A stretch of 57,808 nucleotides of DNA from NCBI GenBank assembly GCA_017656425.1, contig JACDNV010000013.1, positions 1 through 57,808 of the forward strand, written 5' to 3'. The notes under the pieces are model-generated. The model was not told where the DNA came from. It worked only from the letters and a program-made list of their open reading frames with translations, and made no database searches. This stretch comes from Candidatus Neomarinimicrobiota bacterium (lineage in GTDB: Bacteria; Fidelibacterota; UBA2242; B5-G15). Position 1 is the first letter of the stretch. Every line of letters starts with the position of its first letter. Below, piece after piece: positions 1 through 57,808 of the stretch. Made by a program: the position numbers and the translations under genes.

Positions 1-88
1 ACATAACTCTCTGAAGGTATTTACACAACTCAGAAACAGTAAGAAAAATATTCCTTTATCCCATTTACACAAAAATCGGGACACTCCC
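1..88 (-). mobile_element. Possible end of an IS256-like element (runs out of the window)
   Basis: Read on the minus strand, the sequence directly after the kdgK stop codon begins GGGAGTGTCCCG and continues with TTTTTGTGTAAATGGG. That resembles the terminal inverted repeats of many IS256-family elements, which commonly contain a TGTCCC block followed by TGTGTAAA. No transposase is inside the window, so the call rests on this terminus alone. If right, the element sits flush against the end of kdgK, and the last few KdgK residues could derive from the insertion. The identification is from memory of the family terminus and is tentative. Confidence 0.3.
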
Positions 89-1114
89 TCATCGCTGAAC
101 CCTACCCGAAACATCACCTTTCATTATATTCAATACTTCATCTTCATACACTAGGTTTACATCACCTGGTATTGTTTGTTTTAAAGCTGAGGCTGCTACA
201 CCAAACTCAACCGCTTCCCTTTTACTTGAAAATTTGTTCAACCCGTGTATTAATCCAGCTACAAAACTATCACCTCCACCTACTCTATCAACCAAATGCA
301 AGTGGTATTTCTTACTCAAAATAAATTCATTACCATCATAGAATAGCGAAGACCAATAATTATCAGATGCTGATAGACTTTCCCTTAATGTTATAGCCAC
401 CATACTTGCACTTCCAACCTTTAATAACTGGGAAGCTACTGATTTATAATGTTCAACATCCAATTTTCCAGAAATTACATCAGTTTTCTCTGCTTCTATC
501 CCAAATACATCAGCAGCATCCTCTTCATTTGCTATTATCAAATCAGTATATTTTACTATCTCTCCCATTATCTCCCTTGCTTTTTCTCTGTTCCACAACC
601 TCTTTCGATAATTCAAATCACAACTAACAGTTAGTCCCTTCTCCTTCGCTATTTTCACTGCATCTATACTTATCTCAACTAGTGAATCACTTAACGCTGG
701 TGTTATCCCTGATATATGAAACCATATCGCCCCTTTAAATATCTTTTCCCAATCAAAATCCTCTCTCTTTGCTTCACATATTGCAGAGTTTGCTCTGTCA
801 TATACTACCTTGGATGGTCTCACTGACGCTCCATGTTCCAGAAAATATATACCGATCCTCTTCCCCCCTCTCTTTATAAAAGATGTATCGACACCTAAAC
901 TTTTAAGATACCTACACGCAGCATCACCTAATGGATTATCTGGTAGCTTTGTAACGAATCTAACATGATTACCAAACATAGCCAGTGAAGCTGCAACATT
1001 CGCTTCACTTCCACCATAATTCACTTCCAACACATCAGCTTGTAATAGCTTCTTAAAATTTGGTGGCGACAGCCTTAACATAATCTCACCAAAAGTTATA
1101 AACACTTTTTCCAT
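89..1114 (-). CDS. kdgK: 2-keto-3-deoxygluconate kinase (PfkB family)
   Basis: This 341-residue sugar kinase would phosphorylate 2-keto-3-deoxygluconate (KDG) to KDPG in the cytoplasm. The N-terminus (FGEIMLRLSPP, then NYGGSEANVAASLA near residue 32) is the substrate-binding part of KDG kinases. The C-terminal PfkB signature is RVGGGDSFVAGL around residue 277, with the catalytic Asp in GGGDS. It is last in a minus-strand operon, 20 bp after the aldolase that uses its product. GGGGG lies just upstream of the ATG. Length is normal for the family. The C-terminus abuts a possible IS end, so the final residues may not be native. The substrate is inferred from family plus operon; fructokinase activity is the main alternative. 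Confidence 0.9.
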   Translation of the reverse strand: MEKVFITFGEIMLRLSPPNFKKLLQADVLEVNYGGSEANVAASLAMFGNHVRFVTKLPDNPLGDAACRYLKSLGVDTSFIKRGGKRIGIYFLEHGASVRPSKVVYDRANSAICEAKREDFDWEKIFKGAIWFHISGITPALSDSLVEISIDAVKIAKEKGLTVSCDLNYRKRLWNREKAREIMGEIVKYTDLIIANEEDAADVFGIEAEKTDVISGKLDVEHYKSVASQLLKVGSASMVAITLRESLSASDNYWSSLFYDGNEFILSKKYHLHLVDRVGGGDSFVAGLIHGLNKFSSKREAVEFGVAASALKQTIPGDVNLVYEDEVLNIMKGDVSGRVQR

Positions 1115-1134
1115 ACTTTACCCCCAATACCTTT

Positions 1135-1791
1135 TTATGAATTCAACTCCTTTCTTGCCATTTCTACTGCTTCGGTAAAATCTTTTGCAATCGCTGTTAA
1201 TGATTTCCAATCTCTGTTCTTTATATATTCTCTATTCAACAATGAAGTCCCAACACCAACAAAACTAGCTCCATTCTTAATAAATTCAGTGATATTTTCT
1301 AAATCTATACCTCCTGTTGGAGTTAATTTAATCCATGGGAATGGACCTCTTAAATCTTTAAGATACTTAGGCCCTAATCTTGAAGCAGGAAATATTTTTA
1401 CTGCATCTGCTCCATTTTCCCAAGCAGTTAGAACTTCTGTTGGGGTAAATGCACCGGGAAACACAGCACAGTCGTATCTATGTGCTGTTTCTATTATTTC
1501 CTTCTTGCAAACTGGGCTTACAATAAATTTAGCTCCAGCATAAATCACTGAGCGCGCCGTCTCGGAATCCAAAACAGTCCCTGCACCTATTATAAAACCC
1601 TCGGGTATTTCATCAGATAATTTTGCAATAACATCAATTGCCTTAGGAGTAGTCATAGTTATTTCTAATGCCTTAACGCCACCTTCCATCAGAGAATTAA
1701 TAATACCTGCTATATCCTCACCATCCTTTGCCCTTATGACACCTATTATCCCCTTTCCTTCAAGCGCATTTATTACTTCATATCTATCCAT
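1135..1791 (-). CDS. eda: KDPG/KHG aldolase
   Basis: This 218-residue class I aldolase cleaves 2-keto-3-deoxy-6-phosphogluconate to pyruvate and glyceraldehyde-3-phosphate. Family landmarks are visible: ALEITMTTP (catalytic Glu region, about residue 41), GAGTVLDSE, SPVCKKEI, FPGAFTPTE, VKIFPAS (Schiff-base Lys, about residue 133) and LTPTGGI (phosphate site). Length matches Eda proteins. It lies between the cupin gene and kdgK in the same orientation with short gaps, so transport, KDG kinase and aldolase are co-expressed. 4-hydroxy-2-oxoglutarate aldolase activity is a usual side activity of the family. Confidence 0.93.
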   Translation of the reverse strand: MDRYEVINALEGKGIIGVIRAKDGEDIAGIINSLMEGGVKALEITMTTPKAIDVIAKLSDEIPEGFIIGAGTVLDSETARSVIYAGAKFIVSPVCKKEIIETAHRYDCAVFPGAFTPTEVLTAWENGADAVKIFPASRLGPKYLKDLRGPFPWIKLTPTGGIDLENITEFIKNGASFVGVGTSLLNREYIKNRDWKSLTAIAKDFTEAVEMARKELNS

Positions 1792-1815
1792 ACAACCTAC
1801 CCCAAAATTTTTATC

Positions 1816-2154
1816 TTATTTTTTGATAAAATCTTCTCTCATAGGTGAAAAGGTATCGATCAAAGTTCCGTCTTCCACACAAACCGCCCCATGCAACACA
1901 TTCGGTGGAACTACAAATGCATCCCCCTCTTCAAGAATTTCCTTTTTATTATCTATCTCTACCTCAAATTTACCTCTTAAAACATAAGAAATTTGCTCAT
2001 GAGGATGTCTATGTGGAGCTCCCACGGCCCCTTTCTTAAAATTAACCTTTACAATCATTAAATTAGATTGATATCCCAGTATTTTCCTCGAAACTCCTCC
2101 ACCCAGATCCTCCCACTCTACATTCTTTTCTTTAACATGATAATCTGTTACCAT
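1816..2154 (-). CDS. kdgF: Cupin protein, KdgF-like (uronate linearisation)
   Basis: This 112-residue single-domain cupin has the metal-binding set H-x-H-x3-Q (HRHPHEQ, about residues 44-50) and a later His in PNVLHG. It also carries LIDTFSPMREDF at the C-terminus, which resembles the Asp/Phe-containing tail used by KdgF. KdgF proteins speed ring opening of 4,5-unsaturated uronate monomers released by pectate and alginate lyases, giving the linear ketose. The context fits: a lyase, a hexuronate transporter and KDG metabolism lie on both sides, with gaps of 19-24 bp. No KduI isomerase is seen here, which favours alginate over pectin. It could alternatively be an uncharacterised sugar-binding cupin. 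Confidence 0.75.
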   Translation of the reverse strand: MVTDYHVKEKNVEWEDLGGGVSRKILGYQSNLMIVKVNFKKGAVGAPHRHPHEQISYVLRGKFEVEIDNKKEILEEGDAFVVPPNVLHGAVCVEDGTLIDTFSPMREDFIKK

Positions 2155-2173
2155 TACAAGTCCCCCTCACGTT

Positions 2174-3451
2174 TCATTTACAAATTCCTTTTTCACATCT
2201 TGTTATTTTTCCACCAAAAACGAAAACACAGAGTATACTAACAGGAACCAAAGCAGCGCCCATAACGAAAAACCAGGTATAGGAGGTTTTTGTCAGAAAG
2301 GGAACTAGATAAGTTGTAATAATTACTCCTATAGCTGCTGTGGTACCACCTAAACCTGCTACAGTTCCAACGTTTTTCCCAACGTAAAAATCACTCGGTA
2401 ATGTTTGAATATTATTAATAGATACCTGAAAACCAAACAAAGCAATCGCAATAAGAATAACAGCAATAGTTGGACTACTAGCCAACGAAGTAAGTAATAG
2501 AGAAGGTATCATTATAATACCCCCAAGGGTGATAGCGGTTTTTCTAGCGGTGTTAACTGTAAACCCCAAATGCATTATCCTTCCTGCAATCCATCCTCCT
2601 GCTATTGCTCCGGTAGCTGCACCAACATAAGGAAACCACGCGAACAATCCTATCTGTTTAATATCAAAATCAAAACGTTCTGCTAAATAAATTGGTAACC
2701 AGTTTACAAAAAGCCACCAGATAGGATCTATAAAAAACCTCGACGCCAATACAGCCCATGTCTGCTTTGTAGCAAGAAGTTCAGTTAGGGGTAGAACAAT
2801 TCCATCTTCTTCGCCTTTCCCATCTATTTTTTGACCTTCAATTATATATTCTTTTTCTTCTTCAGTTATCCATGGATGGTTTTTAGGTAAAGCCTTATTT
2901 ATAAAAAGCCATGGAACTATCCACAACAGGCCAATAAACCCAAGAACAAAAAATGTAGCACGCCATCCAAAAATCAAATAAAGAAAAGCAATAAATGGCG
3001 GCGCAATTATTGAACCAATCGAAGCGCCAGCATTAAATATCCCTTGAGCTAATGCACGCTCTTTTATTGGAAACCACTCAGCATTCGATTTTGTAGCCCC
3101 TGGCCAGTTGCCTGCTTCACCCAATCCTAGAATAAAACGGAATACACCAAAGCTATATATGCCACGCGCTATACCATGAAGAGCTGCAGAAATAGACCAA
3201 ACCACAATTGATATCACAAAGCCCAATCTTGTACCGACCCAATCATATAGCCTTCCAGACAGGCTCTGACTCAATGCATAGGCTATAGTAAAAGATATAG
3301 CAATTCTTGAATAATCGATTTTATCAAGCCCTAGATCAATACTAATAGAAGGCCATAAAATAGATAATGCACTTCTGTGAATGTAGTTAATGACAGTTGC
3401 CAAAGCAACCAGTCCGATTATCCACCATCTCAATCCTTTAATTTTCACCAT
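2174..3451 (-). CDS. MFS hexuronate/anion:cation symporter (ExuT-like)
   Basis: A 425-residue major facilitator with about 12 hydrophobic segments. The first helix region LVALATVINYIHRSALSILWP resembles the opening of the anion:cation symporter family (ExuT/GudP type), where the Asn-Tyr and Arg lie in the substrate path; GLGEAGNWPG near residue 112 is also characteristic. It probably carries uronate monomers or short unsaturated uronides across the inner membrane. The ATG overlaps the end of the upstream lyase gene by 7 bp (ATGGTGA arrangement), with GGGAG ahead of the start, so translation is likely coupled. Exact substrate is an inference from neighbours. Confidence 0.85.
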   Translation of the reverse strand: MVKIKGLRWWIIGLVALATVINYIHRSALSILWPSISIDLGLDKIDYSRIAISFTIAYALSQSLSGRLYDWVGTRLGFVISIVVWSISAALHGIARGIYSFGVFRFILGLGEAGNWPGATKSNAEWFPIKERALAQGIFNAGASIGSIIAPPFIAFLYLIFGWRATFFVLGFIGLLWIVPWLFINKALPKNHPWITEEEKEYIIEGQKIDGKGEEDGIVLPLTELLATKQTWAVLASRFFIDPIWWLFVNWLPIYLAERFDFDIKQIGLFAWFPYVGAATGAIAGGWIAGRIMHLGFTVNTARKTAITLGGIIMIPSLLLTSLASSPTIAVILIAIALFGFQVSINNIQTLPSDFYVGKNVGTVAGLGGTTAAIGVIITTYLVPFLTKTSYTWFFVMGAALVPVSILCVFVFGGKITRCEKGICK

Positions 3452-5646
3452 ATTTTACTCCCGTTCTTTAAGACACTATAATTTCCTTTCCACTTATATA
3501 CAATTCCATTAAATATCACTTCTCTTTCTCTTTCTTTATCGCCTTCCTCATTTGTAACAATTATGGTCAACTTTTCTTCGTTTTTCTTCCTAAGCTCAAC
3601 TACAGTTGCTCTTTTATTATTACCAATCACTTTTACTGATTCAAAAGTAGGATAAGGATTATCTGATATTTCTTTCGCTTCACTAAAATATCCATGTCTT
3701 TCTACTATAGACGCAAATACTGTTGTATCTCCTTTTATCCTGTATATCAAACCCGGCTCTCTTCGTAAATTAAATTTTGGATCGTTGGCCCCTATTCTTA
3801 CAAAATACACCTTATCTCCAGAATTCCTATAATCAGTAACGAAAGAATAGTACCGATTACCACTCAACCATGTAAACATAAAATCTTCAGCCCCCTTTGC
3901 CTCCGCTTCTTTCCATAAATGCTGATAGCCAAAATCTTTACCAAGCGGTTTTAGTACCCTTGAGTAAGATTTTAATTTCCAATTAGTATTTATAAAATAG
4001 CCATTGTAATGGAGACTATAATCATAGGTATGTTTATCCTTCGAAAACAACCTGTATATATCTACTACAAAATAATTCTCAACAGCGTTTTCGGAAATCA
4101 AAAACATTGTCCTAATCATCTTGACCCCAGGGTATTGATCCTCTGCAATCGCACTGACAACCTGAATTTCCGGATTGCTTGAATCAAAAAAATGTCTCTT
4201 TGCGTAAAATTTTTCAGCTTCTTTCCTATTAGCCCTATTCTGTGATATCATATCAACAACCACAACATTATGGGCCACCGTCTGCTTAGCATATGAACTG
4301 TTTTCAGGTAAGTACCTCCCACCGAATTTCGGTTCAATATTTATCCATCTAGCAAAGCCATAATCCGGAATCACCATTTTCATCTGATCGTACAGAATAA
4401 AATGTAATTTATCGAAATGGCCATGACCCCCACCCTGAACTCCATACTTCATTAATAACATTATTTCATCACTACCTTTATACCTTCTTAATACACCAAG
4501 ACCACCCATTTCACCATTGTAACCATCTCTAAATTCTACGCTTGGTAATCTAGGATAACTCACATCTAAGCCATCTCCAAATCTCCTTGCAACTTCATAT
4601 CCACATTTATTTAGTATAACACTATTCTGATATTTCTTTATACCAAGAATCAACGTATCTATACCATAACGATATGATGCAATGTCAGTAGAAATTGCCA
4701 TACCAACATCCCTTATGTCCATAGTAAGTGACGCATCATTAATTGGAGGGAAGATCCCATCAGGAAATATTGTCAGGACAGCTGAATAGCAGGCCTTTCT
4801 AAGGATACTATCTCTGTATGCAAAAATTTTTAACTCAGGCCTGTTTCTTTCCAAGGCCTCAGCGAAAAAGAAAAAAGGGCGCAATGCATATCTAACATAA
4901 TAAGGCCCTTCCATATAATAACCATCAGGCGAAAAAAGCAAATCAAGCTGCTTCAAAAACCCACCATTCCCATCTTTTTCTGTTCCGTATAAAGCCATTT
5001 GCACAAAATCTTCATTCCCAATAACCAAACCTGTCATACCTACTGCGGTTACTGCCCAGGTACCATGATTGTGTATTCTATTAAACTCCTCTGGATTTTC
5101 CAATGATAGCCATTCAGCCATTGGAATAAAAATATTTTCTTCAAATAACTTCCTTTCCTCAGGTTTTAAATAACTATAAATACAATCATAAGATTGAATT
5201 GAGTATGTTAACCAAACACATTCATTTAGAGCTTGATGAAAAATTTTACCCGGAGCCTGATTATAAGCATAAGGACTGGGCCCCAATTTAGGATACATTT
5301 CCGCATATTTTTCTAACATTCTCTTTATAAACTCAGCATATTCCTTATTGCCAGTAATTTGATATAAGATACCTGCCGCCCACATTTCCCTGTAGTTATC
5401 TTTGTGTCGCTCATGTTCATATCCACCAGCTTCACCAGGAGGAGGAACCTCTATAGGCCTTTTCAATACATCATCCATCTTTTTTCTTAATTCCATGTAA
5501 CTTTTTCTCAACAGAGGAAATTTATCGATCTCACGTTTTATAACTTGAGATTCTTCTTTACTAAGAAAAATACACGGATGTTCTTTAGATATACCCAGGC
5601 TAACTACAAACAAAACTGCTAAAATAGCTGAGAATATTTTTTTCAT
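3445..5646 (-). CDS. Secreted heparinase II/III-like oligo-uronide (alginate) lyase, PL17-like
   Basis: A 733-residue exported polysaccharide lyase. Start chosen at the ATG at 5646 (MKKIFSAILAVL), because a GGGGG Shine-Dalgarno lies 5 bp upstream and the first 20 residues form a clean signal peptide; a longer reading from 5688 would bury it. The N-terminal half is an alginate-lyase alpha/alpha toroid (HNHGTWAV about residue 195; SPDGYYMEGPYY about residue 242, with candidate catalytic Tyr and Asn/His). The C-terminal half is a heparinase II/III beta sheet with GGGHGHFDKLHF, the His/metal motif typical of PL17-type exolyases. It would release unsaturated monomers in the periplasm for the adjacent transporter. 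PL15 or another heparinase-like family cannot be excluded. Confidence 0.82.
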   Translation of the reverse strand: MKKIFSAILAVLFVVSLGISKEHPCIFLSKEESQVIKREIDKFPLLRKSYMELRKKMDDVLKRPIEVPPPGEAGGYEHERHKDNYREMWAAGILYQITGNKEYAEFIKRMLEKYAEMYPKLGPSPYAYNQAPGKIFHQALNECVWLTYSIQSYDCIYSYLKPEERKLFEENIFIPMAEWLSLENPEEFNRIHNHGTWAVTAVGMTGLVIGNEDFVQMALYGTEKDGNGGFLKQLDLLFSPDGYYMEGPYYVRYALRPFFFFAEALERNRPELKIFAYRDSILRKACYSAVLTIFPDGIFPPINDASLTMDIRDVGMAISTDIASYRYGIDTLILGIKKYQNSVILNKCGYEVARRFGDGLDVSYPRLPSVEFRDGYNGEMGGLGVLRRYKGSDEIMLLMKYGVQGGGHGHFDKLHFILYDQMKMVIPDYGFARWINIEPKFGGRYLPENSSYAKQTVAHNVVVVDMISQNRANRKEAEKFYAKRHFFDSSNPEIQVVSAIAEDQYPGVKMIRTMFLISENAVENYFVVDIYRLFSKDKHTYDYSLHYNGYFINTNWKLKSYSRVLKPLGKDFGYQHLWKEAEAKGAEDFMFTWLSGNRYYSFVTDYRNSGDKVYFVRIGANDPKFNLRREPGLIYRIKGDTTVFASIVERHGYFSEAKEISDNPYPTFESVKVIGNNKRATVVELRKKNEEKLTIIVTNEEGDKEREREVIFNGIVYKWKGNYSVLKNGSKIW

Positions 5647-5665
5647 GCATCCCCCAATCATAAAA

Positions 5666-6433
5666 TTATGGCATATAGAGCCCGCCATTAACCTCCACAG
5701 ACTGCCCGGTCATATAGTCTGATAACTCAGAAGCAAGAAATAGCACAACTCTTGCCACATCTAATGGTGTTCCTACCCTTCCTAATGGAATTAATGAAGG
5801 CATTTTTTCGTGTACTTCCTTAGGAGTAAACTTGTTATGAAAATCAGTGTAACCAATAAATCCTGGAGATACACAGTTAACATTAATATTATATGGTGCA
5901 AGCTCCTTAGCTAGTGATTTTGTGAAAGTCCAGATACCACCTTTTGATGATGCATATGCGGCGGCACCTTTCCCACCACCATCATGAGTTGCTTGAGATG
6001 AAAAATTAATAATTTTACCACTTTTTTGTTTCTTCATATATGGCATTACCAGATGGGACATTAAAAATGCGCTTTTCAAGTTCACATCAATGACAGTCCT
6101 AAAGTGACCCTCATCAAATTCTGCAACAGGCACCCTACCAACCAGTCCTCCCGCATTGTTAACAAGAATATCAATTGACTGACCCATTTCTAGAGCAGCG
6201 TCTATTAATTTTTGCGCCTGTTCCTTAACCGTAACATCCGCTATAACTGACTTAACATTCGCACCAGTCTCACTGGAAATTTCTTCTGCTACTTTTTTTA
6301 ATCTTTCTTCATCAGTATGATTATTAATTACTACATTAGCTCCACAAGAAGCTAATATTTTCGCAGTTTCCTTACCTATTCCCTGAATACTTCCAGTAAT
6401 TATCGCTGTTTTGCCTTTCAAGGTAATTTCCAT
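5666..6433 (-). CDS. SDR-family oxidoreductase, probable DEH/uronate ketoreductase
   Basis: A 255-residue classical short-chain dehydrogenase. Visible motifs are TGSIQGIG (cofactor glycine loop, residue 14), NNAGG (about residue 92), the catalytic Ser region INFSSQ, and YASSK (YxxxK, about residue 160). The C-terminus GGLYMP is typical of the family. As first gene of the lyase/KDG operon it probably reduces 4-deoxy-erythro-hexoseulose uronate to KDG, or acts like KduD; FabG-type acyl reduction is unlikely in this context. Asn-His at the end of beta-2 (VVINNHTD) leaves NADH versus NADPH use open. A strong AGGAGGG site precedes the ATG at 6433. Confidence 0.85.
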   Translation of the reverse strand: MEITLKGKTAIITGSIQGIGKETAKILASCGANVVINNHTDEERLKKVAEEISSETGANVKSVIADVTVKEQAQKLIDAALEMGQSIDILVNNAGGLVGRVPVAEFDEGHFRTVIDVNLKSAFLMSHLVMPYMKKQKSGKIINFSSQATHDGGGKGAAAYASSKGGIWTFTKSLAKELAPYNINVNCVSPGFIGYTDFHNKFTPKEVHEKMPSLIPLGRVGTPLDVARVVLFLASELSDYMTGQSVEVNGGLYMP

Positions 6434-6500
6434 TTTATCCCTCCTAAGATTAGTATTACGTATTACATATAACTTATTTAAATATATTAACTATCTGAGA
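6434..6500 (-). promoter_or_regulatory. Putative promoter/operator region of the uronate operon
   Basis: The leader of the operon contains AGGAGGG seven or so bases before the SDR start. Further upstream a perfect tandem heptamer sits at 6453-6466 (GTATTAC twice on the plus strand), inside an AT-rich stretch that includes a TATATG -10-like hexamer on the minus strand. A tandem repeat so close to the start could be a regulator-binding site. No known operator consensus was recognised, and the promoter boxes are weak. Confidence 0.25.
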
Positions 6501-6551
6501 TTGTGTCAATGAATTTTTGTAAAAAACTGGGAAAATCCATGAACACAATGG

Positions 6552-6557
6552 TATAAT
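6552..6557 (+). promoter_or_regulatory. Candidate -10 box for the transposase gene
   Basis: A perfect TATAAT sits about 100 bp before the reconstructed transposase ATG. The -35 position about 17 bp upstream reads GGGAAA, which is a poor match, so the promoter would be weak or need an extended contact. In AT-rich DNA a chance TATAAT is quite possible. Confidence 0.3.
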
Positions 6558-6668
6558 AGAATTGTTAAATTAAGGGTAATGAGTGATGAGAGCATAGCCC
6601 GTGGACAGGCTATACACTGTGAGATTTTTGGAAAAGGAATCAAAGATAAGAAGAAAAAACATGACCTA

Positions 6669-6690
6669 TCCCGATTAGGGATCCTACGGA
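6669..6690 (+). repeat. 22-bp double-hairpin unit, copy A (forward)
   Basis: First hairpin: arm TCCC, loop GATTA, arm GGGA. Second hairpin: arm TCC, loop TAC, arm GGA. The two fill the 22 bp exactly. It is inserted in codon 3 of the reconstructed transposase (TA|T), and removal lets ATG 6661 read through. It is identical to copies D and E. Confidence 0.9.
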
Positions 6691-6723
6691 TAGTATCATA
6701 GCAAATAACAAGTTAAAAGACAA

Positions 6724-6745
6724 TCCCAAGGATCCCTGTGGGAGA
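6724..6745 (-). repeat. 22-bp double-hairpin unit, copy B (reverse, degenerate)
   Basis: On the plus strand it reads arm TCC, loop CAA, arm GGA, then arm TCCC, loop TGTGG, arm GAGA: the reverse orientation of the unit. The AGGATCCCT core is unchanged and the small hairpin keeps three pairs, while the large one has a single mismatch (TCCC can also pair with GGGA across a 3-nt loop). Removal of 22 bp here is needed to connect copy A's frame to the downstream frame. It is the most diverged copy, so the exact boundaries could slide by a base or two. Confidence 0.65.
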
Positions 6746-6996
6746 AAATATTGTACAGCTTCAGAAAGGAAATGGTTTTCTCAGAGGGTTCCTATGGAAA
6801 AAATATTATGAAATCAAGTCATACAGAAAAACAGCCTGTGAGTTTGGTGTAAATGTAAAAGCGGTTCTGAAATGGTTGAAAAGATATCAATGCATGGGAC
6901 TTACTGGTTTAAGAATTTTACCTCGAAGTCCTAAACTTGCCAGGAATAAACTCTCACAAGAAAAGACTGATTTGATAGTAAAGTTAAGAAAGATAA

Positions 6997-7018
6997 TCCG
7001 TAGGGTCCCTAATCGGGA
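6997..7018 (-). repeat. 22-bp double-hairpin unit, copy C (reverse)
   Basis: Plus strand: arm TCC, loop GTA, arm GGG, then arm TCCC, loop TAATC, arm GGGA. It differs from the reverse complement of copies A, D and E at one base. In plus-strand RNA that change makes a U-G wobble, so the small hairpin still pairs. Exact deletion gives codon ACA in KI-TGLGARRL and restores the transposase frame. Confidence 0.9.
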
Positions 7019-7279
7019 CAGGACTTGGAGCAAGAAGATTGAAAAAGGAGTTTAACCTTCGAAAAGAAAAAGAGAGATTAAAACTGTTTGAGGTGATACA
7101 GATGGATGTAAAATATCTTGATGATATACCAGAGTTTTTTAAATACTACTGCAAATACAGACTACCAAGATATCAAATCACAGCAAGGGATGTACGCTCT
7201 GGAACACTCTTTTATTTCTATACATATGAGAAAAGTGTAACATCGACAATAATCTCTGTGAAATTATTGTTTGAGCATC

Positions 7280-7301
7280 TCCCGATTAGGGATCCTACGG
7301 A
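7280..7301 (+). repeat. 22-bp double-hairpin unit, copy D (forward)
   Basis: Identical to copies A and E. It lies between the codons for the first and second catalytic Asp of the transposase. Exact deletion forms codon CTA and rejoins FEHL to SKHGID in frame. Confidence 0.92.
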
Positions 7302-7445
7302 TATCCAAGCATGGAATTGATCCAGAAAAAATAACAATTCAAGTTGATAACGGCTCTGAGTTTAGTGGGATAAGAATACATCACAACAGAGGATTTAAAA
7401 AATATGTCGAAAAGAATTGGAATGCTAAGGTGAAATATATACCTC

Positions 7446-7467
7446 TCCCGATTAGGGATCCTACGGA
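7446..7467 (+). repeat. 22-bp double-hairpin unit, copy E (forward)
   Basis: Identical to copies A and D. It lies between the second Asp and the catalytic Glu of the transposase. Exact deletion forms codon CCA and joins KYIP to PHYPNANADIE, the expected motif order in IS481 transposases. Confidence 0.92.
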
Positions 7468-7695
7468 CACATTACCCCAATGCTAATGCCGATATAGAAT
7501 CTTCTCACAGATTAATCGAAGACGAATTCTACTGCATAGAATCATTCAGCTCAGTAAAAGATTTCCTTGTTAAAGCTTCATCCTACCAATTCTATTTCAA
7601 TTTCCTGAGAGAAAACTCATATAAAAAATTCAAAACCCCGGTAAATATCCTGAAAGATTATAAAATATCCCCGAGTATAGCATTCATGCCTCCTC

Positions 7696-7717
7696 TCCCG
7701 AATAGGGATTCTACGAA
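7696..7717 (+). repeat. 22-bp double-hairpin unit, copy F (forward, diverged with compensation)
   Basis: First hairpin: arm TCCC, loop GAATA, arm GGGA. Second: arm TTC, loop TAC, arm GAA. Of three differences from copies A, D and E, one is in a loop and two are the two sides of the same base pair in the small hairpin (C-G became T-A). Exact deletion forms codon CTA and joins FMPPL to IVDKLLGKN, restoring the C-terminal 41 codons. Confidence 0.9.
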
Positions 7718-7845
7718 TAATAGTCGATAAATTACTCGGCAAAAATCCATTAACCTTTCCGCTTAACCTTAACTATGGCCTGTACCACCATGTACCTGAA
7801 CCTCCCGATATCCCAGCGTATAATTGCACAAATCAATATTACTAA

Positions 7846-8010
7846 ATATGATAGTAATAATTTATGCAATTAGTATGGACAAATTACTTCAACTTATTGA
7901 TTATCTATTTATTTACCTCATCGGTAAGAGACGGAATCCTTTAAACGCATCTATATGAAAGTCAGCCACAAATGTTCTTTTCAGGATAATAAATATTTAA
8001 TGGATTTTGG
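7846..8010. other. Intergenic stretch between transposase stop and tRNA-Phe
   Basis: AT-rich DNA that contains the presumed right end of the IS (near 7881) and then about 130 bp without an open frame or recognised motif. No strong terminator hairpin follows the tRNA on the minus strand. Confidence 0.5.
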
Positions 8011-8083
8011 TGGCGGGGGACGGAATCGAACCGCCGACACAGGGATTTTCAGTCCCCTGCTCTACCGACTGAGCTACCCCGCC
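8011..8083 (-). tRNA. tRNA-Phe (GAA)
   Basis: On the minus strand the sequence folds as a complete tRNA. The acceptor stem is GGCGGGG paired with CCCCGCC, with discriminator A. The D-arm has GCTCAGTCGGTAGAGC, the anticodon loop is ACTGAAAAT with anticodon GAA, and the T-arm is GGCGGTTCGATTCCGTC. The CCA end is not encoded. It lies 130 bp from the IS and divergent from the next gene. The fold and anticodon are seen directly. Confidence 0.95.
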
Positions 8084-8189
8084 TGACCAGCTCATCTTAA
8101 AATAAGCATCGAAATTTATCACAATGAGCAAAAATTTGAAATAAAAATTTTTCAATATTATCTTATCGAACACTTTTTTAAATTTAATT

Positions 8190-9224
8190 GTGTTTAATCA
8201 GCATAAAGATGACAAAGAAAATAGGGAAAAAATTCCGAAAATAAATTTTAAAATTATTGATAAGACAGTAGCTGTAAAGTCCATTAGAAATACGGACTAT
8301 TTATTACCACTATTACAATTAATAATTTTATCTGGTAATATCCTTGGGTACACCAACATAAACTATCTTGGATGCGCACTAACTCTATTTGGAATCTGGA
8401 ACCTAATAAAATTAATCAACAATGATAAAATATTATTCTATAGCTTGCTACCTAAAAAAAGTGTGAAAGTACCTGTAACTATCAAAATAAAAAATGACGA
8501 TGAAAGTATAAATAGGAAAACTTTAGTGTATATATTAAATCATCTGAAAAAATCCGAACTGATCCATAATAAAGCTTCCAAAATATTCCATCAAAAATCC
8601 TTTATTCACATAACCATAAACTTTATACTCGTAGTCTTTATTTTCCTTAAAATTCACTTTAAAAATCAGGATATATATGGCATACTATTGAGTTTTTTCC
8701 TTGTTTACAACGTATTCTCCTTAACAGTATCCCTTGTATATATCAAAAACCTCAGTTACAATGCTGATTCATCATTAAAGAAATTCAAATCAGAGCTGAT
8801 AAGGGAAGCTGAAAACATTGAAAATGGGACAATAAACATCCTGATAATTGAAAATGTAAGCTTGCAACCTTATGAGCTTCTGGATGCTATAATGGAAATT
8901 GATGAAATACGAATTAATAAAAGAGAAACAGTTTTTTTATCTATTCACCAAACTCAATCTGAAAATTTTATACTCATCCCAAATGAAGGTTATCTTTTCA
9001 ATATTAGATATGATAAGCGTATTTTGGATATTTTTAAAAATGAAATAGAATTAATAGGCTCAAGTTATGAAATAATGGATAGGGAAAGATTAACATTCAA
9101 TAACTATTACCTTTTAAAAAAGGGTTATACATGCTTCTCAATTTTCATACCATTTAAAAACTTCGAATCAACTGCCAGAATGATAATTAGTTGCACAAAC
9201 AAAATAAAAAAGACAGTGGAATGA
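8190..9224 (+). CDS. Membrane protein of unknown function
   Basis: Not recognised. A 344-residue protein with hydrophobic segments near residues 37-52, 57-76, 137-155 and 163-185, i.e. two hairpins of membrane helices around a Lys-rich soluble stretch. A cytosolic-looking C-terminal domain of about 150 residues (from about 195) follows, with alternating beta/alpha pattern. The only start near the N-terminus is GTG 8190 with no clear Shine-Dalgarno; there is no early in-frame ATG. Its stop overlaps the next gene as ATGA, so it is probably translationally coupled to the acylase. Role unknown; help with export, anchoring or regulation of the acylase is possible but unsupported. Confidence 0.7.
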   Translation: MFNQHKDDKENREKIPKINFKIIDKTVAVKSIRNTDYLLPLLQLIILSGNILGYTNINYLGCALTLFGIWNLIKLINNDKILFYSLLPKKSVKVPVTIKIKNDDESINRKTLVYILNHLKKSELIHNKASKIFHQKSFIHITINFILVVFIFLKIHFKNQDIYGILLSFFLVYNVFSLTVSLVYIKNLSYNADSSLKKFKSELIREAENIENGTINILIIENVSLQPYELLDAIMEIDEIRINKRETVFLSIHQTQSENFILIPNEGYLFNIRYDKRILDIFKNEIELIGSSYEIMDRERLTFNNYYLLKKGYTCFSIFIPFKNFESTARMIISCTNKIKKTVE

Positions 9225-11629
9225 AGAAGAAAATATTAATAATCTCAGCACTAACTATCTCAATAACAATAATAATTCTGGTTATCTACGCTATTAGCTA
9301 TTTCAATTACAAAGAGTACAATAGTTCTATTGTAGACACTGGTAAATTATACGAACCAGTAGAAGTATTCGTCGATAGCTTTGGCGTCCCGCATATTTTC
9401 GCAAACAATAACCATGACTTGTTCTTCGTTCTCGGTTGGCTACATGCAAAAGATAGACTGTTTCAGATTGACATGAATATTCGTGCTTCACTTGGTAGAT
9501 TATCTGAAGCATTCGGCAAGAAAACATTAGATATTGATAAGTTTTCACGCATCATTGGTTTCTATCGGATTGGTAGAAAAATATATAGGGACCTCGACGA
9601 CGAATCCAGAGCGGTATTAGATGCCTATGTCGATGGTGTAAATACTTTTATAGAACAAGCAGGGGATAACCTGCCCATAGAATTTAAAATCCTTCGATAT
9701 AAACCGATAAAATTACACCCGGAGTTTTGTCTTGCCTATCTAAGAACAATAGGATGGACACTTTCTCCATCATGGAGTATTGAACCATCTTTATTTATTC
9801 TATCAAAATTTTATAGCCGCGATAGAATAGAGGACTTATTAAACTTATACAGTGATAAGTGGCCTATTACAATAACAAACCCTGAAACAGATAAAAAACT
9901 TACAGAGGGCATTAAAAATTTTCTCGAATATTCGGATAATTTCAGGAAAACAATAAAAATAGGAGGCGTAACCTCAGGAAGTAATAACTGGGCAGTCAGC
10001 GGTAAAAAGACCGTTGATGGCTACCCAATCTTATGTAATGATCCTCATTTAGGATATTCTCAACCTTCAATATGGTATGAGGTACATCTGGTTTCTCCAG
10101 ATTTTGATGTTTATGGAGTTTCATTTCCAGGGTTACCCGGTATCGTAATAGGTAGAAATCGCTTCATCGCATGGGGTTTAACAAACATGATGCTCGATGA
10201 TGTAGATTTTTACAGGGAAAAGCTTGGCCCTGATGGGAACTATTATTTACATAACGGGAATTGGCATAGAATTACAACAATAAGAGAAATAATCCCTGTT
10301 AGAGGTAGAAAGAGTGATCAAATTGAAATTAAACTCACTATTCACGGTCCCATAATAAATGATATAAATGAAGCTTTAGAAGAAACAAAAGAAGCTCTAT
10401 CAATCAAATGGACAGGGTTTGATATATCAAACGAAATAAAAGCAATGCTTCAGATAAACAGGGCAAAAAATTTTAAAGAATTTGTAAGCGGAGCATCTCT
10501 TTTTAAAATACCTGGACAGAACGCTGCTTACGCAGATATTTATGGAAATATAGCTCTTGTCCCAATGGGAGGTATTCCCAGAAGAAATCCTGGCAACTAT
10601 ATACTTCCAGTTCCAGGTAATGACCCATATTACGACTGGGATAACTATATTCCCTTTGAAGAGATACCTTATGAATTTAATCCACCATCTAATTTTGTTG
10701 CATCTGCGAATGCAAAAATATTTGATGATAGATTCAAATATTATATATCAGCACATTACGAACCTCCTTACAGACTTATGAGAATAAGGCAGTTTCTTTC
10801 AGATAGCAGAAAGTTCAATATTGATGATATGAAGAAGTTACAGCTTGATGTAAAATCACTCTTTGCACAGGACTTCCTAGATATATTCTTTAGTATGGTT
10901 AAAGAAGAAGACATCAATGAAAATTACCTGCAACCCTATAAAATGTTAAAAAACTGGGATTATCTAGAAAAAACTAACTCTATCGAGGCTACAATATTCA
11001 ATTTTTTTCTCATAAAAATTATTGAGAATATTTATAAGGATGAAATGGATCTTGCAGGCGAGAAAATATTCGATAAGTTTTTATCATATACAAATTTCAG
11101 TATAAGAAATTCATACCTGCTGATAAAAAAGGGCAATTCAAAATGGTTCGATGATATAAATACAAAGGGAAAGATAGAAACAGCTCAGGATATCCTTATA
11201 AAATCATTTGAAGAAGCAGTGGACTGCTTAAGAAACAATTACGGAAAATCCATCGACCAGTGGGCATGGGGAAATATCCACCGGCTAAGATTAACGCATC
11301 CAATCGGTGAAAATTGGTTCCTGAACTGGCTATTTAAACTAAATATTGGCAATTTTCCTGCTCCAGGGTCACAAAATACCGTCAACTGTGGAGCTTATGA
11401 AATACAAAATCCTCAGACAGATAGCATCGGTCCTTCCGTCCGATTCATATTCCCCTTCGATGATGTAGAAACAGTCTACTCTGTAATCCCTGGTGGACAA
11501 AGTGGCAATCCAAAAAGTAACAATTACGCTGACCAGATTGAGTTATATCTTACTGGAAAATATAAGAAGGAAACAATCGATAAATTAACAATAATAAGAA
11601 AATGTAAAAACTCTATGCTTTTCCGATAG
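9221..11629 (+). CDS. Penicillin acylase family Ntn-hydrolase
   Basis: An 802-residue precursor, start chosen at ATG 9221 (MKKKILII), which overlaps the previous stop and directly precedes a hydrophobic export/anchor segment (residues 4-26). The family order is clear: DSFGVPHIFA and LGWLHAKDRLFQID in the alpha part, then GSNNW with the nucleophile Ser at about residue 254 becoming the beta-subunit N-terminus after self-cleavage. NDPHLGYSQPS and FPGLPGIVIGRN follow, and a C-terminal PGGQSGNPKSNNYADQ. Family members hydrolyse amides such as beta-lactam side chains, acyl-homoserine lactones or N-acyl amino acids in the periplasm; the substrate cannot be told here. Confidence 0.9.
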   Translation: MKKKILIISALTISITIIILVIYAISYFNYKEYNSSIVDTGKLYEPVEVFVDSFGVPHIFANNNHDLFFVLGWLHAKDRLFQIDMNIRASLGRLSEAFGKKTLDIDKFSRIIGFYRIGRKIYRDLDDESRAVLDAYVDGVNTFIEQAGDNLPIEFKILRYKPIKLHPEFCLAYLRTIGWTLSPSWSIEPSLFILSKFYSRDRIEDLLNLYSDKWPITITNPETDKKLTEGIKNFLEYSDNFRKTIKIGGVTSGSNNWAVSGKKTVDGYPILCNDPHLGYSQPSIWYEVHLVSPDFDVYGVSFPGLPGIVIGRNRFIAWGLTNMMLDDVDFYREKLGPDGNYYLHNGNWHRITTIREIIPVRGRKSDQIEIKLTIHGPIINDINEALEETKEALSIKWTGFDISNEIKAMLQINRAKNFKEFVSGASLFKIPGQNAAYADIYGNIALVPMGGIPRRNPGNYILPVPGNDPYYDWDNYIPFEEIPYEFNPPSNFVASANAKIFDDRFKYYISAHYEPPYRLMRIRQFLSDSRKFNIDDMKKLQLDVKSLFAQDFLDIFFSMVKEEDINENYLQPYKMLKNWDYLEKTNSIEATIFNFFLIKIIENIYKDEMDLAGEKIFDKFLSYTNFSIRNSYLLIKKGNSKWFDDINTKGKIETAQDILIKSFEEAVDCLRNNYGKSIDQWAWGNIHRLRLTHPIGENWFLNWLFKLNIGNFPAPGSQNTVNCGAYEIQNPQTDSIGPSVRFIFPFDDVETVYSVIPGGQSGNPKSNNYADQIELYLTGKYKKETIDKLTIIRKCKNSMLFR

Positions 11630-11633
11630 ATTT

Positions 11634-12866
11634 TTAGCTTACTTTTGCCTTATATCGCCTTAATACATCAAGCACATAGTCTATATCAGTCATTGTGTGT
11701 TCACAGGATATCTGGAATCTAATTTCTTCATCACCTTTAGGAACCACAGGGTAATTTAACCCGGTTACCAGTATCCCATTCTCAAACAGGAAATTAACGA
11801 GTTCTTTTGTTTTTTCCGTATCTCTTATCATTACAGGAACTATCGGATGATCACTTTCTATTATTTCATAGCCTATCTTTTTCAATCCATTTTCAAATCT
11901 CTTTGTCAACGTCCTTAATCTTTCCAGCAATCTTATCCCCTCATCTGAATCGATTATATCAATAGCTTTTATTGCTGCCGCCGCTTCTGAAGATGTAATT
12001 GGATTCGAATAAATATAAAAAGGTGACTTTTCTCTCAGGTATTCAACCAGCACAGATGATCCAACCAAATACCCTCCATTTACACCAAAGGCTTTGCCAA
12101 GGGTACCAATAAGAATATCTACCTTTGTACCTGTATACTCCTCAGTACCCCTGCCCGTTTTACCAAAAACTCCTACCCCGTGGGAATCATCAACTACCAC
12201 TATAATATTCCCAGAAAATTTGTCATCATACTCAATCGCCAAATTCATTATAACATCTAATGGTGCGTAATCACCACGCATACTGAAAATGCCATCTGTA
12301 ATTACAATAACCCTACTACACTTTCCGAGCGAACTTTTAATATGATTTTCCAGCTCTTCCATATCAAGGTGTTTATAAATCAACTTCTCCCTGGGACGTG
12401 ACAATTTAATTGCGTTGATTATACAATTATGGTTTAGCTCATCACTTATCACAATCGTATCAGAAGTTATTATTGGACTTAATATACCCATAACTGTGGA
12501 ATACGCTGAGCTAAAGATTATACAGTCATCTCTTTTGTGAAATCTGGCAAGTCTTTTTTCAAGTTTTTTATGATGGATGTATGTTCCACTTATAAATCTA
12601 ACAGCACCCGGTCCTACCCCAAAATTTTCGGCTACTTCTTTTTCCTCCTCAATTAGCTCATCCCTTAAGCTCATTCCAAGATACGAGTTTGAATTCATTC
12701 TAATAAATTCTTTTTTATCATTATTCTGTATATAATATCTTGCTCCCTTATCAACATATCCTTTTTTTATACCAACTACAACTTTCTCATCTCTCTTTGC
12801 CCTACCAGAAGATTTTAGTTCATTCAATTCACACTCCAATGCTTTTAAAAACCTATCTAGGGACAT
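11634..12866 (-). CDS. kbl: 2-amino-3-ketobutyrate CoA ligase / alpha-oxoamine synthase
   Basis: A 410-residue PLP enzyme of the alpha-oxoamine synthase family. SNSYLGMSLRDE near residue 54, the cofactor Asp/His in VVDDSHGVGVFGKTGRG (about residue 215), and the Schiff-base Lys in GTLGKAFG (about residue 243) are all present. Next to threonine dehydrogenase, the best role is glycine C-acetyltransferase: 2-amino-3-ketobutyrate plus CoA to glycine and acetyl-CoA. 8-amino-7-oxononanoate synthase and serine palmitoyltransferase share the fold but do not fit the neighbour. The ATG overlaps the upstream gene by 14 bp, with GGAGGGAAG as ribosome site. Confidence 0.88.
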   Translation of the reverse strand: MSLDRFLKALECELNELKSSGRAKRDEKVVVGIKKGYVDKGARYYIQNNDKKEFIRMNSNSYLGMSLRDELIEEEKEVAENFGVGPGAVRFISGTYIHHKKLEKRLARFHKRDDCIIFSSAYSTVMGILSPIITSDTIVISDELNHNCIINAIKLSRPREKLIYKHLDMEELENHIKSSLGKCSRVIVITDGIFSMRGDYAPLDVIMNLAIEYDDKFSGNIIVVVDDSHGVGVFGKTGRGTEEYTGTKVDILIGTLGKAFGVNGGYLVGSSVLVEYLREKSPFYIYSNPITSSEAAAAIKAIDIIDSDEGIRLLERLRTLTKRFENGLKKIGYEIIESDHPIVPVMIRDTEKTKELVNFLFENGILVTGLNYPVVPKGDEEIRFQISCEHTMTDIDYVLDVLRRYKAKVS

Positions 12867-13827
12867 TGCTTCCCTCCATTTTTAATTTCTTGCTAATTTT
12901 CTCGAGCATATCGTCAGTCATAGCGTCAAGATCATAACGAGGTTTCCAGCCCCATTCTTCTCTCGCGGCGGTATCATCAATAGAATCTGGCCATGAATCC
13001 GCTATATTCTGCCTTTGCTTATCTACCTTATACGTAACCTCAAACTCATTAATTTTTCTCTTAATGGAATTAGCTATATCTTCAGGTGTTACACTCATTG
13101 CAGCTATGTTATAGGCATTTCTATTAACTAATTTATCTGAATCTGCCTCCATTAGCTCTATTATCGCTCTTATTGCATCAGGCATATACATCACATCCAA
13201 TCTTGTATTCCTACGTAAATAACAGCGGTATTTACCATCTCTTATGGCAGCATAATACATAAATACACCATAGTCAGTGGTACCACCTCCCGGTAAAGTT
13301 TTATAGGATATTAAACCGGGGAACCTTAAACCCCTCGTATCCACATTGTGTTTGTTAAAATAGTAATCGCACAACAGTTCTCCTGTAAGTTTAGTAATCC
13401 CATATACTGTTATGGGTCGCTGGATCGTAATCTGCGGAGTATTTACTTTTGGAGTGTGAGGACCAAACACACCTATACTGCTGGGGAAAAATACAGCACA
13501 TTTCTTTTCTCTTGCTATCTCAAGTATGTTGTATAATCCATTAATATTTATTTTCCATGCTAATTGTGGATTTTTCTCCGCAACCGCCGATAATATCGCA
13601 GCGAGATGAAAAATGATCTCTACATCGTAATCAAAAACTACCTTTCTGAGTTTAAAAAAATCCAGCACATCAACAGTATTATAATTCATACTACCAATTT
13701 CTGAACATTCAACTTCACTTTTTACATCAACACCAATCACATTATCAATACCATACCTATTGACCAGTGCTTGATATAACTCCGACCCAATTTGACCTAA
13801 CACACCCGTCACCAACAATTTTCCCAT
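12853..13827 (-). CDS. tdh: L-threonine 3-dehydrogenase, epimerase-like (extended SDR)
   Basis: A 324-residue NAD-dependent extended SDR. GVLGQIGSEL is the Rossmann glycine motif (residue 8), FHLAAILSAVAEKNP follows at about residue 73, the catalytic set is SSIGVFGPHTP and YGITKLTGE (YxxxK, about residue 144), and RFPGLIS with GGGTTDYG is typical of the short-chain threonine dehydrogenases known from Flavobacterium and Cupriavidus relatives. It oxidises L-threonine to 2-amino-3-ketobutyrate for the overlapping downstream ligase gene. AGGAGATG precedes the ATG. This is the epimerase-type enzyme, not the zinc-dependent medium-chain form. Confidence 0.9.
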   Translation of the reverse strand: MGKLLVTGVLGQIGSELYQALVNRYGIDNVIGVDVKSEVECSEIGSMNYNTVDVLDFFKLRKVVFDYDVEIIFHLAAILSAVAEKNPQLAWKININGLYNILEIAREKKCAVFFPSSIGVFGPHTPKVNTPQITIQRPITVYGITKLTGELLCDYYFNKHNVDTRGLRFPGLISYKTLPGGGTTDYGVFMYYAAIRDGKYRCYLRRNTRLDVMYMPDAIRAIIELMEADSDKLVNRNAYNIAAMSVTPEDIANSIKRKINEFEVTYKVDKQRQNIADSWPDSIDDTAAREEWGWKPRYDLDAMTDDMLEKISKKLKMEGSNVPR

Positions 13828-14026
13828 TTCACATCTCCTTACAATAAATATAAAAATTTCATATATAAAATAATCGGCATTAAAAGTAAATAATTTTAAT
13901 AATAATAGGCAAATAATTAAATTATTACTAACACATAAATCAGTGGAAATTGAACTAGCATAAAATCTTACTATTGAAATTTCTTTAAAAAATGTTATAT
14001 TTTGCTAAGAACGTATGAGGTATTAG
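13828..14026. promoter_or_regulatory. Divergent intergenic region with promoter for the PorD-like gene
   Basis: An AT-rich divergent spacer. For the plus strand, TTGAAA (13974-13979) and TATATT (13996-14001) are separated by 16 bp and lie about 25 bp before ATG 14027, a good sigma-70-like match. Boxes for the threonine operon on the other strand are not distinctive. Confidence 0.45.
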
Positions 14027-14866
14027 ATGAAAATCATTAAATCTGTCTTAGCAATGCCATTTTTAACATTATTACTTTTCGCTCAATTTGTGGATGTACA
14101 GGTAGAGATAACTTCAGACAAATTACCTGAGCGAGAAAGAGCGGATCTTTTAGTCTTAGAACAGCAGCTTCCCTCTTACTTTGAAGACTACGACTGGATC
14201 GAAAACAACTTTGGTATAGAGATCCCTTTGAGGATTAAAATTTATCCACAATCGGTTAACAATAGCGGATTCCAGAGATCTTTTTCAGGACAGTTCTACA
14301 TTTACAATGAATATGGTGATACAAGATTTCTGGAAAAGAATTTCTTTTTCGTCTACAACACAAATCAACCATTAATACATTTAGAAATGACTGATCCACT
14401 AACAAGTCCCTTTGACTTTTATGCATATCTATTTATAGCCTGTGAAATGGATACATACGATCCGCTGGGCGGTAATCCATACTTTGAAAAAGCCCGGGAA
14501 ATTGCATCACGAGCATTAATCTCAGAGTGGCCTCAAGGATGGCAAGATAGAATCAAAAGACTGGATGAGGTAAGGAATTTAAGAGACTACAGGATGTTTA
14601 AATATTATTACTGGCAAATTGTGGATCTTATCGACCAGGGCGAAGTTGAACAAGTTCCCGAGATAATAAATAAATGCCTATCTTCTCTAAAAAAAGTTTT
14701 TGAAGTTAATGAACGAGAAATATATACCCACAGGTTTCTTGATGCACACGCAAGAGAATTTATTACCTTTCTAAAAAAATATGGAAATGAACAGCAGATA
14801 AAAACACTCTTAGAACTTGACCCTGATAACAAAGAAATTTATAATGCTATATTAGAGGGGAAATAA
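14027..14866 (+). CDS. DUF4835 / PorD-like exported protein
   Basis: A 279-residue exported protein with signal peptide MKIIKSVLAMPFLTLLLFAQ. The body follows the DUF4835 pattern: VQVEITSDKLPERERADLL, then NYFDYDWIEN-like text (here EDYDWIENNFGIEIPLRIKI), the LIACEMDTYDPLGG motif (about residue 145) and a helical C-terminal half ending in DPDNKEIYNAI. Related Bacteroidota proteins are annotated as PorD, a type IX secretion component. A T9SS-like sorting domain at 56296-57495 gives weak support for that system in this genome. Family assignment is good; function is inferred. Confidence 0.75.
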   Translation: MKIIKSVLAMPFLTLLLFAQFVDVQVEITSDKLPERERADLLVLEQQLPSYFEDYDWIENNFGIEIPLRIKIYPQSVNNSGFQRSFSGQFYIYNEYGDTRFLEKNFFFVYNTNQPLIHLEMTDPLTSPFDFYAYLFIACEMDTYDPLGGNPYFEKAREIASRALISEWPQGWQDRIKRLDEVRNLRDYRMFKYYYWQIVDLIDQGEVEQVPEIINKCLSSLKKVFEVNEREIYTHRFLDAHAREFITFLKKYGNEQQIKTLLELDPDNKEIYNAILEGK

Positions 14867-14874
14867 AGGTTAGT

Positions 14875-15912
14875 CTATAATAACTGAGAATATTTCTTTT
14901 TACCCAGTAGATAATACATAATAGAAACAGGGAATTTTAACATTCTCTTCATTACAACTCTGTCTTTCACCTGCCTTATAAGTCGCACCCTTTTCCTGCC
15001 TTTAGTAATGCTTAATGGATGTGTTATAATCCAAAAGTGTGCATTAATTATTGCTATAAATCTTTTTATATCCAAAGAAAAGATGGAAAAGACCAGCGAT
15101 AAAAAATCAAGAAATAATCTTATTGGATACAGATAAATAATAGTAAAAAATCCATAATTTAAAATAATTGTTAAAAGGCTATTGCGATGATTCAGGTATT
15201 TTTTTAGATAAGTTTCTTTATCAAGAGTATAACCAGACCTATGATAAATGACAGCTTCTGGAACAATTCGTATCTCATATCCCATCAGATGCATTCTCCA
15301 TTGCAGGTCAATCTCTTCCATATGAGCAAAAAAGGTTTCATTAAAATATCCGGCTTTTTCTATAACTTCTTTTCTAGCTAACATACAGGTGCCGGATGCC
15401 CAGAATATACTATCATGTAAATCATCATATTGGCCATAATCATACTCAATAGATTCAAATAGTCTGCCTCTTGCGAAAGGGAAACCAAAGATGTCAATTT
15501 CTCCACCACATGCACCGGAATAATCAAATTTTTCTTTTTCATAGAATGATAGAATTTTCGGTTGAACAGCTGCTACCTCTCTGTTCTTTTCAATTACTGT
15601 TAGCATTTTTTCTATAAATCCCGATTCATGTATAGTGTCATTATTTAAAATGAGTATATAATCAGCACACGCTTCCATTATACCGGCGTTACATCCTCCC
15701 GCAAATCCTCTATTTTCATTTAGTCTTACAATTTTAACAAACGGGAATTTATCTTTTATGAATTCTATACTGCCATCTGAAGAAGCATTATCAACAACAA
15801 TTATTTCTAGAGGAGCTTTTGTTGACTTAATGAGTGAGTTTATACAATCGAAAATTATCTCTTTACCATTATGATGAGGAATTACAACGGATACTTTTAC
15901 ATTATTATTCAA
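14875..15912 (-). CDS. Glycosyltransferase family 2
   Basis: A 345-residue GT-A glycosyltransferase. VSVVIPHHNGKEII opens the nucleotide-binding fold; VVDNASSDGS and ILNNDT (DxD equivalent, about residue 90) bind the sugar nucleotide, and GTCMLARKEV with FAHMEEIDLQWR (about residue 190) is the acceptor/catalytic region. A hydrophobic helix follows near residues 250-285, so it is probably membrane-associated. It resembles rhamnosyl- or other cell-surface polysaccharide transferases. It is 18 bp downstream of the DUF2723 gene and co-oriented, suggesting a shared role in surface glycan or protein glycosylation; sugar and acceptor are unknown. Confidence 0.85.
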   Translation of the reverse strand: MNNNVKVSVVIPHHNGKEIIFDCINSLIKSTKAPLEIIVVDNASSDGSIEFIKDKFPFVKIVRLNENRGFAGGCNAGIMEACADYILILNNDTIHESGFIEKMLTVIEKNREVAAVQPKILSFYEKEKFDYSGACGGEIDIFGFPFARGRLFESIEYDYGQYDDLHDSIFWASGTCMLARKEVIEKAGYFNETFFAHMEEIDLQWRMHLMGYEIRIVPEAVIYHRSGYTLDKETYLKKYLNHRNSLLTIILNYGFFTIIYLYPIRLFLDFLSLVFSIFSLDIKRFIAIINAHFWIITHPLSITKGRKRVRLIRQVKDRVVMKRMLKFPVSIMYYLLGKKKYSQLL

Positions 15913-15930
15913 TTTACCCTTTTTGTATAA

Positions 15931-18753
15931 TTACTGTACTAAGGTATCCTTTTGCGCTGATTTCATCATTGAATCGAATTTGTCTCTCATCTTTCGAGCG
16001 GTATCATCTTCAGGATGTAACCGTAGCCACTGATTAAGTATAGCTACAGCGTCCTTGTATCTACCTGCTATTTCATATGACTTTACAAGAAGCCCGATAA
16101 CATCTGGATTAGATGGGTTTTGCGCTATTAATCTCTCCAGGATATCAATCGCATTATCATGATCATTTAATTGATACAAATATATTGAAGCGTATTTTAT
16201 CAAATCATTAGCAGTTACATTCTTTCTGTTCCTTAAATTTTCCAATCTTCGGTATAGCTCATCAGGTCTCCCACATTCACTGTATAAAATACCAAGCTGA
16301 ATATATACTTCCTTATTTGTTATTGGTATAATCTCCTCTGGCATTTTTGCCTGCATGGAATCGAGAACTGTAACAACTGAATCCCTTTTACCCTGATAAT
16401 AATACTCAAGTGCTAGCTGGAAAAAGCAGGATCTATAATTACCTAACAGTCGAATTACATCGTCATTGTAATAAACAGTTGGATCATCAAGATTTCTATA
16501 TTTATAAACGTGAAATAGATTATGTTTTGTTCTTTGTATGTCTATTCTTTCTTTTACTTTATAAGGATAAACTCTGAATGCTAAACCCTCAAGTTTCATG
16601 TAATCATCAAGACCAAGCTTATTCTCTGGACTCACCGTTATAGCAAAATATATTGGCTTCTTCCATTTATTAGCCTCAAGTATTTGTAGTATCATGATAT
16701 CTTGCACACGTAGAGCTCTGCCCAAAATAGTTGGCTTTAGCTCCCATTCAATTGGCGGCAAGTCATTACCTGGTGGGGGAGATATTTTGACTTTACGTGC
16801 TTTCCAAGGTATTACTGTTAATTTTTCTATATCTTCGTCAGTTAGATTACCTATTGGGACTTTTGGCTCCATATCACGAAGCTGTTTTATGTACCAGTGG
16901 GTATTCAATAAACTAAGATTTACAATTCTTACATCCTTTCGTATCTTTTCTACCTCCTGTAAATACCAGAGAGGAAATGTATCATTATCTCCATTCGTAA
17001 AAATTATTGCATTAGGAGAACAGGTCTGTAATATGTTGTATGAATAATCCCACGGAATATAATTTCCCGATCTGTCGTGAGTATGATAGTTTGCTCTTAA
17101 AACATTTATCGGTAGTACAAGAATGAGTACAACAGTTGTTACATATACAAGTGCCTTTTTCAGCTTTTCTTTTTTAACTGCCTCGGCTATTTGAGAGATG
17201 ATAGCAGTTGCACCTACACCTATCCAGATAGAGAATGCAAAGAACGATCCTGTGTATGAATAATCCCTCTCTCTCGGTTGTGGATCTTCTTGATTAAGGT
17301 ATAATACTATCATTAATCCTGTAAATAGAAATAACGCAAGCACGGCTAAAGCTTTCTGTTTATCTTTTTGGAAATGTGTTAAAAGCCCGTATAATCCGAT
17401 CAAAAATGGAAATGGCAGGATAAATTGAAATGGGTCGACTCCTGATTTGTATCTACCAATGAATTGCCAGTTAAAATACCTAATATACATTTTATTAATC
17501 TGATATTTCCAGAAAAAGTCCCATCCACTCTTATAAAAACGTTTTGTTTCAGCTGTCCATCTTCTTCTATCGAAGATATCTGTGAAACTTCTTTGACCAT
17601 ATTGCTCTCTTTTTAAATATGCAACAGCCTGTTTTGTAGTCTCGGGGTCATTTTCATCTATAGCAGGGTCTTTTGCACTTCTTATAAATATAGTTGCATA
17701 TGTTGAGTATCCCACAACAATCAAAACCATGGATACAAGAGCAAGTGATATCAGATTTGTCTTTCTTCTTGCCACACTACTTGCCGCCGCAATAAATAGC
17801 AAAGATACAAGAACCACAACAGTTGCAAGACCAAATCTGTTTGCTATTTCTGGTAACCCCTGTATTATACCAGCATTGATTACAAGAAATATAATAGATG
17901 CAATGTAACCCATCAGGACATTTCTGGCATGTTCAACAACCCTTTCTGATCTACTCTTCTTATATAAATACCAGTATAGTAAGGTAAAGGAGGCAAGTGT
18001 TAAAATTGCCTGGATAGAAAAAGGTCCACCGAACAGTCTGAATAAAAGAAATAGTAAGCCAGCAACCATTACTCCTATTATTATATCAACTACAAGCCAG
18101 CCTACAGTGGAAATCTTGTATCGTTTAAAATAAACTATTAACGCAACAAAAAATATTGTTAAAAGATTGAGTAAATGAACTCCAATTGCAAGACCAATTA
18201 AATAAGCAATAAGTAATAAGTACTTTTCATGCCCTGGATTTTCAGACTTTTCCTCCCATACAAGAATCAACCAGACAACTAGCGAAGTAAAGAATAAACT
18301 CATTGCATATACTTCAGCCTCTACAGAATTAAACCAATGACTATCAGTGAAAGCAAAGGTTAATGCACCGATAAATGCCCCGGTATAAACAGCAACTTTA
18401 TGTTCCAGTTTTTTTGGGTCTCCCCATGATTTTAAAAACTTCAATATTATAAGAAATAACATCATATTTGTAAGTGCAGAGACAAGGCAAGAGATGAAAT
18501 TGACTCTTACTGCAATAGACGAATGTGTGGGAAGCAATGATGCAATTCTACCAATCAGTATAAATAGGGGGCTACCAGGTGGATGAGGTACTCCAAGAAT
18601 ATAAGATGTTGCAATAAATTCACCACAATCCCAGAAAGGAACAGTTGGCTGAACGGTATCAATATAGACAATGAAACTCACTAAAAATATCGCTAATGCC
18701 AGCAAAATCTTCGGTCGGTTCTTTTTAAAATAATCTGTGACCACCATATGCAT
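15931..18753 (-). CDS. DUF2723 membrane protein (protein O-mannosyltransferase-like) with TPR tail
   Basis: A 940-residue GT-C-type membrane protein. The N-terminus has YIDTVQPTVPFWDCGEFIATSYILGVPHPPGSPL (split here by its motifs: TVPFWDCGEF and PHPPGSP), the DUF2723 signature with the acidic residue of the first periplasmic loop. About a dozen hydrophobic helices follow up to residue 560, then a periplasmic part with NGDNDTFPLWYLQEVE, and a C-terminal TPR region (about 790-930). Family members are predicted lipid-linked sugar transferases acting on proteins in the FCB group. AAGGA lies 5 bp before ATG 18753. Co-oriented with the GT2 gene. Confidence 0.85.
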   Translation of the reverse strand: MHMVVTDYFKKNRPKILLALAIFLVSFIVYIDTVQPTVPFWDCGEFIATSYILGVPHPPGSPLFILIGRIASLLPTHSSIAVRVNFISCLVSALTNMMLFLIILKFLKSWGDPKKLEHKVAVYTGAFIGALTFAFTDSHWFNSVEAEVYAMSLFFTSLVVWLILVWEEKSENPGHEKYLLLIAYLIGLAIGVHLLNLLTIFFVALIVYFKRYKISTVGWLVVDIIIGVMVAGLLFLLFRLFGGPFSIQAILTLASFTLLYWYLYKKSRSERVVEHARNVLMGYIASIIFLVINAGIIQGLPEIANRFGLATVVVLVSLLFIAAASSVARRKTNLISLALVSMVLIVVGYSTYATIFIRSAKDPAIDENDPETTKQAVAYLKREQYGQRSFTDIFDRRRWTAETKRFYKSGWDFFWKYQINKMYIRYFNWQFIGRYKSGVDPFQFILPFPFLIGLYGLLTHFQKDKQKALAVLALFLFTGLMIVLYLNQEDPQPRERDYSYTGSFFAFSIWIGVGATAIISQIAEAVKKEKLKKALVYVTTVVLILVLPINVLRANYHTHDRSGNYIPWDYSYNILQTCSPNAIIFTNGDNDTFPLWYLQEVEKIRKDVRIVNLSLLNTHWYIKQLRDMEPKVPIGNLTDEDIEKLTVIPWKARKVKISPPPGNDLPPIEWELKPTILGRALRVQDIMILQILEANKWKKPIYFAITVSPENKLGLDDYMKLEGLAFRVYPYKVKERIDIQRTKHNLFHVYKYRNLDDPTVYYNDDVIRLLGNYRSCFFQLALEYYYQGKRDSVVTVLDSMQAKMPEEIIPITNKEVYIQLGILYSECGRPDELYRRLENLRNRKNVTANDLIKYASIYLYQLNDHDNAIDILERLIAQNPSNPDVIGLLVKSYEIAGRYKDAVAILNQWLRLHPEDDTARKMRDKFDSMMKSAQKDTLVQ

Positions 18754-18755
18754 AA

Positions 18756-19136
18756 CTATCCTTTATTTTTATCTTTTTTATTTTTCTCTCCAGATTTTTC
18801 TCCCTTTTTATTCCGATTATCTTCTTTCTTTTTCTCTTCTTCCTGCTTTTTTGATGCCTCCTTCTCCTCTTTCAATTTTTCATCAACATAGTTCATTTTC
18901 AATTCTGAAATAGTCTTTTCAATAAATAACGACTCCTCATTATCAAGATTACCTTTTGTTTTAATTCTTATCATATCAAGTAAATCGATAGTAAAAGAAG
19001 CTTCCTGAAGATTTTTCTCCAGTTTCCCCGAGATGGGATTGATATGCTTACCAAGCTGTATCCAGCAGTTTGCAGCAAGAGACTGCACAAGACTTAAAAA
19101 TAATGCTTTGTTCTTATCATTGGGATCATTACTCAT
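18756..19136 (-). CDS. DUF1844 protein
   Basis: A 126-residue protein, start taken at ATG 19136 (MSNDPNDKNK), which has GAGGGG 8 bp upstream. The helical core (LFLSLVQSLAANCWIQLGK, then NLQEASFTIDLLDMIRIKTKGNL, in which the LLDML-type motif is recognisable) defines DUF1844, a small family often found near RecG or tRNA genes in FCB and delta-proteobacteria-type genomes. The last 45 residues are almost all Lys/Glu/Asn, likely disordered and perhaps nucleic-acid binding. Function unknown. Confidence 0.8.
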   Translation of the reverse strand: MSNDPNDKNKALFLSLVQSLAANCWIQLGKHINPISGKLEKNLQEASFTIDLLDMIRIKTKGNLDNEESLFIEKTISELKMNYVDEKLKEEKEASKKQEEEKKKEDNRNKKGEKSGEKNKKDKNKG

Positions 19137-19157
19137 AGCTGCACCCCTCATAATCCC

Positions 19158-21254
19158 TTACAATACATCTATGTATTCCATATATTCAGAATAAAATTTT
19201 AATAAGTGCTCTCTTATATTGATGTTTTCCTGCCTTCTTAAATGAGGGTCTTCTTCGAGTAATCTAAAAGCCTCTTCCCTTGCCTTTTCCAAAATATCAC
19301 TATCCTGAATTATTTCAGCAATTTTCATTTTCGGAAATCCATGTTGTTTGGGACCAAAAAACTCTCCAGGACCACGTAATTTAAGGTCTTGTTCAGATAT
19401 TTCAAAGCCGTTGTTAGTCGATAGCAATACACTCAATCTTTTCTCTGAGTTTTCTGTCCTTTTATAAGGTACTAGTATGCATATCCCTTTTCTTTTACCT
19501 CTACCTACCCGACCTCTTAATTGGTGAAGCTGAGTAAGTCCAAATCTCTCGGCATTTTCAATTAACATTATAGTAGCATTGGGATTGTCAATACCAACTT
19601 CGATGACAGTTGTACATACAAGTATTTTTATTGTTCCATCCATAAACTTTCTCATCATCTCATCTTTTTCAACCGATGACATTGCACCATGTAATAAGCC
19701 CACATTTATATCTCTGAATACTTCGTTTTTTAATCTTTCATACTCAGCCACCGCTGCTTTTAACTCAATTTTATCTGATTCCTCAATCAATGGATAAACT
19801 ATATATACCTGTTCACCTTGAGCTACTCTTTCTTTAATAAATTCATATACAACATGAAGTTTATTTTTATATACAAGTTTTGTAACTATCTTTGCCTTAT
19901 TTACTGGCATCTCATCAATTACCGATATATCCATATCTCCATGTACAACCATACTCAAAGTTCTTGGTATTGGAGTTGCGGTCATAATAAGAACATCTGG
20001 ATTAAGTCCTTTTCCTATTAACCTGCTCCGTTGTGCCACACCAAATCGATGCTGTTCATCAATTATTACAAGAGATAAATTCTTGAATTTCACTCCCTCC
20101 TGTATCAGTGCATGAGTACCCACTATTAACTGAATTTCACCTTTCTTGATATCTTCAAGTATTTCGTTTTTCTCTTTTCTCGATTGACCGCCGATTAAAA
20201 TACCAACTTTAATCCCCACTTTATCACAATAGTTTCGTAATGTTCTGTAATGTTGTTCAGCAAGAATTTCTGTAGGTGCCATAAAAGCTACCTGGTATCC
20301 ATTACCAATTGCTATACCAGCTGTTAAAAGAGCTACAATAGTCTTTCCAGAACCTACGTCCCCCTGGAGAAGTCTATTCATAATCTCATCAGATTTCATA
20401 TCATTCCATATTTCTTTTAAAACCCTTTTTTGAGCACCTGTTAATTCAAATGGCAGAGAATCATATATAGACTTAACATAAGGTCCTACCGTCTTATATT
20501 TATAAGCTTTTTTATTCTTTTTAATACCTTTTCTCTTTAGTCCGAGCAACAGCTGAAGGAAAAATAGCTCTTCGAACTTAAATCTTGATATTGCCTTATC
20601 TAAATCTTCTCTGGAATCAGGGAAATGAATTTGGGCAAAAGCTTTATTTATTTCAGGGAAATCATACTTTTCAAGTATTCCACCAGGGAATATCTCTTTA
20701 ATCGAATTGTTCAGATTTTCTACTAATGGTTTCATTATTCTTCTGAAGCCACGACTATCAAGTCCGCACTTCTTCAATGTTATTGTGGTAGAATATAAAG
20801 GTATTATTCTCGCCGTATGGATGGTATCGAGTTCATCCTTCTCAAGTTTATCAAAGTCAGGATGAGGCACAATTGGAGTATTGTAATATTCTACTCGACC
20901 GCTAAATGCAACTGTATCTTGGTTTTTGAAAACATTTTTGATATAATTTATACCATTAAACCAGACGCAGGATATAACCCCTGTCTCATCTCCAACAAGT
21001 ATTTGGTAATATTCCCTCTTCCTCTTTATAAGACTTTGTGATAATACTTTCCCAATAAAAGTGACTTCTTTGCCTATAGGTAACTCTGAAATCTTTAATA
21101 GATTACTTCTATCAATATACTTTCGAGGAAAATAGTATAATAAATCGAGCAGTGTATTGATGCCCTCCTTCTTTAAAGCATTTGCTCTCTTTTCACCTAT
21201 GCCCTTTAGGTATTTTACTGGAGTATCTGGATTGATATTTATCGTTTTCGCCAC
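19158..21254 (-). CDS. recG: ATP-dependent DNA helicase RecG
   Basis: A 698-residue superfamily 2 helicase matching RecG length. Domains in order: N-terminal helical segment with TPVKYLKGIGEKRA, wedge/OB domain (residues 50-160), then the motor. Walker A is GDVGSGKT (about 300), DEQH box is IIDEQHRFG (about 398), motif III is MTATPIPRT, and the C-terminal motifs are EVGIDNPNA and QLRGRVGRGKRKG. RecG remodels stalled replication forks and Holliday junctions. Encoded 21 bp upstream of DUF1844 in the same direction. Confidence 0.97.
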   Translation of the reverse strand: MAKTININPDTPVKYLKGIGEKRANALKKEGINTLLDLLYYFPRKYIDRSNLLKISELPIGKEVTFIGKVLSQSLIKRKREYYQILVGDETGVISCVWFNGINYIKNVFKNQDTVAFSGRVEYYNTPIVPHPDFDKLEKDELDTIHTARIIPLYSTTITLKKCGLDSRGFRRIMKPLVENLNNSIKEIFPGGILEKYDFPEINKAFAQIHFPDSREDLDKAISRFKFEELFFLQLLLGLKRKGIKKNKKAYKYKTVGPYVKSIYDSLPFELTGAQKRVLKEIWNDMKSDEIMNRLLQGDVGSGKTIVALLTAGIAIGNGYQVAFMAPTEILAEQHYRTLRNYCDKVGIKVGILIGGQSRKEKNEILEDIKKGEIQLIVGTHALIQEGVKFKNLSLVIIDEQHRFGVAQRSRLIGKGLNPDVLIMTATPIPRTLSMVVHGDMDISVIDEMPVNKAKIVTKLVYKNKLHVVYEFIKERVAQGEQVYIVYPLIEESDKIELKAAVAEYERLKNEVFRDINVGLLHGAMSSVEKDEMMRKFMDGTIKILVCTTVIEVGIDNPNATIMLIENAERFGLTQLHQLRGRVGRGKRKGICILVPYKRTENSEKRLSVLLSTNNGFEISEQDLKLRGPGEFFGPKQHGFPKMKIAEIIQDSDILEKAREEAFRLLEEDPHLRRQENINIREHLLKFYSEYMEYIDVL

Positions 21255-21262
21255 TTATCCTA

Positions 21263-22627
21263 TCAATAACTGTGAGTGTATATATATTCTATAATAACTT
21301 CACCTTCCCCATTTATTGATAGTGGAAAAATAATTTGATCTTCCTGAGGCTTGGAGTATTTATGAGTTGATGATTTTATATAATTGTTGCCCGGAAGTTG
21401 ATCTATAATTTCTACCTTCTGTTCTTTTTTACCTCTATTTATTACTTTTATTTGGACAGTTACTGTCTGTGATCTTGGTCCACTTTTAACTTTTTCCATT
21501 ATTCTTCTATCCAGGCTGACGTCAAATGACTTTCCAGAACTGACAACAAGAGTATCGTTTACAGGTATATTTCCAACATTATCGCTTCCGAGAAATTCAA
21601 GCATACCATCTTCATCTTTTTTTAAAACTGATAGCTTACCTGCAGGTAAAGGTATACCAAGCCCTGACGATTTAATATTGTGTATTTTATAATACACATT
21701 AAGATTTTTTCTCCCCTGCCAGCTTATGCTATTAAATTCTCTGAGTAATTTATTAACTCTTACTTTTTTATATTCGAAATATGGAATTTCTTTTGTTTCA
21801 TGTGGTCTTAAACTTATAGGTTTATCAATTTCAAAAATATAATTTTCCTCAATTTCTCTTTCCTCAATCTTAAATGGTTTTTGTACTGATTGCATAGCAA
21901 AGGCAGGAAGAGAAGCTGGCATTCTTTCTTCAGCTCTTCTTTCCTTTAAATTAATTAAACCTGCAATTAGCTTTACTTTAGAATTATAAAATTCCATATC
22001 GTTACCGTTTTTAATTACAAAGTATGACGAAAATAGCGCATCCTTATCTTCATTAGAGGGAATTTCAAGAAGGTATCTTGCAAACCAATTAACATTTTTT
22101 AAAAGGTAACTAACCTCATAAGGATATTCACCACTGACTTCACTAAAAACACGCCATTTTAGAACTGGTTTCAAAGGTAGCTTAGCATTATCCGTAGCCA
22201 AGATTATACTTCTTATATTTTTTTTATCTATTATTGAAATTTTCTTATTATCGCATTCCAGTATAAGCTCATTTCCCTCCTTTTTTACCAATTTGGCTTT
22301 TAATGACTTGCCTCCAACCAATTCCAGTTCAATCAATTTACCAGTAGCCTCTTCCAATAGTTCATAAATATTTAAAACTCTCTTTGACAAACTTTGCTCA
22401 ATAAGAAATATATCTTTATTAAGAAATCTAATGTTTATGCTATTCTCTAAAATTGCATCTGTATATTTGTCATAAATAATTTCCATTTCACCTTTTTTAA
22501 AGGTCTCTTTTCTTCTCTCTCTGACCATTCCCACATTTTTATTATAGATTGTTACGTAGTAGTCAACTGGTAGTAAAATCGTCGTTAAAATGGAAAGAAT
22601 AAACATTAAATAGAGAAGTTTTTTCAT
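21263..22627 (-). CDS. Exported DUF4139-family protein
   Basis: A 454-residue exported protein with signal peptide (residues 1-19, MKKLLYLMFILSIL). It shows the DUF4139 layout: an N-terminal beta domain with IYNKNVGMVRERR, a central KWRVFSE plus YEVSYLLKNVNWFARYLLEI (about residue 170) that is the family hallmark, and a C-terminal beta-rich domain with SSGLGIPLPAGKLSVLKKD. Probably periplasmic or outer-membrane associated; function unknown. It lies 10 bp from valS and 8 bp from recG in a long co-oriented run. Confidence 0.75.
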   Translation of the reverse strand: MKKLLYLMFILSILTTILLPVDYYVTIYNKNVGMVRERRKETFKKGEMEIIYDKYTDAILENSINIRFLNKDIFLIEQSLSKRVLNIYELLEEATGKLIELELVGGKSLKAKLVKKEGNELILECDNKKISIIDKKNIRSIILATDNAKLPLKPVLKWRVFSEVSGEYPYEVSYLLKNVNWFARYLLEIPSNEDKDALFSSYFVIKNGNDMEFYNSKVKLIAGLINLKERRAEERMPASLPAFAMQSVQKPFKIEEREIEENYIFEIDKPISLRPHETKEIPYFEYKKVRVNKLLREFNSISWQGRKNLNVYYKIHNIKSSGLGIPLPAGKLSVLKKDEDGMLEFLGSDNVGNIPVNDTLVVSSGKSFDVSLDRRIMEKVKSGPRSQTVTVQIKVINRGKKEQKVEIIDQLPGNNYIKSSTHKYSKPQEDQIIFPLSINGEGEVIIEYIYTHSY

Positions 22628-22637
22628 TTTTTAATCC

Positions 22638-25301
22638 CTATGAGCTTGTAAGCTCTTGCAGGTGACTTTTTAATCTCCTTAATTTCTCAGTCACTGATAT
22701 CTCTTTCTCCTTTTCTTTTTTTACTACTTCCTTAGGAGCTTTTTTCACAAAATTCTCATTGGATAACTTTCTTTGAACACTTGAAAGGAAACCTTCAACT
22801 CTTGTTATCTCCTTTTTCAGTCTTTCTATCTCAGCTTTGACGTCAATAACGCCTTCAAGCGGTATATAAAACTCATTTCCTCTAACTATGACAGAAGTAC
22901 ATGGCAATGGTTTTCCAATATCTTCAGACATACTGATATCACTAACCTTAACCAATCTTTTTATATAATTCTGTACAGTTTCATCATACAGTATGGATGT
23001 ATATTCATAATTTTCATCAGTTTTAATAAAAAGTTTTACTACCGTCTGGGGTGGGATATTCATCTCACTCCTGGCTGTTCTCAGTGAAACTATAACTTCT
23101 TTCACGAAGTCAAATATTTGCTCCTCTGCCAGATTAATAAAATCACCATTGACCTTTGGCCACTCCGATACGACTATATCCGGCTCATCTGATTTTTTTA
23201 TTTTCTGATAAATTTCTTCTGTAATGAAAGGTGCGTAAGGATGGAGTAGTTTTAATAAAGTTTTCAGAACAAATATTCCGGTTTTTAATGCTACCTCCCT
23301 TTCAAACTCGATTCCTTCATATAGTCTTTCCTTTATTAGTTCAATATACCAATCACAAAAGTCTTTCCATGTAAAGTTATATATTATCCTTGCTACTTCA
23401 TCAAATCTGTAATTTTCAAGACCTTTATTCACATTTTTTATTGTATTATTTAATCTTGACAGTATCCATCTGTCGGCAAGCTCGAGCCTCTCCAGTGCGA
23501 TATCAAAATGGTTGTATTTATTTACATCATCAACATTCATTAATAAGAATCGAGATGCATTCCAGAGTTTGTTTATAAAATTTCTGCCCACTTCAATCCT
23601 TTCTTCAGAGAATAATATATCCTGTCCCTGAGGAGCTATAAGCATTGTGCCATATCTCAAAGCATCTGCACCATACTTTTCTATGAGTTCAAGTGGATCA
23701 GGCGAATTCCCGAGGGATTTGGACATCTTTCTACCTTTTATATCCCTTATAATCCCGGTAAAATATACATTCTTAAAGGGGATATCTCCGATAAATTCAA
23801 GCCCAGCCATTATCATCCTTGCAACCCAGAAGAATATTATATCAGGACCGGTAACAAGATCATCCGTTGGATAAAAATTCTTCAATTCAAGTGTTTCATC
23901 GGGCCATCCCATTGTCGAAAATGGCCACAACCACGAACTAAACCATGTATCAAGCACATCTGGATCCTGATACACCTCACCTCCGCATTCAGGACATCTC
24001 TGTATGTCTTCCATTAGAGCATCATACCAGCTACACTTCTTGCAATAAAATACAGGTATTCTGTGTCCCCACCACAGCTGTCTTGAAATGCACCAATCTT
24101 TTATATTTTCCATCCAGTGGAAGTATGTCTTGTACCATCTTTCCGGATAAAATCTTATTCTCTTTTCTTTTACTACCTCTATCCCCGGTTTTGCAAGAGA
24201 TTTCATTTTTACAAACCACTGCTTGGAGAGGAGTGGCTCCACCATGACGCCAGCTCTCTCTGAATACCCGACATTATGGACGTAACCTTCGACTTTTTCG
24301 AGCAATCCCAGTCTTTTCATTTCGTCCACAATTATTTCCCTAGCAGCAAATCTATTCTTACCTTTTATTAGGTAACCGGCATTTTCATTCATCGATGCAT
24401 CGGGATTCATTATTATAATTTTCTCAAGATTATGCCTCTGTGCAATTTCGAAATCAACAGGATCGTGAGCAGGTGTTACCTTAACAGCTCCTGTTCCAAA
24501 CTCCGGTTCTACAACCTCATCGGCAATAATAGGAATTACACGATTGACAATTGGTAAAATCGCTTTTTTACCTATATACTTTCTATATCTCCCATCATTG
24601 GGATTTACTGCAATAGCTGTATCCCCTACCATTGTTTCAGGTCTTGTCGTTGCGACCACCAGATAGCCATCTTCATCTTTCAATGGATATCTGAAATACC
24701 ACAGATGTCCCTTTGTCTCCTTATATATAACTTCCTCATCCGATAAAGCTGTCATTGTTGCTGGACACCAGTTGATAATCCTTTCACCTTTATAAATAAG
24801 GCTTTTTTTGAAAAGGTCTACAAAAACCTTTCTTACAGCCTTCGATAATCCCTCATCAAGTGTGAACCTTTCCCTCTCCCAGTCCAGTGAGCAACCAAGC
24901 TTTTTAAGCTGAGTCGTTATAATATTTTTATGCTTTAATGCCCAATCCCATACAAGCTTTACAAAATTATCGCGTCCAAGATCATGCCTTGTCTTCCCTT
25001 CCTGCTTTAACTTCTTTTCAACTACAACTTGTGTGGAAATACCTGCATGATCAGTCCCAGGTAGCCAGAGCGTTTCATATCCTTTCATTCTTGCTCTTCT
25101 TACCAAAATATCTTGAATAGTGTTATTTAATACATGCCCCATCGTAAGAATACCTGTAACATTTGGAGGTGGTATCACAATGGAGTATTTTTTCTTTTTA
25201 CTATTTGGGTCTGCATGAAAATAACCTTTTTCAAGCCAATATTTATACCACTTATCTTCAATGTTTCTGGGATTATATACCTTTTCCATCTTGATGCTCA
25301 T
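22638..25301 (-). CDS. valS: Valyl-tRNA synthetase
   Basis: An 887-residue class I synthetase that charges tRNA-Val. HIGH-type motif PPNVTGILTMGH lies near residue 45, the editing (CP1) domain with TTRPETMVGDTA near 215, GPDIIFFWVARM near 500, and the KMSKS loop as GRKMSKSLGNSPDP near 540. A C-terminal coiled-coil arm (VDVKAEIERLKKEI onwards) is typical of ValS. Start taken at ATG 25301 (MSIKMEKVY) because GAGGGGAGAAAAT lies just upstream; ATG 25316, which overlaps the preceding stop as TAATG, is the alternative. Confidence 0.97.
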   Translation of the reverse strand: MSIKMEKVYNPRNIEDKWYKYWLEKGYFHADPNSKKKKYSIVIPPPNVTGILTMGHVLNNTIQDILVRRARMKGYETLWLPGTDHAGISTQVVVEKKLKQEGKTRHDLGRDNFVKLVWDWALKHKNIITTQLKKLGCSLDWERERFTLDEGLSKAVRKVFVDLFKKSLIYKGERIINWCPATMTALSDEEVIYKETKGHLWYFRYPLKDEDGYLVVATTRPETMVGDTAIAVNPNDGRYRKYIGKKAILPIVNRVIPIIADEVVEPEFGTGAVKVTPAHDPVDFEIAQRHNLEKIIIMNPDASMNENAGYLIKGKNRFAAREIIVDEMKRLGLLEKVEGYVHNVGYSERAGVMVEPLLSKQWFVKMKSLAKPGIEVVKEKRIRFYPERWYKTYFHWMENIKDWCISRQLWWGHRIPVFYCKKCSWYDALMEDIQRCPECGGEVYQDPDVLDTWFSSWLWPFSTMGWPDETLELKNFYPTDDLVTGPDIIFFWVARMIMAGLEFIGDIPFKNVYFTGIIRDIKGRKMSKSLGNSPDPLELIEKYGADALRYGTMLIAPQGQDILFSEERIEVGRNFINKLWNASRFLLMNVDDVNKYNHFDIALERLELADRWILSRLNNTIKNVNKGLENYRFDEVARIIYNFTWKDFCDWYIELIKERLYEGIEFEREVALKTGIFVLKTLLKLLHPYAPFITEEIYQKIKKSDEPDIVVSEWPKVNGDFINLAEEQIFDFVKEVIVSLRTARSEMNIPPQTVVKLFIKTDENYEYTSILYDETVQNYIKRLVKVSDISMSEDIGKPLPCTSVIVRGNEFYIPLEGVIDVKAEIERLKKEITRVEGFLSSVQRKLSNENFVKKAPKEVVKKEKEKEISVTEKLRRLKSHLQELTSS

Positions 25302-25315
25302 ATTTTCTCCCCTCA

Positions 25316-25852
25316 TTAGGATATTTCGTCAACCAGCAGGCTAAAGGCTGTAGATAATTTTAATATATTCATGTTTGCTTGTTTAAGCCTATCAGTCATT
25401 ACAGTCGCAATATTCTTTATAACTTTGTAACCGACCTCAGGATTTTTCTCACATATTGAGAAAAAATCAACTTTTGTGATCCTTCCCACTATACAATCAG
25501 TCTTTGCTTTAACGGTAGCAGACCTTTTATCATCTTTTGTAAAAAGGCACATCTCGCCAAAAAATGGATATTGACTGCTGGATAGCTTAATCAAACCCTT
25601 CTCCCGGGTATCAACATCACTATTATCTATTTTTAAAGTAAGAGCCTGAGATATCTCTACCTCTCCCTCAAGAAGTAGCAATATGGAATGACCAATATCA
25701 CCTTCTCGCAGTATTGTTTCATCCCTATCAAAGTGAATTAACTTCATTACAGAGAAAAAGGGATTAATTTCTTCTACATTTAATCCGCTAAAGATGAAGA
25801 AGTTTTTTAAATACTCTGGCGAATAATCTTCGTTGGCTATAACTCTACTCAT
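25316..25852 (-). CDS. Cyclic-nucleotide-binding domain protein without HTH
   Basis: A 178-residue protein that is almost entirely one cNMP-binding domain (about residues 15-140): ETILREGDIGHSILLLLEGEVEIS gives the glycine-bearing beta roll, and FGEMCLF with KRSATVKA is the phosphate-binding cassette with its Glu and Arg. A C-terminal helix (VIKNIATVMTDRLKQ) follows, but no helix-turn-helix, so it is not a CRP-type regulator. It is 6 bp downstream of a two-helix K+ channel gene, which suggests it is a separate ligand sensor for that channel. A general cNMP-responsive adaptor is the alternative. Confidence 0.85.
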   Translation of the reverse strand: MSRVIANEDYSPEYLKNFFIFSGLNVEEINPFFSVMKLIHFDRDETILREGDIGHSILLLLEGEVEISQALTLKIDNSDVDTREKGLIKLSSSQYPFFGEMCLFTKDDKRSATVKAKTDCIVGRITKVDFFSICEKNPEVGYKVIKNIATVMTDRLKQANMNILKLSTAFSLLVDEIS

Positions 25853-25858
25853 ATACTA

Positions 25859-26995
25859 TCACTTTAGTATTATTACCTGTTCATTTTTTTTGACTATATA
25901 GTCACCATTTGGATTTAGATGCACGGCTTCCCTTTTTTCTTCCTCAAGTTTTTTACCTGCCTGCTTGAGTTTCTTTTCTATAAAAGCATCCAGAAATGAT
26001 GTGTCTGCTGAGAGAAATTCAGATATCGATATGCTTTCTTTTTGTGTGATGAGACCAAGTGGTAAAATTGCTTCTTTATCAACAAGATAACTGAATAACT
26101 CTTTGTAAGGTTTACCAACAAAGCGAGAAGGTATTGATATTATTTCTATTCTATTTTTCGAATCAAAGGTCAAAAGATTATTTAATACTTCAAGCATAGA
26201 CGGATTATATACCTGACTTGCTATTATAAAGCTTGAGAATTGATCTTTCACAAATACCTGATCCGCCTTTGCTCTTCTCACATGGGGTGCATTTTCTGCA
26301 TCCAGTATACACGCAAAAACCCTTACTCTTGGCCACGTGGATTTAATGTTTAGTGTTGTAAGAATAGTTTTTTCATCAGCATCCTGGGGATCGCTGCTTA
26401 TAAGATTTGGAAGTATTATGACAAGCTTTGCCCTTTTTATATTAGTCATCTCAAGCGACGGTATCTTTGTAATGTCACCATGAACAAACTTTATTTCTCT
26501 ACCAGGGAACCTGCTTATAATACCTGATATCTCATGAGGCTGTAACTGGTTTAAAATAACTACCGGAGTTTTTTCTTCTGTTTTCAATTTAAAAATCATA
26601 TCAAGAACCTCATCTGCCTTATCATACCATCCACAAATAACTATATGATTTTCCAGCTTTATCTTACCCAACCCTTGATCCTCCCTAATTCTTCTTGCCA
26701 CAAATATTGACGAAATTGTGGCTGTTATTAATGAAAGGAGCGATATCCCGGTGAACATTATTAAAATAGCAACGATCCTTCCACCTGTTGTTATGGGCTT
26801 TATGTCTCCGTACCCCACTGTGAAAACTGTTACTAATGCCCACCATATAGAATCCCAGAGATTTCTATATTCCGATGAATTGTCACCTCTTTCAATTAAA
26901 TAGACCAATATAGATGCCAGAGTTATAAGACAGAAAAATGTAATAAAAACATAAAATAGATTAGAACGAAATATAACTTTAATATTGTATTTCAT
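25859..26995 (-). CDS. Two-helix potassium channel with RCK (TrkA-N) domain
   Basis: A 378-residue ion channel. TM1 spans about residues 13-34, the pore helix and selectivity filter are in WWALVTVFTVGYGDIKP (TVGYGD, about residue 60), and TM2 about 72-96. A cytosolic RCK domain starts near 118 with HIVICGWYDKADEVL, whose nucleotide-binding glycine motif is altered (CGWYDKA rather than GxGxxG). A TrkA-C-like tail ends in DYIVKKNEQVIILK. It should be a ligand-gated K+ channel of the inner membrane. The adjacent downstream gene encodes an isolated cNMP-binding domain. Confidence 0.92.
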   Translation of the reverse strand: MKYNIKVIFRSNLFYVFITFFCLITLASILVYLIERGDNSSEYRNLWDSIWWALVTVFTVGYGDIKPITTGGRIVAILIMFTGISLLSLITATISSIFVARRIREDQGLGKIKLENHIVICGWYDKADEVLDMIFKLKTEEKTPVVILNQLQPHEISGIISRFPGREIKFVHGDITKIPSLEMTNIKRAKLVIILPNLISSDPQDADEKTILTTLNIKSTWPRVRVFACILDAENAPHVRRAKADQVFVKDQFSSFIIASQVYNPSMLEVLNNLLTFDSKNRIEIISIPSRFVGKPYKELFSYLVDKEAILPLGLITQKESISISEFLSADTSFLDAFIEKKLKQAGKKLEEEKREAVHLNPNGDYIVKKNEQVIILK

Positions 26996-27126
26996 ATAAC
27001 CTTATCTAAAATTCTAAGAGATATTAGTTAAATATAATTTGAAAGTCAATAAGGTAGACTTAAGGTAAAGTATTTGATTTATAAAATAAAATTTTAAAAT
27101 TAAACGGAATAAAAAGTGGAGCAGTT
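26996..27126. other. Divergent intergenic region
   Basis: A 131-bp AT-rich divergent spacer between the K+ channel and the TPR gene. On the plus side GTGGAG lies about 7 bp before ATG 27127. Promoter boxes are not distinctive on either strand. Confidence 0.4.
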
Positions 27127-28728
27127 ATGAAGAAGGTTATTATATTTTTACTACTTGTCTTCGATTTAGTTTTATTTAGTCAGCAAACAAACAAAACCTT
27201 AGATTCAGTAAACACAAAATTAGACAGTATGATAAACTCCTTAATGGGAATAAACGAATACAAGTTCCAGAATTCAGTTGTACGAAAAGCTTATGGGGAT
27301 GTAAGTACTTTGAGGCAATTCATTATAGACTCGCTGACTCTGGAGTTCCAAGAAGACATACAGACATTCCTTGACTCCATATCAACAGCTTTTCATGATT
27401 CTCTATCACAAATACAATCAGCTGTTGATAGTCTAAAGACCCTACTGGATTCACTAAGATCAAAATCCTTAAAAACAATGACTACAACATACTCAAAAGA
27501 AATAGAAGAAAAACATTTTAAATATATTGAGGATGTCCTGGCTATAAAATTTATTTCTAAAAGACTATTTAAAAAGTTTTTAAAACCAAAGGAAAATATA
27601 TATGATTATCAGATTAAACTTATAAACAGTTATCTTGATCATTACTTTCCGATGGAGAATTCGGATAAAGTATACTACATGATGATCAAACACCAGATCG
27701 AACAATCAAAATTTGAGGATGCCGGGTTCAATATATTAAAATTTTTATTCATATTTACCGATTCACCTATTTACAGGGAAGCGAAAAAATACTGTGATAA
27801 GGTGATCAACTCAGAAAAATATTTCAGAGAATATCTGGTCAGCTACCGCAACTTAATTAAGACCATAAATCCTGAGGAACCTCTTGAGAAAAGATATTAT
27901 AATTTCCTGATAGGAATATATTCTTTCACTGATAAAAACGTACAAAAACATTTTAAGTCTGAGGTAGATAGATTCTTTAACCTATTTCCCGAGTTAATAT
28001 ACAATTCTGATTTGATTATGAAAAAGGCAAAAATTCTTGAGAAAGAAAAAGCATACAAAATGGCAATTCTTAATTACAAAAAAATCTTAAGATTCTATCC
28101 AGATAGCCCCCATTATTCAAAAGCAATGTTTAATATAGCTCTAATATATGAAAAATACCTTGATGCACCTGACCTTGCGATCAATTACTATAAAAGGATA
28201 GAAACTCTAACACAGCAGGATAGTATTACAGCACTTGCAATTCTCAGGAAATCACATATTTTGAAAAACGTATACAAGGATTATATATCAGCATATAATG
28301 AACTTAAAAAATTAGTAGAGAGGATGCCCCATTCTCCATTTGCCCCAAGAGCCTTAATTGAATGCGGAAACCTGCAAAGTGTCTATTTTGGAGATACAAA
28401 AAAAGCTTATGAGGATTACTATATTGTCTATAATCACTATCCTAATTCAATCGAGGCTCCCGAGGCATTATACAATTGCGGGAATCTCCTCTTAAATCAA
28501 AAAAATTATTTTGATGCCTTAGAGATATTCCAAATTCTATACACGGAGTATCAAGGCACGAAATACGCATTATCAGGACTAGCAACCTCAGGGGAGATTT
28601 ATGATAAATATCTAAAAGATATTGATAAAGCTCTTGAAATCTACGCAAAAATTATTACAGACTATCCAGACTCAAAGGAATCAAAACGTGCAATGAAAAG
28701 AATGAAAAAGCTGAGTAAAAAGAGATAG
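27127..28728 (+). CDS. Exported TPR-repeat protein
   Basis: A 533-residue protein with a signal peptide (MKKVIIFLLLVFDLVLFSQ). A short coiled-coil-like segment follows (residues 20-120, rich in Leu/Ser/Asp; DSLSQIQSAVDSLKTLLDSL), then helical repeats. From about residue 300 to the end are regular TPR-like repeats, e.g. YKMAILNYKKILRFYPDSPHYSKAMFNIALIYEK and later AYEDYYIVYNHYPNS-type units (six or so). This is the architecture of YbgF/BamD-like envelope scaffold proteins. Function is not known; it probably acts in the periplasm. Confidence 0.75.
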   Translation: MKKVIIFLLLVFDLVLFSQQTNKTLDSVNTKLDSMINSLMGINEYKFQNSVVRKAYGDVSTLRQFIIDSLTLEFQEDIQTFLDSISTAFHDSLSQIQSAVDSLKTLLDSLRSKSLKTMTTTYSKEIEEKHFKYIEDVLAIKFISKRLFKKFLKPKENIYDYQIKLINSYLDHYFPMENSDKVYYMMIKHQIEQSKFEDAGFNILKFLFIFTDSPIYREAKKYCDKVINSEKYFREYLVSYRNLIKTINPEEPLEKRYYNFLIGIYSFTDKNVQKHFKSEVDRFFNLFPELIYNSDLIMKKAKILEKEKAYKMAILNYKKILRFYPDSPHYSKAMFNIALIYEKYLDAPDLAINYYKRIETLTQQDSITALAILRKSHILKNVYKDYISAYNELKKLVERMPHSPFAPRALIECGNLQSVYFGDTKKAYEDYYIVYNHYPNSIEAPEALYNCGNLLLNQKNYFDALEIFQILYTEYQGTKYALSGLATSGEIYDKYLKDIDKALEIYAKIITDYPDSKESKRAMKRMKKLSKKR

Positions 28729-28832
28729 CGAATATATTGAGAACTAATGAATATTAAAAATTTTATAATCCTGACTTAGAATTAATAAATCTAACATTTC
28801 CAACTGGCAATTTTCAATTTACATTATGATAT

Positions 28833-29987
28833 CTACTTCGATCCTTCCAACATTGTCATGGGATCATAAAACGATTCAGCCAGCATAATAACCTTTGAAA
28901 GTCTAAAAATTTCTTTTCCCCATTCACCAGGATTTTTCCATAATTTATAGAATTTTAATTCATTGTCTAAAATTGAAGTTGTACAAAGGTAAACGTTGCG
29001 ATAATATTTCACAATCTTCTTATAAAAATGCATGCTCTGTTCATAAGAAATAAGACCATCGTTTATACAATGTAAGAGAAAAAAAGGCACTTTACTTTTA
29101 AAGTCCTCTCCAGATGTGGATAAATTAGCTAATATATTCATTAAACTTTCCTGATTTGGTTTGAAGTAGTTATAATAAACGCTATCTTCCCCATTGTAAA
29201 AGCTTAGAAATAAGTTCTTTTCGTTATCACTCAAATACCTATATTCCTGTAACCCTTTTGCAATATTTCCCTTTAAAAAAGAGAGAACTACACTTTGTAT
29301 AGATGGAGATAGCTTTATCCCGAGCTCTTTCTTAAAACTATTCAAAAATAGCAACCTATTAAATCTTTGGTTAATGTCGATTCCGTCATCAATTCTTTTT
29401 CTTTTAAAATTCCTCATAATTACATTTCTAAAATGTGCATAAAGATCAAAGCACCCACCTATAAAAAATAAAAAACGAAGATTACTCAGGTTTTCTACCC
29501 TGCCAAGAGCTTTTATTACAGCGGGAGCAGAATAATGGAATACAAGAATACCGACTTTATAATCGATAAGTTTTTTTAATAAAATCTTTAAACCTATATT
29601 TATGTTTTCATAAAATTTTCTATCTATCTTATAGTTAATTGTACGGAATATCTTCGGTAAAAATATTCTGTATCCTTCTGACGCAAGAACATATGCAAGT
29701 GTAAACAATCTATTATCAGTAAAGCCCTCCCTGCTAAATCCAGGGATAAGAATTATTGCTTTATCACTTTTCTTTTTTCTATCCTCAAAATAAAAACACT
29801 CAATAGGCTTCCCATTATAGCTAATCGAACGAATATCCCTTATGATTGTCGATGTAATACTCTTTATACTTGAAAAACTCTGCAATTTTAATAGTACCCT
29901 GACGGAACTGTAAAAAGAAGTGAAGAGTTGTGGATAGTTTCTTATATTATGTGTTATTTTGAGCTTGTTTTCACTATTAATTAACAT
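28833..29987 (-). CDS. Alpha/beta-hydrolase-like protein
   Basis: A 384-residue protein read from ATG 29987; an in-frame TTG at 30044 would add 19 residues but overlaps the divergent gene. AIILIPGFSREGFTDNRLF (about residue 95) is the oxyanion-loop strand of alpha/beta hydrolases, LASEGYRIFLPKI the next strand/helix. LVFHYSAPAVIKAL (about 155) is the nucleophile elbow, degenerate from GxSxG, with Ser flanked by Tyr and Ala. VPFFLLHCINDGLISYEQS (about 320) holds the acid residue. No clear catalytic His was pinned. Substrate unknown; the altered elbow leaves activity in doubt. Confidence 0.6.
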   Translation of the reverse strand: MLINSENKLKITHNIRNYPQLFTSFYSSVRVLLKLQSFSSIKSITSTIIRDIRSISYNGKPIECFYFEDRKKKSDKAIILIPGFSREGFTDNRLFTLAYVLASEGYRIFLPKIFRTINYKIDRKFYENINIGLKILLKKLIDYKVGILVFHYSAPAVIKALGRVENLSNLRFLFFIGGCFDLYAHFRNVIMRNFKRKRIDDGIDINQRFNRLLFLNSFKKELGIKLSPSIQSVVLSFLKGNIAKGLQEYRYLSDNEKNLFLSFYNGEDSVYYNYFKPNQESLMNILANLSTSGEDFKSKVPFFLLHCINDGLISYEQSMHFYKKIVKYYRNVYLCTTSILDNELKFYKLWKNPGEWGKEIFRLSKVIMLAESFYDPMTMLEGSK

Positions 29988-29989
29988 AT

Positions 29990-30820
29990 ATGAATTTATT
30001 AAAATTGGATTTAAACAAAAAGGAAATGAAAAGTTCTCTATCAAAATCTGAATTAAAGAAGATAAAAAAATTAGCTCAGAAAAAATACAGACAGATTTAT
30101 AAGGAGTATATTGCTGAGGGGATAAAAGTTGTTTACGAAGCTTTGAAAGCTAATTCCGAAATCAAGCATATAATAATTTCAAAAAATGCTAAAATTGAAG
30201 ATAAGGAAATAAGCAAAATAGAAAGTCTGGCTCAAAGTAAATCCATTTCTATTATTACAGTAGATAAAAAAGACTTTAACTACATATCAACAATGGAAAA
30301 TCCTGAAGGAATAATGGCTATAATTAAGATAGGAGATTATAACAAATCAGGTGTGATAACTCTTCCAGCTATTTACCTTGACAGAATAAACGATCCTGGA
30401 AATCTCGGAACAATTATCAGAAATGCAGTATGGTTTGGTATCCCGGCTGTAATAACTTCTCTTGAATCGGTTGACATTCTAAATCCAAAAGTTGTAAGAG
30501 CTTCAATGGGAACTATCTTTTTTATTAATTATCTGCAAAACATAAATTTCAACTTTTTCATCAAAAAATATTGCAACAGCGGTACAAAACTTTTCATAGC
30601 AGATATAAACGGGCAGGATATATCCGAAGTCAACGTCGATGATAATAACTATTTATTAGTTCTTGGAAGTGAATCACATGGTATTTCAAATGAAATAAAA
30701 AAATATCCACATCAAAAGGTTACTATTTCATTACTTGGAAAGGGTGAATCATTAAATGTAGGTACAGCAACGGGGATAATTTTATATGAATTTTCAAAAA
30801 AACTCGGAAGAAGAAATTAA
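29990..30820 (+). CDS. RNA 2'-O-methyltransferase, SpoU/TrmH family
   Basis: A 276-residue SPOUT methyltransferase. An N-terminal substrate-binding domain (KKYRQIYKEYIAEGIKVVYEAL, about residue 37) precedes the knotted catalytic domain: DRINDPGNLGTIIRNAVWFG (motif 1, about residue 130), LVLGSESHGIS (motif 2, about 223) and ISLLGKGESLNVGTATGIILYE (motif 3, about 245). It would methylate a ribose in 23S rRNA or tRNA; RlmB-like proteins are closest. ATG 29990 is 2 bp from the divergent gene's start; ATG 30026 (MKSSLSKSEL) is an alternative closer to the usual family start. No good ribosome site precedes either. Confidence 0.88.
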   Translation: MNLLKLDLNKKEMKSSLSKSELKKIKKLAQKKYRQIYKEYIAEGIKVVYEALKANSEIKHIIISKNAKIEDKEISKIESLAQSKSISIITVDKKDFNYISTMENPEGIMAIIKIGDYNKSGVITLPAIYLDRINDPGNLGTIIRNAVWFGIPAVITSLESVDILNPKVVRASMGTIFFINYLQNINFNFFIKKYCNSGTKLFIADINGQDISEVNVDDNNYLLVLGSESHGISNEIKKYPHQKVTISLLGKGESLNVGTATGIILYEFSKKLGRRN

Positions 30821-31637
30821 AAATCACCAAGGTGATAAGCTACCACGTTTTATAACAGCAATTCTTTTGTCCATTGGAGGAATGGTACTCGGCATAATCT
30901 TCTCATTGGTTTTTGTATATTTTATTCTGGAAGATGTATCCGTAGAAAATGCAAACAAAATTGGACTTCTTGTCGGAGAAATTTTTATTCCAGTTCCAAT
31001 TATAATATGGGCTGCTAAAAGAAAAATAAATTTTATGTACCTTTTCCGCATTAAAACTACCGGCATTAAAGGCAGATTTATTGTTTATACAATAATACTT
31101 GGAATTGGACTATCTATAATTACAGATGAGTTAGACAGAATCATTCAGAAAATATTTCCGGCGTCTGCTAAGCTATCCTATATCGAGCAATTTATGAAAA
31201 TTGATAGTTTTGCAACCGCCGCCTATCTAATCATACTTGCGCTGATTCTGGCACCGCTGATTGAAGAGATGATTTTTAGAGGATTTTTATTAAAAGTATT
31301 TGAAAGAAGTTTCCGAGATATTACAAAAGCCGTTCTTTTTAATGCTTTACTATTTGCAATCTTTCATTTTAATCCATGGTGGTTTGTTCAAATATTTGTT
31401 ATTGGTATATTTATGGGTTACTTAGCCTGGAAAACGGATTCAATCGCTCTATCATTCTTTTTACATTTTTGTATTAATGCAATGTCTCTATTATACATAA
31501 ACGCTGGCAGTAAGATTATATCTATTTATGAAGTCAATGGTCATGTCAGTCCTGTTTTTCTCGTGATTGGACTCTTGCTAACTTATATAGGAATAAGGTC
31601 AATAAATAGTAAAATACCCTATATTGAACGGGGTTAG
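30786..31637 (+). CDS. CPBP-family intramembrane metalloprotease
   Basis: A 283-residue membrane protein with about seven hydrophobic segments. The CPBP (Abi/CAAX protease-like) motifs are present: EEMIFRG (motif 1, EExxxR, about residue 160), FAIFHF (motif 2, about residue 192) and FFLHFCINA (motif 3, about residue 227), giving Glu-Glu and two His as metal ligands. Family members cleave prenylated or other membrane peptides, or serve as immunity proteins. The gene overlaps the methyltransferase gene by 35 bp, so the two are likely co-expressed, with the following glycosyltransferase 3 bp downstream. Confidence 0.87.
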   Translation: MNFQKNSEEEIKNHQGDKLPRFITAILLSIGGMVLGIIFSLVFVYFILEDVSVENANKIGLLVGEIFIPVPIIIWAAKRKINFMYLFRIKTTGIKGRFIVYTIILGIGLSIITDELDRIIQKIFPASAKLSYIEQFMKIDSFATAAYLIILALILAPLIEEMIFRGFLLKVFERSFRDITKAVLFNALLFAIFHFNPWWFVQIFVIGIFMGYLAWKTDSIALSFFLHFCINAMSLLYINAGSKIISIYEVNGHVSPVFLVIGLLLTYIGIRSINSKIPYIERG

Positions 31638-31640
31638 AAT

Positions 31641-32765
31641 ATGGTATATAAAATCGTGCCTATAATTTTTCTGGCTTCACTATTCATATATTGCTTATCT
31701 GTTTTGATATACATCATTGGAGCACGAGTTCGTGAAAATAGAAACTTATCTACAAAGACACAGAGAGTAAGCGTGATAGTTTCTCTGAAAAACGAAGAAA
31801 ATCGAGTTGATAAGCTGGTGGAATATTTAGTCAATCAGGATTATCCCAAAGAATACTACGAAATAATAATCATAGATAACAACTCAACCGATAATACATA
31901 CAACAAACTATTGAGCTATCAGAACAAATTTCCCAATCTGCGAGTTTTCACAACAAGAAATATAAACTCTAACCTGAGATTCAAGAAACAGGCAATCGAC
32001 CTAGGAATAAAAAATGCATCAGGAGATATTATACTTTCCACTGATGCCGATTGTCATATCAAAGAAAAATGGATATCCACGATGGTAAAATATTTCAATG
32101 ACGATATAGGATTTGTCATAGGCTGTTCACTATTAAAACATAAAAACAATCTATTTACCATGCTCCAGTCACTTGATTTTATGCTACTTATGAATGCAGC
32201 AAGATCAGTTGCTAATCTTGGTATTCCATGGGCGTGCAACGGACACAATATCGGTTTTAGAAAATCACTTTATGAGAAAATAGGTGGATATTCTAATATA
32301 GCAAGACTTGTTGGGGGCGATGATTCTGTTTTTATGAATCTTCTAATAAAAAAAACTAAAACTAAAGCTGTTTTTGCTGATGATAAACACTCATGGATTA
32401 CAAGTGATACACTAACAAGTCTTAAAGATTTCCTTTTTCAAAGAATCAGGTGGTCTACCGATGCCAATTATATGCACAAAATAAACCCAGTATTTTTTAC
32501 TGTAATATTAGCAACTTTTTTATCCAATCTATCCTTTTTAATCATGCCAGTATTTTCATCATTTATACCATATTTTATTGGCGGAATACTTTTAAAATTC
32601 TTTCTGGAATTCATACACTGTTATCAATCGCTTAAATTCTTTAATGAAAAAGGGTTAGTTAAAGTTTTTCCTCTCTGGTTTATTCTTGAGATTCCGTATA
32701 TAGTATTTATGGGTATATTAAGTTTCTGGGGCAATAGTATAAGCTGGTACAGGAATCGAAAGTAA
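31641..32765 (+). CDS. Membrane glycosyltransferase family 2
   Basis: A 374-residue GT2 with an N-terminal helix (about residues 4-26), the GT-A fold, and C-terminal helices (about 280-365). Motifs: VSVIVSLKNEENRV, IIIIDNNSTDNT, LSTDADC (DxD, about 135), GGDDSVF (about 227) and QRIRWSTDA (Q/RxxRW, about 268), the set found in processive beta-glycosyltransferases. It is paralogous to the convergent gene at 32771-33868. Sugar and acceptor unknown; a glycolipid or exopolysaccharide role is likely. Confidence 0.87.
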   Translation: MVYKIVPIIFLASLFIYCLSVLIYIIGARVRENRNLSTKTQRVSVIVSLKNEENRVDKLVEYLVNQDYPKEYYEIIIIDNNSTDNTYNKLLSYQNKFPNLRVFTTRNINSNLRFKKQAIDLGIKNASGDIILSTDADCHIKEKWISTMVKYFNDDIGFVIGCSLLKHKNNLFTMLQSLDFMLLMNAARSVANLGIPWACNGHNIGFRKSLYEKIGGYSNIARLVGGDDSVFMNLLIKKTKTKAVFADDKHSWITSDTLTSLKDFLFQRIRWSTDANYMHKINPVFFTVILATFLSNLSFLIMPVFSSFIPYFIGGILLKFFLEFIHCYQSLKFFNEKGLVKVFPLWFILEIPYIVFMGILSFWGNSISWYRNRK

Positions 32766-32770
32766 GAAAT

Positions 32771-33868
32771 CTATCTCCAAGATGAGAGTCTGAAGATAGA
32801 GCCAATAAAAGCAGAGGTTATCATAACTATAGGATATAATACCCAGAGAATAGGGTAATATTTTATCAAATCAGTGGCTTGAAAAATTTTTACTCCTCTA
32901 TAAACTGGTAAAAATTCAATTAAGAATTTTACCGCTAAACAAACAACTGGTATCACTACATAACCCGTTAGAAAAGAAAGCAATAGAAATAGATGGAACA
33001 GGAACGCGTTTGCCGCAAATAAAAAATAATCCATGGGCAAATAAAAGGCTTTGCTATTCCTGCGTAACTGCTGAAAAAAGTATTTTATTCCAAACTTTTC
33101 CGGTTCAGTTATTACAAAAGAATCAGGAGATGTATTATAAACAAATTTATAGTTGGTTTTTTCTAAAATGCTCTTGGATAAAAAGAAATCATCACCTGAG
33201 GCAATATGTTTATTATCCTCATATCCTCCAACTTCATAAAATACTTTTTTTCTATAAGCCAAATTTCTGCCATTAGAGTGAAACGGTTTATTTATATTAG
33301 AGGTTGCCAGAGCCACTATTGACTCACATACAGCATCGAATCTTTGTATTTTATTTATAATACCTCTGCCTTTTCTAACCGGACTATGACCCAGAATCAT
33401 TCCTACATTTTCATTATCAAAAAATTTTACCATACTGTGAATCCAGCCACGAGGGACTATACAATCGGCATCAGTCGTAAGGATTATATCTCCTTTACAC
33501 TTTTCTATACCAAAAGTTATAGGTCTCTTTTTTCCCTTTATCGACTTGTCAGTAATTTGATTTCTATAACAGAACCAGTTTGCATTTTTTTTAACATATT
33601 CCCTCATAATATCAAAAGTATTATCCTCTGATTCATCATCAATTAATACAACCTCGTATTTATCTTCCGGATAGATGAGCCTTGTAAGACTCTCCAGCAA
33701 ATTTTTTATAACACTCTCCTCATTCTTCGAACAAACAAGAATTGATATAAAACCATTAAATTTTTTCTCTGTGCTTAATTTAGTACGTTTTCCCGCCAAA
33801 AAATAAATAGTCATTAATGTAATAAAGTATAAAGAAGCTGATATAATCAGAAAATAATTTACTATCAT
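32771..33868 (-). CDS. Membrane glycosyltransferase family 2 (paralogue of the convergent gene)
   Basis: A 365-residue GT2 laid out like its neighbour: N-terminal helix (residues 4-25), GFISILVCSKNEESV, VVLIDDESEDNT, LTTDADC (DxD), ASGDDFF and QQLRRNSKA, the last replacing the usual R-W with R-N. C-terminal hydrophobic helices lie at about 275-360. The same motif spacing and C-terminal 'FLxEFxxxY' stretch indicate a common origin with 31641-32765; the two stops are 5 bp apart on opposite strands. The altered QxxRW suggests a different product or non-processive action. It is 2 bp downstream of the Wzi-like gene. Confidence 0.85.
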   Translation of the reverse strand: MIVNYFLIISASLYFITLMTIYFLAGKRTKLSTEKKFNGFISILVCSKNEESVIKNLLESLTRLIYPEDKYEVVLIDDESEDNTFDIMREYVKKNANWFCYRNQITDKSIKGKKRPITFGIEKCKGDIILTTDADCIVPRGWIHSMVKFFDNENVGMILGHSPVRKGRGIINKIQRFDAVCESIVALATSNINKPFHSNGRNLAYRKKVFYEVGGYEDNKHIASGDDFFLSKSILEKTNYKFVYNTSPDSFVITEPEKFGIKYFFQQLRRNSKAFYLPMDYFLFAANAFLFHLFLLLSFLTGYVVIPVVCLAVKFLIEFLPVYRGVKIFQATDLIKYYPILWVLYPIVMITSAFIGSIFRLSSWR

Positions 33869-33870
33869 TA

Positions 33871-35550
33871 CTAAAAATCTAAAATGAAACCAAAGGAAAA
33901 ATAATGGTCTATATTAATCTCACCTTTAAATTTACTATTTACCAGTGAATATTTAAAATATAGTATTTTCTGATTAAATATCTCGTAATTATATGAAATA
34001 TTTAAAATGTTCGTTCTTTTAAGGGAACCCATCAGCCACTTCGTTTTATAATCCAGTTCTTTATCCCTCAGCTCATAATTAATTCTCGGATCACCTCCAT
34101 AGTATCGTTCCTCAGTGTCTTCTCCATGCAGTACTCGGGTAAAATCCAGATAGACCTGGCTCCTTGGTCCTGGTAAAATCTCAATCATGGAGAATATCAC
34201 CTGTGAATTTGGTCCATAGGGAAAACCAAGACAATATCCAGCATTTGTATAGTTTGTTGTAATGGTTTTATGTGAATAGGTCCAGGGATGTACTGCTGTA
34301 TATTCTAAATTCAGATTCACAGGTATCTTATAAATATAAAAGATTTTAAATATTCCAGCTTGTATTGCAAATTTATTTGCCCACCAGTCCCTCATCATAT
34401 AGTAAAATGATAATTCATCCAATAAAAACGAAAAATAAAATATTTCATTTTTAAATGCCGATATTTTAATATCGAATGAAAGAAGAGCATTATCTCTATC
34501 TTGCAGGTGATGCTCAACAGCACGGAAAAAACTAACAGGATTTAGATAACCAAGATCAATATTTCTATCTCCATATACGATAAAGTCGTTCAATCCAATA
34601 TTTGTCTTCAATACGGGAATAAATATATCAATTCTATGACCGACAAAATACTTTGATCTACTCCTTGTTTCAATCGACGCAGTCCTATAAACGGTGCTAT
34701 CATTTAACAAAGAGCCATGCATATACGACAATTTCAACTTCTTATATTTAAACTGGAAAAAAATATAGGGCAATTCAGGTACATTTCCTGACAATAATAT
34801 GCTATTTGACTTTGACACCCCCCATACTGGAGAATGATAGAAAAGTCCTACTTTTAGATTTTTACCATATATTATGAGAGAACTTTTCAAGTTATCGAAA
34901 TGTCCAATTTTACCCTCAGGATCGGTAGTTTCATATGCCCCTTTTTCTTCAGGCTCCAGATCGGTATAATTTTTATTTATCAGTTTATTAAACGCGCCAA
35001 AATTGAGATAAGCATCGATATATCTGAAAAAACCAGCTCGCAATATCCCATATCCTCCCAGGATTGTTCTGAAATTCCCATTTTTCCACTGATTTCTACT
35101 AATAAGTCCAAAATCAAACCATATAAAGCTTGTGTCTGTCTCATAAATAAATAAATGTCCTTCCTCCTGATATTTTTTACGAGAAAAGCTACCCTTTAAA
35201 AATTTTGAGAAACCTCCGTGCTGGTAGACTGGAATAAAATAATTTGTTTCTTTATTCAAATCAGGATGATAAGCATTTTTTAATTCATATCTATAGTCTG
35301 CCATCAATTCTAAAAGCATTTCCTTTTCTTTCTCATTCAACATCTGTGAATTATCAAAGGATTCTTTCAGATATATTGCTATTTCATCACGACTCAATGG
35401 CAAAACCCCATCATCAAAGGTCTCTATAATTCCCTTTGCCTCCATCCTTTTAAGAAATACATATACGGGATCACTGATATCCACTGGAATTTGGGAAGCA
35501 AAAACTGAGGGTATAAATAATATCAATACCCAAAAAAACAATCTTTTCAT
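33871..35550 (-). CDS. Outer-membrane Wzi/capsule-assembly-like beta-barrel
   Basis: A 559-residue exported protein: signal peptide (MKRLFFWVLILFIPSVFA), then a helical domain with DPVYVFLKRMEAKGII and PLSRDEIAIYL (residues 26-60), the pattern of the capsule-assembly Wzi family. Repeated amphipathic beta strands follow to the C-terminus, which ends in Phe (FSFGFILDF) as in outer-membrane barrels. It would bind or guide surface polysaccharide at the outer membrane. Downstream GT2 in the same orientation supports a glycan role. Family assignment is from the N-terminal motif, so moderately secure. Confidence 0.75.
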   Translation of the reverse strand: MKRLFFWVLILFIPSVFASQIPVDISDPVYVFLKRMEAKGIIETFDDGVLPLSRDEIAIYLKESFDNSQMLNEKEKEMLLELMADYRYELKNAYHPDLNKETNYFIPVYQHGGFSKFLKGSFSRKKYQEEGHLFIYETDTSFIWFDFGLISRNQWKNGNFRTILGGYGILRAGFFRYIDAYLNFGAFNKLINKNYTDLEPEEKGAYETTDPEGKIGHFDNLKSSLIIYGKNLKVGLFYHSPVWGVSKSNSILLSGNVPELPYIFFQFKYKKLKLSYMHGSLLNDSTVYRTASIETRSRSKYFVGHRIDIFIPVLKTNIGLNDFIVYGDRNIDLGYLNPVSFFRAVEHHLQDRDNALLSFDIKISAFKNEIFYFSFLLDELSFYYMMRDWWANKFAIQAGIFKIFYIYKIPVNLNLEYTAVHPWTYSHKTITTNYTNAGYCLGFPYGPNSQVIFSMIEILPGPRSQVYLDFTRVLHGEDTEERYYGGDPRINYELRDKELDYKTKWLMGSLKRTNILNISYNYEIFNQKILYFKYSLVNSKFKGEINIDHYFSFGFILDF

Positions 35551-35604
35551 GGTGAAAATATAATTTTATGTATCGAAAATAGCACATGATAAATTAACTT
35601 TTAT

Positions 35605-36976
35605 ATGGATATGAAAACTAAAAGGTGCAAAATACTACTTGTAAATCCATGGATCTCTGATTTTACCGCCTATGACTTATGGTCAAAACCCATCGGTTTA
35701 TTATATATTGCTAAATTTTTGATAAAATATGGTTATGAAGTAGAACTACTCGATCTAACTGACCGTGCCAGATGGGGCGGTTTAAAGGATAATAGATACA
35801 GTGATGGTAGAGGAAAATACTTTAAAACAATAATAGAAAAGCCCGAAGCCGTAAGGCATATACCGAGAAGATTTGGTCTTTATGGAGCAAGACCTGATGA
35901 TGTTATGAATTATTTAGGAAAAGCTGAAAAGCCGGATATAGTACTTATGACTTCAATTATGACATACTGGTACCATGGTATAATCTATACGGTTAATTTA
36001 TTAAAACAGTATTTTGGTAGTTTCAAATTAATTCTCGGTGGTATATATGCTACTCTTTGTCCAGAGCATGCGAAAAATGTAATAGTGCCGGATTTTCTTG
36101 TAGCACATTATGGTGAAAAAAAAAGCTTTGCAGATAATTGACAGTTTAACGAACGCTGAAAGAGATTATTCAAAAATACCTGAATTTGATGACAGTGGTA
36201 TGCTGCCATGGTTCTTATATAATAATATTGAATATGCCGTAATCCTAACATCTCGTGGATGCCCTTTCCATTGTTCTTATTGTGCTACTCGATTTCTAAA
36301 TACTGCATTTACCCGCAGGAATACTGAAGATGTAATTGAGGAGATTGTTTACATAAATAACCATTATGGAGTAAAAGATTTTGTCTTTTACGACGATGCG
36401 CTTTTATATAGAAAGAAAGAGCACATATTTCAAGTATTAAATGGATTAAATAAAAGGGGGATAAAGGTTCATTTTCATACTCCAAACGGATTGTTTGTCA
36501 GGGAGATTGACCAAGAAACAGCTGAGTTGATGAAAGAAAGTGGATTCAAAACAATAAGATTGAGCGTGGAGACAGTTTCAGAAAAATTTTTACAAAAATC
36601 TTGTTATAAGATAAACCGAAATCTTGTTAAAGAGGCTATAGAAAATTTAAAAAAAGCGGGTTACAAAAATTCACGTATTGAGGTTTATTTGATGGTTGGT
36701 ATGCCGGGGCAAAAATTTGATGACGTAATCGAGAGCATAAAATTTATATCGGATCTCGGTGCAGTTTCTCGCCTATCATACTATTCACCCATTCCACATA
36801 CTAAGGATTGGGATATTATTCTGGAAAATACATCAATACCGCTCAATGATGACCCAATATACACAAATAACACTGTCTACCCATACTATAATAATGATTT
36901 AACCTGGCAAGAAATAGATCAATTAAAACTGATAGCTAACGAATTAAATAAAAAAGCCATTGAGAGTGAGGTATAG
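35605..36976 (+). CDS. B12-binding radical SAM protein, split by a frameshift at an A9 run
   Basis: Two frames make one protein. The first (35605-36141) has the cobalamin-binding Rossmann fold: ILLVNPWISDF, KPIGLLYIAKFL and ILGGIYATLCPEHA. The second (to 36976) holds the radical SAM core: TSRGCPFHCSYCATRFLN (CxxxCxxC), then FVFYDDAL and RLSVETVSEKFL. The join falls in nine consecutive A (36116-36124) right after HYGE; eight A would read HYGEKKALQIIDSL, as in GEGEKAL-type joints of the family. So the sequence is either truncated by a +1 indel, an error, or expressed by slippage on the A run. Product and substrate unknown; DUF4416 follows after 2 bp. Confidence 0.8.
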
Positions 36977-36978
36977 CT

Positions 36979-37533
36979 ATGGCAAAAATAAAAGAGTCCC
37001 CTTTTGCTCATCCATTTTTCGCAATAATGTATAACAAAGTTGAAGATTTTAATAAAACAGTTTCCAAAGTAAAATCTAAATATGGTGAGATACTTGCGAT
37101 TGGTGATGAATTCAAAGTCATTGATTTTACTGATTATTATGTAAAAGAATTCGGTGAGAATTTAAAAAAGCGATTTATGATATTAAAAAATGCTGTGAAA
37201 ATAGATAATTACTATCGAACAAAAATATGGTCAAATGAGCTGGAGTATAACCTGTATGATGAATGGATAAGCGATAAAAGAATAATAAACCTTGATCCGG
37301 GCTACTTCACTCCCTCCAAACTCATCCTGTACTCAACTAAAAACTATTCCCATAGGATGTATATCAATGACGGTATATATGCTGAGGTAACACTTATATA
37401 CGAGCACAATGATTACAAATTTCTACCCTGGACATATCCGGACTATAAATGGGAAAAGAATATTCAATTTTTAAAAACATACAGGAATAAAATAGTCGAG
37501 ATGTCACGAGATAAAAATTATTCCATATATTAG
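36979..37533 (+). CDS. DUF4416 protein
   Basis: A 184-residue protein matching DUF4416: PFAHPFFAIMYN near the start, DFTDYYVKEFGENLKKRFM (residues 50-70), LDPGYFTPSKLILYSTKNYSHRMYI (about 115-140, the best conserved block) and FLPWTYPDYKWEKNIQF near the C-terminus. The family often lies beside B12-binding radical SAM genes; here it starts 2 bp after one. Biochemical role unknown. Its stop overlaps the stop of the convergent ABC gene within TTAG. Confidence 0.85.
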   Translation: MAKIKESPFAHPFFAIMYNKVEDFNKTVSKVKSKYGEILAIGDEFKVIDFTDYYVKEFGENLKKRFMILKNAVKIDNYYRTKIWSNELEYNLYDEWISDKRIINLDPGYFTPSKLILYSTKNYSHRMYINDGIYAEVTLIYEHNDYKFLPWTYPDYKWEKNIQFLKTYRNKIVEMSRDKNYSIY

Positions 37534-38306
37534 TAAACATTATCCGGATTAATTAAAGATAACAGCTTGGATATATAAAGATTATCTGTGCTATTTAAAA
37601 CATATTCCTTTTTACCTGATACTATAATCAGTCCATCCTCAATAATCGAAATATAATCTGAATATCTAAAAGCAAAACTTATATCATGTGTTACCATGAA
37701 TATCCCTGTATTTTCATTCAGCACAAGTTCTCGAAATGTATTTCCAATTATTTTTTTATCTGCATAATCAATCCCGGTTGTTGGTTCATCAGCAATAAGA
37801 AACTTAGGCCTTCTCGAAAGAGCAAGTATGAGCGAAAACTTTTGTGCCTGACCTCCAGATAATTCATAAGGATATTTTTTAAGAATTTCATTGTGGTTTT
37901 TAAAACCGAATTTGTCAAATAAAAATTCTACCCATTCGTTATTTCTATAATCAACAAGATCTTTTAAATGGTCCCCACATCTTAGAACTGGATTTAAAAA
38001 TCTCGAAGGTTCCTGAAAGGATATAGAAATATGACTGCCCCCTATTCTGGAAATCTCTTTTTCATCAAGCAATAGCAAATTAACAAAATTCCCATTGCAA
38101 TTAAAATTTATATTCCCTTTAATCTTATATCTTTTATCAAGTAATCTCGCTATTGCATGGCAAAGGGTTGTTTTTCCGCTTCCACTTTTCCCAAGCAAAG
38201 TTGTAATATATCCAGATTTTATTTTTAGTGATAAATCTTTAATAATTGGTAAATCTCTATCATTTAATCTAACATTTAGATTTTTTATCTTTATTTCACA
38301 ATTCAC
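37530..38306 (-). CDS. ABC transporter ATPase (oligopeptide type, OppD-like)
   Basis: A 258-residue ATPase, start chosen at GTG 38306 since AAGGA lies 8 bp upstream and translation then begins CEIKIKNLNVRL as in the family; a longer reading from 38366 has no ribosome site. Walker A LLGKSGSGKTT (about 36), Q-loop SFQEPSRFLNP (about 95), signature YELSGGQAQK (about 144), Walker B LIADEPTTGID (about 167) and switch His in VTHDISF. It energises the oligopeptide transporter encoded upstream. Overlaps the paired ATPase gene by 11 bp. Confidence 0.88.
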   Translation of the reverse strand: MNCEIKIKNLNVRLNDRDLPIIKDLSLKIKSGYITTLLGKSGSGKTTLCHAIARLLDKRYKIKGNINFNCNGNFVNLLLLDEKEISRIGGSHISISFQEPSRFLNPVLRCGDHLKDLVDYRNNEWVEFLFDKFGFKNHNEILKKYPYELSGGQAQKFSLILALSRRPKFLIADEPTTGIDYADKKIIGNTFRELVLNENTGIFMVTHDISFAFRYSDYISIIEDGLIIVSGKKEYVLNSTDNLYISKLLSLINPDNVY

Positions 38307-39033
38307 TGCCAAAATCCTTCTTAAATTCATCAATAGAGTAATGCTTTTTAATAGCACCATCTTCAATTTGAATAACCCTATTCGCCATTGCTATTATTGT
38401 AAATATATCATGAGTTATTAGAAGGTAACTAAGATTGTAGTCTATCCTGATACCATTCAATAGTCTTATCAGTTCTATCTTTGTGAAATGGTCCTGTGCA
38501 GTAAATGGCTCATCAAGAATCAACACATCTGGTTCAGATAAGAGAGCCCTTGCAATACAAACTCTCTGAAGCTGCCCGCCACTGAGTTGATAGGGACATT
38601 TATCAAGGTAATCTTTTTTGATAGAGAGTTTGATTAATATATTATGAAAATCTTTATCCATATTATTTTTGTATGCATCAAGAAGCTGTTTACCTATTTT
38701 CCTTGTAGGATGTAGAGACTGAAAAGGGTCCTGAAAAATTGGTTGTATTTTCCTCATTAGCGAGATACGTTTTTTGCCCCTGATTTGAAAAAGATTGTAA
38801 CCCTTAAAAAAAACATCACCCGATAACGGTCTTATATGACCAAGTATTATTTTCATTATAGTCGATTTTCCGGCAGCAAGCTTACCAAAGATTGCAAGGC
38901 ATTCTCCAGAGGATAGCTCAAAGGAAATATTATTAATAGCCTGAAAAAATTCCCTTCGAAAGATTCGACCTCTTCTCGGATAATATGCTGATAAATTATT
39001 TACCCTCAACAAGCTATCTTTGAATGAATCCAC
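38296..39033 (-). CDS. ABC transporter ATPase (oligopeptide type, OppF-like)
   Basis: A 245-residue ATPase. Start chosen at GTG 39033 because AGGAGG lies 6 bp upstream; the in-frame TTG at 39048 lacks a ribosome site. Walker A reads FGKLAAGKST, keeping the G-x4-GK(S/T) frame although Leu-Ala-Ala replaces the usual Ser-Gly. Q-loop PIFQDPFQSLHPTR, signature YQLSGGQLQR, Walker B ILDEPFTAQD and switch LLITHDIF are intact. It is the second ATPase of the Opp system and overlaps the permease gene by 20 bp. Confidence 0.88.
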   Translation of the reverse strand: MDSFKDSLLRVNNLSAYYPRRGRIFRREFFQAINNISFELSSGECLAIFGKLAAGKSTIMKIILGHIRPLSGDVFFKGYNLFQIRGKKRISLMRKIQPIFQDPFQSLHPTRKIGKQLLDAYKNNMDKDFHNILIKLSIKKDYLDKCPYQLSGGQLQRVCIARALLSEPDVLILDEPFTAQDHFTKIELIRLLNGIRIDYNLSYLLITHDIFTIIAMANRVIQIEDGAIKKHYSIDEFKKDFGSEL

Positions 39034-39826
39034 CAATTTCCTCCTCAAGATTATCAGAAATTTGAGAAAGGGAAATATTAATTAGCAAAATAGTTATACC
39101 TGTAAAAATAGTAATCCAGAATGTATTAACAGGATCAATAAGAGTTTGCCTTAATAACGTTCCAAGACTTGCCTCAGGTGATTGAAACCCAAGTCCAAGA
39201 AAACTTAAACTGACCTCGACAAGGATAAATGTTGCCAGATTAAGTGTGAAAGAAACCAATATCTTACCCCTGATTAATGGAAAAATATAGTTCATCAATA
39301 TCTTAATCCTATTCAGTCCAAGCGAAAGAACAGCTTTATAAAATAGTTTCTCTTTAATAATCTTAACTTCGCTCCTTATAACTCGAGCCGTATCCACCCA
39401 CGAAAAAAAACTTATAAACAGAAAGACTATATAGACCTTACCCCAAAAAATACTCGATAATAATAAAATTATAACTAATTTTGGGAAACCAAGAAGCATA
39501 TCTACAATTCGCATTATTATCTCATCAAACATTTTAGATGTAAAACCAGAAAGTAAGCCAAAAGTTGTTCCCAGAAAAACAGACATGAACGCAGCAAGAG
39601 CTGCAACTTTTAGCGTATTACCTGTTGCTCTTGCCAATCTCGCTAGTAAATCACGTCCATAAATATCAGTTCCAAGAGGATGTGTTTTTGATGGAGTAGA
39701 TAAGGTTTCAGATAAATTCTGTGTGTATGGACTCTTTTCATAAAAATAAGGAAATATAAAAACAAAAACTAAAATTATAGTTAAAATAGATATTTGGATC
39801 TTTAGCCTGGAGAAATTATTACTCAT
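39014..39826 (-). CDS. Oligopeptide ABC permease (OppC/DppC-like)
   Basis: A 270-residue inner-membrane permease with six hydrophobic segments. HPLGTDIYGRDLLARLARATGNTL (about residues 50-73) is the OppC-type N-terminal signature and SFLGLGFQSPEASLGTLL (about 208) the C-terminal one. The EAA-type loop with LGLNRIKILMNYIFP contacts the ATPases. ATG overlaps the upstream OppB gene by 8 bp. Part of the peptide/nickel ABC family; likely peptide uptake. Confidence 0.9.
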   Translation of the reverse strand: MSNNFSRLKIQISILTIILVFVFIFPYFYEKSPYTQNLSETLSTPSKTHPLGTDIYGRDLLARLARATGNTLKVAALAAFMSVFLGTTFGLLSGFTSKMFDEIIMRIVDMLLGFPKLVIILLLSSIFWGKVYIVFLFISFFSWVDTARVIRSEVKIIKEKLFYKAVLSLGLNRIKILMNYIFPLIRGKILVSFTLNLATFILVEVSLSFLGLGFQSPEASLGTLLRQTLIDPVNTFWITIFTGITILLINISLSQISDNLEEEIGGFIQR

Positions 39827-40787
39827 TCAAACCTACTCTTGGATCTATTTTGTACAAAATAATATCAATAAAAAAGTTAATCATAATCACAGCCATGAAA
39901 ACGATTGTTGTTATAGCCATAATTACTGGATAATCTCTCGACAAAGCTGAGGAGACCAGTAATCTACCCATGCCAGGCAGGGAAAAAACCACCTCAACTG
40001 TAACAGCACCGCCTATAATAAATGGAGTAGCAGTGCCAATTAAATTAATAATTGGAATCAAAGCATTTTTAAAACAATATTTAAAAAGTATTCTCTTTCT
40101 GTTTATACCTCTTCCAAGGGCACCTACTACAAATGATGAAGAAAGCGATTTGATCATCGATTCGCGAGTGTATTTTGCAAAAACTGCCATGATGGAGAGT
40201 CCAAGTGACAAAATGGGTAAGGTAGCATGATATAAGTAATCCATAGTTCTCTCTAATACGTTCAATTGGTCATGATAAAGGCTTTTTAACTGTGATGATG
40301 GAAATAATCCTAATGTATATGAAAATATTAATGATAATAGTACCCCGGTCCAGAATGAAGGAAGACTATAAAAAACTATAACGAATATGTTAGATAGTTT
40401 ATCAAAAATAGTATTTTTTCTAACTGCACTAAAGACTCCTAGTATACACCCAATAACAGTACCAAAAACTAGTCCTGATGTAGTGATAAAAATTGTCGGG
40501 AGTAAAGCATTTTTAATCAGTAAAATAACAGGCTTAGAATAAACAAGTGAGTACCCAAAATCTAACTTAAACAGATTTAAGATCCAGTTGAAATATTGTA
40601 TAATTAAGGGTTTATTCAATCCAAATGTCTCAACTAAATGTTGTTTCACTTCTTCCGGTAAATATGGATTCACATAATTGGAAACGGGATCACCCGGAAT
40701 AATGTGTATTATAAAAAATACAACTGTTATTCCCGAGAAAAATATTATTATGGAAATAAGGAGTCGCCGAAGAAAATAGGCGACCAT
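39819..40787 (-). CDS. Oligopeptide ABC permease (OppB/DppB-like)
   Basis: A 322-residue permease. RRLLISIIIFFSGITVVFFIIHIIPGDP at the N-terminus (motif PGDP), NPYLPEEVKQHLVETFGLNKPLIIQYFNW and LFSPTTLP-like LPILSLGLSI, then an EAA loop with GRGINRKRILFKYCFKNALIP (about residue 225) and VTVEVVFSLPGMGRL (about 270) are the OppB landmarks. Six helices. Start ATG shares TAATG with the stop of the binding-protein gene. Confidence 0.9.
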   Translation of the reverse strand: MVAYFLRRLLISIIIFFSGITVVFFIIHIIPGDPVSNYVNPYLPEEVKQHLVETFGLNKPLIIQYFNWILNLFKLDFGYSLVYSKPVILLIKNALLPTIFITTSGLVFGTVIGCILGVFSAVRKNTIFDKLSNIFVIVFYSLPSFWTGVLLSLIFSYTLGLFPSSQLKSLYHDQLNVLERTMDYLYHATLPILSLGLSIMAVFAKYTRESMIKSLSSSFVVGALGRGINRKRILFKYCFKNALIPIINLIGTATPFIIGGAVTVEVVFSLPGMGRLLVSSALSRDYPVIMAITTIVFMAVIMINFFIDIILYKIDPRVGLNE

Positions 40788-42514
40788 TAAAATCTATCCC
40801 TTTTTAATCTTTCTCCAACAGGTATCCACCAATCTTCAATATTTATAATTGCTCCACGAACATCAAATTTTGTGTTCTTATACCTTTTATCAATAGCTAT
40901 ACATTGATATTCGTAATATAACCACGTGTATGGTAGCTCATAGGAAAGTTTCCGAGATATTTTATTCCAGTATTTTTGTGATTCCTCGTAACTCATTGCA
41001 CTAAGCGCCATATCTTCAAGATAATCATATTCTTTAGAAAAATAACCCGTAAAGTGAAATGGGAAAAAAAATGTTTTACTGTGAAATAAAGGTGTTAAAT
41101 ATACTTTTAATCCCACACCCCATCCTATAAGGGCAGCATCATACTGTCTGGTTGGCAAAATATATCCAAATAGATATGCAGGTTCTACAATTTTCGGGAT
41201 TACCTTGACACCTATTCTGGACAATTGATCCTGTATAATAGTAACCGCCTGTTCACGATTGGTATTCCCCGCATTTGTGTATATTTCAAAAGAAAACTCT
41301 AAATCTCCCTTCTCAAGAACATTATCTCCATCCTCATCAATCCAACCTTCTTCTTTCAGAATTTCCTTTGCTTTCTCTGGATTATATTCCCATTTATATA
41401 CTGCAGTATCATTGTAAACAGGCCAGATGGGCGGTATAGGTCCATCAATTGCTCTTGCCAGTCCCTTTAACACTACCTTTCGAATTTCCTCTCTATTGAT
41501 TGCCATTGTTAATGCTGCTCTTACTCTTTGACTTGAAAATAGTCTATGGGGTTCTAAATCACCTATTTTTTTGATGTCCTTTTTATTATTTTCATTGAAA
41601 ACTGTAATATAAGAATCAGGTTCATATAAATTCCAGCCAATAAAATCATATCTTCTACCAAGAATACGCCTTAATTTAATATGCGACCTTTTATTTATGG
41701 ATAATTTTTCAAGCATTACATAATATCCCTGGCTAAGGTAATATGCCATATCAATTTCTCTATTTCTCAACTCGTTAAAAATAGTTCGTTCATCTGGCAA
41801 AATTTTGAAAATGACCTTATCTAGATAAGGTTTATTCTCTTCATAGTAATTCTGATTTCTAACAAGAGTGATTGATTGCTGGAAATCCCACCTTTTAAAT
41901 ACGAAAGGTCCAGTCCCGACTGGATTCTCACCAAATTTTGAATTCCTAATTTCAGAAGGAGTCATATCTTTTAATAGATGTTCAGGTACAATATAACCCT
42001 CTACAGCATCCATTAACATTGTGTTATATCTTTTTCTAAAATGATATATAACTGTAGAATCATCTGGAGCTTCTACACTTGCTATATAAGTTTTATAAGT
42101 AATACCATTCCAGCCTATTTCCGGATTGGTCTGCAGTTTATGAGTAAAAATAACATCCTTAGATGTAAACCTAACACTATCATGCCAGAAAACGTTTGTA
42201 TGAAGATGAAAAATAATACTTAAGCTATCTTTTGAAAACTCCCAGCTTTTTGCAAGCCGTGGATGAAAAGTTCTTAAATCTTCATTTATATCAGCAAGTT
42301 TATTAAAAATTAGAGATATAATGTCATAGGATAACTGGGAAACTGCTAATAATGGATTTAGGGTCTCAGGGTCTGTCCTGATCCCAATTATTACGCTACC
42401 ACCCTGCTGAGGTGCGGTCTTTTTCTCCTTTTCTAAGATTTGCTTTCTGTGGCATGAACTAACCAGTGTGATTATCAGTAGTAGAAGCAGACTTATTTTT
42501 AGATTTTTTTTCAC
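40787..42514 (-). CDS. Oligopeptide-binding lipoprotein (OppA/DppA-like)
   Basis: A 575-residue family 5 solute-binding lipoprotein. GTG start at 42514; the signal ends in lipobox LVSSC (Cys about 21). Then GGSVIIGIRTDPETLNPL, YDIISLIFNKL, FWHDSVRFTSKDVIFT (about 115), GTGPFVFKRWD (about 195) and ERTIFNELRNREIDMAY in the expected order. It captures peptides in the periplasm for OppBC. It begins 56 bp inside the 3' end of the hybrid kinase gene, an unusual overlap; no better internal start would keep the signal peptide. Confidence 0.88.
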   Translation of the reverse strand: MKKNLKISLLLLLIITLVSSCHRKQILEKEKKTAPQQGGSVIIGIRTDPETLNPLLAVSQLSYDIISLIFNKLADINEDLRTFHPRLAKSWEFSKDSLSIIFHLHTNVFWHDSVRFTSKDVIFTHKLQTNPEIGWNGITYKTYIASVEAPDDSTVIYHFRKRYNTMLMDAVEGYIVPEHLLKDMTPSEIRNSKFGENPVGTGPFVFKRWDFQQSITLVRNQNYYEENKPYLDKVIFKILPDERTIFNELRNREIDMAYYLSQGYYVMLEKLSINKRSHIKLRRILGRRYDFIGWNLYEPDSYITVFNENNKKDIKKIGDLEPHRLFSSQRVRAALTMAINREEIRKVVLKGLARAIDGPIPPIWPVYNDTAVYKWEYNPEKAKEILKEEGWIDEDGDNVLEKGDLEFSFEIYTNAGNTNREQAVTIIQDQLSRIGVKVIPKIVEPAYLFGYILPTRQYDAALIGWGVGLKVYLTPLFHSKTFFFPFHFTGYFSKEYDYLEDMALSAMSYEESQKYWNKISRKLSYELPYTWLYYEYQCIAIDKRYKNTKFDVRGAIINIEDWWIPVGERLKRDRF

Positions 42515-44006
42515 TCTTTTCTCTTATCCTCTGAACCACCTTCCTTGACGATTCACTAATCACAGATACTAAATTATCGATTGAAAATGGTTTTCTCAAT
42601 ACATAATCGGCATAATCAGTAACTTTTTTATCATCTTCTTCCTTAATATTCCATCCAGTTAATAAAATGACAGTGGTATTTTTATTGATTGATTTTATTT
42701 TTCTTGCGACATCAAAGCCTGACATTACAGGCATCCCAAGATCCGTCAGGACTACGTCATACTGCTCATTTTTAAACTCTTCGATTGCCTCCTTTGGATT
42801 TTGAAAAGTAGCGACATTGTGTCCAAATTCCAGCAATATATCCCTAATAACCTCAAGAATATATTCTTCGTCATCAATTGCCATTACGTTCAGGGGGATG
42901 GTCTCTACCTTTTCTTCTTTTACTATTTTTTCCCTTTCAGTTTTCTTTCCAGTCGGAAGTGTTAAAATTATGGTAGTGCCTTTACCAACCTCACTTTCTA
43001 TTTCGATCATTCCGTTATGACTTCTTATAATACCATATACCTCGCTCATGCCAAGTCCAGTACCCGCATGTCCTTTTGTGGTAAAGAAAGGATCAAAAAT
43101 CTTTTCCTTGACTTCATCGGACATCCCCACACCTGTATCTCTAATATAAATCTTAACAATATTGTTAAAATCTTCTGCCCTTATCTCAATAATACCCCCC
43201 TCTGGCATCGCATCAACTGCATTGAAAATAATATTTGTAAAGGCGTTCCTGAGGTCTGATTCATCACCGATTACATGTATTTCATCACTCATCTCAATTA
43301 CTGGCTCAATTATCATTCCTTTTTTATCTGCCAGCTCCTTCCATTTCGGTCGAGTCATCTCTATTACATCAGTTACCAGTTCTTTTAAATTAATTGTTTT
43401 GAATTCTTTTGACTTCCTTGTTCTGGAGAATTCCTGAATTTTTGCCACTTTTGATGCCCCATCGAGAGCTGATTTTTCAATCATATTAATTTGTTTTAAC
43501 AGATTCTTGTCTTTAACAGTTCTTTTCAATAACTGTATCCTTCCAAGGACTCCAGTCAATACATTGTTAAAATCGTGGGCAACACCAGAGCTTATCTGAC
43601 CGAGGGCAATGAGTTTTTTGGCAAGATATGATTTATTTTCTATTTCTAATGTTGTAGTGACATTTCTTGTAACAATAATGAAACCAACAAGTAATCCATT
43701 ATCATCAGTAATTGGGTACGTTCTTTCCTCAAAATGCTCGCCTATCTTTTCATCATAAAAAGTTATAGAAACCACCTTGCCAGTTTCATAAGAAGCAAAC
43801 AAAGGACAATCAACACACGGACTTTCACGACGATGAAAAATCTCATAGCACTTTTTACCCTGGATTGATAATCCCATACCAAAAACAACTGTAGCGGACC
43901 TATTTGCCTCAACAATGTATAAATCCATATCCACAAGAGCTATCTGATCAAAAGTCTTATCAAAGATAAATTTATATTTATCTGCTACACTTTCCAGATA
44001 CTCCAT
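42459..44006 (-). CDS. Hybrid sensor histidine kinase (PAS-HisKA-HATPase-REC)
   Basis: A 515-residue soluble hybrid kinase. PAS domain about residues 1-110, containing KKCYEIFHRRESPCVDCPL, a Cys-rich loop seen in a subset of PAS sensors and possibly redox- or metal-sensitive. HisKA with GVAHDFNNVLTGVLGR (His about 143), HATPase N-box NIIFNAVDAMPEGG, G1 RDTGVGMSDE, F-box FDPFFTTK, G2 GTGLGMS. The receiver domain (about 372-490) has IDDEEY, phospho-acceptor Asp in LTDLGMP, and LRKPFS. It has no DNA-binding output domain. The Ser/Lys-rich tail overlaps the peptide-binding gene by 56 bp; its ligand is unknown. Confidence 0.9.
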   Translation of the reverse strand: MEYLESVADKYKFIFDKTFDQIALVDMDLYIVEANRSATVVFGMGLSIQGKKCYEIFHRRESPCVDCPLFASYETGKVVSITFYDEKIGEHFEERTYPITDDNGLLVGFIIVTRNVTTTLEIENKSYLAKKLIALGQISSGVAHDFNNVLTGVLGRIQLLKRTVKDKNLLKQINMIEKSALDGASKVAKIQEFSRTRKSKEFKTINLKELVTDVIEMTRPKWKELADKKGMIIEPVIEMSDEIHVIGDESDLRNAFTNIIFNAVDAMPEGGIIEIRAEDFNNIVKIYIRDTGVGMSDEVKEKIFDPFFTTKGHAGTGLGMSEVYGIIRSHNGMIEIESEVGKGTTIILTLPTGKKTEREKIVKEEKVETIPLNVMAIDDEEYILEVIRDILLEFGHNVATFQNPKEAIEEFKNEQYDVVLTDLGMPVMSGFDVARKIKSINKNTTVILLTGWNIKEEDDKKVTDYADYVLRKPFSIDNLVSVISESSRKVVQRIREKSEKKSKNKSASTTDNHTG

Positions 44007-44069
44007 ACGAAATATAAGTTAATAAATAATTTGTATTTTAAAATAGTTAATTTTAGAGCAAAGGGGTAA

Positions 44070-45299
44070 TTATAGGAGTTTATTTAATTCTTCAATTCTC
44101 TTGTCGGCAAATATTTCCTTGTAATTTTTTATTGCAAGCTCTTTATACTTCTCTTTATTTTCCTCATCACCCATTTTTTTGTATAATTTTGCAAACTCGA
44201 CGTAAGTTTCTGCAAGATCATAATATTTTTCGTATTCCATATTTATATTTTCAGCAGTATTCAGGAAGGAGAGGGACATCTCATAGTCCCCTTCCTCCCT
44301 TTTTATTATCCCCATTATCCTGTAGACATCCGCAATATGAGGTCTATTATTGATCTGGCTATAAATAGCGAAGGAAGTCATAACCAATGCAGTAGCCTCG
44401 CTAAGTTTACCGAGATTTACAAGCATTTCAGCTTTTAAGGATAAAGCAAGAGCTTTTAGTAATTTGTTTTTAATTTTACCTGCTATCGATATTGATTCGC
44501 CAAGTAACTCTGCTACAATTTTATAATCCTGATTTTTCAGATGAACTAAAGCGAGATTGTAGTATAGCAATCCTTTTGTAAGATGGACATCAGATAAACT
44601 ACTAATTAGTTTTTTAGATTCATTATAATAATTTAATGCTTCATCCCAATATCCACGTATAACATTTACATTGCCTAAATTTGTCATTATACCAGCATAT
44701 GATCTTATATACCTTTCATCATCTTTATTAAGATCCTTCAGTAACATTAACGCTTCCTGAGCTAACCTTTCACCTTCATATATTTTACCCATTTCTATAT
44801 TAACAATTGCCTGAGCATTCACTTGTCTTACTATGCCTAATCTATCATCAATTTTTCTGCATATTTTAAGAGCATTTTTAAAATAGCTTAGCGATTTTTC
44901 TAAATCATTTACCCAAAAATATGCTTGACCACATTTATTAAATATATCAGCAATTTCCTTTTCTTCAAAGTGGGATTTATATTTTTCCAACAGTAGCTCA
45001 TATAGTAATATAGAGTTTTTATACTCAGAATGCATCAGAGATATATCGCCTATTTCCAAAAGTATCTTAGCGAGCTTTGGAACTTCAACTTTGTTCAGAA
45101 TATTATAGTATATCAAATCAAAGTCAATAGAACGTCTTACAGAAGTTATCAGTTCACTTTTATCAAATAGGTCACTATTCCACACATTATTTAAAAATTT
45201 CTCCCTCTCTTCACGAAGTGAATATATAATATTAAGGAATTCTTCCCCTAACTCTCGTTCAATTACTTCTTCTACTGCCGATATGTATTCTTCTTTCAT
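44070..45299 (-). CDS. TPR-repeat protein
   Basis: A 409-residue protein without signal peptide, made of tandem 34-40-residue helical repeats. Examples are IADIFNKCGQAYFWVNDLEKSLSYFKNALKI (about 120-150), YAGIMTNLGNVNVIRGYWDEALNYYNES (about 205) and HIADVYRIMGIIKREEGDYEMSLSFLNTAEN (about 320). The pattern is like the TPR domains of Rap/AfsR-type signalling proteins. It lies 63 bp upstream of the hybrid kinase in the same direction, so it may be a signalling partner. Function unknown. Confidence 0.75.
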   Translation of the reverse strand: MKEEYISAVEEVIERELGEEFLNIIYSLREEREKFLNNVWNSDLFDKSELITSVRRSIDFDLIYYNILNKVEVPKLAKILLEIGDISLMHSEYKNSILLYELLLEKYKSHFEEKEIADIFNKCGQAYFWVNDLEKSLSYFKNALKICRKIDDRLGIVRQVNAQAIVNIEMGKIYEGERLAQEALMLLKDLNKDDERYIRSYAGIMTNLGNVNVIRGYWDEALNYYNESKKLISSLSDVHLTKGLLYYNLALVHLKNQDYKIVAELLGESISIAGKIKNKLLKALALSLKAEMLVNLGKLSEATALVMTSFAIYSQINNRPHIADVYRIMGIIKREEGDYEMSLSFLNTAENINMEYEKYYDLAETYVEFAKLYKKMGDEENKEKYKELAIKNYKEIFADKRIEELNKLL

Positions 45300-45305
45300 C
45301 TTACT

Positions 45306-45908
45306 TTAAAATATCCATCCAAACTTACTAAAGTGATCCGTATAGAAAATAACCGTCTGGTCTTCTTCATTAACACTTGCGATCGGTACATTATACCAGA
45401 CACCATCTTCTTCATTGAAGTAGTAAACCTTGAGATCATGAGGGTCTCCACTGAAATCAAGCTCAGCATATGAAAGAGTTACCTTAACTTCCTTGTCAAA
45501 TTGCTGATTTGGTAAAAATTCAACTACAGCACCTGCATCTTCCCTGTTTGGAAGAACCAGAAGTATTTCCATCCTTTTCTCTTCAGGGAATGCAAATGGA
45601 GGAAATTCAACCATATTGCCAAATGTTTTTTCTCCACCAACTACTCCACCTTCCTCTCTTGTCACAATCTTAAAGTCAATACCAGGTAATGTTGATTTAC
45701 TCAAATTCTCAAATGCCTTAATCTGCTGCAGTCTGGCATTAAACTCTGGTTTCCATTTAACAAATTGAATTTCATTACTTTTTAAACCTTTTTCAAGTGC
45801 TAAATTTGATTTTGATTCAACTAATCCTGCATTTTTCTCACAAGCAACGAAAAAAGCAACAATGATTGAAAAAACGATCAATGTGCTAATTAAGGCTAAC
45901 CTCCTCAT
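45306..45908 (-). CDS. Lipoprotein with a ZU5-like domain
   Basis: A 200-residue lipoprotein: signal with lipobox FVAC (Cys about 23). The body is beta-rich, with PFAFPEEKRMEILLV and VKVTLSYAELDFSGDPHDLKVYYFNEEDGVWYNVP in the middle and FYTDHFSKFGWIF at the C-terminus. That end resembles the 'hFSxY' tail of ZU5-type domains in FCB secreted proteins. It is probably anchored on the outside of a membrane. Function unknown; it heads the minus-strand run that includes the TPR protein and kinase. Confidence 0.65.
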   Translation of the reverse strand: MRRLALISTLIVFSIIVAFFVACEKNAGLVESKSNLALEKGLKSNEIQFVKWKPEFNARLQQIKAFENLSKSTLPGIDFKIVTREEGGVVGGEKTFGNMVEFPPFAFPEEKRMEILLVLPNREDAGAVVEFLPNQQFDKEVKVTLSYAELDFSGDPHDLKVYYFNEEDGVWYNVPIASVNEEDQTVIFYTDHFSKFGWIF

Positions 45909-46110
45909 CTTTCATCCTCCCTTTTTTATTATTTACATTTTTAATTAAAAATTTCTCATTTCTATTAAATTTTATTCAATATTGTATGATAATACAAAAT
46001 TTTTTATAATATTATTAAAGTTTATACAGAATTTCATGAGCAAAAACTGTTGACAATAGAGTATAAAAACTATAAATTAATTTGAATATTTGAATAATTT
46101 GTTCAAATGT
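45909..46110. promoter_or_regulatory. Divergent promoter region with TetR promoter and operator
   Basis: For the plus strand, TTGACA (46050-46055) precedes TATAAA/TAAATT (46071-46078), a strong sigma-70-like pair. Directly after it is a 21-bp inverted repeat (46088-46108), so a protein bound there would block initial transcription of the TetR gene. The minus-strand side serves the lipoprotein gene; no clear boxes seen for it. Confidence 0.5.
46088..46108. promoter_or_regulatory. Inverted repeat, probable TetR autorepression operator
   Basis: Perfect arms ATTTGAA and TTCAAAT with a 7-bp spacer, ending 2 bp before the TetR start codon. The position between the -10 box and the gene fits autorepression. 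A related repeat precedes the exporter gene at 46717-46749. Confidence 0.55.
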
Positions 46111-46701
46111 ATGAATAGAAATATTTTAGATGCAGGTAAAAAGGATCAGATCTTAAAGGTAGCACAAGACCTCTTCGCTAAATTTGGCCTATCCAAAACT
46201 ACAATTGAAGATATAGCTAAAAGTATGAGAATGGCTAAGGCAAGTATATACTACTACTTCAAAAATAAAGAAGCTATTTATGAGGAGGTAATAAAAAAAG
46301 AGGGAGAGGAAGTTAAAAGAGAAATAACCAAAGCTGTTGATAAAGCTACTACAGCAAAAGAAAAGCTTAGAACTTATATATTATCAAGAATAAACGTTTT
46401 TAAAAAAATGGCGAACTATTATACGGTATTCAAAGAGGAGTATCTAAATAATTATCGTTTTGTAGTAGAAGCTCGAGATAGATACACCGATTTTGAATTA
46501 AACCTCATTAAAAACATCTTAAAATTTGGTATTGAAAACGGGGAATTTGAAATAGAGAATCCCGACCTGACAGCCGAGGCGATACTAGTTGCTATGAAAG
46601 GATTTGAATATCACTGGACTTTTGATATCCCTGACGATCAAATTGAACACAATCTGGACATTCTATTAAATGTTCTTTATAAGGGAATTGAAAAAAGGTA
46701 A
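46111..46701 (+). CDS. TetR/AcrR-family transcriptional regulator
   Basis: A 196-residue regulator, start set at ATG 46111 (MNRNILDAGK), since the earlier in-frame TTG lies inside the operator. The N-terminal HTH is typical: KDQILKVAQDLFAKFGLSKTTIEDIAKSMRMAKASIYYYFKNKEAIYEEV, with the recognition helix at KASIYYYF. The C-terminal ligand domain is all helical. It is followed by the exporter operon 62 bp downstream, so it probably represses that operon; the ligand is unknown but likely a hydrophobic compound. Confidence 0.9.
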   Translation: MNRNILDAGKKDQILKVAQDLFAKFGLSKTTIEDIAKSMRMAKASIYYYFKNKEAIYEEVIKKEGEEVKREITKAVDKATTAKEKLRTYILSRINVFKKMANYYTVFKEEYLNNYRFVVEARDRYTDFELNLIKNILKFGIENGEFEIENPDLTAEAILVAMKGFEYHWTFDIPDDQIEHNLDILLNVLYKGIEKR

Positions 46702-46716
46702 AAAATTTTTTATACC

Positions 46717-46749
46717 ACTTTCGAACAGAAAACGGAATTGTTTGAAAGT
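46717..46749. promoter_or_regulatory. Inverted repeat upstream of the RND exporter
   Basis: Arms ACTTTCGAACA and TGTTTGAAAGT, complementary except at one position, flank an 11-bp spacer and end 14 bp before the exporter start. The TTGAA/TTCAA content resembles the operator at 46088-46108, suggesting a second binding site of the same regulator. A transcript hairpin is possible, but there is no U-tract. Confidence 0.45.
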
Positions 46750-46763
46750 TATAGGAGAATAGC

Positions 46764-49667
46764 ATGAGAAAAGTTGCTCAGTGGGTGGTCAAATTTAGAG
46801 TACCTCTACTTATCGCAATCATTATTATAACATTATTCTTTGCTTACCAGATAAAAAATATCAAAATCAATAGCGACTGGTCTACCTATCTTAAGAAAGA
46901 TGACCCAATTATAGAACTTTTTCACTACGTAGGTGAAAGATTCAATGGTAATGTCACAGCGGCAATTGCAATTGAGACCGAAAATGTATTTTCATACGAG
47001 GTTCTAAAGGACATTGCTGACATGACAGAAAAGCTAAAATCCATTCAGGGAATAAATTCAGTTACAAGTCTTGCTGATATAATAGATATAAGAAGTGTAG
47101 AAGGAATCCTCGAAGTAAGGAAGCTTATTGATACAGAAAGTATACCTGAAAATAAAGAAAAGCTCGATTCACTAAAACAGTATGTACTTTCCAGAGATAT
47201 GTATAATGGACGAATTGTTTCAAGTGATTCAAAAGTTACAATAATTATATGTGTAATTAATCCCGGCACTGATGAAGAAAAATTATCCGGCGAGATAAAA
47301 AAGATTTGTGATGACTATAAAAACAAATACAAAATCTACTATGCCGGTATCCCGATGCAAATGCTGGAATTGTCCGAAATCGTAAAAAAGGATTTAATCA
47401 GGCTGGTTCCATTTGCCATAATTGTACTAATATTAATGCTTTATTTAAACTTCGGCGATTTTAAAAGTGTATCTTTACCTCTAATATCTGTTGTTATAAG
47501 CACAGTATGGTGTATCGGATTTATGGTTCTGGTTGGTGTGGAATTTTCCATTATTTCTAATGTTTTACCGGTTGTACTGATTACCGTCGGTTCTGCCTAC
47601 GGAGTCCATCTTGTTGCACATTTCAGAGAACTAAAAAAGGAAATAAGGGATAGAGAAAAATTGGTTATAGAAACCGTAACCCATGTTGGAATACCTATAT
47701 TCCTTGCAGCATTAACAACATTGATCGGATTTCTTTCATTTATCGGCTCTTATGTAACAATTGTAACGGAATTTGGAATTTTCTCGGCGATTGGTGTGTT
47801 CATTGCACTTGTAATTTCGATCGTGTTCATCCCGATTCTATTGTACTACATGAGCAGGAAAAAATTCATAGAAAAAAGCCTATTCGATAAACCTCTGGAA
47901 AAATTTCTGTTACAGATAAAAGCACTTGTTCTAAGGCATAATAAATGGATCGTAGCATTTGCTCTGGCAATAATAATCATTTCTATTATTGGATTACCAT
48001 TACTGCGAAGAGATAGCAACATAATGAAGTATTTTAAAGAAAACACAGATATAAGAATTGCTGAAAGAGTCATGAAAAAATATTTTGGTGGATCATATAC
48101 TATACAGGTTCTGGTCAGAGGCGACATGAAACATCCTGCTGTTTTGAAAAAAATGATAGAAGTTGAAAAATATCTCAATTCCATTGAGAATGTAAGCAAA
48201 GCTCAGTCAGTTGCCGATTATATATGTGAAATGAATCGTGTAATGAATGGACATTACACTATACCAGAGACAAAACAGGGTGTTTCAAACCTCTATTTCT
48301 TCATTGAAAACGAACCGATCATAAGCCAGATGGTAACCAGCGATTTTAAAGAAGGTCTTATTCAGGCACGGATATATACACTAGATACAAAAAAAATAAT
48401 TCAACTTGTAGATTCTGTTGATAAATATATAAATAGCGAAATAAATAGCAGGTTAACCTATGTTGAAAAAGCACACATTTTAAAGAATTCTCCTATTGAC
48501 AGCTTCATTACCAAGAAAATAGTTGAAAATATAATATTTGACATAAAAAAGTACTATCCACATAAAAGCATAGATTTTGATGGAGTTTATAAGAACATTA
48601 TAACTGCAGGTAGTAAAGAAAATTTCCCTTTCAGTAGCTATCTGAAAAAAAGGCTAATAAGTAGACTAAATGACTTTTTCAGTTATGAATCGGCAATTAT
48701 AATTGATTCCGACAATCTAATAAGAGCACTTACTGATGAATTAACAGAGATTATATCAAATGGCTCTCCACCATTGCAGATAGTTGTTGAAAATAAATTC
48801 AAGGAGCATAAACTATACGAACAATTCTCCAAGGAGGAAATAGATGCTACAGTAGAAGCAATACTTGACATCTGGGACGAGTTTTATAAAAATGCAAAAG
48901 CGGATTATATCGCAAATGTACTTATATCAAATTATGATCTCGGCAGAAACAATACCGAACTATTTCAGGACATAAGAGATGATCTGTGGATATTAAATGA
49001 AGACCATTTTATAATACCTTACTCCCTTTCCCAAAAATTTAATATAAAAGGTGAAGAAATAAATATAGACATGTCGCAAACAGGTACTCCATCGATATTC
49101 AAAAGGCTTGACGAGAGTATAGTAAAGAGTCAGATAATTAGCCTGGCTATTGCAATCGCTTTGGTGTACCTGCTCTTGGTGATTCAATTGAAATCATTCA
49201 TAGGTGGACTATATGCGTTAACACCTATTGTGATAACAATTTTGTTTAATTTTGCCCTGATGGCATTTTTCAATGTACCACTTGATATGGTAACAGTAAT
49301 AATTGCAAGCATCGCTATTGGAATAGGGATAGACTACTCCATTCATTTCATAAATAGATTTAAAATGGAATTTGATGAACATGGTAGTATTGAAAAAGTA
49401 CTTGAATCAACTCTACTAACAACGGGAAAAGCAATTATGATCAACGCAATCTCTATAATTGCAGGATTTTTAATACTGGCCTTTGGCGAATTAATTCCGG
49501 TTCAAAGATTCGGCTGGCTTATAGCAACAACAATGGTGATCAGTGTGCTTGGGGCAATAACAGTGTTACCATCACTCGTAATTTCAACAAGATCAAAATT
49601 TATTGGTGACTTCAGTAGCATGAAGATTTTTAATATGAACTCTTTTAAAATCGGAGGTAAAAAATGA
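46764..49667 (+). CDS. RND-superfamily exporter (MMPL/HAE3-like)
   Basis: A 967-residue inner-membrane transporter of the MMPL/HAE3 branch. It has two sterol-sensing-like halves: TM1 about 13-31, periplasmic loop, helix cluster 213-360 (VGSAYGVHLVAHFRE, then LTTLIGFLSF), a second TM near 393, a very large periplasmic loop (about 415-785), and a second helix cluster 788-950 (GIGIDYSIHFINR). Such proteins export lipids or hydrophobic molecules using proton flow. AGGAGAA precedes the ATG. The second loop is longer than usual (about 370 residues). It overlaps the following LolA-like gene as ATGA. Substrate unknown. Confidence 0.88.
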   Translation: MRKVAQWVVKFRVPLLIAIIIITLFFAYQIKNIKINSDWSTYLKKDDPIIELFHYVGERFNGNVTAAIAIETENVFSYEVLKDIADMTEKLKSIQGINSVTSLADIIDIRSVEGILEVRKLIDTESIPENKEKLDSLKQYVLSRDMYNGRIVSSDSKVTIIICVINPGTDEEKLSGEIKKICDDYKNKYKIYYAGIPMQMLELSEIVKKDLIRLVPFAIIVLILMLYLNFGDFKSVSLPLISVVISTVWCIGFMVLVGVEFSIISNVLPVVLITVGSAYGVHLVAHFRELKKEIRDREKLVIETVTHVGIPIFLAALTTLIGFLSFIGSYVTIVTEFGIFSAIGVFIALVISIVFIPILLYYMSRKKFIEKSLFDKPLEKFLLQIKALVLRHNKWIVAFALAIIIISIIGLPLLRRDSNIMKYFKENTDIRIAERVMKKYFGGSYTIQVLVRGDMKHPAVLKKMIEVEKYLNSIENVSKAQSVADYICEMNRVMNGHYTIPETKQGVSNLYFFIENEPIISQMVTSDFKEGLIQARIYTLDTKKIIQLVDSVDKYINSEINSRLTYVEKAHILKNSPIDSFITKKIVENIIFDIKKYYPHKSIDFDGVYKNIITAGSKENFPFSSYLKKRLISRLNDFFSYESAIIIDSDNLIRALTDELTEIISNGSPPLQIVVENKFKEHKLYEQFSKEEIDATVEAILDIWDEFYKNAKADYIANVLISNYDLGRNNTELFQDIRDDLWILNEDHFIIPYSLSQKFNIKGEEINIDMSQTGTPSIFKRLDESIVKSQIISLAIAIALVYLLLVIQLKSFIGGLYALTPIVITILFNFALMAFFNVPLDMVTVIIASIAIGIGIDYSIHFINRFKMEFDEHGSIEKVLESTLLTTGKAIMINAISIIAGFLILAFGELIPVQRFGWLIATTMVISVLGAITVLPSLVISTRSKFIGDFSSMKIFNMNSFKIGGKK

Positions 49668-50401
49668 GAGCTGGGAAAATTGTCATTGCTATTTTAATAT
49701 TTATTTTATACCTATTTCCTGATCAAAAAGGGGATGAAATACTCAAAAAGGTAACTAAAACTGTATCAGCACCGAAGGACATGAAAGCTATTATAACAAT
49801 TGAGCTAATTGATAAAAATGGAAACAAAAGGCACCGAAAGGCAGAAATGTATACCAAGGAAGATGAAAAGAGAATAATCCGATTTACAGAGCCTGCTGAC
49901 CAAAGAGGGATAGCATTTCTTGCATTACCTGGAGATATACAATATCTATATATGCCTGCTTTCAGGAAAGTGAGAAGAATCGCATCGCATATTAAAAATA
50001 CAAAATTTGCTGGCACTGATTTTACCTATGAAGATCTTGCAACATCAAAGTATGATAAAGATTTTAAGGCGAATATTTTAAAAGAGACAGACTCACTTTT
50101 TACGCTTGAATTGATCCCCAAACCTGGTGTTAATAAAAGCTACAGTAAACTTATCATGCATGTCCGTAAAGACATATACTTTCCAACAAGTATAGAATTC
50201 TATGATAAAAATGGTGAGATTGAAAAAATACTTTATAATAAAAAAATTGATAGACATGGTAACTACTGGCATGCAAAAGAAATGTTGATGGACAATCTGA
50301 AAGAAAATCATAAAACAAGGATGATATTTGACGAAGTAACTTTTGATACAAATATAAGCGATGATATTTTTACACAGAGACAACTAATACGATGGAGATA
50401 A
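49664..50401 (+). CDS. Outer-membrane lipoprotein-sorting (LolA-like) protein
   Basis: A 245-residue exported protein: signal helix (residues 4-19), then a LolA-like curved beta-sheet. GDEILKKVTKTVSAPKDMKAIITIELID, RIIRFTEPADQRGIAFLALPGDIQYLYMPAFRKVRRI (about 70-105), and GTDFTYEDLAT are the motifs of the LolA_like proteins paired with MMPL exporters. It would ferry a lipid substrate across the periplasm between the RND pump and the barrel encoded next. Start overlaps the pump's stop as ATGA. Confidence 0.88.
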   Translation: MRAGKIVIAILIFILYLFPDQKGDEILKKVTKTVSAPKDMKAIITIELIDKNGNKRHRKAEMYTKEDEKRIIRFTEPADQRGIAFLALPGDIQYLYMPAFRKVRRIASHIKNTKFAGTDFTYEDLATSKYDKDFKANILKETDSLFTLELIPKPGVNKSYSKLIMHVRKDIYFPTSIEFYDKNGEIEKILYNKKIDRHGNYWHAKEMLMDNLKENHKTRMIFDEVTFDTNISDDIFTQRQLIRWR

Positions 50402-50419
50402 AATTTGCGGAGGGTGGAA

Positions 50420-51787
50420 ATGAAGAGAATTGTCATTTTTTCAATGATAATTTTTACCAACCTTTATCTCTTTGCTCAGGTTGATATCATAGGTAACTTA
50501 GAAACAAAAACAAGATTTGGATTTACCGGGGAGGATAGAATTACATGGAGTAGAAATATCTTGACTTTAAATCTAACAAGCAATATTACTGAAGGAGCTG
50601 GATTATTTTCAGACATAAGATTTGTACATGACGGCTTTCCTAAGCAAGAGAAAGTATCCAATTATCTCAAGAATTCTCTTGAATTAACTCAACCATTATC
50701 AATAGAATTCCGGGAAGCATTCATTGACTTATATGCATTCCCGCTCCATAATGTAGATATTAGAATCGGAAAACAAAGAATTGCGTGGGGCACTGCTGAT
50801 AAATTTAATCCCACTGATAATATCAATCCCGATAAACTGGATGATATTTACGAATTTGGAGATCATTTTGGCTCCACCGCATTCAATATTAAATGGTACC
50901 CCGGACCATTCACTACACAACTTATTTACATTCCTACATTTACACCGGCAGTCCTACCAAGGGGAGACTGGATAAATGCCTTTATAAATTACAATGTACC
51001 TGATACTATTCTACAACAATTTCCACAATATAACCCATTGGATATATTCGATTACATTAATATAGACAATAGAGTTAAAAATACTTCAAGTTTTGCCTTT
51101 AAAATCTCTACTATGCTTTTTGGATATGATTTATCCCTGAGCTTTTATAAAGGCAGAGAAGATATCCCTGTTCTCGATTATAATAACGTATATAAATTTT
51201 TCGATACTATTTCAAAATACGATCCCAATACTCCTATTAGTTTTGAATACGGTCCACTTTTCTTATATCCTAGGAAATCAGTAATAGGCATTGACTTTGC
51301 AGGTTCGATTAGAAATATTGGAATCTGGGGAGAATTTGCCTATACAGACATGCAAGAAGTTTATCATTGGATTCCACTAATCAATCCACAAAAAGTAATA
51401 GATGCTGGAGGTAAGTTCATTAAATATGTCCTTGGTTTTGATTATACTACCGCATATAATCTTTATATAAATTTCCAATATATTCATGGTTTTTTACATG
51501 AGATGAAAAAAGATAACTTAAACGATTACTTTAGCTTCAGACTGGAGAAAAATTTTCCATACAAGAATTTTAAATTGATTTTACTTAGTGGACTTGCATC
51601 TGTATCTGACTGGGATAATATAAAAGAATCATATGGTTTCACTGTAGGACCTGGTTTAGAAATAAGACCCTCTGATGGAGTTGAACTAACCATCGGAACC
51701 TACATCATCGATGCAAAACCAGGGTCATTCTTCTATAATGTAAAAGACCTTGATGAAGTATATCTTAATTTTAAGTATAGTTTTTAA
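50420..51787 (+). CDS. DUF1302-like outer-membrane beta-barrel
   Basis: A 455-residue exported barrel, start set at ATG 50420 (MKRIVIFSMII) with GGAGG 6 bp upstream and a signal peptide to about residue 21. The motif block LTLNLTSNI, REAFIDLYAF, DIRIGKQRIAWGTADKFNPTDNINPDKLDD (about 118-150) is characteristic of the DUF1302 family, whose members accompany MMPL/LolA-like genes. Remaining sequence is alternating beta strands; C-terminus ends in Tyr-Ser-Phe (KYSF). It is the outer-membrane part of the predicted export route. Confidence 0.85.
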   Translation: MKRIVIFSMIIFTNLYLFAQVDIIGNLETKTRFGFTGEDRITWSRNILTLNLTSNITEGAGLFSDIRFVHDGFPKQEKVSNYLKNSLELTQPLSIEFREAFIDLYAFPLHNVDIRIGKQRIAWGTADKFNPTDNINPDKLDDIYEFGDHFGSTAFNIKWYPGPFTTQLIYIPTFTPAVLPRGDWINAFINYNVPDTILQQFPQYNPLDIFDYINIDNRVKNTSSFAFKISTMLFGYDLSLSFYKGREDIPVLDYNNVYKFFDTISKYDPNTPISFEYGPLFLYPRKSVIGIDFAGSIRNIGIWGEFAYTDMQEVYHWIPLINPQKVIDAGGKFIKYVLGFDYTTAYNLYINFQYIHGFLHEMKKDNLNDYFSFRLEKNFPYKNFKLILLSGLASVSDWDNIKESYGFTVGPGLEIRPSDGVELTIGTYIIDAKPGSFFYNVKDLDEVYLNFKYSF

Positions 51788-51793
51788 ATATAT

Positions 51794-52447
51794 CTATTTT
51801 TTGAATCTATGCCTGAAAATAGAATATATAGATATCCCATAGAATCGATAAACAGGTTTATTATTTAAGTAAATTGTTGAAATTGCAGGGATTATGTAAG
51901 AAGCGTTCCTAAGCTTAAAGGCAATTCCAAATTCAATTGTTCTAAAATATTGTGTATTGATATAGTCATAAATTTTGAAATTCAAAACTTCATTGATATC
52001 AAAAGAGTTATAGTAAATTGAGAAATAGGGGACAAATCTATACACTTCCTTGCTAATCGAACCCCCAAATCTTTTATTAAAGAGTTTTATTTCCTGAGAA
52101 AAGATATTAATGAAAATATTTTGACCGGCACCAATTGCCATATCAAAAAGGGTAAACTTCCTTGGTGTAACTTGATATCGTAAGCCGAATTCATATAGGT
52201 ATGGGAAAAGAGAAGCTTTTATGAAGCCTTCAAAGTTATATCTCATTCCGCATGTTAATTTAAGGCTAACTCTAAATGAAGGTGGATTTTTACGATCAAA
52301 TGTGTCTGCGGTTATATTTTCTACCCCTCCAGTAATTGCTAATTCTCCCCTATCAAGAGTTCTACCCAACTCAAAGTAATTAGTTATACAACGTTTAAAT
52401 AAAAGTAATAAAATAGATAAAACAAAAATACAAATTTTTCTTTTCAT
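51794..52447 (-). CDS. Small exported protein, probable outer-membrane barrel, unknown
   Basis: Not recognised. A 217-residue protein with a hydrophobic N-terminus (residues 4-19) followed by alternating amphipathic strands: LAITGGVENI, FRVSLKLTCGMRYNFEGFIKASLFPYLYEFGLRYQV, then similar units up to FYGISIYSIFRHRFKK. Aromatic belts in the strands suggest a small outer-membrane barrel. It is convergent with the DUF1302-like gene (6 bp between stops) and lies alone on its strand. Function unknown; the poor lipobox (FKRC) makes a lipoprotein unlikely. Confidence 0.55.
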   Translation of the reverse strand: MKRKICIFVLSILLLLFKRCITNYFELGRTLDRGELAITGGVENITADTFDRKNPPSFRVSLKLTCGMRYNFEGFIKASLFPYLYEFGLRYQVTPRKFTLFDMAIGAGQNIFINIFSQEIKLFNKRFGGSISKEVYRFVPYFSIYYNSFDINEVLNFKIYDYINTQYFRTIEFGIAFKLRNASYIIPAISTIYLNNKPVYRFYGISIYSIFRHRFKK

Positions 52448-52544
52448 TTTTTGTTACCTCTTATACATATTTAAAATATATAAAATACTGGATTTAATAT
52501 GTATTATAAATTTTCATCAGTAAACGCTATTCAAAATGTGACTT

Positions 52545-54740
52545 TTAAACCATAACGCTTTCCTGACCAGAGTCTATAACAAATAAACAAGTAGAATTAA
52601 TTGTCTCAGATACTTTATGCATAAAATCGCAGTTAATCTCCCGTGGCATACCAAAAATATTTATATCCCCCTTGTCGCATTTTTCTAACACCTCAAAAAA
52701 CGCTCCCTCATAAATTAGAAGTTCTGTATTGGACGGCATTCGGGCGTAATCAAGAAGTCTGGCGAATATTTTTTCAGTCAATTTTCTTTCTTCCAAATTT
52801 TTCACCACTGAGATAATATTTATTATTCCCTCCCAATTTCGCTGAAGTTGAATTGCCAATAACAGAGATAGATTACGATTAGGACTTTTTGTCCTCATCC
52901 AGACATTGATCTTCTGCTTTTCACCAAATCCAATTTTTGGATGTAATGAAAGTATGCAAATTCCAAGGCTTTCTCTTTTACATATTGCTATCATCTGCTC
53001 CAGTCGCTCATCTTTTGATCTATCACTACTCATGGTCATAAATACCATATTGGGTGGGAAAAACATGCTTTTCAAAGTCTGTGTAATTATAGAAAATCCC
53101 TCTAAGAAGTGTTGGCTTTCGATAATACCGTATGAAGTAAAAATACCCTGGCTTTTTATAGGCTCTATTAATTCTTCCATATCTTTTTCAAGTTTTTCAC
53201 TTTCCCTCAATTCATCATCGTGTATCACAATTTTTTCTTTCTTTTTAAAGTAACTAATTAGAGTTTTAATCCGGCTTTCGGGGGTCTTTTCTATAATATT
53301 TATTGAAAATAGCCTGAGTGTGCCACTGGGGAAAACAATATCTTTTATAAATTCCATCATACCTTTCCAGGTTGCAGGATCTTCTATAGGCACCATCATA
53401 TTGGGTTTCCATGATTTTGCATGCTGAGGCATACGCGAAGCTGCCTTAGCAGCCCACTCAGCAAGAGCATTGAACAGACTTACTCTCACATCTCCCCATG
53501 GAGTTACGAGTCCTCTTTTTACCTGAATGATATAGAAAGCGATGATCAACACAAAAGCAATACCAGCAAAAACTGGATCAATCAAAAACATCACTATTAC
53601 ACTCCATATCGATCCAATAAGTGGGAAAATCAAAGGCGCACTAAATTTTGGTCTAAAAGATGGGATTTTTACAAGCTTTTCGATTGTTACAGCTACGTTT
53701 ATAGTACCGTAGGTAATTAAAAAGAACATAGTCAAAAGGGGTGCTATTGTATTCAAATCCCATAGCAAAAGGCAGGCTTCAATAAAAAGAACAGTAAATA
53801 TCAAAGAATTTCTTGGTTCACCCCCTTTTGTCTTTTTTGAGAAAAACTTTGGAAATGGTATTATTTTATCTCTTCCAAGTGTCATCAGTGTTCTCGGAGC
53901 ACCCACAACACTTCCCATCGCTGATGAAAGTGTAGCAGAAAATATTCCTGCCAGCACCAGCTCCTTCCATTTCGCAATATCAAGCATAATCGTATAATTA
54001 TTAAGTAACTCCTGTTCAGATGCATTCCTGCCAAGAAAAAAAGCCGATACCATATATATAATCATAGTAATAAAAATAGCTGATAATATTCCCAGCGGTA
54101 GAGATTTCTTAGCATCTTTCACATCACCTGACATTGCAGCGCCCGCCTCAATACCTGTTACGGCAGGGAAAAACAATGCGAAAACTTGCCAAAATGAAGC
54201 TTTTTCAAAACTACCCCAGAGGATTATATTACCATTATGCGATCCCCCTGCAAAAAATGAAATTAAAGATAGTGTAATTACTGCAAATACTATATAATAA
54301 ATCTTTGCGACAAATTTCACACTGATATAACTTGATATAAAGACAAACAATAGAACCAGAGATGCAACAAGTTTTGCATTGTGATCAGGGAAAATTGATA
54401 ACCAAGCCTCGGTAAAACCTGTGATATACAGTGCTCCACCCAGTGCTTGGGACATATAAAGTGGCACTCCAATCGCTCCACCTACTTCTAATCCAAGAGA
54501 TTTCGAAATTATTGCATAGGATCCTCCAGAACCAATCCTCTCATTTGTAACTATTGAGGCAATGCTTAACCCTGTCGTTATTGTTACTACTTTGGCAAGA
54601 AGCACTATAATCAATGCACCGACAATACCTGCATTACCGACAACCCAGCCCATTCTTAAATAGAGGATAACGCCTATTATGGTCAAATAGGTAGGTAAAA
54701 ATATTCCATTGAATGTACCCAGCTTTCTTTTCTCGTTCAT
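52545..54740 (-). CDS. Cation-chloride cotransporter-type APC permease
   Basis: A 731-residue APC-superfamily transporter with 12 hydrophobic helices up to about residue 410 and a C-terminal cytosolic region. The start, LGTFNGIFLPTYLTIIGVILYLRMGWVVG, plus FFPAVTGIEAGAAMSGDVKDAKKSLPLG (about 190) and GAPRTLMTLGRDKIIPFP (about 280), are signatures of the cation-chloride cotransporters (SLC12-like). The C-terminal part (about 420-731) resembles the regulatory SLC12 C-domain, with MPSNTELLIYEGAFFE near the end. It probably moves chloride with Na+ or K+; amino acid transport is the alternative. Confidence 0.85.
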   Translation of the reverse strand: MNEKRKLGTFNGIFLPTYLTIIGVILYLRMGWVVGNAGIVGALIIVLLAKVVTITTGLSIASIVTNERIGSGGSYAIISKSLGLEVGGAIGVPLYMSQALGGALYITGFTEAWLSIFPDHNAKLVASLVLLFVFISSYISVKFVAKIYYIVFAVITLSLISFFAGGSHNGNIILWGSFEKASFWQVFALFFPAVTGIEAGAAMSGDVKDAKKSLPLGILSAIFITMIIYMVSAFFLGRNASEQELLNNYTIMLDIAKWKELVLAGIFSATLSSAMGSVVGAPRTLMTLGRDKIIPFPKFFSKKTKGGEPRNSLIFTVLFIEACLLLWDLNTIAPLLTMFFLITYGTINVAVTIEKLVKIPSFRPKFSAPLIFPLIGSIWSVIVMFLIDPVFAGIAFVLIIAFYIIQVKRGLVTPWGDVRVSLFNALAEWAAKAASRMPQHAKSWKPNMMVPIEDPATWKGMMEFIKDIVFPSGTLRLFSINIIEKTPESRIKTLISYFKKKEKIVIHDDELRESEKLEKDMEELIEPIKSQGIFTSYGIIESQHFLEGFSIITQTLKSMFFPPNMVFMTMSSDRSKDERLEQMIAICKRESLGICILSLHPKIGFGEKQKINVWMRTKSPNRNLSLLLAIQLQRNWEGIINIISVVKNLEERKLTEKIFARLLDYARMPSNTELLIYEGAFFEVLEKCDKGDINIFGMPREINCDFMHKVSETINSTCLFVIDSGQESVMV

Positions 54741-55001
54741 TTAATAAATTTCTACCAATAGACAGGTTATTTTATATAAGTTTTTAAACTGTTCAAAGAA
54801 AAAGTTTCTTATAACCGATAAGTTTTTGGGATTTGACAGGTATATAAAAGTCTATACATTTCCTTAGGATATATGTTTTTCTATTTAATAAAGCAGAATA
54901 GTCTACTCCACTTAAACCTGTAGCAAAAATTTATCCTGCACTCTGTTATGCAAAACATGTATTAGTAAGCGATGAAGTTCTCTAACATGCGAAATATCTC
55001 A
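54741..55001. other. Intergenic region between icd and the cotransporter gene
   Basis: A 261-bp AT-rich stretch between two minus-strand genes. No ORF, tRNA or convincing terminator hairpin seen. It should contain the promoter of the cotransporter gene, but no clear box could be assigned. Confidence 0.4.
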
Positions 55002-56123
55002 TTATTCTAAATTCTTTATAACCATATCAGCAAATTCACTGGTTCCAAGCCAGCTACTAATTCCTTTCAACTCGGACAGATCTTTTGTTACTAATCCACT
55101 ATTTATTGTTTTAACTAATGCGTTATAAATTTTTTTACTTGCCTGAAACAGTCCTATATGTTCCAGCATCATACATGCTGTTAGAATCATTGAAGTAGGA
55201 TTGGCAATGTTTTTACCTGCTATATCCGGTGCAGTACCATGTACCGGCTCAAATAATGCCACTTCATCAGACATATTTACACCTGAAGTTAGACCAATCC
55301 CACCGACTAATGCAGCAATAGCATCCGACAAATAGTCACCATTCAGGTTCGTTGTAACAATGACATCGTAATTCTCTGGATGTAAAACAATCTGTTGAAA
55401 CATATTATCGGCTATTACATCATTTACCTCAACTTTATCCTTTATCTTATCTTTATACTCACTTTCAATCAATTCATAAGCCCACTTTCTAAAGGCGCCC
55501 TCTGTATATTTCATAATGTTACCCTTGTGAACGATTGTTACCTTTTTTCTATTATTTTTTAAGGCATATTCAAGAGCTTTTCTAACTATCCTCTGACTGG
55601 CAAATCTGCTTATCGGTTTAACTCCAATTCCCGTTTCTTCTCGAAGTGTTATTCCAAAATTTTGCCTCAAAAACTCCTTAACTTTTTTAATTTCCTCTGA
55701 ATCAGCTTCCCACTCAATACCAGAATACACATCCTCTGTATTTTCTCTAAAAACTACCATATCCACATTCTCTGCTTTTTTTATTGGTGAGGGTACTCCA
55801 GGGAGATACTTTACAGGACGAATGCATGCATAAAGATCAAGAACCTGCCTAAGAGTAACATTTAAACTTCTATAACCTTTTCCAACAGGAGTCATCAAAG
55901 GTCCTTTGATTGCAATTTTATATTTCTTTATTGTTTCTATAGTTTCAGCAGGTAATAATTCTCCAACTCTATTAAGCGCCTTTTGACCAGCTAATATCTC
56001 TATCCACTCGATTTTATGTTCCTTACCATATACATTAGAAAGCGCACTATCTACGACTTTCTTCATTGCGTAAAAGATTTCTTCGCCTATTCCATCTCCT
56101 GTAATATATGGAATTTGCATCAT
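55002..56123 (-). CDS. icd: Isocitrate dehydrogenase (NADP-type fold)
   Basis: A 373-residue beta-decarboxylating dehydrogenase of the TCA cycle. [11 protein letters not shown] (residues 5-15), [23 protein letters not shown] (Ser/Asn/Arg isocitrate site, about 85), [14 protein letters not shown] (about 125), [21 protein letters not shown] (catalytic Lys, about 195), [19 protein letters not shown] (metal Asp, about 255) and [22 protein letters not shown] (about 292). The LNVTLRQ and YSGIEW motifs separate it from isopropylmalate dehydrogenase. It is shorter than E. coli Icd. ATG 56123 or 56120 both possible; the cofactor cannot be fixed from sequence alone. Confidence 0.9.
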
Positions 56124-56235
56124 TATACCTCCGTATCTATCCTTTCAAAAAATTTAATGGAAAATTTAAAAGTAAATTTTCATATATAGAAAAAGTAAAT
56201 GGGGATGATATAATATAGTTTTTCAATTATTAATA

Positions 56236-56267
56236 AAAGAGCCCGATACACCTGGTATCGGGCTTTT
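56236..56267 (-). terminator. Rho-independent terminator of the sorted secreted protein gene
   Basis: A perfect 9-bp stem (GCCCGATAC with GTATCGGGC) around a 5-nt loop, flanked on one side by AAAAGA and on the other by TTTTAT. Downstream of the minus-strand stop at 56296, the U-rich tail on that strand (TCTTTTATT) follows the stem directly. It is the clearest intrinsic terminator in the window. Confidence 0.85.
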
Positions 56268-56295
56268 ATGTTTGCAATGTGGGCTTTAAAATATT

Positions 56296-57495
56296 TTACT
56301 TTAGAAGCAGCATCTTTCCAGTAGCACTAAATTGGTTTGCTATAAGTTTATAAATGTATATTCCCGACGGGACAGCTCTTCCTGACTTGTCAGTACCATT
56401 CCATATAACTTCATAGTTCCCCGGAATTGCGTATTCGTTGACCAATGTTGTTACTTCATTACCAAGCAGATCGTAAATAGCTATTTTAACCACACTATTC
56501 TCTGGAATATAGTATCTTATTTTTGTAGCTGCATTAAATGGGTTTGGATAGTTATTATAGAGTCTATAACCCATGGGCTTGTCAATATTCTCTTCGAATT
56601 TTGTCTCAACCGATTCATCACCTTTCACTACTAGTGAGGTGAAATGTGGTACATTAGAATAGATTCTATTCAGATTAGAATCAACCGTTACGTATGTCAA
56701 ACCCAACGTATCTAAAGTAACGCTATCATCTTCTATATATGCATAATATAGACTCAGTGTAGATGGATCGATACCCCTTTTATTAATTAGACCTCGTTTG
56801 AAAACCACCCCTACAATAATGTCTTTATTGAAATAAAATGGCTCAGCCAATGAATCATCGACAAATACTTTAAAATCAACACCATTAATTACTCCACGAA
56901 GCTGAAAAGTCAGACTGTCACCACGGATTTCTGCAAAAGGTGGAATATCTATATGAATCCGAATATCACTGTTTAAACTTTTAATAGGTATATAAATTTT
57001 GCTACCGTTCAAAATATTTAGTGGTTTGGGAAGTCCTGAAAGAACCCATATCTCGCCTTCTTGTAATTCTTTCATAACAGAATACCCATCTTTATTAGGC
57101 GCTGTTCTTGTTATTGTAACAGTATTTAAAACTGAATCAGCACTTGCAGAATCATCCACAATAACAAAAGCTGAACCTCTCAAATCCCCGTACTTAGCCT
57201 CAATAACGGCATAACCGTAGCCGGAAGCTTCTAAGGTACCTTCATCGGATAGTGTTCCGACATTCATACCTTTAATAGACCATGTAACTCCAGAATCCAG
57301 ATTCGTAAAGGTGTGAGTGGAATCGCAATATTTCAATGCCTGAAAATGAAGATTCGAACCTATTACAATGACAGTATCCTGTGGAATAATCTTTAAACAT
57401 CCATTTTCAACATAAACCGAGTCGTCTACCTGAGCGGTTAATGCTAATGAGAATAGCCAAACAACTACTAACCAAAGTAACAGTTTTCTAATCAT
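56296..57495 (-). CDS. Secreted protein with Ig-like domain and C-terminal T9SS-type sorting domain
   Basis: A 399-residue exported protein. Signal peptide about residues 1-21 (LLLWLVVVWLFSLALTAQ), then an Ig-like/BIG2-type domain (about 30-115: IIPQDTVIVIGSNLHFQAL, GTLSDEGTLEASGYG). A beta-rich middle region comes next. The C-terminal 80 residues are the FlgD-like sorting domain: YNNYPNPFNAATKIRYYIPENS, VKIAIYDLLGNEVTTLV, PSGIYIYKL. That domain directs export and anchoring by type IX secretion in Bacteroidota and occurs widely in FCB relatives. GGAGG precedes the ATG; an intrinsic terminator follows. Its ligand or activity is unknown. Confidence 0.85.
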   Translation of the reverse strand: MIRKLLLWLVVVWLFSLALTAQVDDSVYVENGCLKIIPQDTVIVIGSNLHFQALKYCDSTHTFTNLDSGVTWSIKGMNVGTLSDEGTLEASGYGYAVIEAKYGDLRGSAFVIVDDSASADSVLNTVTITRTAPNKDGYSVMKELQEGEIWVLSGLPKPLNILNGSKIYIPIKSLNSDIRIHIDIPPFAEIRGDSLTFQLRGVINGVDFKVFVDDSLAEPFYFNKDIIVGVVFKRGLINKRGIDPSTLSLYYAYIEDDSVTLDTLGLTYVTVDSNLNRIYSNVPHFTSLVVKGDESVETKFEENIDKPMGYRLYNNYPNPFNAATKIRYYIPENSVVKIAIYDLLGNEVTTLVNEYAIPGNYEVIWNGTDKSGRAVPSGIYIYKLIANQFSATGKMLLLK

Positions 57496-57684
57496 AGTTT
57501 TACCCTCCTTATTTACACTGCCCTTTTTTAAATATCTCTAAATTAATTATAATGTGAAATTTCATTTTCAATTGTGATGCAAGTCAACTCAGATGTTTTA
57601 ACAAAGTATCCACTTAAAAAATCTTGTAACTACATAAAAAGAAACCTATATTATAACCGACCGTTCGGTCATTATTGTTAAGAG
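57496..57684. promoter_or_regulatory. Divergent spacer with a TetR-type palindrome
   Basis: An AT-rich divergent region of 189 bp. GACCG-TT-CGGTC at 57659-57670 is a perfect 5-bp inverted repeat with a 2-bp spacer, 14 bp before the next start codon. TATATT upstream may be the -10 box. The GC-rich palindrome stands out in AT-rich DNA and matches the style of operators for FadR/AcrR-like TetR regulators. Confidence 0.5.
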
Positions 57685-57808
57685 ATGGCAAAACAAGTAA
57701 ATAAAGAAAAGAAAAAAGAAAAGATAATATTAGCAGCCCTTAAAGTATTCGCGGAGAAGGGTTTCTATAAAACTACAATAGCAGATATATCAAAAGAAGC
57801 TGGCATTG
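57685..57808 (+). CDS. TetR-family regulator (truncated by window end)
   Basis: Only the first 41 residues are in the window. MAKQVNKEKK leads into KIILAALKVFAEKGFYKTTIADISKEAGI, the first two helices and the start of the recognition helix of a TetR HTH. Start ATG 57685 is preceded by AAGAG. The gene is directly downstream of a palindrome that is probably its own operator. Ligand and targets cannot be told. Confidence 0.85.
   Translation, partial: MAKQVNKEKKKEKIILAALKVFAEKGFYKTTIADISKEAGI

Follow-up and report, generated by a model that had tools for sequence, protein, structure and literature searches.

A probable family of ultra-small double-hairpin mobile elements in a Candidatus Neomarinimicrobiota genome

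Background

The window analysed here, a stretch of 57,808 nucleotides from contig JACDNV010000013.1 of a Candidatus Neomarinimicrobiota bacterium, holds at 6661..7845 on the plus strand the remains of a transposase gene broken up by a short hairpin sequence that returns again and again. A preliminary description of this locus counted six 22-bp units, restored a 350-codon frame by removing them, and considered that the unit might be a tiny mobile element, an excisable one, or belong to a system for silencing or regulating an IS; it proposed a search of the genome and its relatives for the 22-mer and an alignment with unit-free copies. The question is what these units are, how they reached the gene, and whether a gene interrupted in this way is still read. 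Our answer, to which we give a probability of roughly 0.7, is that the units form a family of non-autonomous, ultra-small double-hairpin mobile elements, with the window gene as a dead IS481-like passenger.

Results and Discussion

Units in the window gene

Five units of the window (6669+, 6997-, 7280+, 7446+ and 7696+) are 22-mers with 0-3 mismatches to TCCCGATTAGGGATCCTACGGA, and none of 100 dinucleotide shuffles contains any match to this 22-mer. Unit 1 (6669..6690, plus strand, 22 bp, target CCTA^TA) is the exact sequence TCCCGATTAGGGATCCTACGGA and is common to six IS481-like copies. Unit 3 (6997..7018, minus strand, 22 bp, target CCTG^TT) has one mismatch and occurs also in the copy on contig C22, while unit 4 (7280..7301, plus strand, 22 bp, target CATC^TA) matches exactly and is shared with the copy on C25. 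Unit 5 (7446..7467, plus strand, 22 bp, target CCTC^CA), again exact, is fused to unit 1 by a deletion in the copies on C6 and C8. Unit 6 (7696..7717, plus strand, 22 bp, target CCTC^TA) carries the stem variant TTC/GAA, and two of its three mismatches make up one paired change in the second stem. For these five the positions first given are right, but the unit at 6724 had been drawn too long, as 6724-6745. Unit 2 is a diverged 20-bp unit on the minus strand, TCCCACAGGGATCCTTGGGA, at 6724..6743; its length is set by unit-free counterparts in the copies on C25, which aligns without a gap, and C15, which aligns with one distant gap, so that not all six are clean 22-bp insertions.

A further stretch on the plus strand at about 6779..6798, TCTCAGAGGGTTCCTATGGA, differs from TCTCAAAGAGATCCTTCGGA at 5 of 20 positions and is probably a degenerate seventh unit, judging from its sequence and from the better helix-turn-helix match obtained when it is treated as one. 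Removal of the six intervals as first drawn does leave 1053 nt open, but the 350-codon frame is partly an accident, because the removal of two bases too many at unit 2 is offset by the overlooked seventh unit. With both unit 2 and the seventh unit taken as 20-bp units, a 344-residue reading is obtained, in which the border of the seventh unit was moved by one base, since the canonical borders keep a stop codon. The HTH_28 match of this reading is complete and above its cut-off, scoring 27.2 bits (positions 1-52) where the earlier one gave 21.0 bits (positions 12-52), and the earlier N-terminal reading around 6745-6800 is probably wrong.

The NCBIfam equivalog NF033577 scores 92.8 bits on the window gene (E 2.7e-26), below its cut-off of 224 for IS481, and for this reason we call the gene IS481-like only. 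Open homologues in two other genomes (G042 and G029) align with it as two separate blocks; the stretch that they have between these blocks, which lies between the helix-turn-helix part and the catalytic part, is missing from the window gene, and the gene is therefore internally deleted. We infer that it is a dead IS481-like copy which has gathered units, and that the interruptions are not programmed. Elsewhere in the window, positions 1-89 hold an IS256 end with 99% identity to the copy that ends contig C15; further IS256 copies are probably unassembled, as several contigs break in this element.

Occurrence in the genome and structure of the unit

The genome comprises 2.80 Mb in 50 contigs, of which 2.02 Mb (72%) was read in stretches and the other 28% or so was searched by pattern only. 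The search for the 22-mer detects 37 copies in the genome at up to 3 mismatches and none of the reversed control pattern, and related genera have units too. In the 2.02 Mb read, 98 units lie within 3 mismatches of the consensus set, compared with 3 for the reversed control; after two doubtful ones are set aside, the catalogue holds 96 units at 52 separate sites, three recombinants being left out of the site count. The units are thus real and far beyond chance, and their concentration in one IS gene, which had seemed singular, is one part of a family spread over the genome. Besides the 22-mer there are further forms, namely one of 20 bp (TCCC-GAA-GGGA/TTC-TTC-GAA) and two of 21 bp (TCTC-AAAA-GAGA/TCC-TTC-GGA and TCCC-GAAA-GGGA/CTC-TAC-GAG). 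No exact unit copies were found in collections of genome contigs and viral contigs, and an Rfam scan returned tRNAs only.

Throughout the genome, the family keeps the design recognised at the outset in the window, two abutting hairpins with nothing between or outside them, 20, 21 or 22 bp in all. The first hairpin has a 4-bp stem, TCCC/GGGA or TCTC/GAGA, and a loop of 3-5 nt, and the second a 3-bp stem and the loop TWC. The loops are changeable and the stems change in step: in 48 distinct unit sequences, some of them from related genomes, 93% of the pair cells are standard, and two-sided pair changes number 32 against at most 19 in 2000 shuffles, a count that leans upward because detection is biased towards paired stems. 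However, unit ends need no structure model wherever an empty counterpart exists, and such sites include the main stem variants (TCCC and TCTC; TCC, TTC and CTC). In the part of the genome read, cognate left and right halves lying apart were not found in unit-like form, except for a few short chance matches, nor was there any longer parent element with separated hairpins.

Outside this genome, related genera carry a few unit copies. By pattern search the TCCC form is present in 4 of 23 genomes of the order, its own included, and in none of the 222 other genomes of the phylum; the units in G018 and G015 have fitting targets. Single matches to the TCTC form in four distant genomes (G032, G112, G113 and G057) are put down to chance, as their flanks do not fit the target. 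Near a unit in G010 (L222 1490-1710) stand other short repeats, of the form GAGACCTCCGGTGAGGCAA / GAGACTCCCGGTGGAGCAA, perhaps a second small palindromic family.

Insertion sites and target preference

The alignment with unit-free copies gives at least 14 unit sites with a unit-free paralogue; the alignments span 50-80 bp and are ungapped at the site, and so the insertion adds only the unit. No constant target duplication is seen, as the first bases of the right flank vary from site to site. Over the 52 sites, C stands at position -4 in 44 (p 1e-25), T at -2 in 42, a pyrimidine at +1 in 45, and A or T at +2 in 47. The target is roughly C-Y-T-N upstream and Y-W downstream, the orientation of the unit being fixed relative to it, and the flanking C-Y-T-N is already present at the empty sites. 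Moreover, a 20-bp unit has entered the second loop of a 22-bp unit (C2:59815 and C19:28412). The IS256 copies ending contigs C15 and C23 are only four substitutions and one 21-bp unit apart in 727 bp, and therefore the movement is recent. On the whole, insertion of the entire 20-22-bp double hairpin is precise, oriented and target-preferring, leaves no duplication, and is both repeated and recent; the clean empty sites, the oriented target, the nested unit, the recent presence/absence difference and the copies in related genera bear out the proposal of a tiny mobile element.

An old, immobile repeat, multiplied only through duplication of the IS elements carrying it, would account for the many sites common to several IS copies. 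It is hardly credible given that the units occupy 52 separate sites, both in several unrelated genes and in intergenic DNA, that exact empty sites exist, that one unit is nested in another, and that related genera have the same target.

Three other ideas about the site were tried. A target hairpin formed from the two flanks was rejected, not rising above shuffles. An apparent antisense bias of the units is mostly explained by the motif, whose frequency on the antisense strand of genes is double that on the sense strand. Stem 2 did not correlate with the target (p 0.74), and a guide that would pair the two was rejected as well.

Recombination between unit copies also occurs, and it shortens IS elements. 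In the IS481-like copies on C6 and C8 the stretch from unit 1 to unit 5 has been lost by deletion, and at C14:9498 a unit has the left flank of C14:174 on one side and the right flank of C14:233 on the other. Such recombination, and the fact that no enzyme was found, speak for passive copying, in which a nascent strand would jump during replication to a hairpin at another place, copy the unit and return, with no dedicated enzyme. We regard this as quite unlikely, since template switching would give a less regular outcome than the exact ends seen at all empty sites and a target that is fixed and oriented. On C14 itself (G000:C14:233-277), two units, one of 22 bp and one of 21 bp, point in opposite directions with only 2 bp between them.

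Host genes of the units

Most unit sites are in genes of mobile elements, including IS481-like, IS256 (NF033543), ISL3 and IS110 genes and shortened IS256 copies; a further host, on C18, is apparently a tyrosine recombinase as read from its translation. Three sites are in other coding frames: one in an S46 peptidase, one in a response regulator and one at the end of a membrane-protein-like frame; some units lie in intergenic DNA. A role in silencing or regulating an IS, as the preliminary description had imagined, finds no support, since units occur also outside genes and within host genes, the latter reading through them in frame.

In the S46 peptidase (L158 8292-10451, G000:C2), whose nearest named relatives are from Candidatus Neomarinimicrobiota MAGs, the unit stands exactly at seven residues, FEESLRE, absent from the aligned orthologues that cover the site. 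The frame is kept by the 20 bp of the unit plus one further base, and the adjoining CTTTC may be this one-base compensation. In the response regulator a 21-bp unit lies in frame inside the Response_reg domain, and in G018 two units are in frame in an open DDE_Tnp_1 frame. Units would pile up in IS and recombinase genes mainly since insertions are tolerated there, while in host genes selection would remove those that shift the frame, so that only in-frame ones survive. If frameshifting units are purged in this way from genes that are needed, the units would be translated rather than removed. As an observation apart, an IS256 end is fused directly to a shortened IS481-like copy at G000:C22:9553-10216, forming a chimeric element.

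These host genes bear on a reading in which interrupted genes would still yield protein, the units being taken out of the RNA or passed over by the ribosome. The ribosome skips the byps of Magnusiomyces mitochondria, which like the units are small mobile elements inside protein genes. In the S46 peptidase and the response regulator, however, the units stand in frame and add residues to the reading frame, as they do in the G018 transposase, and such predicted products would argue against splicing or bypass. We hold this reading to be improbable, and what speaks in its favour comes from the IS256 copies.

Units shared by the IS256 copies

The IS256 frames on C15 and C23 are perfect once the units are left out. 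Compared with the clade on C2, C19 and C3, they show an omega of 0.15 at a dS of 0.36-0.52, and unit sites are common to both sides of the split. Taken alone, this suggests that interrupted IS256 genes stay functional; it favours removal from RNA or ribosomal bypass and counts against the view of the hosts as dead passengers. No uninterrupted IS256 copy is assembled, which favours the same reading, but contigs end inside these copies, and intact ones may be missing from the assembly. Furthermore, the units common to both clades differ by about one base in 65, whereas the genes differ by about 11%, so these units may be younger than the clade split. Indeed, a single change in 65 bp is difficult to reconcile with simple inheritance of the shared units since the split.

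C3 and C23 lack units at some of the shared sites, and the sharing pattern fits later parallel insertion at preferred sites, or excision, as well. In a reading where precise DNA excision turns IS genes on and off, C23 would have lost a unit still present in its near-identical partner C15, and C3 would have lost units common to both clades. The excisable nature suggested by the preliminary description is thus compatible with some IS256 patterns, but separate insertions at preferred sites give the same result and the units are not confined to IS genes. Such a switch is, in our judgement, very improbable.

How the units may move

We return to the mobile element with dead passengers and to its mover. 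The unit may be inserted as single-stranded DNA by a trans-acting HUH/Y1-like enzyme. By analogy we tentatively put such an enzyme, working in trans on a single-stranded intermediate, as the most likely mover and an RNA-mediated process next, because the fixed strand, the hairpins at both ends and the lack of duplication resemble IS200/IS605 and RAYT transposition. It is a more doubtful proposition that the 20-22-nt DNA would be the complete substrate of a trans-acting transposition enzyme, with single-strand insertion, and possibly excision, next to CYTN. Against an HUH enzyme, the unit has no room for a guide sequence beside its hairpins, and stem 2 does not follow the target. The only Y1_Tnp gene found in the genome is a RAYT with different hairpins; situated at C5:26438, it is flanked by those (CACAGGCATTCCTGCCTGTG) and not by units, and we see no link between them. 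The RAYT-like Y1_Tnp sequence (G000:C5:26438-26671; L219 922-3051) is in frame inside a 709-residue reading frame, which is otherwise restriction-modification-like and has its own flanking palindromes, CACAGGCATTCCTGCCTGTG and similar.

With an RNA intermediate, the double hairpin would be copied as RNA and inserted by reverse transcription, as suggested for Allomyces mitochondria. The strong hairpin structure of the unit and its insertion without target duplication, the argument used for Allomyces (PMC2800124), are in keeping with this, but it leaves the oriented, tetranucleotide-like target unexplained, and we consider it unlikely.

Comparison with known systems

How repeats of about 20 bp spread has been an open question since the Allomyces and Nostoc reports, and this genome makes it testable, for in this family the ends are fixed and the empty sites exact, the target is oriented, the stem variants still pair, and one move is very recent. 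In addition, it illustrates how host proteins can acquire tiny in-frame peptides and how IS elements become broken and shortened. If a trans-acting enzyme does work on a substrate of 20-22 nt, this would be one of the smallest enzyme-mobilised transposons known, and interrupted genes would be restorable. Palindromic elements of Rickettsia are likewise small, mobile and found in protein genes, and are several times longer than the units.

The IS200/IS605 elements have terminal hairpins, a target tetranucleotide 5' of the left end and a single-stranded path (PMC6006769). The units likewise enter 3' of a short fixed target, with no duplication and with hairpins at both ends, which is a resemblance and not proof of the enzyme. 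However, IS200/IS605 elements carry, or derive from, a transposase gene, and their enzymes read a guide sequence beside each hairpin (PMC6006769); the unit has neither, there being no bases outside its hairpins and no correlation of stem 2 with the target. REPs and REPINs, tied to the HUH enzyme RAYT, are also small, palindromic and non-autonomous, with a hairpin and a short sequence 5' of its foot (PMC3116915, PMC6006769). That sequence, GTAG or GTGG, lies inside the REP, and REPs are mostly extragenic, whereas the upstream motif of the unit belongs to the empty target: no GT[AG]G is found within the unit at the hairpin foot, the flank having C-Y-T-N instead, and no unit copies flank the RAYT at C5:26438.

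Closer in kind are the very small repeats. Nostoc and other cyanobacteria have small dispersed repeats (SDR; Elhai et al. 2008), which, as described in PMC2884548 and PMC3116915, are bacterial, about 20 bp long, dispersed and thought mobile; they differ from the units in sequence and organism. The double-hairpin elements of Allomyces mitochondria (Paquin et al. 2000), as described in PMC5910586 and PMC2800124, share with the units the two hairpins, the mobility and the absence of target duplication, but are mitochondrial, while the units have a defined target and most of their sites in IS genes of a bacterium. Sponge mitochondria have repetitive hairpin-forming elements, some of which, like the units, are inserted in protein genes without frameshift; these are mostly intergenic, and their apparent double hairpins are tandem single insertions (PMC2800124). 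No such unit family was found in the literature searched, a body that excluded the original Nostoc paper. Overall, with 96 copies at 52 sites, a length of 20-22 bp, empty sites, a nested unit, two hairpins and no duplication, the units have the features of very small mobile hairpin repeats and belong by kind with the SDR and the mitochondrial double-hairpin elements, to which they add a defined target, a modular compensatory structure and a concentration inside IS genes.
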